Shown here in pieces: positions 1 to 64,000 of a stretch of DNA of 64,000 bases. Made by a program: the position numbers and the translations under genes. Numbering within the stretch: position 1 is the stretch's first letter; each line of letters starts with the position of its first letter. The notes under the pieces were generated by a model. That model had not been told where the DNA came from and searched no databases. It worked only from the letters and a program-made list of their open reading frames with translations. Location: the NCBI GenBank assembly GCA_903875575.1, contig CAIQWJ010000028.1, positions 62,001 to 126,000 of the forward strand, given 5' to 3'. This stretch comes from an uncultured Acidobacteriia bacterium (GTDB lineage Bacteria > Acidobacteriota > Terriglobia > Bryobacterales > Bryobacteraceae).

Positions 1-1197
1 GTTATCCTCATTGCCAACTTCGACGAACTGGAGCTTAAACGGCGCAGGATGGCCGTCTTTAGCGCGGCGCGCGCCCCAGGTTGTCTTCACGTCGCCGGTG
101 ACGTATTCGATTTCTTCCAATGCTTCCTGAATGAAGGGGTCCAGGTCGGGACCGGGTTTGAAGCGAACCTGGCGCATCGAGTAGCCCGCGTAGACCGCGA
201 GCACAGGCTCCATACCCAGGTCCTCGCACCATCCGAGATATTCGAGCAGACCCATGCCATCGGAAGTCCAGTAGCCCCAGCCATCGTTCATGTGGCCGGG
301 GCGTTCTTCGATGGGGCCGAGCGTCTTCTTCCAGTCGAACCGGGTCGCCACCTGATTGCCTTCCAGATAGTTGCCACCCGGGAACCGCAGGAACTTCGGC
401 TGCATGTTCGCCATGAGCTGCATGAGGTCCGCACGGTTGCCGTTGGCACGGTTCTTGTAGGTAGGCGGGAACAGAGACACGAAGCCGAACCAAAGAGTGC
501 CTGGCTTGTTGGTGCTGAGGACGAGTTTGTTCTCTGCGGAGGCCTTTGCGGTTGCGCCGGTGGTGAGGGTCAATTCGTATTTCTGCCAGGTTTGCCCGAC
601 TTTCGCAACCTGGCCGGTGGCTGCGACAGTTGCGCCGTCGTTGCTCACGATGGACAGGTTCACCGGGCCGGTGAAGCCGGCAGCGGCCTTCGCGTAGAAC
701 ATCGCCTTGTATTGAGTTGAGGGCTTTACCGGGATGCCCCAGAAGCCGTCATTTGCAATGCCGACCGACCCCGCGCCGGAAGCCTGCGCGACGGTGAGTT
801 TCAGGCTGGCGGGTACCGCACTGTTCAGAGGCGTTGCGGTGTCGAGTTCCATGGAACCGGTGCCGCCACGGTCCTGCACCAGTGCCCAGTGCACCAGATC
901 TTTTGGTTCCTTACCTGGAGTTGGTTGATTGGGGTTCTGTGGATTTCGACGTTCCGGAACGGCCTCTTTGAAATTGCGGTTGCGAACCAGTTCGCCATAG
1001 AGGCCGCCTTCATACGCGTAGTTGATTTCCTCCGTCATGAGGCCGTAGAAGTTGGCGGGGATTCGCGCCGTGAACTGATCGGCGTGAATCTGGAGGTTCA
1101 TGGCCGTTGGCTGACCCTGCATGAGCGGGGGAGCCGAGAGCAGCAGGCAAAGCGATGTTGCGCACCAACGGCGCAGAGAAACTGAAATTGTTTTCAC
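1..1197 (-). CDS. alpha-L-arabinofuranosidase, GH51, 3' end cut by window edge
   Basis: Releases terminal L-arabinose from arabinan or arabinoxylan, probably outside the cytoplasm. The GTG start at 1197 follows a GGAGG at 1203-1207 (5-nt gap) and gives 399 in-frame codons running off the left edge. Seen: a hydrophobic N-terminal signal segment (about residues 5-25), then the GH51 opening 'YGLMTEEINYAYEGGLYGE', a CBM4/9-like beta domain (about 110-190), and the start of the catalytic barrel ('PKFLRFPGGNYLEGN'). The visible part ends in 'FVEVGNEDN', whose GNE glutamate (residue 397) is the acid/base of the family. The nucleophile Glu and C-terminal beta domain lie outside the window. It follows the GH43 gene in the same direction after a 182-bp gap, so co-transcription is possible. 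Family call is confident; substrate is inferred. Confidence 0.9.
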   Translation of the reverse strand, partial: MKTISVSLRRWCATSLCLLLSAPPLMQGQPTAMNLQIHADQFTARIPANFYGLMTEEINYAYEGGLYGELVRNRNFKEAVPERRNPQNPNQPTPGKEPKDLVHWALVQDRGGTGSMELDTATPLNSAVPASLKLTVAQASGAGSVGIANDGFWGIPVKPSTQYKAMFYAKAAAGFTGPVNLSIVSNDGATVAATGQVAKVGQTWQKYELTLTTGATAKASAENKLVLSTNKPGTLWFGFVSLFPPTYKNRANGNRADLMQLMANMQPKFLRFPGGNYLEGNQVATRFDWKKTLGPIEERPGHMNDGWGYWTSDGMGLLEYLGWCEDLGMEPVLAVYAGYSMRQVRFKPGPDLDPFIQEALEEIEYVTGDVKTTWGARRAKDGHPAPFKLQFVEVGNEDN

Positions 1198-1379
1198 GAA
1201 AACCTCCAAATTGATTAGGGCGAACCCCTTTCCCCGACTGAGGCAATTGAGGTAGCGAGTGTCTTTGAGTGACGATAGCATTTCACCCTTCTGGTACCGC
1301 TTCCATATATGCGAATCAAGCATATCACTCTGAGTCTGAGTTGTCAGTGAAAAGGACGCCGTCCGCAGACTGCAAACGC

Positions 1380-3473
1380 TTACTTAGTTCCTGCAATCTT
1401 CCATGCGAAACACGAGCCGTCTTTGCGGTCCGGCGCGGGACCGGCGTGATCCGCCGCTACGAGGCCCGGTTCCTTCGGGGCGACGATGTAGCGATCAGTC
1501 GCGAGCGACAGGAATAATGTGTCGCCGCGCTGGAGATCGATCCACTGGAAAGTCTCGGCGTCGCCCGGCTTACCTGGCTTCACGGTTACTTCGCCGGATT
1601 TGCCTTCGCCGCTAACCGAAATGTATTTCCCATCTTTGGTCCGGAGGGCGATGCGGCCCTTGCCGCGGTCCACAACCGTGAAGGCGCTGGCCTTCGCTGG
1701 CCCGGCTACGGACTGCAGCTTGCCATCCACCACGGCGAGAGAATTCCCGTTGGCGAGATCCGTGAAGGTAATGGATCGCGACACAGGAATGGGCCGGGTC
1801 AAGCCACGCGGACGCGGCTCATCCACCGTGAAGTCATTGAAATCAGCATAACCGCCTGAAGTAGCCCCCGTATTGTAGTGGAACAAAGTAAATCGAACGC
1901 CCTGAAAGGTCCGGAGCTGGAAGACGGTGATGAAGTCGGAGCCCAGCGGTAGAAAGGTTTTGCCATCGGTGCTGTAGCTGAATTTTGAAACCTCCGAATC
2001 GAAGTCGGAATGCACCCGCAGCCAGAGGTGTGAACCAGTAAGGGGCTGGCGTTCTGTCTTGCCTGTGATATGGCTGTACTGCGCGATGGAGAAGCCGCTG
2101 TCATCGCGCGTGAGGCCTATCCAGGCATAAGGAGAATTCAGTAAGGCCAGGCCTGCGATATCGCCGGGTTTGAGGCCGCCTCCGTCCAGTTCGGTGGTCG
2201 CTGTCGACTCCGGGCCGATCGCGCGCTGGGTGAGTGAGTTGCGGGCCCACCAGAAATCGGCGGCGGGAAGCGAGTGGAGCCGGAGGTAGCCGGGGCGTTC
2301 AGACAATGACCATTTCGTGTCGTCTGGCACGTGATTCCACTGCCAGACCTGTTGGAGCTTCGGACCGTTGAAGTTGTCATTCCGCTGGTATGGGGAGGTG
2401 ACAGGACCGGTGTAACCTGTGTTCGGTTTCACCCACGTGGAAGGCGTCCGTTTGAGATTCCCGGGCAAGCCGAAATACGGCCAGCCATCCTTCCACGTGA
2501 CCGGAGACAGGGAAGTCAACCGCCCCACCGAATTGTGGTCCTGCATGGAGAAACCCCACCATTCGCCGGAAGGCGTGTCAACGATTCCGCCCTGATGCAA
2601 GTCGAGGCTCTTGCTTTCGGCCAGATCCGGTGGATTAATTTCATATGGAGGAGTATTCGTTCGATTGGCTTTGGGTCGGTAGCCCTGGCCGATGCCGAGG
2701 CTCTCCGCTTCGCTGATGGTAGTGACTTCCCAGGGGCCCGTGAGTTTGTCGGCTCGGGCGCATTTCATGGGAACGTGTGCGCCGGGGATCGCGCTGACGA
2801 TGTAATACTTGCCGTTCAGTTTATAGATGTGGGAGCCTTCGCCCATCCCCTGGCTGCGATCGATCAGCAGACGGTCGGTGTCAGGGACGAGTCCGGTGAG
2901 CGCCTGGTTGAGTTCGACGATGTGGATGTTGTTGGCCCCATAGACGGCGTAGATCTTTCCATCGTCGTCAAACAGAACAGAGAGATCATGCAGGCCCGGA
3001 TCGATGCGGTTGTGTGTCCACGGGCCGCGTGGATCCGTGGCGCGGTAGACCTGAAGGCCGAAACGATTGACGTTGGCGAAGATGTAAAACGTGCCTTTGT
3101 TGTAGCGAAAGCTCGGTGCCCAGATGCCGCCGCCGTAAATGTTCTTACCATCTTCCAGGCGAAAATCCGGACCGAGATCCAGGCGATCGAAGGCGTAACT
3201 GAGCAGAGTCCAGTTCACGAGGTCTTTGGAGTGCAGGATGGGCAACCCAGGCATGGTGTGCATAGTGGTGCCTGTGAGGTAGTAGTCGGTGCCGACGCGG
3301 ATCATGTCGGGATCGGAAAATTCGTCGTAGAAAAGCGGGTTCGAATAGGTCCCGTTGCCGTTGTCGGCCGCCCATGTTCGACCGGTCGTTTGGGCGACTG
3401 CCGGAAGGGCCAGGGACAGCAACATCAGAATAAACGGGAAGGAGGTACAGCTGAGGCGGTTCATTGATGGCAT
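1380..3473 (-). CDS. secreted GH43 beta-xylosidase/arabinofuranosidase with C-terminal beta-trefoil domain
   Basis: Predicted secreted glycosidase of 697 residues with a signal peptide ending near 'LALPAVAQ' (residue 28). The GH43 five-blade propeller occupies about 40-340. Catalytic candidates are Asp54 in 'FSDPDMIRVG' (base), Asp163 in 'LHDLSVLFDDDG' and Glu212 in 'GMGEGSHIYKLNG' (acid). A concanavalin-like beta-sandwich (about 370-565, starting 'DNFNGPKLQQVWQW') is typical of larger GH43 beta-xylosidases. The last about 130 residues look like a fascin/actin-crosslinking beta-trefoil ('IALRTKDGKYISVSG'), which could bind carbohydrate. ATG codons at 3473 and 3464 are both possible starts; neither has a strong Shine-Dalgarno. 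It is transcribed divergently from the sulfatase across a 92-bp gap. Xylan versus arabinan specificity cannot be decided from sequence. Confidence 0.9.
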   Translation of the reverse strand: MPSMNRLSCTSFPFILMLLSLALPAVAQTTGRTWAADNGNGTYSNPLFYDEFSDPDMIRVGTDYYLTGTTMHTMPGLPILHSKDLVNWTLLSYAFDRLDLGPDFRLEDGKNIYGGGIWAPSFRYNKGTFYIFANVNRFGLQVYRATDPRGPWTHNRIDPGLHDLSVLFDDDGKIYAVYGANNIHIVELNQALTGLVPDTDRLLIDRSQGMGEGSHIYKLNGKYYIVSAIPGAHVPMKCARADKLTGPWEVTTISEAESLGIGQGYRPKANRTNTPPYEINPPDLAESKSLDLHQGGIVDTPSGEWWGFSMQDHNSVGRLTSLSPVTWKDGWPYFGLPGNLKRTPSTWVKPNTGYTGPVTSPYQRNDNFNGPKLQQVWQWNHVPDDTKWSLSERPGYLRLHSLPAADFWWARNSLTQRAIGPESTATTELDGGGLKPGDIAGLALLNSPYAWIGLTRDDSGFSIAQYSHITGKTERQPLTGSHLWLRVHSDFDSEVSKFSYSTDGKTFLPLGSDFITVFQLRTFQGVRFTLFHYNTGATSGGYADFNDFTVDEPRPRGLTRPIPVSRSITFTDLANGNSLAVVDGKLQSVAGPAKASAFTVVDRGKGRIALRTKDGKYISVSGEGKSGEVTVKPGKPGDAETFQWIDLQRGDTLFLSLATDRYIVAPKEPGLVAADHAGPAPDRKDGSCFAWKIAGTK

Positions 3474-3565
3474 GATCGGGATGTCCCGGGGAATCCAATC
3501 ATTCTACGTTATGAAGATGGCGGGGCTTCTGGCGTCATGGAATCACCAGGGGTATTATTCAATTC

Positions 3566-5023
3566 ATGAATTCCACACGACGTGATTTTCTGGTGTCAAC
3601 CGGCACCGCACTCGGTGCCGCAGCCGCAACCGCCGCCTGCAGTACCGTTCGGCGGGATAAACGACCGAACGTTGTCTTCGTCCTCGCCGACGATCAACGC
3701 TGGGACTGCCTGGGCTGCGCCGGGCATCCGTTTCTGAAGACACCGAATCTTGACCGGCTTGCACATGAAGGAGTGCGGTTCGCGAACGCGTTCAGCACTA
3801 CCTCGTTATGCTCGCCGGCGCGGGCCAGTTATCTGAGCGGCCTGTACGCGCACAGGCACGGGGTGATGAACAATTTCACGGATTACCCGGCGGATCTGCC
3901 GAGTTATCCGCGTCAGTTGCAGGCCGCGGGGTATGAGACCGCCTACATTGGCAAGTTCCACATGGGAGAGCAGTTTGACGATCCGCGTCCCGGTTTCGAC
4001 TTCTGGGCGAGCCACAAGGGACAGGGTGCTTACTACGACACGGAGTTCAACATCAATGGCAAGCGCCAGACGATGAACGGGTATTACTCGCACCGGGTAA
4101 CGGAACTGGCGATTGACTGGCTGAAGAAACCAAAGCGCAAGCCATTCATGCTGACGGTGGGACACAAAGCTCCTCACATGCTCTGCACGCCGGAGCCGAA
4201 GTATGAACACACGTTCGACCAGATGCCGCTGCAACGTCCGGCGACCGCGGAAGATACCGGAAACGGAAAACCCGAATGGATCAAAGAAAGGGTGCCGACC
4301 TGGCATGGAATCGAGGGGCCGCTCTATGGCTCAAAGGATTATACCGATTTCGCTCGCCGGTACCTGGGCACAATACAATCTGTGGACGACAGCATGGGCG
4401 AGATCTATGAGACGCTGCGCGCTACCGGAGAACTGGATAATACGGTGCTCTTCTTTGCCGCGGATCACGGTTTCATGCTGGGAGAGCACGGCTGCGTGGA
4501 CAAGCGTGCCATGTATGAAGAAAGCATCCGGGTGCCGCATCTGGTGCGCTATCCGGAGTTGATCCGGGCTTCCGGGGTGCTGCCGCAAATGGTGCTGAAT
4601 ATCGACTTTGCGCCCAGCATTCTGGACATTTGCGGCGCGGCGCCGCTACCGGTGGCACATGGGAAATCGTGGAAACCTCTTCTGAAGAACCCGGGGGCAC
4701 AGGGGCGGAAGTCCTGGCACTATGAATACAACTACGAGAAGGAATTCCCGTACACGCCAAACGTTCGCGGGGTGCGCACGGACGAGTGGAAGTATGTCCG
4801 GTCGCCAAACGGAGACGATCAGCCTGACAAGTATCGGGCCGAACTATATAACCTCAAGGCCGACCCGGGCGAAACGAAGAATCTGGTGGACGCGGAACCG
4901 GAGCGGGTTCGGCAGTTACAGGCCGAACTGACGAAACTGCAACAGCAGACGGGTGCCGTGCCGGAGCATATGCCGGTGAATCCTGAAATGAAGATGGCAC
5001 TGCCGGAACAAACGATCCGGTAG
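3566..5023 (+). CDS. Tat-exported type I sulfatase
   Basis: Sulfate ester hydrolase of 485 residues. The N-terminus 'MNSTRRDFLV' followed by an Ala-rich stretch and 'AAC' looks like a Tat signal, possibly with a lipobox. Metal-binding 'ADDQRWD' (about 41-47) and the sulfatase signature 'LCSPARASYLSG' with Cys82 are present, so it is a Cys-type enzyme needing conversion of Cys82 to formylglycine; no maturase gene is visible here. 'FFAADHGFMLGEHG' is the second metal-binding block, and the C-terminal subdomain ends in 'ELYNLKADPGETKNL', typical of iduronate/choline-sulfatase-like enzymes. It is divergent from GH43, so a role in removing sulfate from polysaccharides is a contextual inference; the real substrate is unknown. 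Confidence 0.93.
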   Translation: MNSTRRDFLVSTGTALGAAAATAACSTVRRDKRPNVVFVLADDQRWDCLGCAGHPFLKTPNLDRLAHEGVRFANAFSTTSLCSPARASYLSGLYAHRHGVMNNFTDYPADLPSYPRQLQAAGYETAYIGKFHMGEQFDDPRPGFDFWASHKGQGAYYDTEFNINGKRQTMNGYYSHRVTELAIDWLKKPKRKPFMLTVGHKAPHMLCTPEPKYEHTFDQMPLQRPATAEDTGNGKPEWIKERVPTWHGIEGPLYGSKDYTDFARRYLGTIQSVDDSMGEIYETLRATGELDNTVLFFAADHGFMLGEHGCVDKRAMYEESIRVPHLVRYPELIRASGVLPQMVLNIDFAPSILDICGAAPLPVAHGKSWKPLLKNPGAQGRKSWHYEYNYEKEFPYTPNVRGVRTDEWKYVRSPNGDDQPDKYRAELYNLKADPGETKNLVDAEPERVRQLQAELTKLQQQTGAVPEHMPVNPEMKMALPEQTIR

Positions 5024-5052
5024 GAACCGGGGGCCTGTAAGGTAACGGGGCG

Positions 5053-5676
5053 CTACGGTTCGAATGGCTCCAGAAGCTGCACCAGCGTTGTTCGTTTGTG
5101 TCTGACCGCCAGACGCAGCAGCCGCTGGAAGACCAGCGCAGTCATGAAGGCATCGCCGGCCGCGGTGTGACGGTCGTGCGGAATGATGTCGAACATCGTG
5201 CACAGGGCGTCCAGTGAAAATTCGCGAATCGCTTCCCTGCCCGCGAAGGCACCGTCCCGTTCCAGATGCAACGTCAGCGCCATCGTATCCAGGCTGAAAT
5301 TCTGCATGCGGAAGCCGAAGTGGCGTTCATAGCCGGCATTGAAGGTCTCCACATCGTGGCCGATGTGGTGGCCGACAATCACGCCATCGCCCAACCAGGC
5401 GAGAAACCGTTCCAGAGCTACGGGTTCATCGAGTCCCTCGCGGCTTTCGTCGCGCGTCACACCATGCACGGTCACGGCGCTCGAGTTGTATTCCACTTTG
5501 AGCAGAGCTTCAAAGGAATCCTCCAGCAGGATCTCGTGATTGACTACCGCAATGGCACCGATACTGACGATGCGGTCTTTGCGTGGATTGAGGCCTGTGG
5601 TCTCCGAATCCAGCACCACGAAGCGGACCTGCCCGATGGGCGTTTCGAGATCGGGATTCAAAGTCCCTCCAGCCAT
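5053..5676 (-). CDS. DEDDh 3'-5' exonuclease, DnaQ/PolC-epsilon-like
   Basis: Stand-alone exonuclease of 207 residues. ExoI 'FVVLDSETTGLNP' (about 19-31) supplies the D and E, ExoII 'GHHIGHDVETFNAGYE' the second Asp, and ExoIII 'HDRHTAAGDAFMTALVF' the His and last Asp, so all DEDDh residues are visible. It has no polymerase domain and is about the length of a DnaQ catalytic domain. Its ATG lies 19 nt inside the upstream CBS-domain gene, so the two are translationally coupled. In other bacteria the same pairing (cNMP/CBS/DUF294 protein plus epsilon-like exonuclease) often sits beside a solute symporter; none is present here. A proofreading or nucleotide/RNA-trimming role is not resolved. Confidence 0.9.
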   Translation of the reverse strand: MAGGTLNPDLETPIGQVRFVVLDSETTGLNPRKDRIVSIGAIAVVNHEILLEDSFEALLKVEYNSSAVTVHGVTRDESREGLDEPVALERFLAWLGDGVIVGHHIGHDVETFNAGYERHFGFRMQNFSLDTMALTLHLERDGAFAGREAIREFSLDALCTMFDIIPHDRHTAAGDAFMTALVFQRLLRLAVRHKRTTLVQLLEPFEP

Positions 5677-7454
5677 TCGCCGGACGCAGTGAATTCCAGC
5701 AACTGGTGGATGGCGTGAAAGCCGCTTCTCAGCACCTGCCTATCCTCACGGCTGAGAATGGAGAGCGGCACTTCGGCGCCGCTCGTGCGCAGGCGCAGCC
5801 CCGCGCGGGCTTCGTGGAACAGCATGACCCGCATGGTTTCGGCCGCTTCGCGGAAGATGGCTTCACGCGCGGGCAGGAGATGGCGAGCCTTGCGGAAACG
5901 CTCGGTGGTTGAGGCCCCCAGAGGGCTACCAGACGCGAGGCTGAACACACGGGCTACGTCGGCCAGCGGTTCCACGGCGCTGCTTTCGAGATGAAACGTG
6001 TCGGTCCTTTCGCCGGATTCTTCCACCACCAGATCGCGAAAAAAAGTCAGCGGCGGAAGAGTGGAAAGACAATCGTTGGCAACCAGGCGAAGGAAAGCGG
6101 GTTCAGCGGCGAGTTCCGCGCGGACGTGGGCTTCCAGTTCATGGAAAATGTCCAGGGAGCCGTGAACGGGGCGCAGGTCAAAAAAGGTACGTGACGAATA
6201 AACCCGGGTACGGATGGGATCGCGAATCCAGCCGGTGAAGCACGCCTTCCACTCATCCAGAGAGGCGGACACGACCGGCTCGGCTGCGAGGAAACCGCAC
6301 TCGGCGAGAGCGATTTCGAGGGAAGTTATTGCCGTACCGATGACTGCGATGTGCGGGGCTTCAGCGGTGAGGAGTTCCCGACGGCCCGCTGCGCCATGGA
6401 AGCACCAGAGCAGGCCGGGGTGATCGTTACCCGTCAGGTGAAGCAGGCGATCCAGAATGCGGCGGTTGACGAGATCTCCCCAGCGCGCAAGCCAGCCGAC
6501 CGCGGCGGGCGATGAGAGGTTGTCCAGAATCCAGGCGCGGGCCCGGACGCCCAGGTTGCGCAGCGAGTCCACATTCGGAGCTGTGGCAATCTCCTGGAGG
6601 ATGGTCACCGGGTGATCGCCGAAGGCAGGGGCCAGACTTGCGGCGGTGACTGTGGATTGCAGGACCGTGTTCGGTGAGCCGTCGCTGGTGAGCGCGGCGG
6701 CCGCGGCGCGGGCCTCCGCCATGGCCAGCACGCAATCGCTCACAAGGGCTTGAGGGGGCACCGTCACCAGTGGCGTGCGTGCGACGCTGAAGGCGGACTG
6801 CTGCGGATTCTGCGCGCCATCTGCGATCCACTGCAACAGATCGGCGGCGGTGAGAAGCCGCGCCAGTCTCCCTTCTGCCATCAGCGCGAGCGCGTGCGAG
6901 CCTGTGCCGCTCATCAGCCGGGCGGCTTCTGTAATGGGTGCTGCGGCCGGGCACAGAACGGGAGCACGGTCGCGCACGAGGTCGGCGGCGTAGATCTCAT
7001 GGGCGCGCGGTCTTTCGCCCTGCCCGGAATAGTCGGGCGTTACGGCGGAGTAAGCGGCCACGTAGTGCGCGGCCTGGGGGTAACGTGCGATGAGCGGCTG
7101 CAGGTCGGCGGCATTCAGAGCGTAAAGCACGACATCACTGGCTGTCCTGGCCGACCAGGGATTGGCGGAGATTCCGTTGAAGCGCTCCATGCCGATACTG
7201 TCGCCCGCCCCGCGAATATCGGCAAGCGTGGCGGGGCTGGTGGTTTCGTCCCAGAGGGAGACAGACCCTTGCTGGATCACCCAGACGAAGGGGCCGTAAG
7301 CAGACGGCTGCCAGCAGATGTATTCATCAGCCTCATGAAAACGCACGCGGCCGTGGGCGGCGAGGCCGACCAGATCGGCCTCGGCCATGAAACGAAAGGG
7401 TGGGTGCTGCTTCAGAAAATCTGCGACCCGGTAGGGAATGGCGGCCGTATCCAT
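5658..7454 (-). CDS. cyclic-nucleotide-binding/CBS/DUF294 nucleotidyltransferase-like protein
   Basis: Multi-domain regulatory protein of 598 residues, cytosolic by lack of a signal peptide. In order: a cNMP-binding jelly-roll (about 10-130, 'DLVGLAAHGRVRFHEADEY'), two CBS motifs (about 155-275), a DUF294/GlnD-type nucleotidyltransferase-like fold (about 320-440) and a DUF294 C-terminal helical domain (about 450-590). The nucleotidyltransferase loop is degenerate: where active relatives have G-S-x-G-R-x-E followed by D-x-D, this protein reads 'FHGAAGRRELLTAEAPHIAV', keeping GR-E but lacking the DxD metal ligands. It may therefore be a sensor rather than an enzyme. It overlaps the downstream exonuclease start by 19 nt, forming a two-gene unit. 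Confidence 0.85.
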   Translation of the reverse strand: MDTAAIPYRVADFLKQHPPFRFMAEADLVGLAAHGRVRFHEADEYICWQPSAYGPFVWVIQQGSVSLWDETTSPATLADIRGAGDSIGMERFNGISANPWSARTASDVVLYALNAADLQPLIARYPQAAHYVAAYSAVTPDYSGQGERPRAHEIYAADLVRDRAPVLCPAAAPITEAARLMSGTGSHALALMAEGRLARLLTAADLLQWIADGAQNPQQSAFSVARTPLVTVPPQALVSDCVLAMAEARAAAAALTSDGSPNTVLQSTVTAASLAPAFGDHPVTILQEIATAPNVDSLRNLGVRARAWILDNLSSPAAVGWLARWGDLVNRRILDRLLHLTGNDHPGLLWCFHGAAGRRELLTAEAPHIAVIGTAITSLEIALAECGFLAAEPVVSASLDEWKACFTGWIRDPIRTRVYSSRTFFDLRPVHGSLDIFHELEAHVRAELAAEPAFLRLVANDCLSTLPPLTFFRDLVVEESGERTDTFHLESSAVEPLADVARVFSLASGSPLGASTTERFRKARHLLPAREAIFREAAETMRVMLFHEARAGLRLRTSGAEVPLSILSREDRQVLRSGFHAIHQLLEFTASGEWLEGL

Positions 7455-7635
7455 GGTGACGGAGGAATCCTCTCAAGGGAAGTCTCATGGGCGACAGGGC
7501 CTGATTGTACGGCGCAAACCGACGGGGTTTGCGGACTTCTGAGTTTAACAGTGAAGCGGCGGCGGGCGGGCGATGTGTGGCGGGCGGGGTGACATTTCCG
7601 CCGAAGGCACTGATAGACTACGTGGCGGAGCGGAG

Positions 7636-9396
7636 ATGAAGACACTCAGGCCGGTGAACGTGGTGATGGTCGGCGGCGGCTGGACGGGCCTCGCAATGGC
7701 GAAAGAAATCACTCACCGAACGTCGCTGAATGTTCTTGTACTGGAGCGTGGTCTCCCGCGCAAGGCGAGCGAGTACATGGAGGGCATGGACGAACTGGAT
7801 TACTCCATCCGGCTGAAGATGATGCAGAACATCGCTGATGAGACGCTGACACATCGGCACTCGATGAAGGACCCGGCTATGCCGGTGCGGCAGTATGGGT
7901 CGTTTCTTCCAGGTTCGGGCGTGGGTGGCGCGGGTGAGCACTGGAATGGCATGTCGTTCCGATTTCTGGAAAGCCAGTTCGTGCTGAAGACTCATCTCAA
8001 AGAGAAATATGGCTCGCGAAAGCTGCCGGAGGATCTTGCGGTGGAGGACTGGGGCGTCCGCTATTCCGACCTTGAACCGTATTACTGGAAGGCCGAGCAG
8101 ATGCTGGGTATCAGCGGCAAGGCGGGCAATCTGCGTGGCGTGAAACAGCCCGGCGGCAATATTTTTGAGGGGCCGCGGAGCCACGAGTATCCGCTGCCGC
8201 CGCTGAAGATGGCCTACGCGCCCAGCCTGTTTCGCGATGCCGCGGAAAAGCTGGGCTACCACCCATTTCCCTACCCTGCCGCCAACGCGAGCGAGGCGTA
8301 TAAGAATCCCGACGGGGTTTCGCGAGCTGGCTGCGCGTATTGCGGTTACTGCGATCGCTTCGGGTGCATGATCGGGGCCAAGGCGCAGCCATCCAACACG
8401 CTGATGCCAATTCTGAGCAGGACAAAAAGTTTCGCGATACGCACAGGATGCTGGATCCGCAAGGTGGTGACGAAGGGCGGGCGAGCGACGGGCGTGCAAT
8501 ATGTGGATGCTAAAGGCGACGAAGTTTTCCAGCCTGCCGATGTGGTGTTTCTGGGTGCGTTCACGCTGAATAACGTAAAGTTGCTGCTGCTTTCGGGGAT
8601 CGGCACGCCGTATGACCCGGCGACCGGAAAGGGCACGCTGGGCCGGAACCTGACACACCAGGTATTCGGAGTAGCCACGCAGGTATATTTCGACAAGCCG
8701 ATGAATCTGTTCATGGGCGCGGGCAGCCTGGGAGTAATGGTTTCGGATTTCGACGGCGACCATGGTTTTGATGGTTCGGAGCCGATTGTGCGTGGTGGCA
8801 CCGTATGGATGACGGCCACGGGGAACCGGCCGATCGCGACATTTGGAATGATGCCCACTGGCGTGGCTAGCAGCAACTGGGGTTCGGGCTGGAAGGCCGC
8901 GGCGCTGGCATGGCGCGACCGTGTAGGCGCCATGGGCTGCGCCGGGGAACACATGGCGTACCGCACGAACTACATGGATCTGGACCCGATCTATAAGGAC
9001 AAGATGGGCGATCCGCTGATCCGGTTTACGCTGGACTGGACGGAGCATGAGCACCAGCAGCGGTTGCACGCGGCGCAGATCCAGGGGAAGATCGCGAAAG
9101 CTATGGGCTTTCCGTATCAGGAGGCCAAACCGACAAAAGCGAAGTACAACGTCACGCAGTACCAGACCACGCATGTGCAGGGCGGCACGATTATGGGTAC
9201 GTCGCCGGACCGGAGCGTGGTGGATACCAATCTGCGGCATTGGGATGTGAAGAATCTCTACGTGATGGGCGCTTCCACGTTTCCCCAAAACGCTTCGGGC
9301 AACCCTACCCTGACGGCACTGGCGACAGTCTACAAGGCGGCGGATACGTTTGTCGCGGCACACGGCGGCTCGCGCGGCCAGAAGGAGAAAGCATAA
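7636..9396 (+). CDS. GMC-family FAD oxidoreductase (gluconate/sugar dehydrogenase alpha-like)
   Basis: FAD-dependent sugar or alcohol dehydrogenase of about 586 residues. The dinucleotide-binding motif 'VVMVGGGWTGLAMAKE' is near the N-terminus, and the C-terminal GMC domain has 'NASGNPTLTALATVYKAAD'. The mid-region 'GCAYCGYCDRFGCMIGAKA' is Cys-rich, as in the large subunits of membrane-bound gluconate and 2-ketogluconate dehydrogenases. I prefer ATG 7636 because the flavin motif then begins about ten residues in; an upstream in-frame start at 7573 would add 21 unconserved residues. No signal peptide is visible, so export would rely on the Tat-tagged partner encoded 1 nt downstream. Family is secure; the sugar oxidised is unknown. 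Confidence 0.9.
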   Translation: MKTLRPVNVVMVGGGWTGLAMAKEITHRTSLNVLVLERGLPRKASEYMEGMDELDYSIRLKMMQNIADETLTHRHSMKDPAMPVRQYGSFLPGSGVGGAGEHWNGMSFRFLESQFVLKTHLKEKYGSRKLPEDLAVEDWGVRYSDLEPYYWKAEQMLGISGKAGNLRGVKQPGGNIFEGPRSHEYPLPPLKMAYAPSLFRDAAEKLGYHPFPYPAANASEAYKNPDGVSRAGCAYCGYCDRFGCMIGAKAQPSNTLMPILSRTKSFAIRTGCWIRKVVTKGGRATGVQYVDAKGDEVFQPADVVFLGAFTLNNVKLLLLSGIGTPYDPATGKGTLGRNLTHQVFGVATQVYFDKPMNLFMGAGSLGVMVSDFDGDHGFDGSEPIVRGGTVWMTATGNRPIATFGMMPTGVASSNWGSGWKAAALAWRDRVGAMGCAGEHMAYRTNYMDLDPIYKDKMGDPLIRFTLDWTEHEHQQRLHAAQIQGKIAKAMGFPYQEAKPTKAKYNVTQYQTTHVQGGTIMGTSPDRSVVDTNLRHWDVKNLYVMGASTFPQNASGNPTLTALATVYKAADTFVAAHGGSRGQKEKA

Positions 9397-9397
9397 G

Positions 9398-10069
9398 GTG
9401 AGACGCCGCGAATTCCTCAGCATTCCCGCTGTAGCGCTTGGCGGCACGCTGCTCTACACCCTCCGGAAAGAGCCGTTCATTGTTCATGCCCAGGCGCAGG
9501 ATGGCATTGTCAACGTTCCGCTGAAGTTCTTCTCCGCCGAGGAGGCGAAGACGGTGGCGGCGGCGACTGCCCGCATCTTTCCCAGCGACGCTTCGGGTCC
9601 AGGCGCAAACGAAGCGGGAGTGGCGATCTATATCGACAGGCAGTTGGCGGGACCTTACGGCAGGGACAAATATCGGTATACGAAGGGACCATGGGTGCAA
9701 TCGGTGCCGGAGCATGGGTACCAGGCGAAGGAGACGCCGCGAGAGATATATAAAGCGGGGATTCCGACACTGAGCGACAATTTCGCCAGCCTAACGCCGG
9801 CGCAGCAGGACGAGAAACTGCAGTCGATGGAGAGCACAACTTTCTTTCGGTTGCTGCGGACGCACACCATCGAGGGGATGTTCTGCGATCCCATGCATGG
9901 GGGCAACGCGGGGATGATTGGGTGGCAACTGATCGGGTTTCCGGGGCCGCGCATGTCGTATCGCGACGAGATCGAACAGTACCGGAGCGAGGCCTTCCGG
10001 CCGAAACCGATCAGCCTGGCGCAGCTGGTGGGGCATCCGGTGAAGGGTTGGGAAGAAGAGGCGGAATAG
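9398..10069 (+). CDS. gluconate 2-dehydrogenase subunit 3 family protein, Tat-exported
   Basis: Small partner subunit of GMC-type sugar dehydrogenases, about 223 residues. It starts at GTG 9398, one base after the TAA of the GMC gene, with GGAG at 9383-9386; the N-terminus 'VRRREFLSIPAVALGG' is then a good twin-arginine signal. The body has the family hallmark 'FSAEEAKTVAAATARIFPSD' and the Trp/Gly-rich end 'NAGMIGWQLIGFPGPRMSY'. In this family the subunit 3 carries the Tat signal that takes the folded GMC-FAD subunit across the membrane. Together the two genes should give a periplasmic dehydrogenase; an electron-accepting cytochrome subunit is not adjacent. Confidence 0.9.
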   Translation: MRRREFLSIPAVALGGTLLYTLRKEPFIVHAQAQDGIVNVPLKFFSAEEAKTVAAATARIFPSDASGPGANEAGVAIYIDRQLAGPYGRDKYRYTKGPWVQSVPEHGYQAKETPREIYKAGIPTLSDNFASLTPAQQDEKLQSMESTTFFRLLRTHTIEGMFCDPMHGGNAGMIGWQLIGFPGPRMSYRDEIEQYRSEAFRPKPISLAQLVGHPVKGWEEEAE

Positions 10070-10098
10070 CGCGACCACGAAGGTGATATTTTGCATAC

Positions 10099-11112
10099 AT
10101 GAACCGACGAACGTTTCTCACTCTGTCCGCAGCCGCGGCTCTGGCCCGGCCTGGTCTGGCGGCCGCACCGGTCAACAAGCGGGAACGCATGCTCGGATGG
10201 CTTGCCGGCAAAGGTGCGCCACACTATACGCCGGCGGCCTTCTTCCTGCACTTCGGCGATCCCTATAAGACGGGCTCGGCGGCCGCCAAGCGCCATCTCG
10301 AGTTTTTCCGGCACACCGACATGGATTTCGTAAAGATCCAGTTCGAGCAAACGTATTCGCGCCAGGAGTTTCTGCAGAAGCCGGCCGACTGGGCGAAGCT
10401 CAAGCTTGCCGGACTCGACTTCTATGAGCCCCAGCTACAGACGGTGCGCGAACTGGTGAAGGCCGAGAAGAAGAACTCGCTGATCCTGATGACACTGTAT
10501 TCGCCGTTCATGTGCGCGGGGCATTGCGCCACCGCGCCGCTGTTGCTGCAGCATCTGGAGGAGAATCCGGAAGCGGTGAAGAAGGGTCTGGAGATTCTCA
10601 CGGAAAGTCAGATGCTGTTTGTACGGGCCTGCATGAAAGAGGGCATCGACGGGTTTTACGCTTCGACGCAGGGCTCAGAAGCCGGCCGATTGAGTCGCCC
10701 CGAGATCTTCCGGCAATACGTAAAGCCGTTCGATCTTGTGGCGATGAAAGAAGCGGCGACCGCGTGTCCGTTCAACATACTGCACGTTTGCGATTTTATG
10801 GCTCCGTATGCCGATTATGATGCGGTTTACGATTATCCGGGACATGTGGTCAACTGCAACGTGAAGCTGGTTAACCGGCAGATCACTGCGAAGGAAATTA
10901 CGACGCAGTTCAAGCGGCCTTTTATGGGTGGGATGGACAGGCTCGGCGTCATTGGCACGGGAACGCCGGCGCAGGTGGACGAGGAGATCAGACGGGTGGT
11001 GAAGAGTTCGCCGGGTCCATTTCTGCTGGGCGCGGATTGCACGGTAGAGGCCGATACCAGTTGGGATCGGTTGAAGCATGCGATCGCCGTGGCGCATCAG
11101 GTTGGGGCGTAG
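10099..11112 (+). CDS. uroporphyrinogen decarboxylase-like protein with Tat-type signal
   Basis: 337-residue (beta/alpha)8 protein of the URO-D superfamily. Family features include the N-terminal 'VNKRERMLGWLAGKGA' and the C-terminal 'NCNVKLVNRQITAKEI' to 'GPFLLGADCTVEADTSWD' region, which resembles URO-D/methyltransferase (CmuA/MtaA-like) members rather than canonical HemE. The first 25 residues ('MNRRTFLTLSAAAALARPGLA') read as a Tat signal, which is odd for a family that is normally cytosolic. It lies 29 bp after the GMC/subunit 3 pair in the same direction, so it is probably co-expressed with them. No function should be assumed from the haem pathway; a role in one-carbon or sugar-acid chemistry is equally possible. 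Confidence 0.8.
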   Translation: MNRRTFLTLSAAAALARPGLAAAPVNKRERMLGWLAGKGAPHYTPAAFFLHFGDPYKTGSAAAKRHLEFFRHTDMDFVKIQFEQTYSRQEFLQKPADWAKLKLAGLDFYEPQLQTVRELVKAEKKNSLILMTLYSPFMCAGHCATAPLLLQHLEENPEAVKKGLEILTESQMLFVRACMKEGIDGFYASTQGSEAGRLSRPEIFRQYVKPFDLVAMKEAATACPFNILHVCDFMAPYADYDAVYDYPGHVVNCNVKLVNRQITAKEITTQFKRPFMGGMDRLGVIGTGTPAQVDEEIRRVVKSSPGPFLLGADCTVEADTSWDRLKHAIAVAHQVGA

Positions 11113-11134
11113 GCGGCGGCACGGCACCACCCCT

Positions 11135-12019
11135 CTACGCCAGAGCCAGGTTCAGATTCTCAATAGCCTCGTCGATCTCGTACACACTTTTATAACCCAC
11201 CGTCACGCAATCGACACCTGCGTTATTGAACGCGAACTTCATCGCTGCCTGCCGGTCCTCGCGACTTCGGAACGTGCCCTCGCCCGCCAGCTTCATGCTG
11301 ATCACACCCAGGCCCCGCCCGTGGACTTCCTTCATATGCGAGACCACTTCATCCCTGCTCTCCGACGCGCCGGCGTTGAAATCCTCGGCATCCATCCTGA
11401 CACCCGTGTGGTTCATCCGGATCATGGCGATCTCCAGCCACTTGTTGCCTGTCATCTGGCGCAGCGCGGGCAACCCATGCACGGAAGCGCCATGCGTCAT
11501 CACGATCTTCTTCGATTGCGCCTCGAGTATGCCATCCTGCCACCGCACGGTATCGGTCGGCCATGAAGCGACGTGCTGCCAGTGCATCAGCATCACGTCG
11601 AAGTACTCGGTGTTCGCCAGCTTACGCAGTTCATCGATCTTGTCCTGTGGATTCACCCCGTCCCGCGTCGTCACCTTGGTCATCAGACGGTATGTATCGC
11701 GGGGAACACCCTTCAGTGCCGTGCCCAGCATCTGGTGCATCCCGCTATAAGTTTCTGAGGTCTCGAAGAAGCGCATGCCACGGTCGTAGGCGTGGCGCAC
11801 CTGCCGCGTAAACTCTTCCTGCCCCAAACTGCGCTGTACCTGGCCGCTGTTTGTACCCGTGCCGAACGCCAGCCGGGTCACCTTCACGCCGGACTTTCCC
11901 AGCCAAACCCAATCGGTCGCATTTCCGCGCGCCGCGCGCAATGGCAGACCTGCCGTCCCCGCGAGGACACCGGCAGCGAGGCCTGTCTGCAGGAACCTGC
12001 GTCGGGAGCACTGTTCCAT
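11135..12019 (-). CDS. Tat-exported aldo/keto reductase
   Basis: NAD(P)H-dependent oxidoreductase fold of about 294 residues. ATG 12019 is chosen because it is preceded by AAAGGAG and begins a clear Tat signal ('MEQCSRRRFLQTGLAAGVLA'); longer in-frame starts add unconserved residues. AKR residues visible are Tyr in 'FFETSETYSG', Lys in 'LMTKVTT' and His in 'VMLMHWQHV'. The usual catalytic Asp of the 'DTAxxY' motif is Glu here ('ETSETY'). Such Tat-tagged AKRs are common in Acidobacteriota and Planctomycetes and often lie near sugar-utilisation genes. It faces the URO-D-like gene tail to tail. A substrate cannot be assigned. Confidence 0.85.
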   Translation of the reverse strand: MEQCSRRRFLQTGLAAGVLAGTAGLPLRAARGNATDWVWLGKSGVKVTRLAFGTGTNSGQVQRSLGQEEFTRQVRHAYDRGMRFFETSETYSGMHQMLGTALKGVPRDTYRLMTKVTTRDGVNPQDKIDELRKLANTEYFDVMLMHWQHVASWPTDTVRWQDGILEAQSKKIVMTHGASVHGLPALRQMTGNKWLEIAMIRMNHTGVRMDAEDFNAGASESRDEVVSHMKEVHGRGLGVISMKLAGEGTFRSREDRQAAMKFAFNNAGVDCVTVGYKSVYEIDEAIENLNLALA

Positions 12020-12118
12020 TTGCGATACTCCTTTCGGCCACATGCTATCACGATTCACGAATGCACAAAGGGCGCTCCCGGAGGCTCCCAAAACCGGATC
12101 GCAGGATGACAACACTCG

Positions 12119-13591
12119 TCAGATTGCGACCGTCAGGTACTGTTCAAACCGCCGAGCCTCGTGGGTCCATGGTTCGGTGTCGCGAGGTTCATTGATGTGA
12201 ACGGGGAAGGATCGCGCCACGATGTCTCTCATCTCTTCGAGCGAACCGGCCACTCCGGTGGCCAGCAACTGCATGCCGATGTTGCCCAGCACCGCGGCTT
12301 CCGCGGGTCCGGACAGAACCGTCATGCCCGTGGCATCGGCAGCGAATTGATTCAATAGCCAGCTCTTTGAACCGCCACCGATGATGCGAATGCGGTGGAG
12401 CGGCTGTCCAGTGAGGATTGCCATGTCGCGGAGGATGAGCCGATATTTGAGGGCCAGGCTTTCGAGAATCGAGCGTGTGTAGGCTGCAGGGCCGTCCGGA
12501 ACAGGCTGGTCAGTGTTCCGGCAGAATTCGTCGATGGCCGCCGTCATGCTCACGGGGCTGCGGAAAAGACTGCTGTCCGGATCGATCAGGCTGCGGAAGG
12601 GCCGCGCATGCGCCGCAGCGCCGGTCAGTTCGGCGTAGGAGTATTCGTGGCCTGTCGCAGACCAGTCGCGGCGGCAGTTCTGAAGCAACCACAAGCCCGT
12701 TACATTTTTCAACAAACGGGTTGTTCCGCACACGCCGCCTTCGTTGGTGAAATTCAGGCGCATGGCTTGTTCAGTAAGAATGGGAGCCGGCAACTCCGTG
12801 CCAACGAGACTCCAGGTACCCGAACTAATGAAGGCCGTGTCGCCACGGGCCGTGATAGCCGCAACGGCGGACGCCGTATCGTGCGACGCGGGAGCGATCA
12901 CGGGCGTACCGTTGAGTGACGCATAGCGTGCAATACCCGGGAGGAGATGACCCACCACCGTGCCAGGTTCCACGATTCTGCCCGGAAGACCGGAAGGAAG
13001 GCCGAGTTGCTCCAGCAGACCCGTGGACCATTGGCGTGTGACAGGGCCCATGAACTGCGTAGTACTGGCGTCAGTGTATTCACAGACGGCATTGCCGGTC
13101 ATCCAGTAGTGAAAAAGATCCGGCATCATGATCAGCTTGTCGGCAGCTGCCAGAATGGACGGGGTATCGCGTTGCGCCGCATAAAGCTGATAGAGCGTGT
13201 TGATGGCCATCAACTGGATGCCTGTGGCTTTGTAGATATCCGCACGCGGGATTTTGGCGAGGACTTCATGGAAGGCGCTGAGGTTGCGCGGGTCGCGGGC
13301 GTTGAAGGGGTTTTGCAGCAGGTCGCCGCGCTGGTCCAGCAACGCGTAATCGACGCCCCAGGCATCGACGCCGATGCCAGAGAGACGCGGTTCATCCACC
13401 AGGGTAATAGCCTTTTGGATTTCCAGCCAGAGGCGCGGCACATCCCAGTGCATGGTGCCGCCGTATTCGACCGGCTCGTTGGCGAAGCGGTGAATTTCCC
13501 GAATTTTGAGGTCGCCATCGTGGAGCGAGCCGAGGAAGGCGCGGCCGCTTTCCGCGCCGAGATCAAAGGCGAGATAGGGGTGAATTGGCAC
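12119..13591 (-). CDS. rhaB: rhamnulokinase (FGGY carbohydrate kinase)
   Basis: Phosphorylates L-rhamnulose to L-rhamnulose-1-phosphate in rhamnose catabolism; FGGY kinase in the cytosol. Starting at GTG 13591, 10 bp after the stop of the upstream hydrolase, it has 490 residues, about the size of E. coli RhaB. Seen: phosphate-1 motif 'YLAFDLGAESGRAFLG' at the N-terminus, 'GIGVDAWGVDYALLD', the FGGY motif 'ISSGTWSLVGTELP' and the adenosine motif 'IIGGGSKSWLLNQFAADATG'. An open frame extends 65 codons further upstream but that part overlaps the hydrolase and is low-complexity, so I reject it. No rhaA or rhaD is adjacent. The hydrolase and kinase are probably one operon. Confidence 0.88.
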   Translation of the reverse strand: MPIHPYLAFDLGAESGRAFLGSLHDGDLKIREIHRFANEPVEYGGTMHWDVPRLWLEIQKAITLVDEPRLSGIGVDAWGVDYALLDQRGDLLQNPFNARDPRNLSAFHEVLAKIPRADIYKATGIQLMAINTLYQLYAAQRDTPSILAAADKLIMMPDLFHYWMTGNAVCEYTDASTTQFMGPVTRQWSTGLLEQLGLPSGLPGRIVEPGTVVGHLLPGIARYASLNGTPVIAPASHDTASAVAAITARGDTAFISSGTWSLVGTELPAPILTEQAMRLNFTNEGGVCGTTRLLKNVTGLWLLQNCRRDWSATGHEYSYAELTGAAAHARPFRSLIDPDSSLFRSPVSMTAAIDEFCRNTDQPVPDGPAAYTRSILESLALKYRLILRDMAILTGQPLHRIRIIGGGSKSWLLNQFAADATGMTVLSGPAEAAVLGNIGMQLLATGVAGSLEEMRDIVARSFPVHINEPRDTEPWTHEARRFEQYLTVAI

Positions 13592-13601
13592 TCTGACTGG
13601 C

Positions 13602-15368
13602 TTATTTGCCCAGCAGCGCACGCGCTGCGGAGAGTCCGCCGGCGCGTTGAATGCCGGGGACGAAGAAGTCTTTGGCGAAGTCGTCGTCAGTGCCCTGAAA
13701 GCCGGCAAGGTCGGATTGGAGATCGACGGGTACCGGTGAAATTGCCGCTGCGAATTCCGTCCAGATGGCCGCCTTGCCCAGGCCAATCAACTGCGTTTTG
13801 GGCTGCTTCAGCCAGGCCAGCGCGGTGAGGATGTCCTGCACCCGGTTCGCATCGTCGCTGCGGTTAAAGGTAAGGAACATCTTAACGGAACGATCTCGCG
13901 GGGCTACAGCGGTGCCGGTCTGGAAAGCGTCGATGAGTAAGACGGAGCGGCCCGCTGCAATGAGACTGGCTACGGCAGGGTCTGTGCGGGCAGCCACCGC
14001 GCCTTCGGGATGGACCACGAGGACCGGCTGGTTCTGACTGGTGCCCTTGATCCAGATGGCGGGTATGCGGTCGCCTTTGCCGGGGCGGCCCAGCACGATA
14101 CGTTCGCCCACACCTTCGCTGAGCACCTGCTGCGGCCACTCGGCCCCCAGTGCCACGGTGAGGCGTTCGCGGAAATTTGAAGTCTGCGCCTTCGCGAGGC
14201 TGACCCATTCGTCGAACAATTGCGGGAAGGATATCGCATTGGCCGGCAGAGTTCGGTTGTGCAAAACGAGCATGTCCTGGAGCTTCGGCATGCTGATGTT
14301 TTTTTCCAGCAGTTTGGTGACATCGGATTCGCCGAGAACGTGCTTGCCGAAGAACGCGTACGTCGCCTCACGATTCGGCTTGTTGTAATTGTGCTGCGCG
14401 TCCTGAAAGAACATTTCGACTTCAGCGGCTTTGTCGTAAAGTTCGTAAATGGCGCGGACGGCGGGGTATTCCTCGGTACGCATATTGCGGGTCCAGTCGC
14501 CGGTGGCCGCCGACATGATCATCGGGCGCGGGGCCATCATGGCTGCGATTTCCACATTGTTGGTATCGAAGCGCAGGCCGGGGGCGTTTTCGCAAAGCCC
14601 GCCACCCTGCATGAGGAGCGAGACCATGTTGGCGGGCGCGGCGTAACGGATGCGGTCGTCCACCGCAGCTGCGATGAAGGTCTGCGTTCCGCCACCCGAC
14701 GCGCCGGTGGCACCGAGTTTCTGCGGGTTCACGCCGGGCAGCTGTTCGAGGAAATCGAGCGCGCGGATGGAGTTCCACAACTGGAGGCCGAAGGGGCCGA
14801 AGCCCCAGAGTTCCTCTTTCGGTGTGTCGCCGAAATCGTGCGGGGTCTGAATGGTGTCGTTGTAACCCACCATGTCGTAGCTGAAGACGACGTAGCCCTG
14901 GCGGGCGAGGGTGATCGCGCGGGCGGGAACAGAAGCGAGGTCGGTATTTTCCAGGCGGCCGTAAGTCCAGTGGCCATGAGGGCTGATGATAGCGGGGTAA
15001 CCACCGGCGGGGGCTGGTTTCAGCGGGCGATAAAGGTTACCCGCGAGATAGTAGCCGGGGAGAGTTTCGAGAAGGACCTTTTCGATGATGCAGTCGCGGT
15101 TCTCGGTGCGACCGAAGATCTGAGGATGGAGGTCGTTCTTCGGGAAGAGAGGCAGGAGGCCGGCGGCAGAAAGAATCTGCGTGCGGAGAACTCGTTTGTG
15201 AGCTTCCCACGCCTGCAGAGTCTTGTACGTTTGGGGAACGAAATGAGTGTCAGTGTTGGGGGTGTCGGTATTGCGGGAGTCCTGAGCCGGAATCCTGGTG
15301 GCTGGTGTCTGGGCGGTGGCCAGCAGGCAGGCGAACAGAATAGCTGGAAGTAAACGCGACATGGCCAT
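13602..15368 (-). CDS. secreted alpha/beta hydrolase (acetyl-xylan-esterase-like)
   Basis: Predicted exported esterase/lipase-fold protein of 588 residues with signal peptide 'MSRLLPAILFACLLATAQ'. The oxyanion strand 'GYPAIISPHGHWTYG', the nucleophile elbow 'LGATGASGGGTQTF' (G-x-S-x-G) and a late His in 'FFQDAQHNYNKPNREA' form a plausible Ser-His-Asp set within the first 370 residues. The C-terminal about 200 residues look like a second, degenerate alpha/beta-hydrolase-like module ('QPVLVVHPEGAVAA'). Such proteins are usually annotated as CE7/dienelactone-hydrolase-like or acetyl xylan esterases. GTG 15371, ATG 15368 and ATG 15362 are all possible starts; no Shine-Dalgarno discriminates. Co-directional with rhaB (10-bp gap), so removal of ester groups from rhamnose-rich pectin is a reasonable inference. 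Confidence 0.8.
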   Translation of the reverse strand: MAMSRLLPAILFACLLATAQTPATRIPAQDSRNTDTPNTDTHFVPQTYKTLQAWEAHKRVLRTQILSAAGLLPLFPKNDLHPQIFGRTENRDCIIEKVLLETLPGYYLAGNLYRPLKPAPAGGYPAIISPHGHWTYGRLENTDLASVPARAITLARQGYVVFSYDMVGYNDTIQTPHDFGDTPKEELWGFGPFGLQLWNSIRALDFLEQLPGVNPQKLGATGASGGGTQTFIAAAVDDRIRYAAPANMVSLLMQGGGLCENAPGLRFDTNNVEIAAMMAPRPMIMSAATGDWTRNMRTEEYPAVRAIYELYDKAAEVEMFFQDAQHNYNKPNREATYAFFGKHVLGESDVTKLLEKNISMPKLQDMLVLHNRTLPANAISFPQLFDEWVSLAKAQTSNFRERLTVALGAEWPQQVLSEGVGERIVLGRPGKGDRIPAIWIKGTSQNQPVLVVHPEGAVAARTDPAVASLIAAGRSVLLIDAFQTGTAVAPRDRSVKMFLTFNRSDDANRVQDILTALAWLKQPKTQLIGLGKAAIWTEFAAAISPVPVDLQSDLAGFQGTDDDFAKDFFVPGIQRAGGLSAARALLGK

Positions 15369-15466
15369 CACTATATAATGAGCGACTAAACATGGAAAAG
15401 AAAGCGTGCGCCGGGATAACCGGGTCCGGGAAGACGAATCTTTCAGGCTCGGGCGGCGGTGAGGGG

Positions 15467-17584
15467 ATGCAGGGCAACCGACGCCGGTTTCTTTGCTCCG
15501 TGGCGACTACCGGAGCCGCAGCCCTGCTGACAACCGCGGTAGCAGCAGACGCGGAAGAAGCCGGGACGCTGACACTCAGCAGCGGCCGCGCCTCATTCAG
15601 TATTGATGCAAGTGGCTCGTTCCATGCGATCACCGCGGATGGGCACAATCTTCTCGCCCCAGGCCAACCGGCACCGGTACTGAGTATGCGCGTGGCCGGG
15701 CAGTTACACGGGCCGAGTCGCGCAACGTGGGATACATCGGCGAAGGCGCTGACACTTGAGTACGCAGACATCGGAACCACGGCGATGGTGGCAGTTCGTG
15801 CAAAGCAGACCCACATAACATTCGAGTTGACGGAACTGCGAGGGCGCAGTCTGGTGGAGCTGATCTTGTGGGGACCGTATCCCGTTGGAATTGGCGATCT
15901 GGTGGGTGAAGTGGTCGGTGTGGTGCGCGATAGCGAGTTTGCGATGGGGATTCAGGCGCTCAATGCAAGGACGCTCGGCGGGTATCCGTCAACGGAGAAC
16001 GACATTGAACCCGATGGCGCGGTGGCCGATGATACGGGCGGATATCCCGGCCTGCCGGATGAACTGAAGAAACAACAGCTTTGGCGCGGCGATACGGCGA
16101 AGCGGATGCCATTTGGCAGTACGTTGCAGGCATATTGCCGGAACCGCAACCGGCAGCGTGTGATCAGCAACTGGGGCCACGACCAATTTGTCGCCCTGCC
16201 GTTTGACGATGGGGGTGTAATTGGCAGCAAGATCGCTTTGTTCGCGTGCCCCTCCGCGGAAGCACTGCCGACGCTGGGCGAAATTGAAGTTACGGAAGGC
16301 CTGCCGCATCCCATGCTGGGTGGCACATGGGCGAAGATGGCAACGGGAGCGACGGAGTCCTACCTGATCGTCGATTTTGGCGAGAGCACGATTGACCTGG
16401 CGATTGAGATGACCCGACGGGCGGGATTGAAGCATGTTTATCAGAGCTCTCCATTCGAAACCTGGGGACACTTCAAGCTCAAGCCCGCCCTGTTCCCGCG
16501 GGGCTGGGATGGTTTTCGCGACTGCGTAGAGAAGGCACGCAAAGCCGGTATCGGCGTTGGATTCCATACCCTCTCTAACTTCATTACTCCGAACGATCCT
16601 TTCGTGACGCCGAAACCGGACACGGGACTGGCTCGCATCGGCACGAGCGAACTCACCGCTGGCATTGGCGATACGGAGACAGAGATCCCGGTGGCGGATC
16701 CGGGCTGGTTTCAGAAGAAGACCGATTTGAACACGGTCGTGGTGGGTGACGAACTGATCCGTTACGAAGGAGTTTCCACGGAAGCGCCGTGGCGGTTGCT
16801 GAAATGCGAGCGCGGCGCATGGAATACAAGAGCGGCCGCGCATGGCAAAAGCGACACGGTCAGTAAACTGATGGATCACGGCTACAAGGTATTTCTGACG
16901 GACGCCGCGCTCACGCAGGAAGTAGCGCGTAATATTGCGGCGTTTTGCAATCACACAGGGACCACCCAGTTGTCGCTCGACGGGCTGGAAGGAAATTGGT
17001 CCACCGGCATGGGGCAATACGGGCGCACGCTGTTCACGAAAACGTGGTACGACGCGCTGACGCCGGAACTGCGTGGCAACGTGGTCAACGACGCCAGCAA
17101 TCCTGGCCACTTTAACTGGCATATCGCCACCCGCTACAACTGGGGCGAGCCGTGGTATGCAGGCTTCCGCCAGAGCCAGACGCTTTATCGACTGAAGAAT
17201 CAGCTTTTCTATACGCGCAACCTGATCCCGCATATGCTCGGCTGGTTTTCCGTGCGAGGGGAGACGACACTGGAAGATGCCGAGTGGCTCTGCGCCCGCG
17301 CCGCCGGTTTCAATGCGGGGTTCGCGCTCGCTACCAGTTTTGCGAGCAAGGCAACCCAGACGTCAGGCGACGTGGCAGGAATGGACGAGAAGAAGGCCGC
17401 GATTTTCGAGGCGATTCGACAGTGGGAGACCGCCCGGCAGGCCCGGGCATTCCCTGAAAACGTTAAGCCGGTATTACAGGACGTAAACCGGGAGTTCCGT
17501 CTGGCCGCAGTCGGCCCCGGCGAGTGGGATTTGCAACCGGTAAACCCGGCAGGACCAGCGCTACGGATCCGGGCGCGGGCCTAG
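15467..17584 (+). CDS. Tat-exported protein of unknown function, probable glycoside-hydrolase-like barrel
   Basis: 705 residues from ATG 15467; an in-frame ATG at 15392 would add 25 residues before the twin-arginine signal ('GNRRRFLCSVATTGAAALL'), so I prefer the shorter form. The first about 290 residues look like an all-beta domain ('SGRASFSIDASGSFHAI'). The second half resembles a (beta/alpha)8 glycosidase: 'GWDGFRDCVEKARKAGIGVG', 'TLSNFITPNDPFVTPKPD', 'GYKVFLTDAALTQ' and 'TTQLSLDGLEGNWSTG', where the Asp/Glu of 'LDGLEG' would be catalytic candidates. A roughly 75-residue insert ('VVVGDELIRYEGVS', 'LLKCERGAWNTRAAAH') is embedded in the barrel. I do not recognise the family; the glycosidase idea is inference from fold-like patterns and context. 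Confidence 0.75.
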   Translation: MQGNRRRFLCSVATTGAAALLTTAVAADAEEAGTLTLSSGRASFSIDASGSFHAITADGHNLLAPGQPAPVLSMRVAGQLHGPSRATWDTSAKALTLEYADIGTTAMVAVRAKQTHITFELTELRGRSLVELILWGPYPVGIGDLVGEVVGVVRDSEFAMGIQALNARTLGGYPSTENDIEPDGAVADDTGGYPGLPDELKKQQLWRGDTAKRMPFGSTLQAYCRNRNRQRVISNWGHDQFVALPFDDGGVIGSKIALFACPSAEALPTLGEIEVTEGLPHPMLGGTWAKMATGATESYLIVDFGESTIDLAIEMTRRAGLKHVYQSSPFETWGHFKLKPALFPRGWDGFRDCVEKARKAGIGVGFHTLSNFITPNDPFVTPKPDTGLARIGTSELTAGIGDTETEIPVADPGWFQKKTDLNTVVVGDELIRYEGVSTEAPWRLLKCERGAWNTRAAAHGKSDTVSKLMDHGYKVFLTDAALTQEVARNIAAFCNHTGTTQLSLDGLEGNWSTGMGQYGRTLFTKTWYDALTPELRGNVVNDASNPGHFNWHIATRYNWGEPWYAGFRQSQTLYRLKNQLFYTRNLIPHMLGWFSVRGETTLEDAEWLCARAAGFNAGFALATSFASKATQTSGDVAGMDEKKAAIFEAIRQWETARQARAFPENVKPVLQDVNREFRLAAVGPGEWDLQPVNPAGPALRIRARA

Positions 17585-17856
17585 CTCCAGGCTGAGAGGC
17601 TGAGGCGCAGGCATGCGCTCCTCCACCAGTGCCCGTGCTGCGCCCGTTCACCCAGGAATTCGGTTGGAAACACGCAGGGTACAACGCAACCTGTAAGGCG
17701 ACGCGATTCCATTTATCGCTGTAACGGCAGGGCTTAGCTCCCGGCGGCCGCGCGTCTTTTTGGCCTGTGGCGATGGGCCTTCGGATGCAGGATCACTGAC
17801 GCCGGAGCATCGCGGGTTGGACCCGGCAGAGTAAACCCTGACGGAGGTCAAAAGAA
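17585..17856 (+). promoter_or_regulatory. long, hairpin-rich intergenic leader before the discoidin gene
   Basis: No gene is visible in this 272-bp gap. It contains several potential stems: GCGAT/ATCGC (17703-17719), GACGCG at 17700-17705 with CGCGTC at 17751-17756 followed by TTTTT, which could terminate the upstream gene, and a tight CGGGT-TGG-ACCCG hairpin (17813-17825) about 30 nt before the start. A good Shine-Dalgarno (ACGGAGG, 17841-17847) precedes ATG 17857. It may combine a terminator with a structured 5' leader. I compared it from memory with cyclic-di-GMP-I and fluoride aptamers and found no convincing match. Confidence 0.35.
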
Positions 17857-19020
17857 ATGGTTTCGAAAAACCTTACTTACTGCCTGGCTGCCTTGCTTGC
17901 TTGCTGCTGCGTGGCCCCAGCCACTCTCTCTGCGGCGTCAGGCTATGGCAGCGTGGACCTGGCGTTTGGAAAGCCTGTCACCGCGATAACCGGAACTGTC
18001 CTTGGCAACAGCAACGGCGTGACGGACGGCGCATACTTTGGCAGCAGTAGTTATTGGTACAGCGTGGACCAGACGAACTGCACAACCTTCGGGCTGAGTT
18101 GCACGCCGGTGAACGTGTGGGGAAATGGAGTGTATTACTACACGGCTTTCACGGTCGACCTTGGCGCGGTGTATTCGATCGGGAAGGTCAACGTGTTACC
18201 GGCGCAGACAAGGGGGCTTCGGATTTCTTCATCTGCGGACGGCACAACGTGGACTCAGCAGCACAAACTCGACGGCTATGACACCACGGGGCTGGCAAAC
18301 GCGACCATCGGACCGGTCACCTTCTCTCCGAACGGTGCCTACAGTGCCCGCTATTTCAAGTACGAAGGCTGGGCGTGGTGGTATCAGTACGTGGGCACTG
18401 GCGAATTTTCCGTCTATGAATGGTCTCCCGGGACCAGTTCGGCCCCGGATCTTTCCACCATGACAAACATCGCGCTGGGGAAGACGACTGCCACGTTTGG
18501 CGGCACTGCGGTCAGCGGGCATGCTTCTTCTTTACTGACCGACGGCAATCCTGCCACATACTGGCAGCAAAACAACACGACGAACGTTTGCAACACCGCC
18601 GAGTGGTCCGGGCTGTGCCCGGACAATACGTGGTACGGCGACAGCGGAGTGGCGTCGGTGGATCTCGGCTCGACGCAGAGCGTGCAGGCTATTCGCCTGA
18701 CGTTTCCTGCAGGCGGGCCTGGCATTCAGAGCTACATTGTGAATCTGTCCGACACTGCGGATAACAGCACGGCGCAAAAATGGTGGGCGTTCGGCGGAGA
18801 TCCGACGGTGGTAGCTTCCAAACCTCCGGCGGGAAGCGCGAACAGCCTGACATTCTATCTGCCCAACCCGGTCAGCGCGCGCTACGTTTTCATCAACGTG
18901 TGGAATAACACGACGAATGGCGTGCTGTATCCCGCGGTGGGCGAAGTGGAAGTCTATGGGGCGGGGACGAGCCGGGGCGACTTCCGGGGTCCGGTCACCG
19001 TACTCTCCGGCAGTCAGTAA
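17857..19020 (+). CDS. secreted protein with two discoidin (F5/8 type C-like) domains
   Basis: 387-residue exported protein with signal peptide ending at about 'ATLSAASG'. Two galactose-binding-like/discoidin modules are recognisable: about 35-190 ('VDLAFGKPVTAITG' to 'GTGEFSVYEW') and about 205-375 ('NIALGKTTATFGG', 'ASVDLGSTQSVQAIRLTF' to 'GEVEVYG'). No catalytic domain, anchor or PEP-CTERM tail is seen, so it is probably a carbohydrate- or surface-binding protein. Cys pairs ('NCTTFGLSC', 'NVCNTAEWSGLC') suggest disulfides. It stands alone with a strong Shine-Dalgarno and a long leader. The ligand is unknown. Confidence 0.8.
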   Translation: MVSKNLTYCLAALLACCCVAPATLSAASGYGSVDLAFGKPVTAITGTVLGNSNGVTDGAYFGSSSYWYSVDQTNCTTFGLSCTPVNVWGNGVYYYTAFTVDLGAVYSIGKVNVLPAQTRGLRISSSADGTTWTQQHKLDGYDTTGLANATIGPVTFSPNGAYSARYFKYEGWAWWYQYVGTGEFSVYEWSPGTSSAPDLSTMTNIALGKTTATFGGTAVSGHASSLLTDGNPATYWQQNNTTNVCNTAEWSGLCPDNTWYGDSGVASVDLGSTQSVQAIRLTFPAGGPGIQSYIVNLSDTADNSTAQKWWAFGGDPTVVASKPPAGSANSLTFYLPNPVSARYVFINVWNNTTNGVLYPAVGEVEVYGAGTSRGDFRGPVTVLSGSQ

Positions 19021-19208
19021 AATTCTGCGGTTCCGATGAAGTCGTTTGCCGCGTCCCCACGCTGCAATTCGTGATCTGTTCCGACAGCTATTCGCTGGAG
19101 TCATTCTCGCCCGGCTGGTGGGCTGCGCCTGTGATGACGGTGTCGCCTGGCCTGGCCAAACGGGAGTCACTGGCCCGACCGGACTCAACCGCCATGTTCC
19201 TGGAACCC

Positions 19209-20495
19209 TTAATGCGGAGTGCGGTCAAAGAACTGGACTTTGTCCACGTCGGGAGCAACCGCGATATCGAAGAACCCCACCATCATTTCGTTGTATGTCT
19301 GGTCCCCCCATACCACTTCCGCCTCGGGATCGGGATTATGCGCGTTCTTCCGGGAGTTATCGAAGATCGCTACCGCCTGAAGTTCAGCACCTGCCTGGAG
19401 AGAGCGCGGTTCAGCGAGCCGGTACGATAGCTGCCAGAAAAAGTTGTAGTTCACTTCCAGCAGCGGCTCAATCTTCGGCGGCGCGCCGTTTTCCCCTGGA
19501 TGCACCAGATTGTAGCTGAACTCTTTGCCGCGCAGATGCAGGTGCGGAAAGAAGCTCAGCAGCAGGGCATCGTTGGGCAGGGTGCCACGTGCTTCCACGC
19601 GGTAAGAGGGGTCACCGGGCGGAATTCGAAAGTGACTATTGGTGAGCTGCAGCGTGATGACTCGTTGCTTCGGCGGATCCTTTGCAAAGATGATGCCGAT
19701 GCCGGTTTGATCTGTGGCCGCGTGGCCGTTAGCCGTGTAGTGCATCTGAAAGACAAGGTCCGAACCGCGCGGGATCAGCTTCGCCATGCCTTCGGGCCAC
19801 TGATCGGGCGAGCTGCCGGGGGCGTAGACGAGAAGCATGTCGCTGGTGGTCATCTCCGCATCGTGGCGCGACTGCTCGTCCGGCATGCTCATCGCAGTGA
19901 AGGGAGTGCCTATGGGAGCCTGGGCGAGCCACGTGGAACCGGGAGGCCGGATGTAGACCACGGCATGGTGTACGTGCGCGCGGCTGGCGGGGCGAACCTC
20001 AGACATGCGCACCCAGCGATCTTCCGTAAAACCGGTGTGGACGATTTCATAGGTGTATTCGATGTCTCCGTGGGCGGGAATTGTGACCGGCTTTGGCATG
20101 GAGATCACAAGATCGGGCTGCGGGATAGTGAAGCCCGGAGTCCACCGCCGGGGGTGCGGCGCATCAGTGCGGTTACCCGCGGGCGAACCGGCGTGCGCCC
20201 ACTCGGCCAGCGTAGAGATCTGGGCGGGCGTCAGGGAGGGGTCATTGGAGAAGTGGCCGGTGCGTGGATCGGCAAACCAGGGTGGCATCGTGCGGGCGGC
20301 GGTTCGTGTCACGATGGCGGCGCTCCATTTCCGCGCATCGGCGTACGTCACGAGCGGCATGGGGGCGATCTGCCCGGTGCGGTGGCAGGCCTGGCAGTGG
20401 TCCTGCAGGATGGGAAGGACGTCCTTGTAAAAGGTTGGCGCGGCGGCGTAAAGGGGAGCAATCGCGAGACACAAAGGCCAACTGGCGAAGCGCAT
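19209..20495 (-). CDS. secreted cytochrome c / copper type II monooxygenase-like protein
   Basis: 428 residues from ATG 20495, chosen because it opens a signal peptide ('MRFASWPLCLAIAPLYAAA') and lies 25 bp after the preceding gene. A single haem c site, 'CQACH' (residues 34-38), sits in a short cytochrome module. The rest matches the ascorbate-dependent copper type II monooxygenase fold, with copper-ligand-like histidines in 'ASRAHVHHAVVYI', 'LVFQMHYTANGHA' and 'FFPHLHLRGKEF'. This fusion is common in Acidobacteriota and Planctomycetes but its reaction is not established. It probably acts in the periplasm, downstream of the cyclophilin gene in the same orientation. Confidence 0.82.
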   Translation of the reverse strand: MRFASWPLCLAIAPLYAAAPTFYKDVLPILQDHCQACHRTGQIAPMPLVTYADARKWSAAIVTRTAARTMPPWFADPRTGHFSNDPSLTPAQISTLAEWAHAGSPAGNRTDAPHPRRWTPGFTIPQPDLVISMPKPVTIPAHGDIEYTYEIVHTGFTEDRWVRMSEVRPASRAHVHHAVVYIRPPGSTWLAQAPIGTPFTAMSMPDEQSRHDAEMTTSDMLLVYAPGSSPDQWPEGMAKLIPRGSDLVFQMHYTANGHAATDQTGIGIIFAKDPPKQRVITLQLTNSHFRIPPGDPSYRVEARGTLPNDALLLSFFPHLHLRGKEFSYNLVHPGENGAPPKIEPLLEVNYNFFWQLSYRLAEPRSLQAGAELQAVAIFDNSRKNAHNPDPEAEVVWGDQTYNEMMVGFFDIAVAPDVDKVQFFDRTPH

Positions 20496-20520
20496 AACCC
20501 GATTATGCGGCCTGCGCATT

Positions 20521-21135
20521 TTATTCGGCCAGGCGCGCGGTGCGGATGTAGTCGAGATGCGGGAATTCGCGCTCCAGATACTTATTGCCTTCCTGTTCGA
20601 TGAGGTTTTGTTTCGGCTTTTCGCCGTCGCCGGAGTAGAGCTTGTCGACATAGTCCATGCCGCTGACAACTTTGCCGATGGCGGCGAAGTGCTGGGGCCG
20701 GTCGTCCAGGCGCTGGTTCTCGCCGAGGTTGATGAACATCTGGCTGGTGCGGGTATCCACGCCGGAAGCGGCGAAAGTCACGGTACCGCGCGCGTTGCCC
20801 AGCACGACGGGATCGTCCTTGATGGGCACGTCCCAGGCCGCGTGCACTTTGGGATCGGCATTCATACCGAACTGCACGATGAAGCCGGGCACGACGCGGA
20901 AGAAGCGCGCGCCATCGAAAAAGTTTGACTTCACCAGACTGTAGAAGCGATCGGCACCGAGCGGGGCGTTGGCGCGCGTGACCTCGATGATGACGGGGCC
21001 GCGGGTGGTGTCGACGTTGACCCGGAACACCGGGGGCGCGACTTCGTTGCGCGGAGCCACTTTCGGCACCGGCTTCGTGCAGGAAAGGGATGACAGGGCG
21101 GCGAGGGCGCAGAGAAAGACAAGGAGAGACTTCAT
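20521..21135 (-). CDS. cyclophilin-type peptidyl-prolyl isomerase, lipoprotein
   Basis: Cis-trans prolyl isomerase of 204 residues from ATG 21135. The N-terminus is a lipoprotein signal with lipobox 'LSSLSC', so the enzyme should be anchored on the periplasmic face of a membrane. Cyclophilin landmarks are 'GPVIIEVTRANAPLGADRF', 'FFRVVPGFIVQFGM', 'GTVTFAASGVDTRTSQMFI' (active-site region) and 'HFAAIGKVVSGMDYVDKL'. Codons upstream to 21201 are open but precede the signal and are rejected. A role in folding exported proteins fits the many secreted products encoded nearby. Confidence 0.92.
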   Translation of the reverse strand: MKSLLVFLCALAALSSLSCTKPVPKVAPRNEVAPPVFRVNVDTTRGPVIIEVTRANAPLGADRFYSLVKSNFFDGARFFRVVPGFIVQFGMNADPKVHAAWDVPIKDDPVVLGNARGTVTFAASGVDTRTSQMFINLGENQRLDDRPQHFAAIGKVVSGMDYVDKLYSGDGEKPKQNLIEQEGNKYLEREFPHLDYIRTARLAE

Positions 21136-21199
21136 GGGTCGGGTCAAAAGACCATGATAGCGGGGCCGGGTGGCGCGTGCAGTATCATGCTTGTTTACC

Positions 21200-21574
21200 A
21201 TGGCAGAACCCGAAATCGGCGCAGTGCGCCTGGAAGATCACGTGGTGGCGGAAGAGGATGTCATCACGTTCCTGGGACCGGGCGGAGCGCGGGTGCTCTC
21301 CACGCCCCGCATGATTCTGTTCATGGAGCGGACGTGCCGCAACATGATGGCCGAGACGCTGCCGGCGGACCGGGCCACGGTGGGCATGCACGTCAATATC
21401 TGGCACCTGGCGGCGGCGAAGGAAGGGGCGACGGTGACGTATCGTTCCGAGCTGACAAAGCTGACGACGCGGCGCTGCGAGTTCCGCGTGGAAGCGCGTG
21501 CGGGCGAGAAACTCATCGGCGAAGGCACGCACCTGCGGGCGATCATCGACACGAAGCGTTTCGCCAAAGCCTGA
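21200..21574 (+). CDS. hotdog thioesterase, FlK-like
   Basis: 124-residue acyl-CoA thioesterase-like protein. The spacing of Thr35 ('VLSTPRM'), Glu43 ('LFMERTC') and His69 ('NIWHLAAA') equals that of the catalytic Thr42/Glu50/His76 of fluoroacetyl-CoA thioesterase FlK, a useful diagnostic seen directly in the sequence. Most members without fluoroacetate context are general thioesterases of unknown substrate, so I assign only the family. The ATG at 21200 is preferred over an upstream frame opening at 21170. It lies 39 bp before an SDR gene in the same direction and may be co-transcribed. Confidence 0.85.
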   Translation: MAEPEIGAVRLEDHVVAEEDVITFLGPGGARVLSTPRMILFMERTCRNMMAETLPADRATVGMHVNIWHLAAAKEGATVTYRSELTKLTTRRCEFRVEARAGEKLIGEGTHLRAIIDTKRFAKA

Positions 21575-21613
21575 GTTCCCTGCCCGCGAACGGGCGGCGG
21601 TAACATCGAAAGC

Positions 21614-22429
21614 ATGTTCACGCTTCAATCGAAAATCGCCCTGGTGACCGGGGCAGGCCGCGGCATTGGCAGGGCAATCGCAATGCAACTGGCGGCGGCG
21701 GGCACCTCCGTCATGGTCAATGACCTCGACCCTGTGCCACTCGCCGAAACGCTGGCACTACTGCCCGGAAACTGCGCGCAGCTGGCGGGCGACGTCACGG
21801 ACCCCGCGTTTCCGCAGAAACTGGTGGACCAGACGGTCGCTACGTTCGGCGGCCTCGACATCATTGTGAACAACGCCGGGTACACCTGGGACAGCGTGAT
21901 CCAGAAGACTTCGGACGAACAGTTCCAGGCAATGCTGGATATTCACGCCGTGGCCCCGTTCCGGATGCTGCGCGCGGCATCGGGCTTCATCCGGGAGGCG
22001 GCGAAGCGTGAGGCGGCGGAGGGTCGACGGGTGGCGCGCAAGGTGGTGAACATTACCTCGGTAGCCGCCACGGATGGCGGCGCGGGGCAGGCGGGCTATT
22101 CATCGGGAAAGGCGGCGGTGATGGGCCTGACGCGCACCATGGCGAAGGAGTGGGGCCGCTACAACGTGAACGTGAACGCGGTGGGGTTCGGGCTGATCGG
22201 TACGCGACTGACACAGCCGTGGACGGAAGACTCGAAAATTGAAGTCAACGGACGGGCAATACAGGCAGGCGTGCGGCAATCGGTGCTGGACTATGTGGCG
22301 GGGGCGTGTCCGTTAGGACGGGTGGGGACCGTAGAGGAAGCTGCCGGCGCGGTGCTCTTCCTGTGCTCGCCGCTGAGCGACTACGTGACGGGAGAGATCT
22401 TAATGTGTACGGGCGGAATGCGGACCTGA
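21614..22429 (+). CDS. short-chain dehydrogenase/reductase, FabG-like
   Basis: NAD(P)-dependent oxidoreductase of 271 residues. Rossmann motif 'TGAGRGIGRA' (12-21), 'NNAGYTWDS' (86-94) and the catalytic Ser149, Tyr162 and Lys166 ('GYSSGKAA') are all present, as is a C-terminal 'PLGRVGTVEEAAGAVLFLC'. About 12 extra residues with basic/acidic pattern ('AAKREAAEGRRVARK') lie before the Ser strand. Together with the thioesterase upstream it suggests an acyl-CoA or acyl-ACP pathway, but 3-oxoacyl reductase activity is only one of many possibilities for this fold. Confidence 0.88.
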   Translation: MFTLQSKIALVTGAGRGIGRAIAMQLAAAGTSVMVNDLDPVPLAETLALLPGNCAQLAGDVTDPAFPQKLVDQTVATFGGLDIIVNNAGYTWDSVIQKTSDEQFQAMLDIHAVAPFRMLRAASGFIREAAKREAAEGRRVARKVVNITSVAATDGGAGQAGYSSGKAAVMGLTRTMAKEWGRYNVNVNAVGFGLIGTRLTQPWTEDSKIEVNGRAIQAGVRQSVLDYVAGACPLGRVGTVEEAAGAVLFLCSPLSDYVTGEILMCTGGMRT

Positions 22430-22480
22430 ACGAATTCAGAGCCGCACTCCGCCCCACAAGATAACCGGCGGAGGATCCGG

Positions 22481-22873
22481 TTACTTGATCTGGAATGCGG
22501 GCGGCATGCCACCGCGATGGGCCATGTGGCAACCGTTGCAGGTGCCACGCAGAGCTGTCACAGCCGCAGTCTGGGCATCGGAATCGGCGGCACCGGCGAG
22601 CTTGGTGGCCGCGTCGATCGCGGTCTGCGAAAGAGCAACGGCGTCGTCAGTCTTCTTTGCCTTCCAATAAGCATTGATCGTCGTGAAGGCCGCGACAAGG
22701 CTCTTTGCTTCGGTGGCAACCGTCGCGTTGTCCTTCGCGGTGATGGCCGTACCAACGTTGCGCAGAGACGGGTTTACTGTCTTCATGGCAGCGGTGTAGG
22801 CGGCATCATCCTGAGCGCTGGCGAAGGCGCTGAAGATGGCAATGGCGGAAATAATAAGTATGGTGCGTTTCAT
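22481..22873 (-). CDS. cytochrome c'-like exported haem protein
   Basis: 130 residues with signal peptide 'MKRTILIISAIAIFSAFASAQ'. The remaining sequence is all-helical and Ala-rich with a single haem c motif near the C-terminus ('GTCNGCHMAHRGG'), the arrangement of cytochrome c'/b562-type four-helix bundles. It is transcribed alone and converges with the SDR gene. The likely role is periplasmic electron transfer or small-gas binding; no partner enzyme is adjacent. Confidence 0.85.
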   Translation of the reverse strand: MKRTILIISAIAIFSAFASAQDDAAYTAAMKTVNPSLRNVGTAITAKDNATVATEAKSLVAAFTTINAYWKAKKTDDAVALSQTAIDAATKLAGAADSDAQTAAVTALRGTCNGCHMAHRGGMPPAFQIK

Positions 22874-23006
22874 GGGTTACAGGATAACCTATTTGGGGCC
22901 GCCGTGGTGTACCAGGTCAGACCGAAGCAGGGACGGGGCCCCCGCGGGACAATTTTCCGGCCGTAAAAACTCGTCATTTCCGTCCCGCCGCAGGCCCCCG
23001 GTTACA

Positions 23007-23618
23007 ATGCATAAAATGGCCTCGCGAAAGTCAACAAAGTCCCCGGTTTCATCGATTGTGAAGAAGTCCGCTTCCGGCAACGCCGTGAAAAGCGTGCCCA
23101 TGAAAGGCGTAAAAGCCGGGTCCGCGAAGACGTTAAAGAAGACCGTTGCCGCTGCGAAAGCTCCCGCAGCCAAAGCGAAGAAGGTTCCGGAAATCAACCC
23201 GAAGTACGCCTGCTTCAAGCTGGAAATCAAGCCTTCCAAAATCCACCGCTGGGGCGTTTATGCGGCGGAAGACATTCCGGTGCGGCGCAAGGTAATGGAG
23301 TACACGGGAGAGCGAATCAACCGTAAAGAGACCAAGCGTCGCAGTGATGAGCAGGACCGGCTGATTTACCTGTTCACGCTCGACAGCTACTGGACCCTGG
23401 ACGGCTCCGTGGGCGGCAGCGGTGCCGAGTTCATCAACCATTGCTGCGATCCCAATATCGTGACCGAGATCAAGAAGGGTCATATCCTCTACATGTCGCG
23501 CAAGCCGATTCGGCGCGGCGAAGAGCTCACTGTCGATTACCATTTCGGGAAAGATATCGAGACGGTGATCTGCAAGTGCGGCGCGGCGTCCTGCCGGGGC
23601 ACGATCAATCTGAAGTAG
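23007..23618 (+). CDS. SET-domain protein lysine methyltransferase with basic N-terminal tail
   Basis: 203 residues from ATG 23007 (ATG 23016 is an alternative). Residues 1-65 form a Lys/Ala/Ser-rich tail like that of bacterial histone H1-like proteins ('KKTVAAAKAPAAKAKK'). Residues 66-203 are a complete SET domain: 'HRWGVYAAEDI' (80-90), the pseudoknot motif 'EFINHCCDPN' (141-150, NHxC SAM-binding), 'ELTVDYHF' (173-180) with the catalytic Tyr, and a post-SET 'CKCGAASCRG' (189-198) whose three Cys, with Cys146 or Cys147, could bind zinc. It should transfer methyl from SAM to a protein lysine, possibly nucleoid proteins or its own tail. No Shine-Dalgarno is evident, so the start is uncertain. 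Confidence 0.9.
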   Translation: MHKMASRKSTKSPVSSIVKKSASGNAVKSVPMKGVKAGSAKTLKKTVAAAKAPAAKAKKVPEINPKYACFKLEIKPSKIHRWGVYAAEDIPVRRKVMEYTGERINRKETKRRSDEQDRLIYLFTLDSYWTLDGSVGGSGAEFINHCCDPNIVTEIKKGHILYMSRKPIRRGEELTVDYHFGKDIETVICKCGAASCRGTINLK

Positions 23619-23654
23619 CGTTTCATTTCGACCCGCACAGGGCCTGCTATCCGG

Positions 23655-23688
23655 AAAAAGTGAGATAGCCATCCAAAAAAGTGAGATA
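23655..23688 (+). promoter_or_regulatory. direct repeat AAAAAGTGAGATA x2, candidate operator
   Basis: Two perfect 13-bp copies (23655-23667 and 23676-23688) start exactly 21 bp apart, i.e. two helical turns, about 70-100 bp upstream of the LuxR-type regulator start at 23757. The position and phasing suit a dimeric DNA-binding protein or a sigma factor recognising tandem elements. No palindrome is present in either half. Confidence 0.45.
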
Positions 23689-23756
23689 TTCCCCGCCACA
23701 TTGCACTAAAGTCCAGGGTGCAGTTGGTCGATGGGGTATATACGAGGTTTTATTGG

Positions 23757-24800
23757 ATGACCACAGAAGCAACAGGCATTGAAAAAGCGAATGCAGCCAA
23801 CGGCTGCGAGACGACGGACCGGGGCACAACGCCTCAGTCCACCAAGCGACGGGTCCTGATCTGCGACACGCAGCCCGTTGCCGTGGAAGGGTTGAAGTGG
23901 CTGATTGAGAACTCCGGCGATCTGCGCGTGGAAGCGGCCGTTTCGACGCTCGAAGCCGTGACCGAACTTCTGAATCCCGGCGCTGCGGCACGGCTCGCCG
24001 CGGAGTTGGCCGCATTGTCGGCGAGTTCAGCTGAAGTGGAAACGCCGGATGCTGCGGCGATAAACGCGGCGGTCCCGGAAGATGCGAATTCGACGGCGGA
24101 CATTCTTGCGTGCGCGAACGCAACGGCACTGACTGAGGGCGTGGCGGGCCTCACATCGGAAACCACGAAGCCCGAACCGGTTGCGGAGAGCATCATCGGC
24201 GACGCAGCCTTCCACGATACAGCTTTTTGCGACGCCATGAACGAAACAGAGGCTGCGATGGAAACGGAAGCCGAGCCGCTGCCGGACCCGCTTGAAGTCG
24301 AAGCAATCGTGCTGGATAAGGGCTTTGGGATGATTTCTGTGATGGAATTCCTGCAGAAGCTGGCGATGTCGCCGAACCCCGTGCCAACGGTAGTCTGGGG
24401 CGCGATCAGTGAGGCCGAGGCTCTTCGGTTGTTGCAGGCGGGTGCTCGGGGCATCGTACGACGGACTTCTGAATCCGGCACACTGCTGACCTGTTTACGC
24501 GCTGTAACCGGTGGCGGCACGTGGATGGAAGATGGCATTTTCGGCTCTACCGATAAGCTCTTCAATCCGAGGCGCTCTCAGTTGACCCATCGTGAAGCCG
24601 AGGTTGTGGAGTTGGTGGAAAAGGGCCTGCGGAATCGCGATATCGCCCGCATTCTGGGGATTCAGACCGGCACGGTGAAGATCCACCTGAAGCATATCTT
24701 CGAAAAAACGGGCGTTCGCGGGCGCTATGGCCTGGCGTACACCGGCCTTCAGAATAAGGGCTCGATTTTACAGACTTCGGCGACGCATTTCGGAGTGTAG
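23757..24800 (+). CDS. LuxR/NarL-type response regulator with interrupted receiver domain
   Basis: 347 residues from ATG 23757 (a GTG at 23718 would add 13). The C-terminus (276-325) is a typical LuxR helix-turn-helix: 'LTHREAEVVELVEKGLRNRD' followed by 'IARILGIQTGTVKIHLKHIF'. The N-terminal receiver is split. Beta1-alpha1-beta2 is at 31-72 ('RRVLICDTQPVAVEGLKWLI'), then about 100 residues of acidic, Ala/Glu/Thr-rich sequence are inserted, and the fold resumes at about 182 with 'EAIVLDKGFGMISV' (Asp187 probable phospho-acceptor) and 'PTVVWGAISEAEALRLLQAG'. The acidic pocket after beta1 has only one Asp ('ICDTQ'). No histidine kinase is adjacent, so it may be orphan or not phosphorylated. Confidence 0.83.
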   Translation: MTTEATGIEKANAANGCETTDRGTTPQSTKRRVLICDTQPVAVEGLKWLIENSGDLRVEAAVSTLEAVTELLNPGAAARLAAELAALSASSAEVETPDAAAINAAVPEDANSTADILACANATALTEGVAGLTSETTKPEPVAESIIGDAAFHDTAFCDAMNETEAAMETEAEPLPDPLEVEAIVLDKGFGMISVMEFLQKLAMSPNPVPTVVWGAISEAEALRLLQAGARGIVRRTSESGTLLTCLRAVTGGGTWMEDGIFGSTDKLFNPRRSQLTHREAEVVELVEKGLRNRDIARILGIQTGTVKIHLKHIFEKTGVRGRYGLAYTGLQNKGSILQTSATHFGV

Positions 24801-24816
24801 AGTTTGGTGCCCGCGG

Positions 24817-25454
24817 CTAACCGGCAGCATTTTCGCAACCCGACACGCTGTCGGACGTAAACAGAGAATGAACAACGTGGAATAGTTGTCGGTTTCTGCT
24901 GACGAACGTCACGACCTGAGAACCGTCCGAAATGTACGACTCCGGCTGATGCGTCTCAAGCTGGCTCCAGAACATCTCGCTCAACACGTTTTTGGGGTCG
25001 CCGCCACTCGAATCCGGAGCGAAGTAGTTGTTCACGAAGGCTATGATCCGGTGCGGTTTCGCGCGTGACTCGTCGGTCCGGGGTGGTTCGTTGCGAATGA
25101 CTTCGCCCAGATCGTGGGGTTGGTTGAACGTCCACCACTCGTCAAAGCCGGCGGTGTCTGGCCCCTCCACTTGGTAGAAAAGTCCCTCGGTGTTTTCCAG
25201 GAGTGGGCTGTACGGACATATCCAGCGCACCTCCAACCCGGGAGTTTTTCAGCTCGCCGTTTTGGATCACCGCTATCGGTGGAGGTAACAGCGAGATAGC
25301 GACCGATCAACACCTCGGGGCAGTACCGAACGATGTCACCGATGCAGTGGTGTGCACTCGTCAACCATTGGTAACTACCGTGCAATCCCGACTCGATTCG
25401 GAACGGGTATGGACGATTACTGGTCACGGACTCCATGAAGCGCAACCCATGCAC
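24817..25454 (-). pseudogene. hypothetical gene split by a -1 frameshift
   Basis: Two minus-strand reading frames join into one plausible protein. From ATG 25454 the frame gives 'MHGLRFMESVTSNRPYPF' to 'DPKRRAEK'. At a run of five A's followed by CTCCCGGG (about 25240-25250) the sense frame appears to move by -1, continuing 'TPGLEVRWICPYSPLLENTE' to the stop at 24817. The second frame has a TGA just upstream of the junction, so it cannot be read alone from further 5'. Joined length is about 210 residues, family not recognised. It could be a decayed gene, an indel or sequencing error in the A-run, or programmed frameshifting. Confidence 0.45.
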
Positions 25455-25476
25455 TGCTGTAGTTTTTTTAAGGAAT

Positions 25477-25551
25477 TGGAGCGGGAGACGAGGATCGAAC
25501 TCGCAACCAACAGCTTGGAAGGCTGTGACTCTACCATTGAGTTACTCCCGC
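25477..25551 (-). tRNA. tRNA-Gly (anticodon TCC)
   Basis: On the minus strand the acceptor stem GCGGGAG (25551-25545) pairs with CTCCCGC (25487-25481). The anticodon loop CTTCCAA carries TCC, the T-arm has GTTCGATCC, and the 3' CCA is encoded (25479-25477) after discriminator T. Length is 75 nt with CCA. It lies between the frameshifted gene and trxA, all on the same strand. Confidence 0.97.
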
Positions 25552-25584
25552 TCGGTGGGTAGCTCTAAACTCATTGTACCAAGC

Positions 25585-25616
25585 CGCGACCGCATGTCCA
25601 CTCCTCTGCGGTCGCG
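25585..25616. terminator. 10-bp GC-rich hairpin downstream of trxA
   Basis: CGCGACCGCA (25585-25594) and TGCGGTCGCG (25607-25616) form a perfect 10-bp stem with a 12-nt loop, 30 bp after the trxA stop and before tRNA-Gly. There is no T-run on either strand, so it is a weak intrinsic terminator at best and could be an RNA-processing or mRNA-stabilising hairpin. Confidence 0.4.
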
Positions 25617-25645
25617 ACCCGATACTGTTCTGACGCAGGCTTGTC

Positions 25646-25975
25646 TTAGGCAGCCGCGTCGATCATCTTCTGCAGATCGGCCTTGCCAACGGATCCAACC
25701 TTGGAACCGACGATCTGGCCGCCCTTGAACATCAGAATGGTCGGGATGCCGCGCACCTGATAGCGCATTGCGGTCTGTCCGTTCTCATCCACGTTCAGCT
25801 TGCCGATTTTGGCCTTGCCCTGATATTCATCGGCCAACTGGTCGATGATGGGGGTCATCTGGCGGCAGGGGCCGCACCAGGTCGCCCAAAAATCCACCAG
25901 CACGGGGGTGTCCGAGGCCAGGACTTCGGTGTCCCATGCAGCGTCGGTAAAGTTCAGTGTGTTTGCTCCAGCCAT
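25646..25975 (-). CDS. trxA: thioredoxin
   Basis: 109-residue cytosolic disulfide reductase. The redox motif WCGPC is at Cys34/Cys37 in 'VDFWATWCGPCRQMTP', the cis-Pro is in 'VRGIPTILMFKGG', and the length matches classical TrxA. The ATG at 25975 follows a GAGG about 10 nt upstream. The gene is transcribed towards tRNA-Gly, 75 bp downstream of the glgA stop on the same strand. Confidence 0.97.
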   Translation of the reverse strand: MAGANTLNFTDAAWDTEVLASDTPVLVDFWATWCGPCRQMTPIIDQLADEYQGKAKIGKLNVDENGQTAMRYQVRGIPTILMFKGGQIVGSKVGSVGKADLQKMIDAAA

Positions 25976-26050
25976 TGTTCAATTTCCTCGTTCAGAAGTT
26001 TAGATACCCGGACTGCCCTGAAAGATTCGCGGTTTCCGCCGGACCGCCTT

Positions 26051-27487
26051 CTACAGGCGGTCGTAAAGCTCGGAATAAGCGCGCGCCGAAGGTGCCCAGG
26101 AGAAATCTTTGTTCATGCCACGCACCATCCGCGCCCGCCAGGCGTCGCGATCTTCCCACGCCAGGGCGGCATTGCGAATCGTACTCAGCAATGCAATTCC
26201 ATTGTAATCGGCGAACTTGAATCCGGTGGAATCGTCGATAGTATCGTCCAGTCCACCGGTGGCCCGCACCACCGGCACCGTGCCGTATTTCAGGCTGTAA
26301 ATCTGGTTCAGCCCGCAGGGCTCGTAGTGGCTTGGCATCAGGAACATGTCGCTGCCCGCCTCAATCTGGTGCGCCAAAGCGTCGTTAAAGCCCAGCCGGA
26401 GGGCCACCTTATCGGGGAACTCGGCGCAGAGGCTGCGGAAAAGATCTTCATAACGCGCCTCGCCGTTGCCGAGCGCGACCAGGCCGACATCCCACTGGAA
26501 GACTTCCCGGGCGATTTCGCCGATGAGGTCGAAGCCCTTCTGCCCGGCGAAACGGGACACGATGCCGAAGACGGGGCGGTCAATCAGCCTCTCCGGCAGG
26601 CCCATTTCCTGCAGCAGTGCGCGTTTGCATTCCCGCTTACCATTCAGATCTTCCGGAGTGTAGTGGGCCGGCAGATACTTATCGGTCGCGGGATTCCAGC
26701 GCTCGTAATCGACTCCGTTGAGAATTCCGCTCAGTACGGCCTTTCGTTCCCGGAGCAGTCCATCGAGGCCGAAGCCGTACTCCGGGGTCTGGATCTCCTC
26801 GGCATACTTGCGGCTGACGGTATTGAGGGCATCGGAAAAGACCATCCCGGCTTTCAGGAAGTTCAACTGGCCCCAGAATTCGAGCTGAGACGGATTGAAA
26901 AGGTGGCGGCCGAGGCCAAGGTCGTCCAGCATGGCGGCCGGGAAAAGCCCCTGGTAGCCAAGATTATGAATCGTAAGCAGAGTCTTTGCGGCGGCAAACT
27001 CGGGGTCATAGGAAAAATGCTCACGCAGATAAACGGGCAGAAGGCCGGCCTGCCAGTCGTGGCCATGGAAGACGTCGGCGGGGAAGAGCCGGCGGGAGAT
27101 CTCCAGGGCTGCGCGGGCCAGAAGGGCAAACCGACGGTGGTTGTCACCAAATTCCCCATGTGTATCCCCATAAAGACCTTCCCTGCCGTAGAGCGCGGCG
27201 TTCTCAATGAAATAGTGGGTAACGGAGCCCGGCCCGAAGGTCGCCGTCATGCTCCAGACGGCGACGTCGATGGTGCCGGGTCCCATGGGGACCGGCAACA
27301 CGTCGATCACGCGGGTGGCCGGGGCGTCGGCCGCGTGCATGTAGCGGGGCAGGACGACCGCTACCTGGTGGCCAAGCGCCGCCAGGGCCTGGGGCAGCGC
27401 CCCCAGGACGTCAGCCAACCCGCCGCTCCGCGCCCAGGGGCTGACTTCGGAAGATACCATCATGACTCGTTCGCGTTGAATTGCCAT
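26051..27487 (-). CDS. glgA: glycogen synthase, GT5
   Basis: Transfers glucose from ADP-glucose to alpha-1,4-glucan; cytosolic, 478 residues, the usual GlgA length. GT-B fold motifs include the N-terminal 'VSSEVSPWARSGGLADVLG' and the C-terminal 'SHYEPCGLNQIYSLKYGTVP' with 'RATGGLDDTI'. In E. coli GlgA the N-terminal loop is K-x-G-G and its Lys contacts ADP-glucose; here it is Arg (R-S-G-G), a conservative but notable change. The ATG at 27487 is the first in frame. It precedes trxA on the same strand; no other glycogen genes are adjacent. Confidence 0.93.
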   Translation of the reverse strand: MAIQRERVMMVSSEVSPWARSGGLADVLGALPQALAALGHQVAVVLPRYMHAADAPATRVIDVLPVPMGPGTIDVAVWSMTATFGPGSVTHYFIENAALYGREGLYGDTHGEFGDNHRRFALLARAALEISRRLFPADVFHGHDWQAGLLPVYLREHFSYDPEFAAAKTLLTIHNLGYQGLFPAAMLDDLGLGRHLFNPSQLEFWGQLNFLKAGMVFSDALNTVSRKYAEEIQTPEYGFGLDGLLRERKAVLSGILNGVDYERWNPATDKYLPAHYTPEDLNGKRECKRALLQEMGLPERLIDRPVFGIVSRFAGQKGFDLIGEIAREVFQWDVGLVALGNGEARYEDLFRSLCAEFPDKVALRLGFNDALAHQIEAGSDMFLMPSHYEPCGLNQIYSLKYGTVPVVRATGGLDDTIDDSTGFKFADYNGIALLSTIRNAALAWEDRDAWRARMVRGMNKDFSWAPSARAYSELYDRL

Positions 27488-27528
27488 CTGTAACTTAATG
27501 GTAGACTTGAGGACATCCAGGCGGAAGA

Positions 27529-29067
27529 GTGTTGACGCATTTTCTTACTTTTTTTAGGCGCGCGCAACGGACACGATCGGCCTGCGCGGTTGTCACCCTC
27601 GTTTTATCAGTGGCCTCCGTGCGTCTGCACGCCGCCGAAACTCTGCATCTCGATTCCAACGAAACCATCTTCTACGTCATGACCGCGATCAACGCGGCTG
27701 GCTATGACGAAGGGCTGAATCTGCCGGACGCCAACCCTCTGCGGAAGCAGATCCGCGACTACCTGGCGACCCAGCGGATCACCGTATTACCCGAGTTGAA
27801 GCTCTACTTCCGGCACCACATGCAGAAGACCGCGGTTCAGGATGTCTCGCAGTTCCTCTGGTGGTCAGTTGCCGTAACAGGAGCCCCGGATTTCGCCTGG
27901 AAAGGCCGCGATGTCGAGGTGCCGCCGGCAGCGATTGCGCTCGACGGTTTCCAGCCCCTGATGGCCGATTTCTATCGCCAGGCGAATCTGGCCGAACTCT
28001 GGAAAAAGGTTCAGCCCGCCTACGAGAAAGAGCTGGCACGCTACCATGCTCCTATTCTGGGTATGACGCAGGCCGTGGACGCTTATCTGCGGGTTGGCAC
28101 CAACGATTACCCGGAGCGCCATTACCACGCCATTGTGGAACTGATGATCCAGCCGCAGATTGTACAGATGCTCAATAACGCGGATGACGAGTACGTCGTC
28201 ATTTCACCCTCCGAGCAGCCGAAAATGTACGATATCCGGCACTCCTATTTGCACTTCCAGATCGACCCCGTCATGATCCGGTACGGCAAGGAACTTCAGT
28301 TGAAGCAATCGATGCTCGATCTGGTGCAGAATACGCCGCTGGACGATGGCTACAAGAACAATTTCGAACTGCTCGCTACCGAGAGCCTGATTAAGGCAGT
28401 GGAAGGCCGCCTGGATAAGAACATCAATGCCATCGACATGGCGACGCGCCAGGGCTATATTATGACGCCGTTTTTCGCCGAGCAACTGCCCGGCTTCGAA
28501 AAGGCCCAGCAGGGGCTGCGCTACTACGCGGACGTCATGATCAACGCCATCGACCTGAAGGCCGAATCGGAACGCATTTCCACCGTGAAGTTCGATGGCG
28601 GGCAGTTGCAACGCCTGGCGAAAAAAGTAGTCGTGGCTGGGCCGGAACTTTCGCCCGCCGGCAAGACTCTGGAGAAGGCGGAAGACCTTTACGCCGCACG
28701 CGCGGCAGCACCGGGTAATCTGGAAGAAGCGAAAACTCTGTTTACGAAGGCCTTAGACCAGAAAGGCGAACCGGCCGAGCGCGCACAGGCGTGGTACGGG
28801 CTGGCGCGCATCACAGTTCTGGACAACAAGGCTTCCGTGGCGATTCAGTTGTTCCAGAAGACGCTGGAATCGTCTCCGGACGATTTTACGCGGGCATGGG
28901 CCAACCTGTACCTGGCCCGTCTGGCGAAGGCGCAAAAAGATTTGACCCTGGCCGTGAAGTATTACCAGGACGCACTGGCCGTGAACGGTGCATCGGAAAA
29001 GGCGAAACAAGCCGCAAGCAGCGAGTTACAGGAAATATCTAAAAATCAGGAGAAGCAAAAACAATGA
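27529..29067 (+). CDS. exported protein with C-terminal TPR-like region, function unknown
   Basis: 512 residues with a GTG start at 27529 and a long signal peptide (hydrophobic core 'VVTLVLSVASVRLHAAE'). The middle (about 40-360) is a helical domain I do not recognise ('NETIFYVMTAINAAGYDEG', 'YVVISPSEQPKMYDI'), followed by tetratricopeptide-like repeats (about 385-500, 'AWYGLARITVLDNKASVAIQ', 'AWANLYLARLAKAQKDLTLA'). It overlaps the next TPR gene by ATGA, so the two form an operon and may work together at the cell envelope. It is divergent from glgA across 41 bp. Confidence 0.75.
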   Translation: MLTHFLTFFRRAQRTRSACAVVTLVLSVASVRLHAAETLHLDSNETIFYVMTAINAAGYDEGLNLPDANPLRKQIRDYLATQRITVLPELKLYFRHHMQKTAVQDVSQFLWWSVAVTGAPDFAWKGRDVEVPPAAIALDGFQPLMADFYRQANLAELWKKVQPAYEKELARYHAPILGMTQAVDAYLRVGTNDYPERHYHAIVELMIQPQIVQMLNNADDEYVVISPSEQPKMYDIRHSYLHFQIDPVMIRYGKELQLKQSMLDLVQNTPLDDGYKNNFELLATESLIKAVEGRLDKNINAIDMATRQGYIMTPFFAEQLPGFEKAQQGLRYYADVMINAIDLKAESERISTVKFDGGQLQRLAKKVVVAGPELSPAGKTLEKAEDLYAARAAAPGNLEEAKTLFTKALDQKGEPAERAQAWYGLARITVLDNKASVAIQLFQKTLESSPDDFTRAWANLYLARLAKAQKDLTLAVKYYQDALAVNGASEKAKQAASSELQEISKNQEKQKQ

Positions 29068-29843
29068 GGCGTATCGCCATTTTAACCATCGCGCTGGCCA
29101 TCCCGGCATTCTGCCAGACGGCACCGGCACCAGCGGCGGGGGCAACCCCCGCGGCGGCGGCCGACCAGGGTCCGAAGCCGAAGACCAAAGAAGAGAACGA
29201 CGCTCTGCTCGCCATCGGTGGCGCCAAGGATCCGGATTCGCAGATCAAGGCCTCCGAGGAGTTTCTCTCAAAGTTCCCGGATACCGATTACAAAGCTCAG
29301 ATGCTTTTTCTGCAGGCCAATGCCTACCACATGAAAAAGGACGAGCCGAAAGCCATTGTGGCCGGCGAGAAGTCGCTCGACGTGAACCCGAAGGATTATG
29401 AGACGCTGCTGCTCATGTCGGAGATCTATTCGCGCACCACGCGGTCCACAGATCTCGACATGGATGATCGCCTGGCGAAATCCGACAAGTACGCGAATAC
29501 AGCGATGGCGGAACTGAAGACCGCCGCCAAGCCGAATGCCTCGATCAGCGATGCAGAGTGGGCCGGTGTGAAGCAGGGCGAGACGCAGCGTGCATACATG
29601 GCACTGGGCTTCTCGGCATTGCTCCGTAAGAAGTATGACGACGCGAAGACGAATTTCCAGAAGGGAATCGACCTCTATCCGGATCCGCTCGACATGCTCT
29701 ATATTGAGCGCGCCTACACCACGGCGAAGCGCTACGATGACGCGCTGGCGTGGATCGACAAGGCCATCGGCGCGCAGGGCGTAACCGACCAGGTGAAGAA
29801 GATCGCCGAAGACGACAAAACCCGCGTTCAGAAGATGAAGTAG
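29064..29843 (+). CDS. exported tetratricopeptide-repeat protein
   Basis: 259 residues with signal peptide 'MRRIAILTIALAIPAFCQ' and an Ala/Pro-rich linker. The helical body contains TPR units ('AQMLFLQANAYHMKKDEPKA', 'RAYMALGFSALLRKKYDDAK', 'MLYIERAYTTAKRYDDALAW'). Its ATG overlaps the TGA of the upstream gene by 4 nt (ATGA), indicating translational coupling. Probably a periplasmic scaffold; the partner is unknown, with the upstream protein the first candidate. Confidence 0.82.
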   Translation: MRRIAILTIALAIPAFCQTAPAPAAGATPAAAADQGPKPKTKEENDALLAIGGAKDPDSQIKASEEFLSKFPDTDYKAQMLFLQANAYHMKKDEPKAIVAGEKSLDVNPKDYETLLLMSEIYSRTTRSTDLDMDDRLAKSDKYANTAMAELKTAAKPNASISDAEWAGVKQGETQRAYMALGFSALLRKKYDDAKTNFQKGIDLYPDPLDMLYIERAYTTAKRYDDALAWIDKAIGAQGVTDQVKKIAEDDKTRVQKMK

Positions 29844-29906
29844 TTGTTTTAAATACCCTCCGTTATTGATGCAAACAGCGCGCCGGTCCCGGGTTTGACA
29901 AGAGCG

Positions 29907-30647
29907 ATGACGCCAAACCTGGACGAACTCGAACAGTCTCTCGGCTACACATTCCGGGACCGCGCGCTTTTGCATCGGGCACTCACCCACAGCTCCAAAG
30001 CAAACGAATCTCTCGCCGCCGATGGCAGCGGGCGCGTCGAACTGCGTCTGGACAACAACCGCGCGGACAACGAGCGGCTGGAGTTTCTGGGAGATTCCAT
30101 CCTCGGCTGGCTGGTCAGCGAATGGCTCTTCACCCGCTTTCCCCAGTTCTCCGAAGGACAACTTTCCCTCCTCAAGAATCATCTGGTGAGCGCGAATCAC
30201 CTGCTGGCGGCCTCGCATCGTCTGGACCTCGGTCGACACCTGCAACTGGGCCGCGGCGAAGAGACAGCTGGCGGACGGTCTAAGCAGCGGCTACTGGTGA
30301 ACGCGTTTGAAGCCGTGCTCGCGGCAGTGTATCTGGATGGCGGGGTGGAGGCGGCGCGGACGCTGATTGTCGGCCACACGATCCCGACCGAAGATGAACT
30401 GGCCGAATTGGCCGGTGCCGGACCGCCCCGCGATTACCGGGCGGAACTGGACCGCCTGGCGCGCGACAGGGCGCTTCCACGCCCCGAGTACCAACTGGTT
30501 GGGGAAAATGGTCCTGGTCACGCAAGGACTTTCCTGGTGGAGGTCCGGCTGGGTGCGGAGCTGAAGGCGACGGCCGAAGGGACTTCGAAGAAGACGGCTT
30601 CGCACAACGCGGCACAGCAGATCTGCGAACGACTGCGGCCAGCGTAA
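29907..30647 (+). CDS. rnc: ribonuclease III
   Basis: Double-strand RNA endonuclease, 246 residues from ATG 29907 (a TTG at 29895 is also in frame). The catalytic signature 'NERLEFLGDSILGWLV' is near residue 55, the second acidic site is 'NAFEAVLAAVYLDGG', and a dsRBD follows at the C-terminus ('RDYRAELDRLARDRA' to 'TSKKTASHNAAQQICERL'). A slightly expanded loop after the first helix ('VELRLDNNRADNERL') is present. It lies 64 bp after the TPR gene. RNase III is relevant to the structured RNAs at 43.5-44.2 kb, where sense-antisense duplexes are possible. Confidence 0.96.
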   Translation: MTPNLDELEQSLGYTFRDRALLHRALTHSSKANESLAADGSGRVELRLDNNRADNERLEFLGDSILGWLVSEWLFTRFPQFSEGQLSLLKNHLVSANHLLAASHRLDLGRHLQLGRGEETAGGRSKQRLLVNAFEAVLAAVYLDGGVEAARTLIVGHTIPTEDELAELAGAGPPRDYRAELDRLARDRALPRPEYQLVGENGPGHARTFLVEVRLGAELKATAEGTSKKTASHNAAQQICERLRPA

Positions 30648-31061
30648 GACGGCTCTTACAAATCGAAGCCGATTTGTGCCACCGTGCGGCCCGCGGCAGA
30701 AAGCCTCTTTGACGAAAATCATAGACGTAAGCGCCTCCTGTTAATTCGTTATCGGGAGGCGGAAGGGCGCAGGCCAAAGGCCCGCTCGACACAGATCAAA
30801 AACTACTGATCCTGCATTGTGGGTATGACGTCCAGCCAACTCGCTGGCTGCCGCGCACTTCGCCACCGCCCACGCCGTCTGCTGTTCAGAAGTCGCCACG
30901 CCTGCCAATCAATGCCGCGTGGCACGAGTGCCTCGAGACGCTCAGGAAACGGCGGAGTCGAGCTTCGCTCGACCGGTCGGTTGGAAACCTGCCCCACAAA
31001 CATTTGGATGCACCTGGCCGGTGATGGTGGAGCCTTGATTTATTGCAGAAGCCTTGCAGCC
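30648..31061. repeat. gene-free spacer with REP-like hairpin
   Basis: No convincing gene is seen in this spacer between rnc and the terminator at 31062. It contains a 7-bp hairpin GTCGAGC-TTC-GCTCGAC (30957-30973), next to a motif that on the minus strand would read 'VGQVSNRPVERSS', a type of intergenic coding-like sequence I associate with dispersed repeats in Acidobacteriota and Planctomycetes. Without a genome-wide comparison the repeat call is tentative. Confidence 0.35.
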
Positions 31062-31098
31062 AAAAAGGGCCGCCACGCAAATGCGTGGCGGCCCTTTT
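31062..31098. terminator. bidirectional intrinsic terminator
   Basis: GGGCCGCCACGC (31067-31078) and GCGTGGCGGCCC (31083-31094) form a perfect 12-bp stem with loop AAAT, flanked by A5 and T4. On the minus strand the T-run directly follows the stem, 22 bp after the stop of the TonB-dependent receptor gene, so it should end that transcript; it could also stop read-through from rnc. Confidence 0.85.
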
Positions 31099-31119
31099 CG
31101 GCTTACTGCTGTGGAGCAA

Positions 31120-34100
31120 CTAGAACGAGAAGCGACCCGACAACTGAATCTGTCTTGCACCGTACAGGTTATTGTTGCTGGACGTCGGCGCAAAGAAGGC
31201 CGGGTTAGCCGTCAGCGTCGTGCCGCTGAGATTGTATTCTGTCGAGTTCACCGAGGTGAAATTCGTGAAGTTGAAGAGATTGAACGCTTCCGCACGGAAG
31301 GCGAACTTGTACTTCTCTTTGATCACGAAATCGCGGGCGATACGGAAATCCACCGTCGTCAGGCCAGGACCGGTATAGCTGTTGCGCGCCTCACCCGGGA
31401 AACGGGAAGCCGATAACGCCGTACCGGAGTTATTGACCACGGCACCCGTCAGACCACCGGCGGGTCCGCCGGAAGCCGAACCGTTGATTGTGCCCGTGAG
31501 AGCCTGTCCCGTTGCGATGGTCACGATGCCGGAGAAGTTGAAGCCATCCAGAATCGCGCGGGCTGCCTTGTTCTGCAGCTTGCTCGTCATCTGCGGCTTC
31601 CACACCGCATTGCTCACGAAACGCTGACGCTGATCCAGATCCGAACGCGCATATTCTGCCTTCAAATTGTAAGGATCGAGCGGCGAATCCGTGCCGTTGA
31701 ACGTACCGAACTGGCCGGGAACCTGACCACCGTCGGTGGCCTTGGCGAGCGTGTAGTTCGCCGTAAACGCCAGACCGTGGCTCATCGGCCGGTTGAAGCT
31801 GATCACCAGGCTGTTATACCACGAGTTCACCGAGCTGAAACCGGTCAGGACCGGACCCGTCGGATCAATGCGGCTCGTGTAGAACGGCACCGTCAGGCTG
31901 CTGCTGGCACCTGCCGGGCTCACCACCGTGAAGGTTTTCGTCGTCGTGCTCGGCGCAATGTTCGTATCGATAAAGATCGGCAGGTGCAGAGCCCGGCTGA
32001 AGATGTAGGAGAACGTCACGCTGCTGCGCCCCGGAATCTGGCGCTCCATCGAGACTTCGCCTTCATGAACCAGCGGGTTAACCCAGTCGGGGGACTGACC
32101 GCGCGAGGTCTGCGTCGCCGAGGGAGGCGCAAAAGGCACCACCTTCGGAGTCAGAGCGCCCGCAAACGGAGCCACCGGCGCGCCGCCCGGAGGCGTGAAA
32201 ATCAGGTTGGGGAACGAAAGCGTGGGGCAGGTCGTCGGATTGCAGTTAAACGTCTGCTGAATCACGCCGTTTTCCACGCGCGTTGCGTAATACGTGCTGT
32301 TGGAAGTCTTGCCGTAGAAGATACCGTAACCCGCACGCACAACCATGCCGCCCGGAGCCGTCCAGGCCAGACCGAGACGCGGAGCGAAGTTGTTCTTGTC
32401 GATATTGATCGTCGAAGTGTACAGCTTCGTCAGACGAGTGGCCCCGTTCGGCAGCGACGGCTGCGGAATCAGCTGGATGTCATAGCGAACGCCCAGATTC
32501 AGGGTCAGGTTCGAACGAACCTTCCAGGTGTCTTCCACAAACCCGTCGTAATCTTTGTCTTTGAAATCGTCCTTGCCGACGCCGGTGACGGGATCGGTCA
32601 CCTGAACGAAGGTATTGAAATGGCGTCCCGTGAGATTGTCGCCAAGGTTGGTGCCGGTGACATCCGCAACCCAGTTGGTGAAGGCCGAGGTGCCGGAGTA
32701 GCTGTAAACGCCACCGCCCTGGAACAGGTTGATCAGGAGTTCGTGAATGATGTTGATGTCATAGCCGATCTTGACCATATGACGGCCTTTGGAGAATGAG
32801 AATGTGTCCGACGTCTGCACGCGGTGTTCATCCGGGAAGGCTGGGCGGGGCAGTGCGTTCGGCAGGCCGTAACCCGTCACGTTGGCGACGGAAACACTTG
32901 GACCCGTCGAATTCGCCTTGATGATTTCCAGATCGCGCGACCACTGGAAGCGGAAATTGTTGATCATCGTCGGGCTGAGCGTCGAATTCCAGTTGCCCAC
33001 CAGGAAGCGCTCATGCGTGATCGCCGCACCGTTGGTTGTGATGGAACTGTTGTTCGACGTAATCGCCGTGCTGTACGAATTGGGACCGCGGAAGTTGTCG
33101 AAGTCGAACGACAGGTTCACACGGTTGCGCGCATTGACCTGATAGTCCAGCTTGCCGAAACCGACATCCTGATTCTGGAAGCGCGGGTAAGACCCGAGCA
33201 GACCGGCCGCGTAAGCGTTCGCCGCCGCGCAGGTTGCCGCGGGAATCGCCGCGTTCGTGCACGCCACCGGGAAGGTCGCGCTGCTCGTATAGGAAATAGG
33301 GAACACCTTGCGGGATCCGTCATAGGTCATGAAGAAGAACAGCTTGTCTTTGATCAGACGGCCGCCAAAGCTGCCGCCGAACTGATTCTGCTGGTGTACC
33401 GGCTGCGTGTAAATCCCTTTCGACTTCTGCAGCGAATCGAGCGCATTCCACTTCGGATTCCGAACATAAGAAAAAAGATCGCCGTGGTACGCGTTGGTGC
33501 CGGACTTCGTGACCGCATTCACCACGCCGCCGGCCGACTGGCCGAGTTCCGCGCTGTAATTGCTCGACGCAACCCGATACTCCTGAATCGAATCCATGCT
33601 GTAAACGTAAGGCACCGTGGTGCGGCCCTTCGCTTCAGAGAAAAACGCCTGATTGTTGTTGGCACCGTCCACCGAGGTCGAGTTGTACAGGCCGGAGATG
33701 CCGCGGTATGAAATCAGACCGTTGCCGCCATCACCCGTCACGTTCGCCGTGTTCAGCGCAAACGTTTCCCAGCGACGGCCGGCCAGAGGCAGTTCTTCAA
33801 TCACAGCCGCACTCACCATCTGCGATACGTCCGTCTTATCGGTATCCACAATCGGAGTGTCAGCCGTCACCGAAATCGTCTCGGTGCTGGTCTGGACGGC
33901 CATCGCGAAGTCGACGGTCAGTGTGCGGCCCACTTCGAGGAGCAAACCCTTGCGTTCCTGCTTGCCGAAACCAGACCGCGAAACCGACACAGTGTAGGTG
34001 CCAGGCGGCAGAAAGGGAGCAGAATAAATACCGGCTTCGTTCGACGCCGCAGTACGGCTCGCGCTCGTCCCTGCGTTCGTAACTACAACCGTGGCACCGG

Positions 34101-34251
34101 GGACAACCGCGCCCGAGGCGTCTTTAAGAGTTCCGGTGATAGTGCCGGAGCCGGACTGAGCGAACATCGCCGCAGCCACGCATAGGAGCAGAACCACCGT
34201 ACGAAAACATCTTTCGGAAAGTTTTTGGAAATGTAAAAAAGAAGATCCCAT
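31120..34251 (-). CDS. TonB-dependent receptor, OAR-like, with N-terminal carboxypeptidase-regulatory domain
   Basis: 1043-residue outer-membrane protein. After the signal peptide (ends near 'AAAMFAQ', residue 32) comes a CarboxypepD_reg-like beta-sandwich (about 35-120: 'TITGTLKDASGAVVPGATVV' with 'GIYSAPFLPPGTYTVSV'), then a plug-like region ('SAAVIEELPLAGRRWETFA', 'SVDGANNNQAFFSEAKG') and a long beta-barrel ending 'YGARQIQLSGRFSF' with C-terminal Phe. This is the large OAR-type receptor expanded in Bryobacterales and other Acidobacteriota. The ligand is unknown; oligosaccharides or peptides are usual guesses. It is divergent from a second receptor across 400 bp and followed by a strong terminator. 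Confidence 0.92.
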   Translation of the reverse strand: MGSSFLHFQKLSERCFRTVVLLLCVAAAMFAQSGSGTITGTLKDASGAVVPGATVVVTNAGTSASRTAASNEAGIYSAPFLPPGTYTVSVSRSGFGKQERKGLLLEVGRTLTVDFAMAVQTSTETISVTADTPIVDTDKTDVSQMVSAAVIEELPLAGRRWETFALNTANVTGDGGNGLISYRGISGLYNSTSVDGANNNQAFFSEAKGRTTVPYVYSMDSIQEYRVASSNYSAELGQSAGGVVNAVTKSGTNAYHGDLFSYVRNPKWNALDSLQKSKGIYTQPVHQQNQFGGSFGGRLIKDKLFFFMTYDGSRKVFPISYTSSATFPVACTNAAIPAATCAAANAYAAGLLGSYPRFQNQDVGFGKLDYQVNARNRVNLSFDFDNFRGPNSYSTAITSNNSSITTNGAAITHERFLVGNWNSTLSPTMINNFRFQWSRDLEIIKANSTGPSVSVANVTGYGLPNALPRPAFPDEHRVQTSDTFSFSKGRHMVKIGYDINIIHELLINLFQGGGVYSYSGTSAFTNWVADVTGTNLGDNLTGRHFNTFVQVTDPVTGVGKDDFKDKDYDGFVEDTWKVRSNLTLNLGVRYDIQLIPQPSLPNGATRLTKLYTSTINIDKNNFAPRLGLAWTAPGGMVVRAGYGIFYGKTSNSTYYATRVENGVIQQTFNCNPTTCPTLSFPNLIFTPPGGAPVAPFAGALTPKVVPFAPPSATQTSRGQSPDWVNPLVHEGEVSMERQIPGRSSVTFSYIFSRALHLPIFIDTNIAPSTTTKTFTVVSPAGASSSLTVPFYTSRIDPTGPVLTGFSSVNSWYNSLVISFNRPMSHGLAFTANYTLAKATDGGQVPGQFGTFNGTDSPLDPYNLKAEYARSDLDQRQRFVSNAVWKPQMTSKLQNKAARAILDGFNFSGIVTIATGQALTGTINGSASGGPAGGLTGAVVNNSGTALSASRFPGEARNSYTGPGLTTVDFRIARDFVIKEKYKFAFRAEAFNLFNFTNFTSVNSTEYNLSGTTLTANPAFFAPTSSNNNLYGARQIQLSGRFSF

Positions 34252-34651
34252 ACCTCCATGGTAACCGGGAAATATCGCAATCCAACTAATACAGCGTGAC
34301 GTTACGATTTTTTAATCCACTACTGCGGTAGTCGCCATAGAAGTTCGTGTTTTGGCGCATCAAAATCGTGAATAGTGGGGCATGTCACACAGCCCCATGT
34401 ATATATTTATCAATATTTTACGCGCTTCGTGCCGACTGGCTCCCCGCAGGTCCGGGGAGCACAGGATTAATATTAGGTAACAATCATTTTTGTCACGTTC
34501 CATTGATTGTTTTGACACCAAGTTGGGCTTATCATAGCTGTTTGGCCGTTTCGCTTCATCGCAGCACCACTTTGCGGTGGGCAAGCGTTCATGAGCACCT
34601 TTTGGAAGAAGGTCTTCCGGGGGCTGCCACTACCACTTCAGGGAGCAACAG
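34252..34651. promoter_or_regulatory. 400-bp divergent promoter region between two TonB-dependent receptors
   Basis: No gene is seen. The region is markedly AT-richer than its surroundings, holding 'TATATATTTATCAATATT' around 34400. It has an 8-bp hairpin GCTCCCCG-CAGGTC-CGGGGAGC (34439-34460) without a T-run. A GGAG precedes the ATG at 34652. It presumably carries promoters for both receptors; individual -35/-10 boxes could not be fixed with confidence. Confidence 0.5.
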
Positions 34652-37600
34652 ATGAGTCGAATGACGTTGAACAGGACGGTACTATTTGCCGCGCTTCTGG
34701 CGATTGCCATGTCGCAATCGGTTTTCGCGCAGGGTTTGCTGGGAACGATTCTCGGCAGCGTGACGGATCCGAGCGGCGCGGTGATCGCGGATGCAACGGT
34801 AACCGCCACCAGCAAGGGCACCAACCTCAAGGTGACGGCGAAGACCCAATCCACCGGACTCTACCAGATCCCCAATCTGCCCATCGGCAGCTATTCGGTG
34901 AGCATCCAGAAGACTGGTTTCACCAGCGAAGTCCACCCCGACATTCTGGTGCAGGGCAACCTGTCGGCTACGGTGAACGCGTCCCTCAAAGTTGGCGCGG
35001 TCACCACCACGGTGGAAGTCACGGGTACTCCGCTGCTGAATGAGACGGACGCCACCAACGGCTACGTGATGCAGGAACAGGCCATTCGGGACCTGCCGCT
35101 CGGCACCGGCAGTTTCACCCAGATGGCGCTTCTTTCGCCTGGCGTCAGCGCCGACTTTCTGGGCGGCACGGGCTCCAACACCGGCCTTGGCAACCAGTCG
35201 ATCTGGGCCAACGGCCAGCGCGATTCTTCCAACAGCTTCGTGGTCAACGGAGTGAATGCCGACAACCTTTTCAACGGCAAATCGAGCAGCCAGGTGGAAT
35301 CGAGCCGCTATACCGCAAACACCGGTCAGGGCAACACTGTCGCGGGCGAAGTCCGCACCAACACGTCGGTTTTCGATGGCATTGGTCAGGCGCTGCCCTC
35401 TCCCCCGCAGGAAACTCTTCAGGAAATACACGTGAATACAGCAATGTACGATGCCACGCAGAGCGCGAAATCCGGCGCTCACATCTCGCTGATCACAAAA
35501 TCGGGTACCAACGGCATCCACGGCGAGCTTTACGAATACTTCCAGAACAACATTTTCAACGCGGCCCCGTTTTTCCGCAACGCGAACGCGTCGGTTCCGG
35601 CTGGCCAGAAAGTGCCGCCACTGCACTACAATCGCCCCGGCGCCACAATCAGCGGTCCGGTGGTGAAGAACAAGTTGTTTTACTTCGCGTCCTATCAGGC
35701 TCTGCGCGTGAGCGACAACCTAAACGGCACTTCCACGGCAACCGTTCCCCAGCATCTGACGGACGACCGCTCCGCCGCGGCTCTGGCCGCGATTTCGCTG
35801 CAGGACGTAAACATCAACGTCGCGCCGAGCCAGATTGACCCGGCCGCGCTCAAAATCATGAACGCAAAGGTCAACGGCAGCTATCTCATTCCGAGCGCTG
35901 TTGTCACGGATCCGGTGGCTGCCAAGGTTCTTGGCTACAACGTGATCGTCCCCGGCACGCCCAGCACTTCGAAGGCTGACATCGGCACCACCAGTCTGGA
36001 CTGGAACCTGTCGGACAAAGAACGCCTGAGCTTCAAAGGTATTTATCAGGATTCGCCCAACTACAATCCTTACGGCGGCGGCACGGCGATCAACGGTTTC
36101 GGCAAGTCGCTCGATTCCGGCTCGCGGCTGGCCTCAATTGACAGCACCACCATCCTGCGCCCCAACCTGACGTGGGAAAACAAGGTTGGCTTCCTCCGCA
36201 TGAATTCCTTTGCGAACACCGCGCAGCCTTTCGCGCCTTCGGACCTTGGCGTCAACCTCTTCGGCATTGACAAGTTCCCGCAGATCGCCATGGGTACGGT
36301 GGATAACGCGCTGAACAAGACGCTGAGCTTTGGCCCGAGCGGCAACTTCGCCAACGTGGGTATGTACCAGAACAAGTGGGATATCAGTTCCACCGCCAAC
36401 CACGTGGTGGGCCGTCACACGCTTTCCTACGGCGTGACCTGGAACCACACGCAGCTGAATATTATTAACAAGCAGACCACTGCGGCGTCGGTCGGCTTCA
36501 CCAACTTCGGCCAGTTCCTGCTGGGAGCGGTAAACCCGTCCACCTCCACCTTCTACAACGGCGCGGCCAACCGCTACTACCGGACCAATCAGATTGGCGG
36601 CTTCGTGCAGGACAGCTTCAAGATGAAGAGCAATCTGACGCTCAGCCTGGGCGTGCGCTACGACTATGACGGTCCCTTCACGGAGAAGTACGGCACGCTG
36701 GTCAACTTCGATTCTTCCCTGTACTCCTACAACGCCACTACCGACACCATCACGAACAGCGGCCTGGTTTTCGCAGGCAACTCGAAGTACGCCACGGCGG
36801 GAACTTCCAATTCCACGCTGAAGAACACGCAGGCCGGCATTGGCCCGCGCATCGGCGTGGCCTGGAGTCCCGGTTTCGTGAAGCACCTGACCATCCGCAG
36901 CGGCTTCGGTCTTTACTTCGACCGCGGCGAACTGTTCACCTACTTCTCACCGGGTGCGGGACGCGGTTTCAGCGGCCCGTTTGGCGTCACCATGCAGTTG
37001 CCGTTCACAGTGCCCACCAGCGCTGTCGCCGGAGCCACTCTTTCCAATCCTTTCGGTGCCAATTCCCCGGGCTCGCCGGGCGACCCGAGCATCCTGGCAA
37101 AGCAGTTGCCCAACATGACGCAGATGATCGCCGGCTCAGCACCGTACATCTTTGGCGGCTACGACGCCAACAACCGTCTGCCGTACACGATGAACTGGAG
37201 CTTCGACGCGCAGTACCAGCCGGTAAACTCGGTGGTGATGACGCTCGGCTATGTGGGCAATCATGGCGCGCGCCAGATCCTGCCGATTCCCTTCAATCAG
37301 GGCGGCATCGCCACGGCTGGTTCGCCGATCAACGGCCAGACCTCCAGCTACGGCTTCAACATCGTGCCAGCGGAAAACATCGCCACATTTGAAGGCGGCA
37401 ACTCCGATCTGCGCGTCCCCTACCTCGGCTATTCGACCAACTCGGTGCTCTATCGCGGCGCCGGCTACTCGAACTATCAGGCCCTCCAGTTCAGCATCCG
37501 TAAGAGCCTGAGCCACAATCTCCAGGCCTCGGCTTCCTATACCTGGTCACACTCGCTGGATATTCAGTCCAACCTCGGCCTGTTCTACAATGGCAACAAC

Positions 37601-38335
37601 CCGCTGGAGCCGAAGAATTCTTACGGAACCTCCACCTACGACCGCACCCACGTATTTACCTCGACCTACAGCTACACGATTCCAGGCGTCAAGGCGGCCA
37701 CAGGCCCCCTCGCGATGCTCGCCAACGGCTGGGCTATCAACGGCCTTGTGAGTCTGCAGAGCGGCCAGCCGTATAACATCATCGACTTCTCCGGCGCGGT
37801 GGCCGGGGTCTACAACAGCAACACGGTGAACATTGCGGATCCGATCATCGGCTTCGCGCCTGGCTCTACCGTATCGTCCGTCATGCTGCAGGGCACAAGG
37901 GGCATTAACATCCTGCAACCGCTGATCGATACGACGAAGCTCTACATCCCGACGGTAGCGCCGGGGACCTTCGGAGTACCTGCCTGCGCGACGGTGAATA
38001 ACGCGCAGGTTTGCGATACCTACGAAACATCCTACGGTGCCTGGGGCAAGAACACCTTCCGCGGCCCGTTCCAGACCCGCGCGGACATTTCCTTCGGAAA
38101 GAGAACCCGGCTGACGGAACGGATGACGATGCAGCTGCGCTTCGAAGTCTTCAACTTTCTGAACCACCCTGACTTCGATGTCCCGAGCAACAGCACGAGC
38201 CTTTACAGCCTGACGAAATCGGGCAACATCATCAAGGCGGTTACGGTGCGTGCGCCTTCGGCGACTCTGGGGACCATTACCCAGACGCTGGGCAGCCCGC
38301 GCATCATGCAGCTTTCGGCTCACTTCACATTCTGA
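34652..38335 (+). CDS. TonB-dependent receptor, OAR-like (second copy)
   Basis: 1227-residue outer-membrane protein with signal peptide 'TVLFAALLAIAMSQSVFAQ', a carboxypeptidase-regulatory-like domain (about 30-115, 'LGSVTDPSGAVIADATV', 'GLYQIPNLPIGSYSVSI'), a plug-like region ('NETDATNGYVMQEQAIRDLP', 'ANGQRDSSNSFVVNGVN') and a C-terminal barrel ending 'SPRIMQLSAHFTF'. It shares architecture with the divergent receptor at 31120-34251 but little close sequence identity by eye, so it is not a recent duplicate. A GGAG lies 9-12 nt before the ATG. It ends at a strong terminator shared with proS. Confidence 0.92.
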   Translation: MSRMTLNRTVLFAALLAIAMSQSVFAQGLLGTILGSVTDPSGAVIADATVTATSKGTNLKVTAKTQSTGLYQIPNLPIGSYSVSIQKTGFTSEVHPDILVQGNLSATVNASLKVGAVTTTVEVTGTPLLNETDATNGYVMQEQAIRDLPLGTGSFTQMALLSPGVSADFLGGTGSNTGLGNQSIWANGQRDSSNSFVVNGVNADNLFNGKSSSQVESSRYTANTGQGNTVAGEVRTNTSVFDGIGQALPSPPQETLQEIHVNTAMYDATQSAKSGAHISLITKSGTNGIHGELYEYFQNNIFNAAPFFRNANASVPAGQKVPPLHYNRPGATISGPVVKNKLFYFASYQALRVSDNLNGTSTATVPQHLTDDRSAAALAAISLQDVNINVAPSQIDPAALKIMNAKVNGSYLIPSAVVTDPVAAKVLGYNVIVPGTPSTSKADIGTTSLDWNLSDKERLSFKGIYQDSPNYNPYGGGTAINGFGKSLDSGSRLASIDSTTILRPNLTWENKVGFLRMNSFANTAQPFAPSDLGVNLFGIDKFPQIAMGTVDNALNKTLSFGPSGNFANVGMYQNKWDISSTANHVVGRHTLSYGVTWNHTQLNIINKQTTAASVGFTNFGQFLLGAVNPSTSTFYNGAANRYYRTNQIGGFVQDSFKMKSNLTLSLGVRYDYDGPFTEKYGTLVNFDSSLYSYNATTDTITNSGLVFAGNSKYATAGTSNSTLKNTQAGIGPRIGVAWSPGFVKHLTIRSGFGLYFDRGELFTYFSPGAGRGFSGPFGVTMQLPFTVPTSAVAGATLSNPFGANSPGSPGDPSILAKQLPNMTQMIAGSAPYIFGGYDANNRLPYTMNWSFDAQYQPVNSVVMTLGYVGNHGARQILPIPFNQGGIATAGSPINGQTSSYGFNIVPAENIATFEGGNSDLRVPYLGYSTNSVLYRGAGYSNYQALQFSIRKSLSHNLQASASYTWSHSLDIQSNLGLFYNGNNPLEPKNSYGTSTYDRTHVFTSTYSYTIPGVKAATGPLAMLANGWAINGLVSLQSGQPYNIIDFSGAVAGVYNSNTVNIADPIIGFAPGSTVSSVMLQGTRGINILQPLIDTTKLYIPTVAPGTFGVPACATVNNAQVCDTYETSYGAWGKNTFRGPFQTRADISFGKRTRLTERMTMQLRFEVFNFLNHPDFDVPSNSTSLYSLTKSGNIIKAVTVRAPSATLGTITQTLGSPRIMQLSAHFTF

Positions 38336-38361
38336 GAAGTTTCCCGATCGGGAGAATGAAG

Positions 38362-38401
38362 AACGGCGCGGTATGGACAACCCATACCGCGCCGTTTTGT
38401 T
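38362..38401. terminator. bidirectional intrinsic terminator
   Basis: AACGGCGCGGTATGG (38362-38376) and CCATACCGCGCCGTT (38382-38396) form a perfect 15-bp stem with a 5-nt loop, followed by TTTTGTTTT on the plus strand and preceded by AA on the other. It separates the convergent receptor gene (+) and proS (-). Confidence 0.88.
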
Positions 38402-38420
38402 TTGGTGCCGATGGCAAACT

Positions 38421-39863
38421 TTAGTACGATTTCGCGATCACAACCCGGCGGTCCACCGTTTCGCCGGTAATCAGACACTTGCCGGCACCGTCGTATTCAT
38501 CCACCAGGGGGATGTTACGCACGGTCGCTTTGAACTCTTTGAGGCGCGCATCGCAGACCGCGTCGTCTTTCAGGTGGGCCATAACGAACTTGCCACCGCC
38601 CTTTTCCGCCGTGACATCGCGCAGGATATCTTCCACTTCTTCAATGGAATTCGCCAGCACTGTGTTGGCCTTGAGCCGCTCCTTTGCGGCCGCCAGCATG
38701 TCGATCTGCATGGTATCAAGGGTGGACGCCACCTTCGCGGCGATGCCTTCCTGCGGCAGAATCTCCTTCGTCCCCGTATCGCGCCGCTTCAACACAATGT
38801 TGCCGCTCGCAAGATCGCGGGGCCCGAGTTCCAGCACCACAGGAATGCCGCGGCGTTCCCAGTGGAAGAACTTCGCGCCGGGCGACTGGCCTTCGCGATC
38901 GTCCACCTTCGCGCCGATATCCGCCGCAATCCGGTGAGCCGCTTCCAGCACAGCCGTGCGTTCCTCGTCCTTGCGGGCTATGGGCACGATCACGGCCTTC
39001 TTCGGAGCCAGTTTGGGAGGCAGCACCAGACCCTTGTCATCGGAATGGCTCATGATGAGGCCGCCGATCAGACGAGTGGAAACACCCCAACTGGTCTGCC
39101 AGACGTATTCGAGCTGGCCTTCCTTGCTCTGGAACTTCACGTCAAACGCCTTGCCGAAATTCTGGCCCAGGTCATGGCTGGTGCCGGCCTGCAACGCCAG
39201 ACCGTTCTGCATCATGGCTTCGATGGAGAAACTGCGCAGCGCACCCGCGAATTTCTCGGTCTGCGTTTTCACGCCGCGAATCACGGGCATGGCCATGATG
39301 TTCTCAGCCACGTCGGCATAGACGTCAAGCATGCGCAGTACTTCTTCCTGCGCTTCGGCGTGCGTCGAGTGCGCCGTATGGCCTTCCTGCCACAGGAATT
39401 CCGTGGTACGGAGGAACATGCGCGTGCGCAGTTCCCAGCGGATCACGTTGGCCCACTGGTTATAGAGCAACGGCAGGTCGCGATGGCTCTGCACCCAGCG
39501 GGCAAAGAAGTGGCCGATGATGGTTTCCGACGTCGGCCGGATCACGTAGGGCTCTTCCAGCTTCTTGCCTCCCGCGATAGTGACCACCGCGAGTTCCGGC
39601 GCGAAGCCTTCCACGTGCTCGGCTTCCTTCTTCAGAAAGCTTTCCGGGATCAGCAGGGGAAAGTAGACGTTCTCATGGCCGGTGGCCTTGAAACGCGCGT
39701 CGAGTTCCCGATGGAGGCCTTCCCAGACGGCGTAACCGTTGGGCCGGATGACCATGCAGCCTTTGACGATCTCCGCCGGCTCCGCCATGTCCCCCTGGAG
39801 GACAACATCCTGATACCAGGCGGCAAAGTCTTTTTGACGGGGAGTGATTGGTGATTCGGCCAT
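38421..39863 (-). CDS. proS: prolyl-tRNA synthetase, short (archaeal/eukaryotic-like, type 3)
   Basis: Charges tRNA-Pro; 480 residues. The compact size without the roughly 180-residue editing insertion, together with '[19 protein letters not shown]' at the start and the class II motif 2 region '[20 protein letters not shown]', places it in the ProS type 3 group found in archaea, eukaryotes and a subset of bacteria. '[15 protein letters not shown]' and the anticodon-binding C-terminal part ('[18 protein letters not shown]') are visible. The C-terminal end '[11 protein letters not shown]' with terminal Tyr is typical of the group. It is isolated, convergent with the receptor gene. Confidence 0.95.
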
Positions 39864-40010
39864 AGAAATAGGGAGGTGCCACGCGGGACTGCGAACACCA
39901 GACTTTCAGGTTACTTCACTCAATACGCCCGCTCCCTGACACACGACACCGGCTCGGATGCACCAGAGCTCCACCTGTGATAATTGTGATCGCTTACTGA
40001 GGTGACCGCC

Positions 40011-40349
40011 GTGAAAAGAGCTTCCCTGGCCCTGTTGGTCACCGTGATCTTCGGCGCGGCGGCGGTCCAGTAGACCCTGCTGGCGGTTTTGGTGGACGTC
40101 GCGCGGCCCGGAGAATCCGATAGCGGCGCATCAGGTGGATTCTCTGCGTTTGGCGATTCAGTGGGACGGGAACCATTGGCCGCCCAGGTTGAACGCTGTC
40201 CCCCCCGGAGCTGTCAGCTCAGTGCATGGAGAAACAACTCAATGAAGACCTGCAAGAAAAATAGCAAGGGGCGGGAAGCTGTCGGTCAATCTGCCCGGGA
40301 ACCGCAAACCGCCATCAGAGTGCGTCTGGCTAGAGCGCACAGCGCATGA
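40011..40349 (+). pseudogene. remnant of a secreted-protein gene
   Basis: GTG 40011 begins a convincing signal peptide ('MKRASLALLVTVIFGAAAVQ') that ends at an in-frame TAG (40071). Downstream, coding-like sequence changes frame: shifted by one, the DNA reads 'VDSLRLAIQWDGNHWPPRLN' and later 'GKLSVNLPGNRKPPSE', which look like protein, while the original frame is unconvincing. This pattern (stop plus frame changes) fits a decayed gene. The family is not recognised. It sits in the 740-bp gap between proS and the flavoprotein; the remainder of that gap shows no gene. Confidence 0.5.
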
Positions 40350-40587
40350 CCACTAGCGCTGTAATCCGGTGGTTCCGTTGCCGGTGTAAGACTTGCAGAT
40401 TGGTTGACAGCGCCCGCCCCAGGGCTTCTCAGGTGGTTCTATGAACACCTCCCGATCTCAAGATTTACGTTCGTCAGAATGACGATTACTCTCGATCACT
40501 TTGGTTCCGTGATTGGATTGTGCTCCTATTACAGCTCAATGTCAATACCCCTTTTTTGCACCGCCCGTTGGAACAAAACAGGCACAC

Positions 40588-40593
40588 TATAAT
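40588..40593 (+). promoter_or_regulatory. -10 box TATAAT immediately upstream of the flavoprotein gene
   Basis: A perfect TATAAT at 40588-40593 lies only 10 bp before ATG 40603. Transcription would start near 40600, leaving almost no 5' untranslated region, so the mRNA would be leaderless or nearly so; consistent with this, there is no Shine-Dalgarno. The best -35 (TTGGAA, 40568-40573) has a short 14-bp spacer. Confidence 0.55.
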
Positions 40594-40602
40594 TGCACTG
40601 AC

Positions 40603-41850
40603 ATGAAAGTTTTGATCGTGGGCGCAGGCCCTGGTGGACTCGCCACCGCACTCCACCTCCATCGCCTCGGCATCGAGTGCGAAGTCTTCGAAGCAGTCCC
40701 CGAAATCAGATCTCTGGGCGTCGGCCTCAACCTCCTGCCACACGCCGTTCGCGAACTCACTATCCTCGGCCTCGGCGACCGCCTCGCAGCATCCGGCGTC
40801 GCCACCGCGGAACTTGCCTACTACAGCAAATTCGGCTCCCCCATCTGGAGCGAACCTCGCGGTCTGGCCGCCGGCTACCACTGGCCGCAATACTCCATCC
40901 ATCGCGGCGCGTTTCAAATGCTCCTCCTCGAAGAAACCATCGCGCGTCTCGGTGCGCACCGCGTCCACACCGGCCATTTCCTCGAATCTTTCAGCGAAGA
41001 TGCCGACGGCGTCACCGCAACGTTTCTCCCCCAACCCGCAGGTGCCGAAGTGAAGCATCGCGCCGACGTCCTGATTTCCGCCGAAGGCATTCACTCCGTC
41101 GCCCGCCGCACGTTCTATCCCAACGAAACACAACCCGAGTACTCCGGTCGCGTCCTCTGGCGCGGCACCACCGAAGCGCCGCCTTTTCTTACCGGCAGAT
41201 CCATGATCATGGCGGGCTATGCAAACCGTAAGTTCGTCGCCTATCCGATCCGCGAAACCAACCCCCAAACCGGTCGCGCCCTCATCAACTGGGTGGCCGA
41301 CGTTTACGTCGGCGGTGAAGCCCCGCCACCCCGCGACTGGAACCGCCGCACCGAAATCGATATCGTGCTCCCACACTTTCACGACTGGCACTTCGACTGG
41401 CTCGACGTACCCGCCCTCATCAAAGGCGCGAGCGCCGTTTACGAATACCCATTCGTCGATCGCGACCCGCTCCCCCGCTGGAGTTTCGGCCGCGTGACTC
41501 TGCTCGGCGACGCCGCGCACCCCATGTATCCGATTGGTTCAAACGGTGCCTCACAGGCGATTCTGGATGCGGCAGCCGTTGCCAACGCTCTGGTAACCCA
41601 CACCGATCCGGTTGCCGCGCTGAAAGCCTATGAGAATGAGCGCCTCGACAAGACCGCTGCACTCGTGCTCAGCAATCGCAAGCAGGGCCCGGAGATCGTG
41701 ATGCAGATGGTGGAAGACCGCGCACCACGGGGCTTTGCGCAGCTTTCCGACGTGATTAGTCGCGAAGAACTCGAAGAAGTAGCCAACCGCTACAAGGCGA
41801 TTGCCGGCTTTGAACGCGACCGCCTGAACGCGCAAATAGTCGCGAAGTAG
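40603..41850 (+). CDS. FAD-dependent monooxygenase, PhzS/PHBH-like
   Basis: 415-residue group A flavin monooxygenase that would hydroxylate an aromatic substrate using NAD(P)H and O2. Seen: the GxGxxG motif 'MKVLIVGAGPGGLATALHL', the DG-type motif region 'ADVLISAEGIHSVARRTF', and the second FAD motif 'TLLGDAAHPMYPIGSNGA', whose 'MYPIGSNGASQAILDA' form is typical of PhzS-like flavin-dependent oxidoreductases. ATG 40603 is chosen because the flavin motif starts there; an upstream open frame from 40513 is non-conserved. It stands alone at the left edge of the repeat/transposon segment, with no phenazine or other biosynthetic genes around it. Confidence 0.88.
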   Translation: MKVLIVGAGPGGLATALHLHRLGIECEVFEAVPEIRSLGVGLNLLPHAVRELTILGLGDRLAASGVATAELAYYSKFGSPIWSEPRGLAAGYHWPQYSIHRGAFQMLLLEETIARLGAHRVHTGHFLESFSEDADGVTATFLPQPAGAEVKHRADVLISAEGIHSVARRTFYPNETQPEYSGRVLWRGTTEAPPFLTGRSMIMAGYANRKFVAYPIRETNPQTGRALINWVADVYVGGEAPPPRDWNRRTEIDIVLPHFHDWHFDWLDVPALIKGASAVYEYPFVDRDPLPRWSFGRVTLLGDAAHPMYPIGSNGASQAILDAAAVANALVTHTDPVAALKAYENERLDKTAALVLSNRKQGPEIVMQMVEDRAPRGFAQLSDVISREELEEVANRYKAIAGFERDRLNAQIVAK

Positions 41851-41878
41851 ACAGACACACATACTCCCCAACCGAATC

Positions 41879-41914
41879 GGTAATACCTCCGAAATCTTCG
41901 ATGGGCCAATAGCG
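41879..41914 (+). repeat. 36-bp direct repeat, copy 1
   Basis: This 36-bp sequence, ending ATGGGCCAATAGCG, recurs at 43895-43930 in the same orientation with only three mismatches, exactly 2016 bp downstream. The pair brackets the transposase gene, the hairpin cluster and the first micro-ORF cassette. It is far too long for an ordinary target-site duplication. Confidence 0.75.
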
Positions 41915-42003
41915 TTTTCCAATTCTGAGATGAGCCTGAAGGACGAGGTTAACAGGCGGGGTTGAGTCTCCTTTCGTTTTTGGTGTTGGACATAGACAAC
42001 AGA

Positions 42004-42172
42004 GCGTGGGAAAGTGGGAATCCTGCCTTTGGATTTCCATTTTTCCACGCGGCGGCACGTCGGGACTGCGGAAATGTGGAAATCGCATTGGCGATTTCCA
42101 AGGGCTCGTGGGCTGCGAGGGAAAACCTGCTTTTGGTTTTCCTCGTAGTCCATAGCCCGGCATTTCCGCAGT
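42004..42172. repeat. cluster of nested imperfect palindromes
   Basis: Three hairpins with related sequence lie side by side. 42004-42050: a 20-bp stem with three G-T pairs closed by GCGTGG/CCACGC. 42077-42100: TGGAAATCGC-ATTG-GCGATTTCCA, perfect 10 bp. 42116-42145: CGAGGGAAAACC-TGCTTTT-GGTTTTCCTCG. The last two are enclosed by a perfect 12-bp outer stem ACTGCGGAAATG/CATTTCCGCAGT (42065-42076 with 42161-42172). The shared GGAAA...TTTCC theme suggests a REP/REPIN-like or MITE-like dispersed element next to the transposase. Apart from this, 41851-42193 holds only the 36-bp repeat. Confidence 0.7.
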
Positions 42173-42193
42173 TCTTTTCTTCTGCGTGAAACT

Positions 42194-43435
42194 TCATGCG
42201 CTCCGCCTTTGTTCAAAGCCGGCGAACAACTGCTGTTTCGCTTTGCGCATCTTTGTCGCCGCTCCGGTATCGCTGTCAGCGGCGGCCAGCCGGTCCAGTT
42301 GCTCCACCGTCTCGTCATCTTTCAGAAAACCGGCCAGTCCGGGTAACTGGCGCAGTATTTCCCACGGCGTCGCGTACCAGTTGTAGACACTGACGGTCTT
42401 GCCCTTGCTGTCCTTTTTCGTTTCCGGCACGCCGCACGGCCGGTGAAAGTTCAGGTAAGGGTTGAAGTGCGTTTCGTAAAATGCATTGATCGCTGCCGCG
42501 TGTTCCTTTGCCATGTGGTCGAATCCCATATGCTTGCGAATCACGCTGCCATTCTTCGACTCCACCAGCCCGTTGTCGTTGGACTTCCGCGGCCTCGATT
42601 TCGTCTGTTCGATCAGCAGCTTGTTCAGCAGTTCAGCCACAACATGGTTGATGAACTCGCTCCCGTTGTCGGTATGAAAGCCGAGAATGCGGAATGGAAA
42701 CTGCTTCAGAAGCCGCTCCAGCAGGGGCTTCAGATAGCTTTCCGAAATATGCTCCACCGCGCCCACGATCTCAAACTGCGTGACTTCATCCACCAGATTG
42801 ATGTGATAAACACCCTTCACTCCGTCCTGATCGCCCTGATGCACCGTATCCACGCGCAGATATCCCGGTCTCCCTCCCGGCTCCGGTTTGCGCCGTACTC
42901 CGATCGCCACCGCTGTTGGCCTGGTCTTGCTGAAGACCATCACCCGTTCCCGGTAGCTGCGCAGTTGCCGCAGATTGTAAATATGCGCCGACGAGATGTG
43001 CGCCAGCCGCTCGTAGCGGGCGTCGGCGAATTCGTAATAACCGCGATACAGAAGCTTCCGCGTAGCCGGTCCGCTCAGGGTTTCGTGTGCTTCGTCCACT
43101 TCCGCCAGCAGCGCTACGTCGACCGGAAGATACGTTACCGTGAATCGCTTGCCCCGGCCCCGGCTCACCACGATCGTACCGTCGGCTACATACTGAGCCA
43201 CCAGTCGTGTTGCCTGCGCCCGGCTCAATCCCGTCACCTTCGATATGTATCCTTTCACCAGTCCCTTATCCGCGCGCGGCAGGCTGGAATAGCTGTGCCA
43301 GCAGAGCGTCGCCTGCGTCCATTCGTAGATTTCCCTCTGCGACCGGCCTTTGAAAGTCACCCCTTCGCTGCCTTCCATGAATGCCTGGATCTGCTCCAGG
43401 CTCTGCTGTTCGCCTTTGATCATGCTGATGTTCAA
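42194..43435 (-). CDS. DDE transposase with rve integrase core
   Basis: 413 residues. The N-terminal half has a helix-turn-helix-like DNA-binding region ('KGYISKVTGLSRAQATRLVA', about 61-80). The catalytic core is a retroviral-integrase fold with Asp196 ('YLRVDTVHQGDQ'), Asp256 ('LGFHTDNGSEF') and Glu292 ('NGLVESKNGSV'), giving exactly a DD(35)E spacing. All catalytic residues are intact, so the enzyme may be active. Clear terminal inverted repeats could not be found by eye, so the element boundaries are open; candidates are the hairpin cluster on its left and the tandem 24-bp repeats on its right (43458-43516). It may have carried or mobilised the adjacent micro-ORF cassettes. Confidence 0.9.
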   Translation of the reverse strand: MNISMIKGEQQSLEQIQAFMEGSEGVTFKGRSQREIYEWTQATLCWHSYSSLPRADKGLVKGYISKVTGLSRAQATRLVAQYVADGTIVVSRGRGKRFTVTYLPVDVALLAEVDEAHETLSGPATRKLLYRGYYEFADARYERLAHISSAHIYNLRQLRSYRERVMVFSKTRPTAVAIGVRRKPEPGGRPGYLRVDTVHQGDQDGVKGVYHINLVDEVTQFEIVGAVEHISESYLKPLLERLLKQFPFRILGFHTDNGSEFINHVVAELLNKLLIEQTKSRPRKSNDNGLVESKNGSVIRKHMGFDHMAKEHAAAINAFYETHFNPYLNFHRPCGVPETKKDSKGKTVSVYNWYATPWEILRQLPGLAGFLKDDETVEQLDRLAAADSDTGAATKMRKAKQQLFAGFEQRRSA

Positions 43436-43457
43436 TCCCCAGCATCTGCTTCCCTCT

Positions 43458-43516
43458 CCTTCAGGCTCATCCGGCGTTGGAAACGCCTTGCCCCTTCAGG
43501 CTCATCTGGCGTTGGA
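43458..43516. repeat. two tandem 24-bp repeats upstream of the transposase
   Basis: CCTTCAGGCTCATCYGGCGT plus TGGA occurs at 43458-43481 and 43493-43516 with one mismatch, spaced 35 bp start to start, just upstream of the transposase start. Such tandem sites beside a DDE transposase gene are candidate transposase-binding sites near an element end, or operator sites for its expression. Confidence 0.55.
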
Positions 43517-43562
43517 CAAGACTCCAATAGCGCAGCACTTCCCAAAGGGTCTATGCTGAGGG

Positions 43563-43665
43563 TTCTACTCCGGTCCGTGCAGAGGCTAAGTTGCAGGAGA
43601 TTCCGGACTCCAAAAGCAAACCCCGCCATTACCGGGCGGGGTCTGCGCGTCAACCTGGAGTAGAA
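43563..43665 (+). ncRNA. folded leader RNA of micro-ORF copy 1
   Basis: About 103 nt that close into a three-helix structure. The closing stem is TTCTACTCC (43563-43571) with GGAGTAGAA (43657-43665), extended past one bulged T by GGT/ACC (43572-43574 with 43653-43655) and then CGTGCAGA/TCTGCGCG (43576-43583 with 43642-43649, one G-U). Inside are TTGC/GCAA plus GGAG/CTCC (43591-43619) and a GC hairpin CCCCGCC/GGCGGGG (43621-43641). The 3' end of the closing stem overlaps the Shine-Dalgarno AAAGGAG (43664-43670), so folding should affect translation. No known RNA family recognised. Confidence 0.6.
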
Positions 43666-43677
43666 AGGAGAACGCTT

Positions 43678-43761
43678 ATGCTTCTTCTGATGTTGTTGCT
43701 CGTACGTCTGCTTGTAAAGAGACTGCGACGACTGGGCATCAAAATCGACTTCTGGTTTTGA
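43678..43761 (+). CDS. 27-residue hydrophobic/basic micro-protein, copy 1
   Basis: ATG 43678 follows a perfect AAAGGAG with 7-nt spacing. The peptide starts 'MLLLMLLLVRLLVKRLRR', a Leu/Val/Met-rich helix with Arg/Lys spaced to make it amphipathic, and ends 'IKIDFWF'; total 27 residues. The second copy (44076-44159) encodes exactly the same peptide despite a nucleotide change (CGA to CGG at an Arg codon). Short, membrane-seeking, Leu-rich peptides with strong Shine-Dalgarno, structured leader and tandem copies are the hallmark of type I toxins (Ldr, Ibs, TisB classes). That is an inference; a leader peptide or antimicrobial-like peptide are alternatives. Confidence 0.65.
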   Translation: MLLLMLLLVRLLVKRLRRLGIKIDFWF

Positions 43762-43775
43762 GCCTTAGCCATGGG

Positions 43776-43800
43776 GGTCAGCGTCTTGCGGTCGCTGGCC
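43776..43800 (+). terminator. hairpin 3' of micro-ORF copy 1
   Basis: GGTCAGCG (43776-43783) pairs with CGCTGGCC (43793-43800), one T-G wobble, 9-nt loop TCTTGCGGT. In copy 2 the stem is identical while the loop is ATCAGCAGT. It lies 14 bp after the stop codon. There is no T-run, so it may stabilise or process the mRNA rather than terminate it. Confidence 0.5.
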
Positions 43801-43894
43801 TCCACAGCATCAATTTACCACATTTTCGCCCTCGCACCAATTACCCCAAATCCGCCGCGGTGGGGCAGAACGTTTTCGTCTGCCCAGAAGGAAA

Positions 43895-43930
43895 GGTAAT
43901 ACCACCAAAATCTTCAATGGGCCAATAGCG
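43895..43930 (+). repeat. 36-bp direct repeat, copy 2
   Basis: Same orientation as 41879-41914 with three mismatches. Its last nine bases, CCAATAGCG, are also the first bases of cassette copy 2, and the same CCAATAGCG begins cassette copy 1 (43524). The repeat therefore seems to abut the cassette, suggesting that cassette and repeat were one unit before the transposon segment was interposed or duplicated. Confidence 0.75.
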
Positions 43931-43960
43931 AAACGATTCCCAAAAGGTCTATGCTGAGGG

Positions 43961-44063
43961 TTCTACTCCGGTCCGTGCAGAGGCTAAGTTGCTGGAGATT
44001 CCGGACTCCAAAAGCAAACCCCGCCATTTAGGGGCGGGGTCTGCGCGTCAACCTGGAGTAGAA
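43961..44063 (+). ncRNA. folded leader RNA of micro-ORF copy 2
   Basis: All helices of copy 1 are present at +398: TTCTACTCC (43961-43969) with GGAGTAGAA (44055-44063), the inner GGT/ACC and CGTGCAGA/TCTGCGCG extension, and the CCCCGCC/GGCGGGG hairpin (44019-44039). The GC-hairpin loop reads ATTTAGG here against ATTACCG in copy 1 while the stem is unchanged, which argues that the stem, not the primary sequence, is being kept. Confidence 0.6.
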
Positions 44064-44075
44064 AGGAGAACGCTT

Positions 44076-44159
44076 ATGCTTCTTCTGATGTTGTTGCTCG
44101 TACGTCTGCTTGTAAAGAGACTGCGGCGACTGGGCATCAAAATCGACTTCTGGTTTTGA
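44076..44159 (+). CDS. 27-residue hydrophobic/basic micro-protein, copy 2
   Basis: Same peptide as copy 1, same AAAGGAG Shine-Dalgarno at 7-nt spacing. The only nucleotide difference in the 84-bp ORF is a synonymous Arg codon. Identity of the peptide may reflect selection or very recent duplication; the divergence in the flanking loops and spacers favours some selection on the ORF and stems. See copy 1 for the functional hypothesis. Confidence 0.65.
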   Translation: MLLLMLLLVRLLVKRLRRLGIKIDFWF

Positions 44160-44173
44160 GCCTTAGCCATGGG

Positions 44174-44198
44174 GGTCAGCGATCAGCAGTCGCTGGCC
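44174..44198 (+). terminator. hairpin 3' of micro-ORF copy 2
   Basis: GGTCAGCG (44174-44181) and CGCTGGCC (44191-44198) with loop ATCAGCAGT. Stem identical to copy 1, loop different in most positions. No T-run. Confidence 0.5.
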
Positions 44199-44430
44199 TC
44201 CACAGCATCAACTTACCACATTTCCCTCCCCTCGCCAATACCCCCAAATACCAGCCAACCGCCTTGCCGGAAGCCAGTCACAACGATTTCAAAATATCTC
44301 ACCAATCGAATCAGTGCCTTGCGAGCCGCACACCCCTCGACCCTCTTTCCGCGTGGTATTTTTTCGGGCAGGGACAACTGCATGCACAGATGCCGACAAG
44401 CTACGGACGGGCCGGTAAAAACGCACACCG

Positions 44431-44939
44431 CCAAATTGGCTTCGATTTGTAATTTCACATTTCGAGGCGCGAAATGTCCCAACCGCCTTTGGGTTGGGAT
44501 CTCTCAGGGTCCGGCACCACGAACCGCCAACCACCTGAAATTGGCTTCGCTTTGTAATTTCACATTTTCCGCTCAGCCGCGGACCAGCGCCCCCAAATCG
44601 GCTCCGTTTTGTAAATCCGCAAATCTCATTTTGCCGCAGCGTCCCGAGTCCGGTTCTGACCTGCCGCCCGCCCTGGGACCGACAACCGCTAACCGCAACA
44701 ATACCCAGGACATCCTTCCGGAACCGATTCGTTTTTTCGAAAGCCTGATTCGCGCCCCGCACATCCCACTTCGCGCCATCCGCCCAGCCAAATCGGCTCC
44801 GTTTTGTAATTTCACGTTTTGCGTCCATCGGCGAATCTGCGGGAGTAGCACGCACCCGCCTGGCCACGTAACCGCTAACCACCACATTCCCCGCAACTTC
44901 CGCGCAAATCGGATTCGTTTTTTCGACCACACATTTCAC
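44431..44939. repeat. family of degenerate 33-bp direct repeats upstream of recO
   Basis: At least four copies of a unit of the form CAAATYGGCTYCGNTTTGTA followed by ATTTCACRTTT occur at 44431-44464, 44536-44568, 44593-44632 and 44788-44820, with two weaker relatives at about 44722-44744 and 44904-44939. Spacing is irregular (about 50-200 bp). On the minus strand the units would read as 'KCEITKRSQFG'-type strings, a motif I associate with intergenic repeats in Planctomycetes and Acidobacteriota. Although one plus-strand frame stays open through the whole region into recO, it is not convincing protein. 44160-45056 otherwise contains no gene. Confidence 0.65.
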
Positions 44940-45056
44940 ACCGCCTGTGCCGCACCTCACAGAGCCCTTGCTCCATCCAAACGCAAAACGGACAACGGTA
45001 AACCGAAAACGCCAAACGCCATGATAACCTTGGTATTTCCGGTTGTACCTTTATAT

Positions 45057-45830
45057 ATGTCCGCTCGTGTGAGCGAAGCTTTCGTCCTGCAAACCTGGCC
45101 ATACCGGGAAGCGGATGCCGTGGTCAGCTTCTTCACCCGCGACCATGGCAAGCTCCGGGGCATTGCACGTCGCGCAAGGCGGCCAAAAAGTGGTTTTGGT
45201 GCCGGCTTGGAACGGCTTTCGCAAATCAGAATGTCTTACTACCAGAGAGAGAATCGCGAACTTGTCACCATCGATTCGTGCGAACTGATCCAGTCGCAAT
45301 TCTCCGTCATTCGCGATTTCTCCGGTTCCTGCGCCCTCGATTTTCTCGCCGAAGTCTCCGAACAGATCCTGCCCGCCAATGAACCAGGCGAACGCCAGTT
45401 CCGCCTGCTCGCCTCCGTCCTCGAACATCTGCGCTCCACCTCGCCCGGTTCCGTATGGCGCGCCGTCACGTACTTCAGCCTCTGGACGGTCCGGCTGGCC
45501 GGCTTCCTCCCTGAAATGCATGTCTGCCTCGGCTGCGGCACGTGGCTCGAAGACCCCGAATACCCCGTCCGCGCTTTCTTCAGCCGATTCAGCGCCGGTC
45601 TGCATTGCCAGGATTGCCGCCGCGAACTGCACCTCAGTAACGCCTGGGAGATGTCGCAGGAATCCCGCACCATTGCCCAGGAGATGCTCCGCTCTCCGGT
45701 TGGCGAGTTACCCGAACGCAACTGGACGCAGTCCACCGCGGCCGATCTCCGCCGTTTCCTCGCCCAGCGCATCGAAACTCATATTGAACGAAAACTGATC
45801 ACCGCCCCGGTGCTGGAAGCCGCCGCCTGA
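45057..45830 (+). CDS. recO: DNA repair protein RecO
   Basis: Recombination mediator that works with RecR and RecF to load RecA. 257 residues from ATG 45057; an ATG at 45021 is an alternative. The N-terminal OB fold begins '[20 protein letters not shown]' with '[20 protein letters not shown]', followed by a helical domain and a zinc-finger-like 'CLGCG' paired with 'CQDC' about 40 residues later. An open frame continues nearly 900 bp upstream through the repeat region, but that part is repeat-derived and excluded. It is 38 bp upstream of glyQ, so recO-glyQ co-transcription is likely. Confidence 0.92.
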
Positions 45831-45868
45831 TCCCGCCCCCCGCTCTATCCACACGATCTATTGACCCA

Positions 45869-46777
45869 ATGCCCACTCCGAACGCACTTACGCTCCAGCA
45901 GATGATCCTCCGGCTGAAACAATACTGGGGCGAACGCGGCTGCATCATTCAGGAACCGTTCGACATGGAAGTCGGCGCCGGCACCATGTGCCCCGAAACC
46001 TTCCTGCGCGTGCTGGGCCCGAAGCCCTATCGCACCGCCTACGTACAGCCCAGCCGCCGCCCGGCCGATGGCCGCTATGGCGATAACCCGAACCGCCTTT
46101 ACAAACACATGCAGCTCCAGGTGATCCTGAAGCCCACTCCGGCGGACGTGATCGAGCAGTACATGGGCAGCCTCGAAGCGATTGGCATCGATCTCCGCAA
46201 GCACGATATCAAGCTCGAAGAAGACAACTGGGAATCGCCCACGCTCGGAGCCTGGGGCGTCGGTTGGCAGGTGATGCTCGATGGTCTGGAGATCACGCAG
46301 TTCACTTACTTCCAGCAGTGCGGCGGAATCGACCTCGATCTGATACCCGCCGAAATCACCTACGGCATCGAACGCCTGACTGCGTTCCTCCAGGGAGTTG
46401 ACAGTCTCTACGACATTGAGTGGACGCCCGGCGTCACCTATCGCGACGTCCGTTACACCGACGAACTGCAATACTCCGTCTACAACTTTGAAGCAGCCAA
46501 TGTCCCGGTTCTCTGGAAGCTGTTCGACATCCACGAAAGCGAAGCAAAACGGCTGATCGACGATTACGACAAGACGGCCCGCTACCCGTTACTGGCGGCC
46601 TACGACCATGTCCTCAAATGCAGCAATCTCTTTAATACGCTCGATGCGCGCGGTGCCATCAGCGTGACCGAGCGCGTGGGCGTGATTGGCCGAGTGCGAA
46701 GACTAGCGGTAGGAGTAGCCGAAGCCTGGGTCGACCAGCAAGCGGTAGTGGCCGCGGCAGCGGAGGTGGCAGCATGA
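45869..46777 (+). CDS. glyQ: glycyl-tRNA synthetase alpha chain
   Basis: Catalytic subunit of the bacterial alpha2beta2 glycyl-tRNA synthetase, 302 residues. '[19 protein letters not shown]', '[20 protein letters not shown]' and '[20 protein letters not shown]' are near-invariant GlyQ sequences; class II motif 3 is in the second half. Its TGA overlaps the ATG of a 35-codon ORF, which in turn overlaps glyS, so the two subunit genes are linked by a chain of ATGA junctions rather than adjoining directly. Confidence 0.97.
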
Positions 46778-46881
46778 ACGTAAACTACCGAACCGCGACT
46801 GGCAAGGAGCGGCACTCCCGCTCACTGGGCGAACTAATCTGCCAAACCACCCGCAACACCCACTCGGAGGCAACCCGATGA
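46774..46881 (+). CDS. 35-residue micro-ORF bridging glyQ and glyS
   Basis: ATG 46774 overlaps the glyQ stop (ATGA) and the TGA at 46879-46881 overlaps the glyS ATG 46878 (ATGA). The peptide opens '[20 protein letters not shown]' and is basic and polar with no membrane segment. The glyS Shine-Dalgarno (GGAGG, about 46866-46870) lies inside it. Having overlaps of the same kind at both ends of a gap in a tightly packed operon suggests that it is translated, either as a real small protein or as a ribosome shuttle that keeps glyQ and glyS translation in step. It may also be chance; no homologue is known to me. Confidence 0.5.
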
Positions 46882-48860
46882 ACCTCCTCTTAGAAATTGG
46901 TTGCGAAGAAATTCCCGACTGGATGCTCGCGGGAGCCCTCGAACACCTAAGCGCCGCCCTCGGCGAGCTCACAAAGAATCTCCGCCCAGCCGACGCCGCC
47001 ATCCGCACCGACGCCACCCCCCGACGTCTCGTAGTCCGAGCCGAAGGCCTGATCGCGCGCCAACCCGATTCCGAAGAGCGTGTCTGGGGCCCGGCGAAAT
47101 CCGCGCCCGCGCCAGCCGTCGCCGGCTTCGCAAAAAAACAAGGCGTCGATCCCGCCCAACTCGAAATCCTCTCCGACGGCAAAGCGGAAAAATACAGTTA
47201 CCTCCGCAAAATCGCAGGACGAGCCACAACCGAAATCCTCGCCGAAGCCCTGCCGCAACTGATCCTGAAGACGCCCTTCCCCAAGACCATGCTCTGGCCG
47301 GGAAAAGGCGGCGCACGCTTCATCCGCCCCATCCGCTGGGTAGTAGCGCTGCTCGACAATCAAGTCATTCCATTCGAAATCGCCGACGTGAAATCCGGCA
47401 ACGAATCGAGCGGCCATCGCAAACTCGGCGCGTACCGTTTCCATGTCACCTACGAAAACTTCGAAGACCAGCTCCGCGCCAACTTCGTGATCCTCTCCGC
47501 AGAAGAACGCAAGAAGCGAATCCGCGCTGTACCCACAAAGTACAAGTGCGATACCGACTTGCTGGACACGTTAGTCAACCTGACCGAGTGGCCCACGCCA
47601 ATCACCGGCAACTTCGATCCCGAGTTTCTTAATCTGCCGGCCGAAGTCCTGGCAACAGTGATGAAGGTCCATCAGAAGTTCTTCTCCGTAGTCGGTCCGG
47701 ACGGCAAAGACGGGCAACTCGCCCCGAAATTCGTGGCAGTCACGAACACCGATGGCGATCCCGATGGCCTGATCGTCCGCGGCAACGAAAACGTGCTCCG
47801 CTCGCGCTTCAAAGACGCACAGTTCTTCTGGGATGCCGATCAAAAGCGGAAACTCTCGGAGCGCGTCGCTGACCTGGCAAACGTCACATTCCAGGCGAAG
47901 CTCGGCTCCTACCTCGAAAAGACCAACCGCACAGTCGCGCTGGTGAAAGAACTCGGCGGCAACGCAAACGCTGAACGGGCCGCATTACTCGCCAAGAGCG
48001 ACCTCACCACTGAACTGGTGAAAGAATTCACCGAACTCCAGGGCGTCGTCGGCGGCCTCTACGCAAAAGCGCAGGGCGAGCCGGAAGAAGTCGCCACCGC
48101 GATCTACGATCACTACAAGCCCGTCAGCATGGACGGCGATATTCCGCGCGGGCAGACCGCCCAGTTGGCAGCAATTGCCGATAAACTCGACACGCTTCGC
48201 GGCTGCTTCAGCGTTGGCATGATTCCAAGCGGTTCGAAAGATCCGTTCGCACTCCGCCGGGCCGCACAGGGCATTGTCAAGATCGTAGTGGAAGGTAAGC
48301 TCCGCCTACCGATTCGCCAGTTACTCGGCGGCGATGCGGCACTCGAAGAATTCTTCTTTGATCGCGTCCGTTACTACTTCCGCGAAATCCGCGGCTTCAA
48401 GTACGACGAAGTGAACGCTGTCCTGGCCGCCAGTTCAGCAGACCTCGTCGATATCGACGAGCGCCTCACTGCGTTACAACAGGTTCGCCCCACAGCGGAC
48501 TTCGAACCTCTCGCGGCAGCTTTCAAACGCATCAGCAATATACTGCGTCAGTCCGGCCTCTCCGGTGAAGGCATCGCGGTCAATCCGGCGCTGCTCGAAG
48601 CCGGTCCCGAAACAACGCTGTACCAGCGGTTCACCGCAGTCGCCGACGAACTTCGCGGCCTGCCCGACTACGCTTCCAAACTCGAACGCATCGCTTCATT
48701 GCGTCCGGCCGTCGACCACTTCTTCGACAAAGTCATGGTGAACGTCGAGAATCCCGACGTTCGCCAAAACCGGCTCGCGCTGCTTTACAGCGTCCTGACC
48801 GGGTTTTCCACCATCGCGGATTTTTCAGAAATCGTAACTACCTCTCAGGAGAACAAATGA
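46878..48860 (+). CDS. glyS: glycyl-tRNA synthetase beta chain
   Basis: tRNA-binding subunit of glycyl-tRNA synthetase, 660 residues. It opens with 'LLLEIGCEEIPDWMLAGALE' and carries 'MLWPGKGGARFIRPIRWVVA', the HD-like region ('ADKLDTLRGCFSVGMIPSGS' with 'KDPFALRRAAQGIVKI') and a C-terminal anticodon-binding-type domain ('HFFDKVMVNVENPDVRQNRL'). The start is preceded by GGAGG 7 nt upstream. The stop overlaps the ppdK start by ATGA, so glyS and ppdK are translationally coupled. Confidence 0.96.
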   Translation: MNLLLEIGCEEIPDWMLAGALEHLSAALGELTKNLRPADAAIRTDATPRRLVVRAEGLIARQPDSEERVWGPAKSAPAPAVAGFAKKQGVDPAQLEILSDGKAEKYSYLRKIAGRATTEILAEALPQLILKTPFPKTMLWPGKGGARFIRPIRWVVALLDNQVIPFEIADVKSGNESSGHRKLGAYRFHVTYENFEDQLRANFVILSAEERKKRIRAVPTKYKCDTDLLDTLVNLTEWPTPITGNFDPEFLNLPAEVLATVMKVHQKFFSVVGPDGKDGQLAPKFVAVTNTDGDPDGLIVRGNENVLRSRFKDAQFFWDADQKRKLSERVADLANVTFQAKLGSYLEKTNRTVALVKELGGNANAERAALLAKSDLTTELVKEFTELQGVVGGLYAKAQGEPEEVATAIYDHYKPVSMDGDIPRGQTAQLAAIADKLDTLRGCFSVGMIPSGSKDPFALRRAAQGIVKIVVEGKLRLPIRQLLGGDAALEEFFFDRVRYYFREIRGFKYDEVNAVLAASSADLVDIDERLTALQQVRPTADFEPLAAAFKRISNILRQSGLSGEGIAVNPALLEAGPETTLYQRFTAVADELRGLPDYASKLERIASLRPAVDHFFDKVMVNVENPDVRQNRLALLYSVLTGFSTIADFSEIVTTSQENK

Positions 48861-51592
48861 GTAAGAACGTATATTCCTTCGGCGGCGGTACCGCCGACGG
48901 CCACGGCAAGATGAAAGAGATCCTCGGCGGCAAGGGCGCCGGTCTCGCCGAAATGTGTCGCGCCGGACTTCCCGTCCCGGCCGGCTTCACCATCGCTACC
49001 CACGTCTGCAACATCTACTTCGAAAACCAGAAGCAGATCCCGGACGAGATCCACAAGGAAATCGACAAGTGCCTGGTCAAGCTCGAAAAGACCATGGGCC
49101 AGAAGCTGGGCGATGCGAAGAACCCGATGCTCCTCAGCGTCCGCTCCGGCGCCAAGTTCTCCATGCCTGGCATGATGAACACCATTCTCAACCTCGGCCT
49201 CAACGACGAAACCACCGCCGGTCTCGCCGCCAAGTCCGGCAACGAACGCTTCGCCTACGATTGCTATCGCCGCTTTATCCAGATGTTCGGCGAAGTCGCC
49301 CTCGATATCGAGATGGAACACTTCGACGAAATCTTTGATGCCCGCAAGGCCAAAGTGAAGGCGAAGAGCGACACCGCTCTGACCGCGGATGACCTCAAGG
49401 CCATCATCGTCGACTACAAAAAGCTCGTCCTCAAAGCAACGAAGAAGCCCTTCCCGATGGATCCGCGCGAGCAGCTCACGCTGGCCGTCGGCTCGGTGTT
49501 TGGCTCGTGGTGGAACGACAAGGCCAACTACTACCGCAAGATGGAAAAGATCCCGGACGATATCGGCACCGCCGCCAACGTCCAGGCCATGGTGTTCGGC
49601 AACATGGGTGACAACTGCGCCACCGGCGTCGGTTTCACGCGCGATCCCGGTACCGGCGAAAAGGTGTTCTACGGCGAATTCCTGCTCAACGCGCAGGGCG
49701 AAGACGTCGTCGCCGGCATCCGCACCCCGGAACCGATTTCCGATCTTCAGGTCGTCATGCCCGAAGCCTTCCAGCAGCTCGTCGACATCACGACGAATCT
49801 GGAAAAGCACTACAAGGACATGCAGGATTTCGAGTTCACCATTCAGGAAGGCACGCTTTACATGCTGCAGACCCGCAATGGTAAGCGCACCGGTCCGGCC
49901 GCCGTCCGCATCGCGGTCGACATGGTGGAAGAAGGCATGATCTCGAAGGAAGAAGCCATCATGCGTGTGGCTCCCGCCCAGCTCGATCAGTTGCTGCACC
50001 CGGTCTTCGATCCGAAGACGCTCAAGGAACTCGTCAAGCTCACCACCGGCATTTCGGCCTCGCCCGGCGCGGCCGTGGGTCGCGTTGCGTTCTCGGCGGA
50101 AGATGCCGTCGTCATGTCCGAATCCGGTCCCGTCCTGCTGGTCCGCAAGGAAACCACACCGGACGACATCCACGGTATGGACGTTGCCCGCGGCATTCTG
50201 ACCGCCATCGGCGGCAAGTCCAGTCACGCGGCCGTTGTGGCCCGCGGCATGGGCCGCCCCTGCGTGGTCGGCGCATCCGGCATCAAGATCGACGAGAAGA
50301 AGAAGGTCTTCACGGCGGTTGTCGACGGCAAGACCATCACAGTGAAAGAAGGCGACTTCATTTCACTCGATGGCACCATCGGCGACGTTTACGCCGGCCA
50401 CGCCAAGACCATGGAACCGAACCTCGCACACGCGTCGGTTGGTAAGTTCATGGGCTGGACGGACGAATTCCGCGGCAGCTTCGGCGTCCGCGCGAATGCC
50501 GATATCCCGCGTGACGCGAAGGTTGCGCGCGCATTCGGTGCCGAAGGCATCGGCCTCTGCCGCACGGAACACATGTTCTTCGCGGAAGATCGCCTGCCGT
50601 TCGTGCAGCAGATGATTCTGGCGCGCGACATCACCAATCGCAAGAAGGCCCTCGCCAAGCTCCTGCCCATGCAGCGCTCGGACTTCGCCGGTCTCTTCAA
50701 GGCGATGGACGGCTTCCCCGTCGTCATCCGTACGCTCGATCCGCCACTCCACGAGTTCCTGCCCAAGCGCGAGAACCTCATGGTGGATAACGCGGTCCTC
50801 CCGTACGCCGACGCCAAGGTCAAGAAGGAAATCTCCGACCGCTACGGCATCCCGGTGAAAGAACTGAAGAAAGTTCTGCCGGAACTGCTCTCGCGCGTGG
50901 AAGAGCTCCACGAATTCAACCCGATGCTCGGCCACCGTGGCTGCCGTCTCGGCGTCACCTACCCCGAGATCACGGAGATGCAGGCCCGTGCCATCTTCGA
51001 GGCCGCCGTTCAGGTCGCGAAGAAGGGCATCAAGGTCATCCCCGAAGTCATGATTCCGCTGATCGGTTCCGTGGAAGAACTGAAGAACCAGAAGAACATT
51101 GTGGTTCGCGTTGCCGAAGAAGTCTTCGCCAAGGCGGGCATCACCGTTCACTACATGGTGGGAACCATGATCGAAATCCCGCGTGCGGCTCTCACAGCGG
51201 ATCGCGTGGCGGGCGAAGCGGAGTTCTTCTCCTTCGGCACCAACGATCTCACCCAGACCACCATGGGCCTCTCCCGCGACGACTATACGAAGTTCCAGAA
51301 GGACTACGAAGAAGCGAAAATCTTCAAGGCCGACCCGTTCGCGGTGCTCGATCAGGAAGGCGTGGGCAAGCTCGTCAAGATCGCAGTAGATGCCGGCCGC
51401 AAGGCTCGTCCCGATCTCGAAGTCGGCATCTGCGGCGAACACGGCGGCGAGCCGAGTTCAGTGCAGTTCTGCCAGCGGGTCGGCATGAACTACGTGTCCT
51501 GCTCCCCGTATCGTGTGCCGATCGCACGCCTCGCGGCTGCGCAGGGCGCGATCGAAGCGAGAAACGGCAAGAGCGAATCACGCACTGCCTAG
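48857..51592 (+). CDS. ppdK: pyruvate, phosphate dikinase
   Basis: Interconverts pyruvate + ATP + Pi and PEP + AMP + PPi; 911 residues, slightly longer than typical PPDK. The N-terminal ATP-grasp domain starts 'YSFGGGTADGHGKMKEILGG'. The swivelling phosphohistidine domain has 'GGKSSHAAVVARGMGRPCVV' with catalytic His457. The C-terminal PEP/pyruvate barrel contains 'GTNDLTQTTMGLSRDD' and 'EVGICGEHGGEPSSVQF' with the conserved Cys. All key residues are visible. It is coupled to glyS by an ATGA overlap and ends at a strong terminator, closing the recO-glyQ-glyS-ppdK run. Confidence 0.97.
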   Translation: MSKNVYSFGGGTADGHGKMKEILGGKGAGLAEMCRAGLPVPAGFTIATHVCNIYFENQKQIPDEIHKEIDKCLVKLEKTMGQKLGDAKNPMLLSVRSGAKFSMPGMMNTILNLGLNDETTAGLAAKSGNERFAYDCYRRFIQMFGEVALDIEMEHFDEIFDARKAKVKAKSDTALTADDLKAIIVDYKKLVLKATKKPFPMDPREQLTLAVGSVFGSWWNDKANYYRKMEKIPDDIGTAANVQAMVFGNMGDNCATGVGFTRDPGTGEKVFYGEFLLNAQGEDVVAGIRTPEPISDLQVVMPEAFQQLVDITTNLEKHYKDMQDFEFTIQEGTLYMLQTRNGKRTGPAAVRIAVDMVEEGMISKEEAIMRVAPAQLDQLLHPVFDPKTLKELVKLTTGISASPGAAVGRVAFSAEDAVVMSESGPVLLVRKETTPDDIHGMDVARGILTAIGGKSSHAAVVARGMGRPCVVGASGIKIDEKKKVFTAVVDGKTITVKEGDFISLDGTIGDVYAGHAKTMEPNLAHASVGKFMGWTDEFRGSFGVRANADIPRDAKVARAFGAEGIGLCRTEHMFFAEDRLPFVQQMILARDITNRKKALAKLLPMQRSDFAGLFKAMDGFPVVIRTLDPPLHEFLPKRENLMVDNAVLPYADAKVKKEISDRYGIPVKELKKVLPELLSRVEELHEFNPMLGHRGCRLGVTYPEITEMQARAIFEAAVQVAKKGIKVIPEVMIPLIGSVEELKNQKNIVVRVAEEVFAKAGITVHYMVGTMIEIPRAALTADRVAGEAEFFSFGTNDLTQTTMGLSRDDYTKFQKDYEEAKIFKADPFAVLDQEGVGKLVKIAVDAGRKARPDLEVGICGEHGGEPSSVQFCQRVGMNYVSCSPYRVPIARLAAAQGAIEARNGKSESRTA

Positions 51593-51617
51593 TGTGCGTC
51601 TGAAGCGACAGGTTGTG

Positions 51618-51648
51618 GAAAAAGCGGCGCGCAAGCGCCGCTTTTTTT
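51618..51648 (+). terminator. intrinsic terminator after ppdK
   Basis: AGCGGCGC (51623-51630) and GCGCCGCT (51635-51642) with loop GCAA, extended by AAA/TTT and followed by a run of seven T's (51642-51648), 30 bp after the ppdK stop. Confidence 0.9.
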
Positions 51649-51837
51649 GCGCTCCGCGCAGGGCAGTCGCCAAACCGCAAAAAAACCTGCGAAAGTGGGC
51701 TGTTTTCGAACATTTCCTCTTTACTTCGCTCTCCGGCTTCCCGTATGATGATATCGACGTGCCTGAACGAAGTGCTTCGAAGCCCTGTAAATAAAGGCCC
51801 AGAGACGAGTTCTCACGCTATCAAATCGGGAGGTTGA

Positions 51838-52149
51838 ATGGCCACAACAAAGAGAATGACGCAGACCCAGCTGGTTCGCTCGCTGGCGGAAGCGTGTGAG
51901 TTGACGAACAAGCAGGCGCGCGCAGTGCTGGATAGTCTGTCCAGCCTGGCGATCAGCGAAACAAAGAAGAACGGTCTTTTCGTACTGCCCGGCCTCGGCC
52001 GGCTGGTGCGTGTGGATCGCAAGGCCCGCATGGGACGCAACCCGGCCACTGGCGAATCGATCAAGATTGCCGCCAAGAAGGTGGTGAAGTTCCGCATTGC
52101 GAAGTCGGCCAAAGACGCGATCGTTCCGCCAAAAGTTAAGAAAGCTTAG
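51838..52149 (+). CDS. HU-family DNA-binding protein
   Basis: Nucleoid-associated DNA-bending protein of 103 residues, about ten longer than E. coli HU. Family features: N-terminal helices 'MTQTQLVRSLAEACELTNKQ', the beta-arm region 'GRLVRVDRKARMGRNPATGE' containing the R-N-P intercalation motif, and a C-terminal helix. A basic N-terminal extension ('MATTKR') and Lys-rich end ('PPKVKKA') are extra. A GGGAGG lies 6 nt before the ATG. Monocistronic between two terminators, which fits high independent expression. Confidence 0.93.
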   Translation: MATTKRMTQTQLVRSLAEACELTNKQARAVLDSLSSLAISETKKNGLFVLPGLGRLVRVDRKARMGRNPATGESIKIAAKKVVKFRIAKSAKDAIVPPKVKKA

Positions 52150-52189
52150 TTGTTTAAAAGAGCTTAGCTCAAAGCGTATCAAAAACTGA

Positions 52190-52236
52190 AACCCCCGCAA
52201 ACGACCTGTTCAGGCGTTTGCGGGGGTTTATTTTTG
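52190..52236 (+). terminator. intrinsic terminator after the HU gene
   Basis: ACCCCCGCAAACG (52191-52203) and CGTTTGCGGGGGT (52215-52227) form a perfect 13-bp stem with an 11-nt loop, followed by TTTATTTTT. It ends the HU transcript about 40 bp after the stop codon. Confidence 0.92.
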
Positions 52237-52340
52237 CTTCAGAACTTTGTCGCGGAGCCGCTGCCGCCCATCTTGCCGGCGACTAACTATCCAATTCGTT
52301 GCATGGAAGACCGTCGCACCGGAGAGCGACGGCGTGAAGC

Positions 52341-52538
52341 CTACTCCGGCTTCTTGGGCTCATCTTCCTGTTCTTTCATGGCGTGCTTAAATTCCTTGAT
52401 GCCCTGGCCGAGACCCTTGGCCATCTCAGGAAGTTTCTTGCCGCCGAACAGAACCAGGAAGACCACTGCGATCACTACGATTTCAGGACCACCCAGACCG
52501 AACGGGCCAGCGGTTTGAAAGTTTTGTGGAATCTGCAT
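52341..52538 (-). CDS. tatA: Sec-independent translocase protein TatA/E
   Basis: Pore-forming component of the twin-arginine translocase, 65 residues from ATG 52538 (an upstream in-frame start at 52577 adds 13 residues). One N-terminal membrane helix '[20 protein letters not shown]', then the amphipathic helix '[20 protein letters not shown]' and an acidic tail, as in TatA. Its presence matches the several Tat-type signals in this window. tatB/tatC are not adjacent. Divergent from thiG. Confidence 0.93.
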
Positions 52539-52623
52539 GTAACGGGCTACCTCAGAGACTATTGTAACTGACCGCACATCGCTGAACTGGCTCGTGGCAT
52601 CCGCCGCTCTAAACTGGAGCTAT

Positions 52624-53397
52624 ATGTCTTTGGTCATTGCAGGTCGAACTTTCCGATCCCGTCTGCTGATCGGCACCGGGAAATACCGCAGCTTCCAGGA
52701 AATGGCGCGCTGTCATGCCGCCTCCGGCGCCGAGGTGGTCACGGTCGCCGTCCGCCGCGTCAATCTGACGGACCGCACAAAAGAGTCGCTGCTCGATTTC
52801 ATTGACCGCGACCACATGTTTATTCTGCCGAACACCGCTGGCTGTTACACGGCGGATGACGCGATTCGTACGGCTCGCCTGGGCCGCGAAGTCGGCCTGT
52901 CGAACTGGGTGAAGCTGGAAGTGATCGGCGACGAGCGAACGCTCTTTCCGGATAACGCCGGCCTGCTCGAAGCAACCCGCGTGCTGGTGAAGGAGGGCTT
53001 CGTCGTCCTGCCCTACACGAACGACGACTTGGTGAACGCGCGCCGTCTGATCGACGCCGGGGCCGCCGCTGTGATGCCGCTCGCCGCGCCAATCGGCTCG
53101 GGCCTGGGCATTCAGAACACGACCAACCTGCGAATCCTGCGCGAGATGATCACGGAAGTTCCTCTGATTGTCGATGCCGGCGTAGGAACGGCTTCAGACG
53201 CGGCGCTGGCCATGGAGCTGGGTGCTGACGGCGTTCTGATGAACACCGCCATAGCGGCAGCGGAAGACGCCGAGAAGATGGCATTGGCGATGAAGCTTGG
53301 AATTGAGGCAGGGCGACTGGCCTTCGAGTCCGGCCGCATGGAGAAGAAGCTCTACGCCAGCGCGTCGAGCCCGCTGGCTGGCGTTATCGGAAGGTAG
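52624..53397 (+). CDS. thiG: thiazole synthase
   Basis: Forms the thiazole phosphate of thiamine from deoxyxylulose-5-phosphate, ThiS thiocarboxylate and dehydroglycine; cytosolic, 257 residues from ATG 52624. Family motifs: '[13 protein letters not shown]', '[18 protein letters not shown]' with the Schiff-base Lys, and '[17 protein letters not shown]'. No thiS, thiF or thiamine riboswitch is visible next to it, but thiO, which supplies dehydroglycine, lies 4.2 kb downstream. The stop TAG is followed in the same frame by a coding-like sequence (see next feature). Confidence 0.95.
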
Positions 53398-53439
53398 AAA
53401 CTGCGATTTGAATGCGAAGATCTGCCGGAGACGGGACTG

Positions 53440-54132
53440 GTGCTGGTACCCGCATCGTGGCCGGACTACGATCGGCTGCTGAAGGAAATCCAACCGGGCC
53501 TCGAAGCCCCGTCCGCGCGAGCAGCCCGGAGCGAGACCTCGGCGATTCTGATCAACCGCAGTGACAAGCCGGTGGTGGCGCTCTGTATGACGTGGCTCTA
53601 TGAGGAGACCGACGGCCGGAAGTATTCGGGCTCATGGACTCAGCGGTCGACGTCCGGGCAGGCAATTCTGCCTGGGTCGGTGCGCTGCATCCGCGACCCA
53701 GATGGCAAGAGCACCGTCCGGACGAGAACGCTCCAGTCGGTGACGTTAACCCTTGACGGCGCATTTTTCGGGGACGGCGAATTTGTCGGCCCCAATCGCG
53801 CCGGACTTTGGGAGCGAGTTACGGAACGAGCGCACACCCGACTCGCAGTAGCGCTGGCAGCACGCAACGCCCGTGATCGGGGCATGTCAAGCGCGGATGT
53901 CCTGAAGCGAGTGACGGAGTTAACGGGCGCGGCCCCTTCCAGCCCCCCTCGACCGCCTCGTCCACCAAGACTTTGGACGGATACGCCCAGCCGGAAAGAG
54001 GTTCAGCACAGGGAGTTGCAGATGCGCGCCTGGGAGATCGAATTGCGACGTCAGACTCTGAGCGACGAGCAAACTGTCGAATGGCTCGTCTCAGAGACAG
54101 ACACCGTCCTGCCGAATTTGAGGAAGCGTTAA
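53440..54132 (+). CDS. hypothetical protein following thiG in the same reading frame
   Basis: 230 residues from GTG 53440, family not recognised. The middle is Trp/Arg/Thr-rich ('VVALCMTWLYEETDGRKYSG', 'LTLDGAFFGDGEFVGPN'), followed by a Pro-rich linker ('SSPPRPPRPPRLW') and a charged helical C-terminus. No signal peptide or membrane segment. The frame is open back to the thiG TAG, and the intervening codons ('KLRFECEDLPETGLVL') look like protein, so the true start could be a CTG at 53401 or the protein could arise by stop read-through from ThiG. The GTG is taken only because it is the first standard start. Confidence 0.6.
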   Translation: MLVPASWPDYDRLLKEIQPGLEAPSARAARSETSAILINRSDKPVVALCMTWLYEETDGRKYSGSWTQRSTSGQAILPGSVRCIRDPDGKSTVRTRTLQSVTLTLDGAFFGDGEFVGPNRAGLWERVTERAHTRLAVALAARNARDRGMSSADVLKRVTELTGAAPSSPPRPPRPPRLWTDTPSRKEVQHRELQMRAWEIELRRQTLSDEQTVEWLVSETDTVLPNLRKR

Positions 54133-54147
54133 GTACGGAGGGAATGC

Positions 54148-54224
54148 TGGTGGCGGCGCGCAGACTCGAACTGCGGACCTACGGATTATGAGACCGTCGC
54201 TCTAACCGGCTGAGCTACGCCGCC
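54148..54224 (-). tRNA. tRNA-Met (anticodon CAT), elongator type
   Basis: Minus strand. Acceptor GGCGGCG (54224-54218) pairs with CGCCGCC (54158-54152), the D-arm contains GCTCAGCCGGTTAGAGC, the anticodon loop is CTCATAA, the T-loop is TTCGAGT, and the 3' ACCA is encoded. A fully paired acceptor stem with a G-C first pair indicates the elongator rather than the initiator; a lysidine-modified Ile tRNA with the same CAT cannot be excluded by eye. 77 nt. Confidence 0.95.
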
Positions 54225-54388
54225 GAATACATCAGTTTAGCATTTGATCTTCTACAGACTACATCAGGCTACAGCGAGGCCCCGCAGACATATACACCGG
54301 TTCTGACTAACCCGCCGGGCATGTGGTTGGGCCTGCTCCCGGCGCAGTCGCGCCCGCTGTGGTGTTGACGTTGTGGGTCTGGTTGACA

Positions 54389-54853
54389 TCAGGAATTCAA
54401 CCCCTGGGCAACATTTGCGACGAGCCTCGAAATGCGGAAGAGAGCAGCCCAATCCTCAGGTGCCAGAGCGTCCCGCAATTGATCCTGGGCCTTCTTCCAT
54501 TCCGGCAACGCCAGAGCAAGCCGCTCACGTCCGGCGGGAGTCAGTTCAAACTGCCGTTTGCGGCGGTCGAGTCCAATGGAGGATACAATCCAACCATATC
54601 GTTCGAGGAGTCTGAGGTTGCGGGAAACAGTCGTTTTGTCCAAGCCGAGATGCCGCCCGAGTTCGGTCTCGCTACCGGAACCGAGCTTGCCGAGTGTCAT
54701 CAGCAATATGAATTGCGGTGCTTCGATTCCCGCACCTCGCAATCGACTGTCGTATAACTGCGTCAGCCCACGTGCCATCTGACGGGCCGTTGCGCAGGCG
54801 CAGGGGAGTTCGGCAAGCGTGGCCGCTCCCCGTTCTTTTGCAACGCGTGTCAC
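54389..54853 (-). CDS. MarR-family transcriptional regulator
   Basis: 154-residue winged-helix repressor-like protein. The GTG start at 54853 overlaps the stop of the upstream gene (GTGA). The recognition region 'ETELGRHLGLDKTTVSRNLR' and wing 'GLDRRKRQFELTPAGRERL' are typical MarR. A Cys pair near the N-terminus ('LPCACATARQM') could sense oxidants or metals. It is the second gene of a two-gene operon whose promoter (55308-55335) contains a near-perfect palindrome, so autoregulation is likely. Confidence 0.93.
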   Translation of the reverse strand: MTRVAKERGAATLAELPCACATARQMARGLTQLYDSRLRGAGIEAPQFILLMTLGKLGSGSETELGRHLGLDKTTVSRNLRLLERYGWIVSSIGLDRRKRQFELTPAGRERLALALPEWKKAQDQLRDALAPEDWAALFRISRLVANVAQGLNS

Positions 54854-55284
54854 TGCTTCTTTTCGCCTTGAGGCTGCCCCAGCGCTAAGCCTTCGCCCAG
54901 CAATACTCGCAGCGGCATCAGCGGGCGGAGAACCATGAAGTCCAGATTTGCAAAGTTCCCTTTTGAAAGCGGGAGGCCATCCATCAGCGACCTGGCTTCT
55001 TCGACGGTGGCGCAGTTCATGACGAAAACTACGCCCTTACCATCGCCTCTGGAATACCATTGTTGAATTTTGCCATCGAGATAAAGCCGAACCGTGGCGC
55101 GGACCTCTTCCGGCATGACCTTCGATAGCTGGGCCATATCTGCGTCGGGTTTCACGATGAGATTGACCAAAACGGCGGTAGCCGGCGAACTGGGCGGTGA
55201 CTGGGCAAATAAAGGTAATGAAAGCCCGCCGAGAAGAACTGCGAAGACCGGCATCCGGAAGATGTTGTTGGCGATAAAGCGCAT
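54850..55284 (-). CDS. exported small protein, muconolactone-isomerase/YCII-like
   Basis: 144 residues from ATG 55284 (AGGAGG 8 nt upstream), with signal peptide ending 'LSLPLFAQ'. The mature part ('AVLVNLIVKPDADMAQLSKV', 'GVVFVMNCATVEEARSLMDG', 'NFANLDFMVLRPLMPL') has the ferredoxin-like pattern of muconolactone delta-isomerase or YCII proteins. First gene of an operon with marR, so it is probably the regulated target. Its substrate or stress ligand is not known. Confidence 0.78.
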   Translation of the reverse strand: MRFIANNIFRMPVFAVLLGGLSLPLFAQSPPSSPATAVLVNLIVKPDADMAQLSKVMPEEVRATVRLYLDGKIQQWYSRGDGKGVVFVMNCATVEEARSLMDGLPLSKGNFANLDFMVLRPLMPLRVLLGEGLALGQPQGEKKQ

Positions 55285-55307
55285 TGGGAAAAGCCTCCTG
55301 CCCAGAA

Positions 55308-55335
55308 ATAGTAGCATATGCAACCAATTTGTCAA
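55308..55335 (-). promoter_or_regulatory. marR-operon promoter with palindromic operator
   Basis: On the minus strand, -35 TTGACA (55335-55330), 16-bp spacer and -10 TACTAT (55313-55308) form a near-consensus sigma70 promoter. Within it, the 14-bp near-palindrome GTAGCATATGCAAC (55311-55324; core GCATATGC) overlaps the -10 and spacer, a typical MarR operator position. The -35 also overlaps a plus-strand TTGTCA (55329-55334) suitably placed for rnpB. Confidence 0.75.
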
Positions 55336-55361
55336 CCATACGTTGCGTGCGACACTTGGAT

Positions 55362-55737
55362 CTGGCAGACGCCGGATGGATAGCCGCTCGCGCAAGTGAG
55401 AGGAAAGTCCGGTCTCCACAGGGCAACGTGCCGGCTAACGGCCGGGGGGGATCTCTCAAAGGGATCTTTACGGAAAGTACCACAGAAAATATACCGCCTG
55501 ATTCCTTTCGGGGGATTCGGTAAGGGCGAAAAGGTGCGGTAAGAGCGCACCGCGGACGGAGCAATTCGTCTGGCAGGGTAAACCCCACGCGGAGCAAGAC
55601 CAAATAGGGGAGGAGGAGCTGCCCGCTCCGTTATACTTCCGGGTAGGTCGCTTGAGCCACGCAGTAATGCGTGGCCTGGATGAATGGCTATCGCCCGCAA
55701 GGGTACAGAAACCGGCTTATAAGACGGCGTCTGCCAG
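55362..55737 (+). ncRNA. rnpB: RNase P RNA (bacterial class A)
   Basis: Catalytic RNA that removes tRNA 5' leaders. The ends pair as P1 (CTGGCAGACGCCG at 55362-55374 with CGGCGTCTGCCAG at 55725-55737). Universal core blocks are all visible: GAGGAAAGTCCGG with CACAGGGCAACGTGCC (CR I region), AAGGTGCGGTAAGAGCGCAC, GGGTAAACCCCACGCGGAGC, AGACCAAATAGGGG, and the terminal ACAGAAACCGGCTTAT. Length about 376 nt. The L15 GGU element that binds tRNA CCA reads GGA here (…GAGGAGCTGCCCG…), which deserves checking. A weak promoter TTGTCA-17-ACACTT would start transcription at about 55363. Confidence 0.96.
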
Positions 55738-55789
55738 TAACTTTTCCTTACATAACGCTGCTGGCTCTTGTGTTCGAATAGGAAGAGCC

Positions 55790-57565
55790 ATGCGCTCTTT
55801 CAGGATTTCCCGTCCGATCTCAGCCACCCTGCTGGTTACATTCTTTTTTGCCTGCTGCCAGGCCGCGCAAAATACCGGCGATACCCCACCTGGGCTTCTT
55901 GTGCGCAACGAACCGGAATACTCTGCGGAGGCGGCGCGGGTGCGGGCGCAATCGATCGTAATGCTGAGTATCGTCATCGGTGAAGACGGCAAAGCACGCG
56001 ATGTCCGCGTGGCTAACGGCGCGGGCTTCGGACTTGATGAGAAGGCGATTGAAGCGGTGGAAACCTGGGTGTTCAAGCCTGCCACGAAAGACGGCAAGCC
56101 AGTTCCCTACCCCGCCAATATTGAAATGAACTTCAATATGCGCGTGCGGGATCCGGAAGACCACACCGGACAGTTGGTGCGGCTGAACTTCACGCTGCCA
56201 GCCAATGCCAACCGGCCTGAACTGATCGTCGGCAAGCTGCCGGGTAATCCCACAAGCGGCGGCGATCAGGCGCTGAAGTTTCATCTACAGGTGGATGCCC
56301 AGGGCGTGCCGAAAAATGTGACGGCCCTCAGTTCGACCGACAAAGTGTGGGAGAAACAGGTTCAGAAGGTAGTTCAGACGTGGCGTTTCCGCCCGGCGTC
56401 GCTGGATGGAAAGGACATTGCCGCCGAAGCCGACTTCGTGATGGAGCACACCGGCACGGATGAGGTGCCTCCGGTGCAGGTCACGCTTCAGGTTCCCGAA
56501 GAAGAGAAGACTCTGATTCGCCGCTTTCCCGCCCCGGTGCAGGTAGCCGGACTGATTTCGCGGAGCCACCATACAGCGACGCGTCTTGAGAACGGAACTG
56601 TTCTGATTGCCGGAGGTGCGGCGCACCGCAACGAATCAGGTCCGGGCGCGGTCGACTTCTATGCCTTGCAATCGTCGCAGATCTTCGACTGGGCGACGCG
56701 GCGAATCGTGAACACCAGCGAACTTCTGACAGCACGACAGAATCACACGGCCACGCTGCTGAAGGATGGAACGGTGCTGATCGCGGGCGGCCGGAGCGAT
56801 GCACCACTGGCAAGTGCGGAAATCTTCGATCCTTCCACCGGAAAATTCTCAACTACGGGGAACCTTCACGAAGCGCGTGATTCCCACTCTGCATCCCTGC
56901 TGCCTGATGGACGTGTTCTCATTTGCGGCGGAACTGGCGTGGGGAATAAGTACCTGGCTTCCGTGGAGATCTATGAGCCTCGTACGAAATCGTTTGTTTC
57001 AGCAGGCAACATGACGACGGCAAGATCCTCTTTCCAGGCGGTTGTACTGAAGAATGGAGTGCTGCTGCTGGGTGGCTTCGGCGCGGCTGGCGGGACAGCC
57101 GAGATCTACGATCCTGCGCGTGGCACGTTTCGCGCCGCGGGAAACCTGACGGCGGCACGATACGGATTTTCCGCCACGGCGTTACCCGATGGCAAGGTTC
57201 TGGTAGCCGGCGGAAGCTTTTCCTCCAGCACGGGCCCGGCGACGAACACGGCTGAGATCTACGATCCCACGACCGGCGCGTTCCATGCCACGGGAGCTCT
57301 GACTGAAGCACGGGAGTTTCACACCGCGATGGCGCTCGAAGACGGACGCGTGTTGATCTCTGGCGGCATTCCCGGTTCACCTGGAACTCCGATCGCTGTC
57401 ACCGAGGTTTATGATTCTGTAGCCGGGTCGTTCGCGGCTGGATCGACGCTGGCTGGCCGGCACACAGGACACACGAGCACACTCCTGCAGGATGGCGGCG
57501 TGCTGATCACTGGCAGCGGATTAGTGGGCCAGGGCACGAGCGCGGAGCTGATCCGGGTCAACTAA
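55790..57565 (+). CDS. exported TonB_C-domain/Kelch-repeat protein
   Basis: 591 residues from ATG 55790 (GGAAG upstream); earlier in-frame starts fall inside the RNase P RNA and are rejected. After the signal peptide ('LLVTFFFACCQAAQ') come two TonB C-terminal-like modules: about 25-120 ('SIVMLSIVIGEDGKARDVRV', 'ETWVFKPATKDGKPV') and about 150-230 ('LKFHLQVDAQGVPKNVTAL', 'QTWRFRPASLDGKDI'). The rest is about six Kelch repeats ('HTATLLKDGTVLIAGGRS', 'AEIFDPSTGKFSTTG'), forming a beta-propeller. It lacks the N-terminal membrane anchor and Pro-rich spacer of a real TonB, so it is more likely a secreted binding protein that borrowed the domain. Function unknown. Confidence 0.85.
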   Translation: MRSFRISRPISATLLVTFFFACCQAAQNTGDTPPGLLVRNEPEYSAEAARVRAQSIVMLSIVIGEDGKARDVRVANGAGFGLDEKAIEAVETWVFKPATKDGKPVPYPANIEMNFNMRVRDPEDHTGQLVRLNFTLPANANRPELIVGKLPGNPTSGGDQALKFHLQVDAQGVPKNVTALSSTDKVWEKQVQKVVQTWRFRPASLDGKDIAAEADFVMEHTGTDEVPPVQVTLQVPEEEKTLIRRFPAPVQVAGLISRSHHTATRLENGTVLIAGGAAHRNESGPGAVDFYALQSSQIFDWATRRIVNTSELLTARQNHTATLLKDGTVLIAGGRSDAPLASAEIFDPSTGKFSTTGNLHEARDSHSASLLPDGRVLICGGTGVGNKYLASVEIYEPRTKSFVSAGNMTTARSSFQAVVLKNGVLLLGGFGAAGGTAEIYDPARGTFRAAGNLTAARYGFSATALPDGKVLVAGGSFSSSTGPATNTAEIYDPTTGAFHATGALTEAREFHTAMALEDGRVLISGGIPGSPGTPIAVTEVYDSVAGSFAAGSTLAGRHTGHTSTLLQDGGVLITGSGLVGQGTSAELIRVN

Positions 57566-57610
57566 GCGCCCCTCCGAAATATACTGGTCTCGGAGAAGTA
57601 ACCAGGACAA

Positions 57611-58609
57611 ATGAAAACAGTCACTATCGTGGGTGCCGGTATTGTGGGCCTTACCTCGGCCTGGCGCCTCGCACAACACGGCTGGCAGGTCACGGTGTTT
57701 GACAAGCGCGAAGCTGTCGCAGAGGCCAGTTGGGCAGCCGCCGGCATGCTCGCTCCGGGCGGTGAAATCGACTCCAACACCGCACTCGCAAAGATGGCGC
57801 TGCACAGCCTCAGCATGTACCCCGTCTTTGTGCGGACTCTGGAAGTGGAATCCGGCGTCACGATCGAATACCGGGATTGCGGTGCCGTCGAAGTGGCCTT
57901 CGACGATAAAGAACTTTCGGAACTGACGGCGAAGGCCGCGCGACAGGCCGTGGGCGGCATCCAGTCGGAACCGTGCCGTTATCGCGACTGGGCAGCCCGC
58001 AGTTACCCCAGCGATGCCACGGTGGACCCCCTCAGCATCAACGCGGCATTGCTGGCAGCCTGCCGCGCCCGCGGCGTCGTCCTTCGGGAACATGAGCCCG
58101 TGACAGAAGTCCTGCCAAACGGTTCCGGCGTGCGAACGGCGGAGGGTGACTTTCCCTCGGACCGCGTGCTGATCGCGGCGGGTGCCTGGAGTTCAACTCT
58201 GATGCCTGGTCTGCCCGAAGTCCATCCGGTGAGAGGCCACCTGCTTTACTTCGAGCTGGAGCCGGGGGTACTGAAGACGATCGTGCGCAACGGCCACACA
58301 TATGTGTTCCAGCGGGAATCCGGCGGCGTGATTGCGGGCAGTTCGATGGAGCACGTCGGCTATGACCGCACCGTGGACCCTGCGGTTGCCGAAGACATTC
58401 ATCGCCGCGCGGCACGCCTGGTGCCAGAACTCGCTGGTGTGAAACCGCTCGATTGCTGGAACGGATTGCGTCCCGCGACCGATGCGGGCCCGATCATTGG
58501 CCGGGTGGGCGATACCAATATCTGGACTGCCTACGGGCACTTCCGGAACGGCATTCTGCTGGGACCTGAGACAGCGCAGACAATTTCGGACCAGTTTGGC
58601 GAAGGCTGA
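57611..58609 (+). CDS. thiO: glycine oxidase (FAD-dependent)
   Basis: Oxidises glycine to iminoglycine for the thiazole ring of thiamine; DAAO family, 332 residues. FAD motif 'MKTVTIVGAGIVGLTSAWRL', 'DKREAVAEASWAAAGMLAPG' (ThiO-like Ala-Gly-Met), 'HPVRGHLLYFELEPG' and C-terminal 'RPATDAGPIIGRV' with 'YGHFRNGILLGPET' are all diagnostic. Sarcosine or D-amino-acid oxidation is the alternative, but thiG in the same window supports the thiamine role. It starts 45 bp after the Kelch gene in the same direction. Confidence 0.92.
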   Translation: MKTVTIVGAGIVGLTSAWRLAQHGWQVTVFDKREAVAEASWAAAGMLAPGGEIDSNTALAKMALHSLSMYPVFVRTLEVESGVTIEYRDCGAVEVAFDDKELSELTAKAARQAVGGIQSEPCRYRDWAARSYPSDATVDPLSINAALLAACRARGVVLREHEPVTEVLPNGSGVRTAEGDFPSDRVLIAAGAWSSTLMPGLPEVHPVRGHLLYFELEPGVLKTIVRNGHTYVFQRESGGVIAGSSMEHVGYDRTVDPAVAEDIHRRAARLVPELAGVKPLDCWNGLRPATDAGPIIGRVGDTNIWTAYGHFRNGILLGPETAQTISDQFGEG

Positions 58610-58625
58610 ATGGCCGTAGCGTGAG

Positions 58626-60353
58626 CTACCAGTTCCATTCGATGAGCGAGAGTCCCTGACGCGGCAGACTAAAGTCGAGTCTGGTTTCTTTGGCGATATT
58701 CACAGACACCGCGGGCTTGAGCTCCTGAAGCTGTCCCGCAGCTTCGAGTTCCCTGTATTGCGCGGCGGTCGGTAGCTGCGGCGAGCCCATCTTCTTCCAC
58801 GCTGTCCACGCGTTGCTGTGCGTCTCATCGATGCGGTAGTGGTGCATGATGGCCTTCTTTGCCGCAGCCGGCAGACCGGAGACCTGCAACTGCACCGCAG
58901 CATCCGGGCCGGGCAGGTCGTCATCGTGATAATTCCAGACCAGGATGGAAAGCTGATGGTCAGAACGAACGGCAAGCGCATCCACGTCGGGCTTCGCGCC
59001 GCGGACACCTTCAGCCTGTATGGACGCTACCGGAATACTGCCGCTGCTTTGCACCGTTACGCGATTGCCCTTCATGCGGGCGGCCATGCGAAACAGATTG
59101 AGTACCGGCTTATCGATACCATTTGTGGCAAGGGTACGGAAACCATCGAAGTACGGCTGGTCCTCAAATTCAAAAGCCCACGTGAGCATGCCTTCAATAT
59201 TGGTCTTCTCGCGGTCCGCCAGTTCGAACATGTTCTTCAGCATGACCGCTTCATATGAAGCATAGAGCGGTCCATTGCGATACGCGTTCTGCGGATAGAC
59301 GCGCGCTGAGCAGGCGGCGCAGCCTTCGGGGTCGGATTCGCTGACGATGATGGGCAGGTTGCGGAACTTCGGGAAAGACGCCACGATCTGCATGCCCTGC
59401 GCGGCGTCCGCCGTGTTCTTTCCCACGCCCATTCTGACGTGGCCATCGATGACCTGGGGCGAACCTTTGGCGTGGTAGGTGATGAAATCGAGCGGTGCGC
59501 CGACAGCGCCAGTGGCAGCATTCTTACCCGTGGAGCAATGCTCAAGAAACTGCTTCAGGTAGTTGGCCGCGCGTGCGCTGGCGGGGCCGGTGGTGGCCGG
59601 TCCGCCCACTCTTGCGGTGGGCAGCGCGCGCCTCACGCCATCCACGGCGAAATCATAGAGCTGATCGTATTCTTCCGCCGTGCCACGCCAGTAACTGATG
59701 TCTGGCTCATTCCAGACTTCCCAATACCATCTCTCCACTTCGGCGCGCCCGTACTTTGCAACGTCGTGCTTCACCCACTGGTACACCAGTTCTCCCCATT
59801 TGGCGAAATCCTTCGGAGGGTAAGCCCAGCCCAAATAGTATTGGTTGAAATTGTCGCCGGGCTTCCATTCTGGCTTGTAGGGATCCGGATGAGTGGAGAG
59901 CGGCTGCGGCATGAAGCCGATTTCGACGAAGGGTTTCGCACCGGCCTGGATGTAGGTGTCGATGATCCGATCGGAAAGAGTCCAGTCGTAGACAGGCTTG
60001 CCTGCCGCGTCTTCCGTGTAAGCGTTGGTGGAGCCCCACTTGAAACCGGCAGTGCCATCACCTGTGGTGAGCATGAAGTGCGTGCGAATGTAGGCGGGCG
60101 GGCCGCCTCTTCCTGCCAACGTGGCCAGTTCACCAACCAATTTCCGGCCATTCTTCGCGTAGGTGAAATTTGGCTCATCATAGCCGAAGTAGGTGGAAAT
60201 CGGTTTATAGGGACCGATCGTTTCCGCGGCATTGACGCGAATGGCGACGGCGTCCTGCGCAAGGGCCGGGGTTACCGGCAGCGAAGCTATCAGCAGGAAT
60301 GCCGCAGCATAGAAGCGGTTTCTGAATTTTGGTGCCACGGCTGTATCGTACAC
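58626..60353 (-). CDS. secreted GH39-like glycosidase (beta-xylosidase type)
   Basis: 575 residues with a signal peptide ending 'TPALAQ'. GTG 60353 is used; GTG 60338 is also possible. The catalytic barrel shows 'VERWYWEVWNEPDISYW' with acid/base Glu216 and 'LPIIVSESDPEGC' with the probable nucleophile Glu339, the clan GH-A pattern of GH39. A C-terminal beta domain follows ('DALAVRSDHQLSILVWNYHD' to 'LPRQGLSLIEWNW'). With GH43 and GH51 at the left of the window it points to xylan or arabinoxylan use. It converges with thiO, 16 bp apart. Confidence 0.88.
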   Translation of the reverse strand: MYDTAVAPKFRNRFYAAAFLLIASLPVTPALAQDAVAIRVNAAETIGPYKPISTYFGYDEPNFTYAKNGRKLVGELATLAGRGGPPAYIRTHFMLTTGDGTAGFKWGSTNAYTEDAAGKPVYDWTLSDRIIDTYIQAGAKPFVEIGFMPQPLSTHPDPYKPEWKPGDNFNQYYLGWAYPPKDFAKWGELVYQWVKHDVAKYGRAEVERWYWEVWNEPDISYWRGTAEEYDQLYDFAVDGVRRALPTARVGGPATTGPASARAANYLKQFLEHCSTGKNAATGAVGAPLDFITYHAKGSPQVIDGHVRMGVGKNTADAAQGMQIVASFPKFRNLPIIVSESDPEGCAACSARVYPQNAYRNGPLYASYEAVMLKNMFELADREKTNIEGMLTWAFEFEDQPYFDGFRTLATNGIDKPVLNLFRMAARMKGNRVTVQSSGSIPVASIQAEGVRGAKPDVDALAVRSDHQLSILVWNYHDDDLPGPDAAVQLQVSGLPAAAKKAIMHHYRIDETHSNAWTAWKKMGSPQLPTAAQYRELEAAGQLQELKPAVSVNIAKETRLDFSLPRQGLSLIEWNW

Positions 60354-60382
60354 GAGTCGCCCGGACGCGCGGGCGGGTTGCG

Positions 60383-61243
60383 TTAACGAAGAAGGTCCGT
60401 CAGGCTGGAAGCTTCCAGCAGGCGAAGCGAAATCCGCTCCAGACGAGGCGCGGGAAGCGCTTCAATTCGTTTTCGGACGGTCGGCGATACGGGGCCAAAA
60501 CGCTGCCCGATCAGCCGCAAAATCGTGGCGCGTTCACCTTCCACACGGCCTTCCTCCAGACCCTTTTGCAGACCCTTTTGCAGGCCTTTCTGCAGACCAA
60601 TTTCGATGCCCCGGCGGCGTTCTGGTCCGAGCACCTCGTGATCCATGATGTCGTCTAAGATCGGCATTTGCCTGGCCTCCTCTTTGATAACCGGCCCCAG
60701 TGTCCTTAAGCCTGCAAGCGTCATCAACTCATCAAAAGCCGATGTCCGCCGACGCGGCCCACACTTCGCTATCCGGCGAAGAATCCGACGGATGGCGGTC
60801 TGCTCATCGCGCAACCGTGCCAGCACGGCAATTACATTATCCTCTACACGGCCGCCGGCGATCAACTTGTCGCCGTCGAGTTGTCGGATGTCGACCACAC
60901 TGCACCGGAAGCTCCACTGCAACGCCTGTAACTCGCCGCTCATCCGCAGCTTATCGCGCCCTACATAGAGCACCACCTGACGCGGCAGCTTTCCCATTTG
61001 GCGATGGATGGCCGCCGCGTATTCGAGCATCCTCGAAGCCATTGCCGGATCGTTGGCACTCTGCAACTCAATATGCAGCAACCCGCCGCCGACCGTCTCG
61101 CCCAGCATGTCAGCCCTCAGGCTTTGGATCGCAGGAAGCTCCACATTATGCCAGCGTGCAACCGCGCAACCCGTCAATTCGCGCAACGCCGTGCCACTTA
61201 ACCGCCGCAGGACGCTTTTCAGCGCGGTATCGTATTCGTGCAT
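60383..61243 (-). CDS. Rpn-family (PD-(D/E)XK) recombination-promoting nuclease/putative transposase
   Basis: 286 residues from ATG 61243 (GGAG upstream). The N-terminal Rpn domain has 'GTALRELTGC' and the nuclease motif 'GGGLLHIELQSANDPAMASR' (E-x-Q), followed by 'GKLPRQVVLYVGRDKLRM'. The C-terminal part is the DUF4351-like tail 'ERATILRLIGQRFGPVSP'. Between them lies a tandem 'GLQKGLQKGLQKGLEEG' block encoded by 12-bp repeats (60557-60592), which can gain or lose units without a frameshift. Rpn proteins are mobile-element-like nucleases with recombination or phage-defence roles in E. coli; the role here is inference. Confidence 0.85.
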   Translation of the reverse strand: MHEYDTALKSVLRRLSGTALRELTGCAVARWHNVELPAIQSLRADMLGETVGGGLLHIELQSANDPAMASRMLEYAAAIHRQMGKLPRQVVLYVGRDKLRMSGELQALQWSFRCSVVDIRQLDGDKLIAGGRVEDNVIAVLARLRDEQTAIRRILRRIAKCGPRRRTSAFDELMTLAGLRTLGPVIKEEARQMPILDDIMDHEVLGPERRRGIEIGLQKGLQKGLQKGLEEGRVEGERATILRLIGQRFGPVSPTVRKRIEALPAPRLERISLRLLEASSLTDLLR

Positions 61244-61306
61244 GAGACTCCGTGCAGGAATATAGTGGCGCACGGCGAGAATATTCTCAGGCGGAGACTG
61301 AAGTTC

Positions 61307-62152
61307 CTAACCTGCTGACCACAGCGGGAACAGATCGCCTGGTGCCTTGCGGCAGGCGTAGACCAGATCCGCTATGCGACGGCGGCGCTCCAGCAGGCGC
61401 TCCAGCATCTTCGTGAGGGCCAGCTCATCCTCGCCAATCCAATCCGGCGGGATCTGACTCAGTGCGCGATCCAGCACTTCTTCCGGGAAGTTCATCACAC
61501 GATGCAGCCAGGGCTCGAAATCATCGATGGACCTCACTCCCGCGTAGACCAAACGCCGGTTGAACAGGCCGGTGATGGCCGATTCCGGGAAATCCCAGTT
61601 CGGCCCGTTAAAGGAAAACCCGTGGTCGATCATGAGAGCCACGAAGCCCATCTTTCGAGGCGGAATCCCGGGACGGGCCAGCCAGTCTTTCAACTGTGCG
61701 CGGAAGAAGATCGATTGGCGGGCATCGGCGTTCGCAACCCAGCGGTCAAACACGAGCGCGGCAAGAAACTGATCGGCATTGGCTACCTGGCTGAGGAGCG
61801 CATCCGGGATGAAATCGTAAATGGCGGTCGAGTTGGGCGTACCCGGATGGCGGGAGCCGAAGTGCCAACCCGGTTCGACCGGAATCTGGCGATTGCCTGT
61901 CTCCAGCCGGATGTCCGGGTTCTTATCGAGGAAGTCTCGGGAGAGAACGATCAGGCGGTGTTCCGGCGCGGAGATCTGCAGATGCGAGAGTATTTCGCAG
62001 GCAATCCATTCGTTGACAAGAATTCTGCGGTGCTGGGGGTTATTCTGGAACTTGACGATGTAGTAATGACCGTCGTCGGCTTCCAGCAGGTGCGACTGGG
62101 CGCCTCCTCTCATCTTCCGGATGAAGTGGCGGGCGTTTACCGGCATGGGCAC
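61307..62152 (-). CDS. HipA-like Ser/Thr kinase without HipB
   Basis: 281 residues of the stand-alone HipA family common in Acidobacteriota. Kinase-like features: glycine-rich loop and Lys in 'KMRGGAQSHLLEADDGHYYI' with 'VKFQNN', Glu in 'NEWIACEIL', the catalytic loop 'VFDRWVANADARQSIF' (D-x4-N pattern) and 'ALMIDHGFSFNGPNW' as the metal-binding D-H-G. The C-terminus is helical and basic. No HipB antitoxin or HipS is adjacent; the divergent 84-residue gene 38 bp away is the only small neighbour. Toxin activity should not be assumed. Confidence 0.83.
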   Translation of the reverse strand: MPMPVNARHFIRKMRGGAQSHLLEADDGHYYIVKFQNNPQHRRILVNEWIACEILSHLQISAPEHRLIVLSRDFLDKNPDIRLETGNRQIPVEPGWHFGSRHPGTPNSTAIYDFIPDALLSQVANADQFLAALVFDRWVANADARQSIFFRAQLKDWLARPGIPPRKMGFVALMIDHGFSFNGPNWDFPESAITGLFNRRLVYAGVRSIDDFEPWLHRVMNFPEEVLDRALSQIPPDWIGEDELALTKMLERLLERRRRIADLVYACRKAPGDLFPLWSAG

Positions 62153-62190
62153 CGCGGGAAGAGGGAATTCAAATTTGAGGAGAGTATCAC

Positions 62191-62445
62191 TTGCCCGAAG
62201 AGACGAAATCGGCGGATGCCACGAAAGACGCAGCCCAGAACAGTGCGGAGAAATCCCGCGATGAAGTGGCGCTGGAACTGATGAAGTTTATTGCCGTGAC
62301 CACAGGGTACGGAAAAGGAAGTTCGGCGGCGGCTGGTTTCCAGGGGAAGCCATCGAAATCTGCGGAAGAGTATACGGACGCTTTGCTGCAGTTGTTCGAG
62401 AAGTGCCGGTCTGTGGTTGCCAAGCCTGTTGTCGCGGCGAAGTAA
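62191..62445 (+). CDS. small hypothetical protein
   Basis: 84 residues with a TTG start at 62191 preceded by GAGGAG at 8-nt spacing, which supports it over later starts. The N-terminal 25 residues are charged and disordered-looking; the rest is helical ('DEVALELMKFIAVTTGYGKG', 'EYTDALLQLFEKCRSVV'). No family is recognised. It is divergent from the HipA-like kinase and followed by its own hairpin terminator. It could be a partner of the kinase, but only proximity suggests this. Confidence 0.65.
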   Translation: MPEETKSADATKDAAQNSAEKSRDEVALELMKFIAVTTGYGKGSSAAAGFQGKPSKSAEEYTDALLQLFEKCRSVVAKPVVAAK

Positions 62446-62461
62446 AAGAGCAAATAAAACT

Positions 62462-62530
62462 GCCGCGCCCTCCCCGTTACAGCCTTCATTACGAAGGCCT
62501 GCAACGAAGGAGTGCGCGGCTCTTTGTTTC
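62462..62530 (+). terminator. compound hairpin terminator after the 84-residue gene
   Basis: GCCGCGC (62462-62468) pairs with GCGCGGC (62514-62520), enclosing CAGCCTTC/GAAGGCCTG and TCC/GGA stems, followed by TCTTTGTTT. It lies 17 bp after the stop codon and fits an intrinsic terminator for the plus-strand gene. Confidence 0.65.
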
Positions 62531-62628
62531 TGGTATTCAGCTAAACGAGCTACCTGCAAATCAGCTACCTGCGGGCAGGATTCATCTTCGGTGGAAGTTG
62601 GCCAGGCCAGCGGTAACCGAAACAAGGG

Positions 62629-63420
62629 TTAGCGGCGGCCAGCCTTCTTTGTCGCTTTGGCGGTTGCCTTAGGCGCAGCGGCTTTCTTCACTGCAGGCTT
62701 TGCGACCGGCTTAGTTGCAGCCTTCTTTGTTGCAGCTTTCTTGGGCGCAGCCTTTTTGGGGGCGGCCGGCTTTGTTGCAGCCTTCTTCGGCGCAGGCGCT
62801 GCGGTCTTCTTCACAATCCCCTTTCCGGCGACTGCCTTGGGATCGGCCTTTTTAACGGCCTTCTGAACTGCAACCTTCTTGACGGCGTTTTTCACGAGTT
62901 TTTTCGCTGCTTTCTTTACTGTTTTTTTGACTGCCTTTGATACGGACTTCGCTGGTGCCTTTTTAGCCACGGCCTTTTTCACCGGAGCCTTTTTGGCTGG
63001 AGCTTTCTTTGCCGGGGCCTTTTTGGCCGTAGCCTTCTTTACCGGAGCTTTTTTAGCGGGAGCTTTCTTCGCTGGAGCTTTGCTGGCCGGAACCTTCTTT
63101 GCTGGAGCCTTTTGGGCCGGAGCGGATGGGGCGACTGGTGCGGACGCAGAGGCCTTGCGTGCCTTCTTAGCTGGCTTGCGTGGCGGAGCGGAAACTACGG
63201 GCTCGGATACGGGAGCCACTTCCACCAATTCCACCACTTCCACTTCCGTGATCATGATCGGAGAAGCCACTATAACAACGGCGTCGTCTTCTTCGTCGTC
63301 TTCGAGTTCGCCGTCCTCATAGTCGTCGAGCTTGGCGGGTTCGCCTCCCTCGTCGTCATAGTCCCGAAAGTCTTCCATCTCATCCTCGTCTCGGGCAACA
63401 AGCTTCAGATCCTCAAACAT
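62629..63420 (-). CDS. histone H1-like Lys/Ala/Pro-rich protein with acidic N-terminus
   Basis: 263 residues from ATG 63420 (AGGAGG 9 nt upstream; upstream in-frame ATGs lack it). Residues 1-60 are strongly acidic ('MEDFRDYDDEGGEP', 'YEDGELEDDEEDDAVV'). About residues 85-263 are a long run of K-K-A-P-A/A-K-K-A-type repeats as in eukaryotic H1 tails, Hc1 and AlgP. It should bind DNA through the basic tail, with the acidic head possibly tempering it. Repetitive DNA makes it prone to length change. Lysines here are conceivable substrates for the SET protein at 23007, an inference only. Confidence 0.85.
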   Translation of the reverse strand: MFEDLKLVARDEDEMEDFRDYDDEGGEPAKLDDYEDGELEDDEEDDAVVIVASPIMITEVEVVELVEVAPVSEPVVSAPPRKPAKKARKASASAPVAPSAPAQKAPAKKVPASKAPAKKAPAKKAPVKKATAKKAPAKKAPAKKAPVKKAVAKKAPAKSVSKAVKKTVKKAAKKLVKNAVKKVAVQKAVKKADPKAVAGKGIVKKTAAPAPKKAATKPAAPKKAAPKKAATKKAATKPVAKPAVKKAAAPKATAKATKKAGRR

Positions 63421-63611
63421 TCCGTCAGCCTCCTGATTCGGCACAATCATCATTAGCATACCTGTTTTTAAATTGCCTGCAACAGTCCTGGCGCATTTTT
63501 AGGCGAAATTTTCTAAAGAAAGTGCCTGCGATGCCGTTAAAACGGGCAGGGACACCCGTAGAGGGTGTTGCCAGGGCAAATGCAGGCAGGGCGACGCCGG
63601 CATCAGATGTT

Positions 63612-64000
63612 CTACCGGATCAGGGCAGCAACTGGCTGTCCGGCACTGGAGTGGGCGGGCGGCTTGCCGTTCACCGACGGTTTCTTCGCCATTTTGGCAA
63701 CCGGACCAGATGGCGCTGACTGGGCCCTGGCAGTCACAACCGGCTTGCGCCCACGTTTTGTCTTCGTCTTCGCGACGGCGACGCGAGGAGCCTTCGGCGG
63801 TGCATCATGGTAGGCTGCGGGAATTATGAGGCGATCGCCCGGTGCCAGTTCGGCACCCTTTTCGAGGCCATTCGCTCCGGCGATCAGGGCGGGGCTCGAC
63901 TTGTAGTGGGTCGCGATGGCAGCGAGATTTTCGCCCGGCTCTACTTTATGCAGGCGGCCGGTGGCCCGACTGGCCGCCGGGATGGCATCGAGCGCCGCCT
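63612..64000 (-). CDS. LysM-domain protein, 5' part cut by window edge
   Basis: The last 129 codons of a minus-strand gene ending at TAG 63612-63614. A LysM peptidoglycan-binding module is complete: 'GRLHKVEPGENLAAIATHYK' then 'SSPALIAGANGLEKGAELAP' and 'GDRLIIP'. It is followed by a basic, Pro/Ala/Lys-rich tail ('RVAVAKTKTKRGRKPVV'). The arrangement fits the C-terminus of an MltD-like lytic transglycosylase or another cell-wall protein, but the catalytic part is outside the window. Confidence 0.8.
   Translation of the reverse strand, partial: AALDAIPAASRATGRLHKVEPGENLAAIATHYKSSPALIAGANGLEKGAELAPGDRLIIPAAYHDAPPKAPRVAVAKTKTKRGRKPVVTARAQSAPSGPVAKMAKKPSVNGKPPAHSSAGQPVAALIR

Follow-up and report, generated by a model that had tools for sequence, protein, structure and literature searches.

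A Candidate Type I Toxin-Antitoxin-Like Cassette Family in Bryobacteraceae

Among the type I toxin-antitoxin systems, ldr and ibs of Escherichia coli occur as tandem or repeated near-identical copies, and the zorO and tisB antitoxins are encoded upstream of the toxin and act on its 5′ UTR. In txpA/RatA of Bacillus subtilis, as in bsrG/SR4, the antisense gene starts downstream, the transcripts overlap from the 3′ end, and accessibility of the Shine-Dalgarno (SD) sequence is part of the control. In aapA3/IsoA3 of Helicobacter pylori, the SD is masked by local hairpins, including one in the ORF itself, and an antisense RNA acts as antitoxin (PMC6733600). Until one 2025 candidate from Cyanobacteria, the known type I systems all came from Proteobacteria, Firmicutes and Tenericutes, a narrow phylum range in which search bias is suspected (PMC12390103). 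In the open-access literature we found no paper combining Acidobacteria or Acidobacteriota with type I systems, and the cassettes described here look to be a toxin-antidote family not described before, from a phylum without reported systems of this type.

The window, that is, the whole 64,000-nucleotide stretch of DNA analysed, contains a direct repeat (43524-43823 and 43922-44221, each 300 nt, 95% identical) that bears out the two near-identical units of the original prediction, with the correction that 398 bp is their start-to-start distance. Also as predicted, each unit carries an AAAGGAG, conserved hairpins (the leader hairpin P4 was already among those noted) and a 27-codon ORF for an identical peptide, the sole difference between the ORFs being one synonymous base (CGA/CGG). 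The unit reaches beyond the ORF, however, and needs extending to include a promoter upstream and, downstream, a 3′ hairpin and an antisense promoter, to about 43840 and 44238:

43524..43840, + strand: cassette copy 1, whole unit, from sense promoter to antisense -35
43922..44238, + strand: cassette copy 2, whole unit

The window unit folds at z = -4.9 relative to shuffled sequences, and its origin by chance is excluded because it recurs at about 10 other sites in the host genome and in 19 other genomes. On the sense strand the predicted elements are:

43552..43557, + strand: copy 1 sense -10, TATGCT, whose own -35 is poor
43950..43955, + strand: copy 2 sense -10, TATGCT
43563..43677, + strand: copy 1 structured 5′ leader, with P1 (43563-43571/43657-43665), a P3 hairpin and P4 (43620-43627/43635-43642)
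43961..44075, + strand: copy 2 structured 5′ leader
43666..43688, + strand: copy 1 SD-masking hairpin P5, in which AGGAGAA(C)GC pairs with GC-TTCTTCT of codons 1-4 and the start codon lies at the loop
44064..44086, + strand: copy 2 SD-masking hairpin P5

By a consensus logic borrowed from E. coli, on which the -10 and -35 calls on both strands rest, a -10-like TA...T stands 8-16 nt upstream of the leader in 30 of 42 copies, as against 11% in shuffles, and TTGACA-like matches for the sense -35 peak only at a spacing of 17-18. The sense transcript would start at the 5′ strand of P1, the partner strand of which sits just before the SD. In swap tests, which correct for relatedness among copies only in part, P1 scored -15.1 with its own partners and -13.7 (sd 0.32) with swapped ones, and P5 -13.7 kcal/mol and -10.9 (sd 0.32), respectively, with none of 20,000 swaps as good in either case. 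Because the copies are related, the swap and count tests overstate independence, and this duplicate-rich family inflates the counts. P5, predicted in nearly all copies, pairs the SD with codons 2-4 and leaves the start codon at the loop; its flanking pairs co-vary across copies (GGU/ACC, GGAC/GUCU, GGUG/CAC). As P5 occupies the SD in this way, we propose that the full-length mRNA would be poorly translated, and the predicted hairpin would give the SD-masked toxin mRNA that is common, if not universal, in type I systems.

The peptides are encoded at:

43678..43761, + strand: copy 1 ORF (27 codons plus stop; 27 aa, MLLLMLLLVRLLVKRLRRLGIKIDFWF), candidate toxin
44076..44159, + strand: copy 2 ORF (27 codons plus stop), identical peptide, one synonymous difference

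Across 49 clean cassettes, the peptide is about 25-28 aa long (ORFs of 24-29 codons from the SD), and its consensus consists of a hydrophobic first 12-14 residues followed by RxRR and a KxKIxIxL tail. The first 12 residues have a mean hydropathy of 2.85 and the whole peptide a mean net charge of +4.2; the hydrophobic stretch, at 12-14 residues, is short for a full transmembrane helix. The peptide is under purifying selection: in 19 independent closest pairs drawn from these cassettes, pS was 0.294 and pN 0.098 (pooled dN/dS about 0.28), and the real constraint is probably stronger, because overlapping RNA signals also constrain synonymous sites. Other copies thus keep the peptide with mostly silent changes, the pattern that the original prediction had proposed to look for, and the ORF shares with type I toxins a small size (<60 aa), hydrophobicity and conservation as protein. 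One apparently dying copy (L059, G008:C44:28442) has lost its leader and has proline and glycine changes in the hydrophobic stretch.

The claim that the peptide differs from known type I toxins held in every collection searched: there was no match in Pfam or NCBIfam at E up to 1, in PHROGs or PADLOC, or, for the family peptide profile, among PDB chain sequences at E up to 5. In Rfam there was no match at E up to 5 except chance lncRNA hits, and none above the gathering score. PDB chain and library searches gave no peptide homology to the aapA/IsoA family, and for the Ldr/Fst superfamily there was neither a PxxxGC in the alignment nor a family profile match. By these comparisons, the cassette peptide appears to have no detectable sequence relation to known type I families.

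Behind the ORF, the opposite strand carries what we read as a second gene:

43772..43804, + strand: copy 1 3′ hairpin P6 (TGGGGGTCAGCG/CGCTGGCCTCCA), 5′ stem of the predicted antisense RNA
43812..43840, - strand: copy 1 antisense promoter, with -35 TTGGTG (43840-43835), 17-nt spacer and extended -10 TGG-TAAATT (hexamer 43817-43812)
44210..44238, - strand: copy 2 antisense promoter, TTGGCG-17-TAAGTT with TGG extension
43612..43805, - strand: copy 1 predicted antisense RNA, candidate antitoxin, about 194 nt, ending at the intrinsic terminator GGCGGGGT-TTGCTTTT (P4)
44010..44203, - strand: copy 2 predicted antisense RNA, about 194 nt

The minus-strand pattern TGnTAnnnT lies directly behind P6 in 42 of 47 copies, compared with none of 47 on the sense strand, 1 of 47 within the 30 nt beyond and 5.6% among shuffled sequences. 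Among the antisense -10 elements there are 24 distinct 9-mers, in which TG, TA and T are kept while the inner bases vary, and so the pattern is an extended -10 element rather than a frozen repeat. TTGACA-like matches for the antisense -35 peak only at a spacing of 16-17 (2.2 versus about 1.4 elsewhere), even though the flanks further upstream of the -10 are largely unrelated between copies. P6 outperforms swapped partners (0 of 20,000 as good). As a sense terminator, P6 is unsupported, having no U-tract on the sense side, and no clear terminator for the sense mRNA was found. On the minus strand, the leader hairpin P4 reads as an intrinsic terminator: its T-run is on the antisense side only (mean 4.8 T versus 2.2 T in 12 nt; family form GGCGGGGTTTTGCATTTT), and a blind terminator scan reports the antisense terminator of copy 2. 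The predicted antisense RNA covers the whole ORF and the ribosome-binding site. Nearly all copies thus have a candidate gene for an antisense antitoxin, which lends support to the type I toxin-like interpretation originally put forward. At one further locus (L060, G010:C21:39912-40109), the P4 stem has decayed and the antisense T-run has lengthened, so that the sense strand shows nine A (AAAAAAAAACGCT).

The predicted arrangement most resembles aapA/IsoA, with which it shares a small membrane-type peptide of about the same length, the presence of several loci in one genome and a cis-antisense antitoxin (predicted for the cassettes), as well as local anti-SD hairpins, one inside the ORF, with compensatory changes in both (PMC6733600). 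It differs in phylum, in that the inhibitory 5′ structure of the cassette would be local (P1-P4) instead of a long-range 5′-3′ pairing, and in that its predicted antisense RNA stops within the leader of the toxin, where the two strands share a hairpin. As in bsrG/SR4, the antisense gene would start downstream of the toxin, the transcripts would overlap from the 3′ end, and SD accessibility would be part of the control (PMC8309996). The antitoxins of bsrG/SR4 and txpA/RatA, however, overlap the 3′ region, whereas the antisense RNA predicted here spans the whole ORF and ribosome-binding site, and their peptides are longer (38 aa in BsrG) and bear no relation to this one. The toxins of zorO/orzO, tisB/istR-1, ldr/rdl and ibs/sib of E. 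coli are likewise short hydrophobic peptides of about this size, and zorO also occurs in tandem or repeated near-identical copies and has a repressive 5′ UTR (PMC8309996, PMC11264685); unlike in size, the cassette peptide shows no similarity to the zorO, tisB, ldr or ibs peptides in Pfam, NCBIfam, PHROGs or PADLOC. The msoT1/msoA1 pair of Microcystis is, similarly, a candidate type I module from outside the classical phyla, with an antisense RNA to the ORF 3′ end and 3′ UTR, but it is a single locus in another phylum with another peptide, one that is toxic in E. coli (PMC12390103).

Using the peptide profile together with a covariance model of the leader, we found 13 cassette copies in the host genome, one of them split across the ends of contigs C38 and C100, and every further locus extracted from this genome has the same anatomy. 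The covariance model matched about 65 leaders, spread over 20 of the 237 Bryobacteraceae genomes searched, and the peptide profile independently found the same loci; the two checks suggested at the outset, for the ORF in other genomes and for the leader by covariance, thus agree. Neither tool found a cassette in 395 other genomes from across Acidobacteriota, and at the sensitivity used the family was not found in a plasmid collection, a phage collection or IMG/VR. Named records with the exact core pattern are MAGs of Bryobacterales, Bryobacteraceae, Acidobacteriia or Terriglobia, and the carriers are soil and freshwater Acidobacteriota. Tandem pairs recur at spacings of 373 to 404 bp (398 bp in the window, 377 in G048:C379, 404 in G018:C97 and 373 in G018:C8). 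For 26 of 45 copies the nearest relative by overall identity lies in the same genome, and amplification has therefore been partly lineage-specific. Homologues in which the ORF is broken while the repeat persists, named beforehand as evidence against the prediction, do exist, as a frameshifted tandem partner (G018:C8:62562) and decayed copies (G009:C54, G120:C452), but they are a small minority. Some copies are without a sense promoter; a promoter-less cassette duplicate in the host genome (L020:7444, G000:C72:36443), 5.4 kb from its parent, keeps the ORF, antisense promoter and antisense terminator.

Sequence statistics bear out the conservation of the peptide, the two promoters, P1, P5, P6 and the terminator on the antisense strand. 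Each cassette seems to be a self-contained toxin-antitoxin-like module with its own candidate antisense switch, and the best explanation is probably a new family of type I toxin-antitoxin-like modules with a mode of action like that of aapA/IsoA. Under the mechanism that we infer, the sense promoter would give an mRNA with a 5′ leader that closes into a multi-branch fold (P1 to P4) reaching as far as the SD, and P5, perhaps with P1-P4, would shut off translation of the full-length molecule. The extended -10 behind the ORF would drive an antisense RNA of about 194 nt, running from the 3′ hairpin through the ORF, the SD and one side of P1 as far as P4; its duplex with the mRNA would block translation and expose the mRNA to RNase III. 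Were antisense synthesis to fall, or the mRNA to be processed, the peptide would be made and would insert into the inner membrane by its hydrophobic N-terminus, with the basic tail in the cytosol, where it would presumably depolarise or arrest the cell.

All of the structural and promoter results would fit equally well if the product were a non-toxic small membrane protein, a regulator of stress or of a membrane partner, with a cis-antisense RNA limiting its synthesis. The tail, with its conserved KxKIxIxL alternation, could serve as a strand that binds a partner, and up to 13 copies of a lethal gene would burden a genome. We consider this unlikely, if worth keeping in mind: patchy occurrence, copies multiplied within particular lineages, tandem duplicates and decaying loci are commonplace among toxin modules and would be unusual in a small protein with a housekeeping role, and repression this tight, exerted in two ways, suggests that leaky expression does harm. 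Much less probable is a reading in which the ORF is secondary and the cassette chiefly yields the antisense RNA, as a dispersed small RNA with a strong promoter and terminator. These two signals are indeed the most regular parts of the cassette, but the peptide is conserved through mostly silent changes, and the sense promoter, the SD and the SD hairpin are kept, none of which a small RNA would need.

The 13 dispersed copies in the host, the 26 of 45 closest to a copy of their own genome, and the transposase gene adjoining copy 1 might instead suggest a selfish repeat of the MITE or REPIN kind with a fortuitous ORF, moved by that transposase, and the original prediction had inferred mobility from it. 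This explanation is largely refuted, and we give it hardly any weight. The IS481-like gene (42194-43435) has just one copy in the genome, with no other cassette in its vicinity, and is therefore incidental to the cassettes; no terminal inverted repeats were found, which together with the lack of linkage led us to reject an IS-mobilised element, and purifying selection on the ORF also stands against a selfish repeat. At copy 1, the gene may have replaced the left half of an upstream dyad that is conserved before many cassettes of this genus and is present in full at copy 2:

43890..43934, + strand: copy 2 upstream dyad, left half GGTAATACCACC, right half GGGCCAATAG; copy 1 is without the left half

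The dyad GGTAATACC...GGNGRTAT has 5 sites in the genome, 3 of them at cassettes, and these are too few for a wider regulon with a named regulator. Elsewhere in the genome it occurs as a solo site (L151, G000:C57:20771) and, without a full cassette, in a decayed remnant where the cassette promoter and the very start of the leader survive ahead of a c-type cytochrome-like gene (L153, G000:C81:6865). Between the IS481-like gene and copy 1, two 31-bp direct repeats CCTTCAGGCTCATCYGGCGTTGGA (43458-43523) are perhaps an IS end, and the intergenic region before recO (44433-44926) holds degenerate repeats, AAATYGGCTYCGNTTTGTAATTTCACATTT and AACCGNTTCGTTTTTTCGA-like, whose core 20-mer has 10 occurrences in the genome, 4 of them there. 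Finally, the structured leader with its SD-masking hairpin could recall a leader peptide or riboswitch-type element controlling a downstream gene, which is scarcely credible for cassettes at unrelated sites with non-homologous flanks, no evident common downstream gene set, no real Rfam match and, in the window, a recO that starts about 0.8 kb past the second copy.

Returning to the type I reading, we lean, with less assurance, towards a fuller version of it: a new multi-copy type I family native to Bryobacteraceae and the first in its phylum, in which P4 would serve two RNAs, as a branch of the toxin leader and as terminator of the antitoxin, and up to 13 copies per genome could cross-regulate as a network. 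A complete, well-conserved family in Acidobacteriota would support the suspicion of search bias, and its anatomy suggests a homology-free search route through micro-ORFs, in tandem or dispersed, that lie between the promoter and the terminator of an antisense transcript. In the host itself, the 13 divergent copies in one genome would be a natural experiment on antitoxin specificity between paralogues.

Follow-up and report, generated by a model that had tools for sequence, protein, structure and literature searches.

A small MarR gene pair in one acidobacterium is read from a promoter that overlaps the promoter of the essential RNase P RNA gene rnpB, an arrangement that is real but local. It looks young, and it probably has little regulatory consequence: the gene pair is probably self-regulated, and any effect of MarR on RNase P RNA is probably mild, a by-product of the operon's position. 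The predicted MarR operator and the predicted rnpB -10 element are both well supported by comparison with relatives. A link from a MarR ligand to the level of RNase P RNA is possible and physically plausible, but the arrangement is seen in one genome and shows no sign of selection. The window, by which we mean the whole stretch of 64,000 nucleotides analysed, belongs to a draft genome of one strain (G000, 110 contigs), in which the junctions described here fall inside a 128-kb contig. Promoters were read with the E. coli consensus. The features on which the argument turns are as follows.

54151 to 54224, minus strand: tRNA gene, anticodon CAT (by eye), counterpart of the tRNA-Met that adjoins rnpB in half of the fetched genus relatives
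54389 to 54853, minus strand: marR, 154 aa, second gene of the operon, its start overlapping the end of the first gene
54850 to 55284, minus strand: first gene of the operon, for a MIase-like protein of 144 aa whose start resembles a signal peptide (by eye)
55294 to 55299, minus strand: Shine-Dalgarno sequence AGGAGG, 9 nt before the ATG at 55284-55282
55308 to 55313, minus strand: TACTAT, operon -10, preceded by TG (sequence and promoter scan)
55311 to 55324, no strand assigned: probable MarR operator GTAGCATATGCAAC, consensus GTTGCATATGCAAC (from its association with marR across loci)
55329 to 55334, plus strand: TTGTCA, -35-like hexamer of rnpB, 16 bp from the -10 (sequence)
55330 to 55335, minus strand: TTGACA, operon -35 (sequence and promoter scan)
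55351 to 55356, plus strand: GACACT, rnpB -10, with TGC at 55348-55350 (extended -10)
55362 to 55737, plus strand: rnpB, class A RNase P RNA, from P1 to P1 (Rfam RF00010 match at 55368-55735)

Divergent promoters of the marR pair and rnpB

The rnpB gene is full length and of class A, matching RF00010 with 289.7 bits over model positions 1-367 of 367, and its P1 is a perfect 12-bp helix (55362-55373 with 55726-55737). In the opposed operon the second gene carries the winged-helix domain PF01047 (34.1 bits, cut-off 24.6), and the resemblance of the first to muconolactone isomerase (PF02426) lies below the Pfam cut-off, with an E value of 0.038. The operon promoter, TTGACA-16-TACTAT, has a 16-bp spacer and agrees with the consensus at 10 of 12 positions, a grade of match expected 1.1 times by chance in the 3.5 kb scanned, so that taken alone it is at chance level; it is credible because it is placed just before AGGAGG and the ATG, and for that position only. 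A TTGAC-type hexamer with a -10 at 16-18 bp recurs in 7 of 14 relatives, which were hand-picked from 51, and TTGATC stands in an eighth; the same script found no recognisable -35/-10 pair in L102, L112, L115 or L122. From these elements we estimate that the operon transcript would start at about 55301 (minus strand) and the rnpB transcript at about 55362 (plus strand), some 61 bp apart.

The original prediction had the two divergent -35 hexamers overlapping by five bases, which both direct reading and a script find to be exact: TTGACA (minus, 55335-55330) and TTGTCA (plus, 55329-55334) share 55330-55334, the spacers are 16 bp on both strands, and 37 bp separate the -10 hexamers at 55308-55313 and 55351-55356. 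Overlap of the hexamers is automatic for any TTGACAA, because its reverse complement is TTGTCAA (the plus strand of the window holds four of the former and three of the latter), which argues that TTGTCA may be a coincidental mirror of the operon's TTGACAA with no part in rnpB initiation; the lack of a conserved -35 among 18 genus genomes, described below, points the same way. Spacing to a TGN-type -10, unlike the overlap, is not automatic. Counting both strands, the window has 308 TGNNANNNT sites, of which 9 (2.9%) have a -35 matching at five of six positions at 16-18 bp, so the correct 16-bp spacing of TTGTCA speaks against coincidence, as does the expectation that a good -35 would help whatever its origin. 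We give coincidence a substantial chance, if somewhat less than an even one.

The size of the RNA polymerase footprint is known, and with starts about 61 bp apart a polymerase on one promoter should cover the other. Two polymerases would thus likely not fit at once, and the two promoters should exclude each other. The operator ends 4 bp short of TTGTCA; relative to the estimated rnpB start it runs from about -51 to -38, with its centre at about -44.5, which puts it just above the -35 hexamer and off the core promoter.

The putative MarR operator

A MarR-type palindrome had also been proposed in the marR spacer, and GTAGCATATGCAAC is indeed there, a near-palindrome that pairs at 6 of 7 positions and has three bases in common with the minus-strand -10 hexamer. 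This palindrome is very probably the MarR operator, because a GTTGCATATGCAAC-like site goes with marR across loci. The search for relatives of the first gene covered 84,980 species with one genome apiece (31 loci) and 200 family genomes (28 of them with a match), and the 61 loci, less one without a tblastn hit and less repeats, gave 52 distinct loci. With a site called at 11 or more of 14 matches to GTTGCATATGCAAC, a score reached by 0.7% of shuffled upstream regions, one is present upstream in 21 of 22 distinct MIase-like loci with marR directly after and in 1 of 30 without marR (Fisher p 2e-12, with kinship among loci disregarded and the consensus drawn from genus loci among the 22). The window locus counts among the 21; the exception within the 22 is L153 (10/14) and that within the 30 is L143. 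Where marR is present at loci outside the 19 genus genomes, the site is found in 11 of 12.

Eight of the 14 hand-picked relatives have an operator that overlaps a -10, with a -35 of the TTGAC or TTGAT type at 16-18 bp from that -10. The -10 lies wholly within the operator in L105, L111, L116, L147, L150, L153 and L154, and overlaps its end in L108, like the window locus. By eye, L108, L111, L116, L147, L150 and L154 have two MarR-site-like stretches close together, of which one covers the promoter and the other is close to the start codon. The genome holds no second exact operator, GTWGCATATGCNAC being matched exactly at this locus only. A wider MarR regulon was considered and rejected, sites with at most one mismatch numbering 5 on both strands against 20 for a reversed control pattern.

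In eight of nine genus loci (7 of 8 genomes; L089-L092 and L094-L097, not L093) a start codon of the first gene falls, in frame, inside the operator. The mRNAs of these loci are possibly leaderless, with the operator doubling as the start of the reading frame. The window operator also holds an in-frame ATG (55317-55315), and a leaderless operon could be imagined to begin there, from a promoter further upstream that would overlap rnpB more deeply. At the place where such a promoter is needed, however, the script finds no good -35/-10 pair (the next best scores 6/12), whereas TACTAT, AGGAGG and the ATG at 55284 follow in order downstream of the in-frame ATG, and an AGGAG-type site with an ATG downstream of the operator is seen by eye in L105, L111 and L116 as well. 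We regard a leaderless start in the window as quite improbable, and retain the promoter TTGACA-16-TACTAT for the operon.

The rnpB promoter and its surroundings in the genus

Of 18 genus genomes, 17 have the pattern TGN-NANNNT, that of an extended -10, at 11-20 bp ahead of the Rfam start; in eight 10-bp control windows further upstream the counts are 0, 2, 0, 1, 0, 0, 1 and 0 of 18. Because this -10 recurs at the same place, the predicted rnpB promoter is very probably real and rnpB very probably starts there, as originally proposed, rather than at an unrelated promoter. For the analysis of columns the sequences were anchored on TG, A2 and T6 of the -10, which are conserved there by construction, the control windows being the independent check (G013, without TG, was anchored by hand, and G008, an rnpB fragment, was left out). 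Outside the anchors, A4 and C5 of the hexamer are each kept in 17/18, and a C five bases before the hexamer in 15/18.

The columns of the -35 region carry little information across the 18 genus genomes. The best match to TTGACA at spacers of 16-18 bp averages 2.56 of 6, against 2.33 (sd 0.21) for shuffles, of which 331 of 2000 reach the observed mean, and the mean without the window genome is 2.41. A match at five of six positions is found before rnpB in 1 of the 18, namely this genome. The strongest column, a G in 12/18 (0.43 bits) at 21 bp before the -10, corresponds to the third -35 base at 17-bp spacing and could be the remnant of a -35. The simplest reading of these alignments is that rnpB has an extended -10 promoter with an optional -35. 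Of the proposal that the two genes share -35 boxes, the overlap of the promoters stands, but TTGTCA is not a conserved element of rnpB.

In 8 of the 16 other genus genomes a tRNA-Met gene lies back to back with rnpB, 54-115 bp away. Of the remaining eight, one has the divergent tRNA-Met at 243 bp, three have it at 1.5-2.4 kb, and in four it is outside the fetched stretch. The tRNA-rnpB gap of the window is 1143 bp, mostly filled by the marR pair. Upstream neighbours of rnpB vary widely within the genus, closely opposed tRNA-Met genes among them; of the 16 other genus genomes fetched around rnpB, several of them as short stretches, 15 have thiO downstream of the gene and 6 have thiG upstream of it. 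In the 39 loci outside the genus, the 600 bp upstream of rnpB contain no tRNA as far as the stretches read extend. Downstream of rnpB in the window, 55790-57565 encodes a protein with a TonB C-terminal domain and then kelch repeats, a homologue of which also follows rnpB in G012 and G006.

A search by tblastn (E 1e-3) of 57 rnpB loci, most with about 0.5-2 kb of upstream sequence, matched either protein of the marR pair only in its own genome (57 of 61 genomes were readable, G008, G032 and G054 being fragments and G055 giving no match). Conversely, among loci L102-L162 the rnpB motif GAGGAAAGTC[CT] occurs only in the pair's own locus, the first gene having been placed by tblastn in 60 of the 61 loci, with flanks of up to 6 kb for 31 of them and 1.5 kb for the rest. 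On the tRNA side the motif AGTTTAGCATT, and at the rnpB start GCGACACTTGGATCTGGCA, match the relative G006; both outer promoter cores have therefore been preserved, and the join is probably somewhere from about 55336 to about 55347. In a tree built from 22 concatenated pairs, the window pair groups with two loci outside the 19 genus genomes (support 0.94, from short proteins, with a long branch and weak deeper nodes), a hint that the pair may have been acquired from outside. An insertion scar was also considered, as the marR pair lies between the two arms of a 12-bp inverted repeat (54377-54388 with 55330-55341, 92%). Given the size of the region, this is about what chance would produce, and we set the repeat aside because three further inverted repeats of 11-13 nt lie in the same 1.3 kb, besides the operator.

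In the six relatives measured, the -10 hexamers of tRNA-Met and rnpB are 15, 38, 41, 50, 57 and 78 bp apart, compared with 37 bp for marR and rnpB. Close opposition is thus tolerated and not special to MarR, because genus tRNA-Met promoters come about as near to rnpB (15, 38 and 41 bp). A divergent tRNA-Met within 250 bp of rnpB is seen in 9 of 18 genus genomes (L164, L165, L167, L170 and others), with the -10 hexamers just 15 bp apart in G009. In these genomes one promoter region may be common to RNase P RNA and a substrate of the enzyme.

A model of the locus and its known counterparts

The full model, which we hold to be probable, is that a two-gene operon for a MIase-like, probably exported protein and a MarR repressor came between tRNA-Met and rnpB, arriving there rather than being retained, with a promoter that points away from rnpB and a -35 box lying 16 bp upstream of the old -10 of that gene. 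MarR on the operator would cover much of the spacer and half of its own promoter's -10, and the operon would stay off until a ligand releases MarR. Transcription of rnpB would continue from its ancestral extended -10, to which TTGTCA would contribute as a helper at most. While the operon is repressed, which with MarR bound is the likely state, rnpB would have the DNA to itself; on induction, an opposed polymerase would exclude the rnpB polymerase part of the time, and initiation at rnpB may drop slightly. At E. coli bidirectional promoters, competition appears only at high activity in one direction (Warman et al. 2026; PMC12825309).

The original prediction went further and envisaged an unusual regulatory link, by which MarR binding or competition for polymerase could influence RNase P RNA. 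In a rival reading MarR or its ligand would usefully tune RNase P RNA, either because bound MarR hinders polymerase at the -35 or because induction diverts polymerase. The -35 bases are shared, the operator is centred near -44.5 from the estimated rnpB start, and bidirectional promoters of E. coli show steric competition under strong activation of one direction; yet in the same work none of the five promoters tested showed competition at basal activity (PMC12825309). The palindrome does go with the MarR lineage, but the arrangement is found in one genome only, the upstream DNA of rnpB differs in relatives, where its neighbours are many and various, and rnpB itself seems to have an extended -10 promoter that lacks a conserved -35. 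Useful tuning is in our judgement unlikely. That a horizontally mobile MarR module replaced the upstream half of the rnpB promoter, and so brought RNase P RNA synthesis and tRNA maturation in one species under a small-molecule-sensing repressor, we consider very unlikely.

The locus looks like a clean natural case in which a regulated module landed in the promoter of an essential RNA gene and the core promoter survived, and it offers a straightforward way to ask whether an overlap of divergent promoters has consequences for an always-on gene. If MarR did tune rnpB, a chemical signal would reach the capacity for tRNA processing by an unusual route. Titles and abstract openings in the literature searched, whose coverage mostly excludes subscription journals and thus leaves absence unproven, hold no MarR-rnpB link.

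Autoregulated MarR-family operons combine a winged-helix MarR, a palindromic site within the operon's own promoter and a small enzyme-like gene adjoining. The present operon is alike in all three, its palindromic operator lying inside its own promoter and being kept together with the regulator. It is unlike them in that the partner is MIase-like but below the Pfam cut-off, and in that the other side of the promoter is rnpB. The bidirectional promoters of E. coli have a common -10 element and starts mostly 18 (also 10 or 23) bp apart (Warman et al. 2026; PMC12825309). As in those promoters, the polymerases should exclude each other, and strong activity one way can repress the other; here, however, it is the -35 boxes that are shared, the estimated starts are about 61 bp apart, and there are two separate -10 hexamers instead of starts beside or within one common -10. 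Closest to hand is the divergent tRNA-Met/rnpB pair of the genus, which likewise sets an opposed promoter within a few tens of bp of rnpB; there the neighbour is a housekeeping tRNA, whereas at the marR locus it is a MarR operon.
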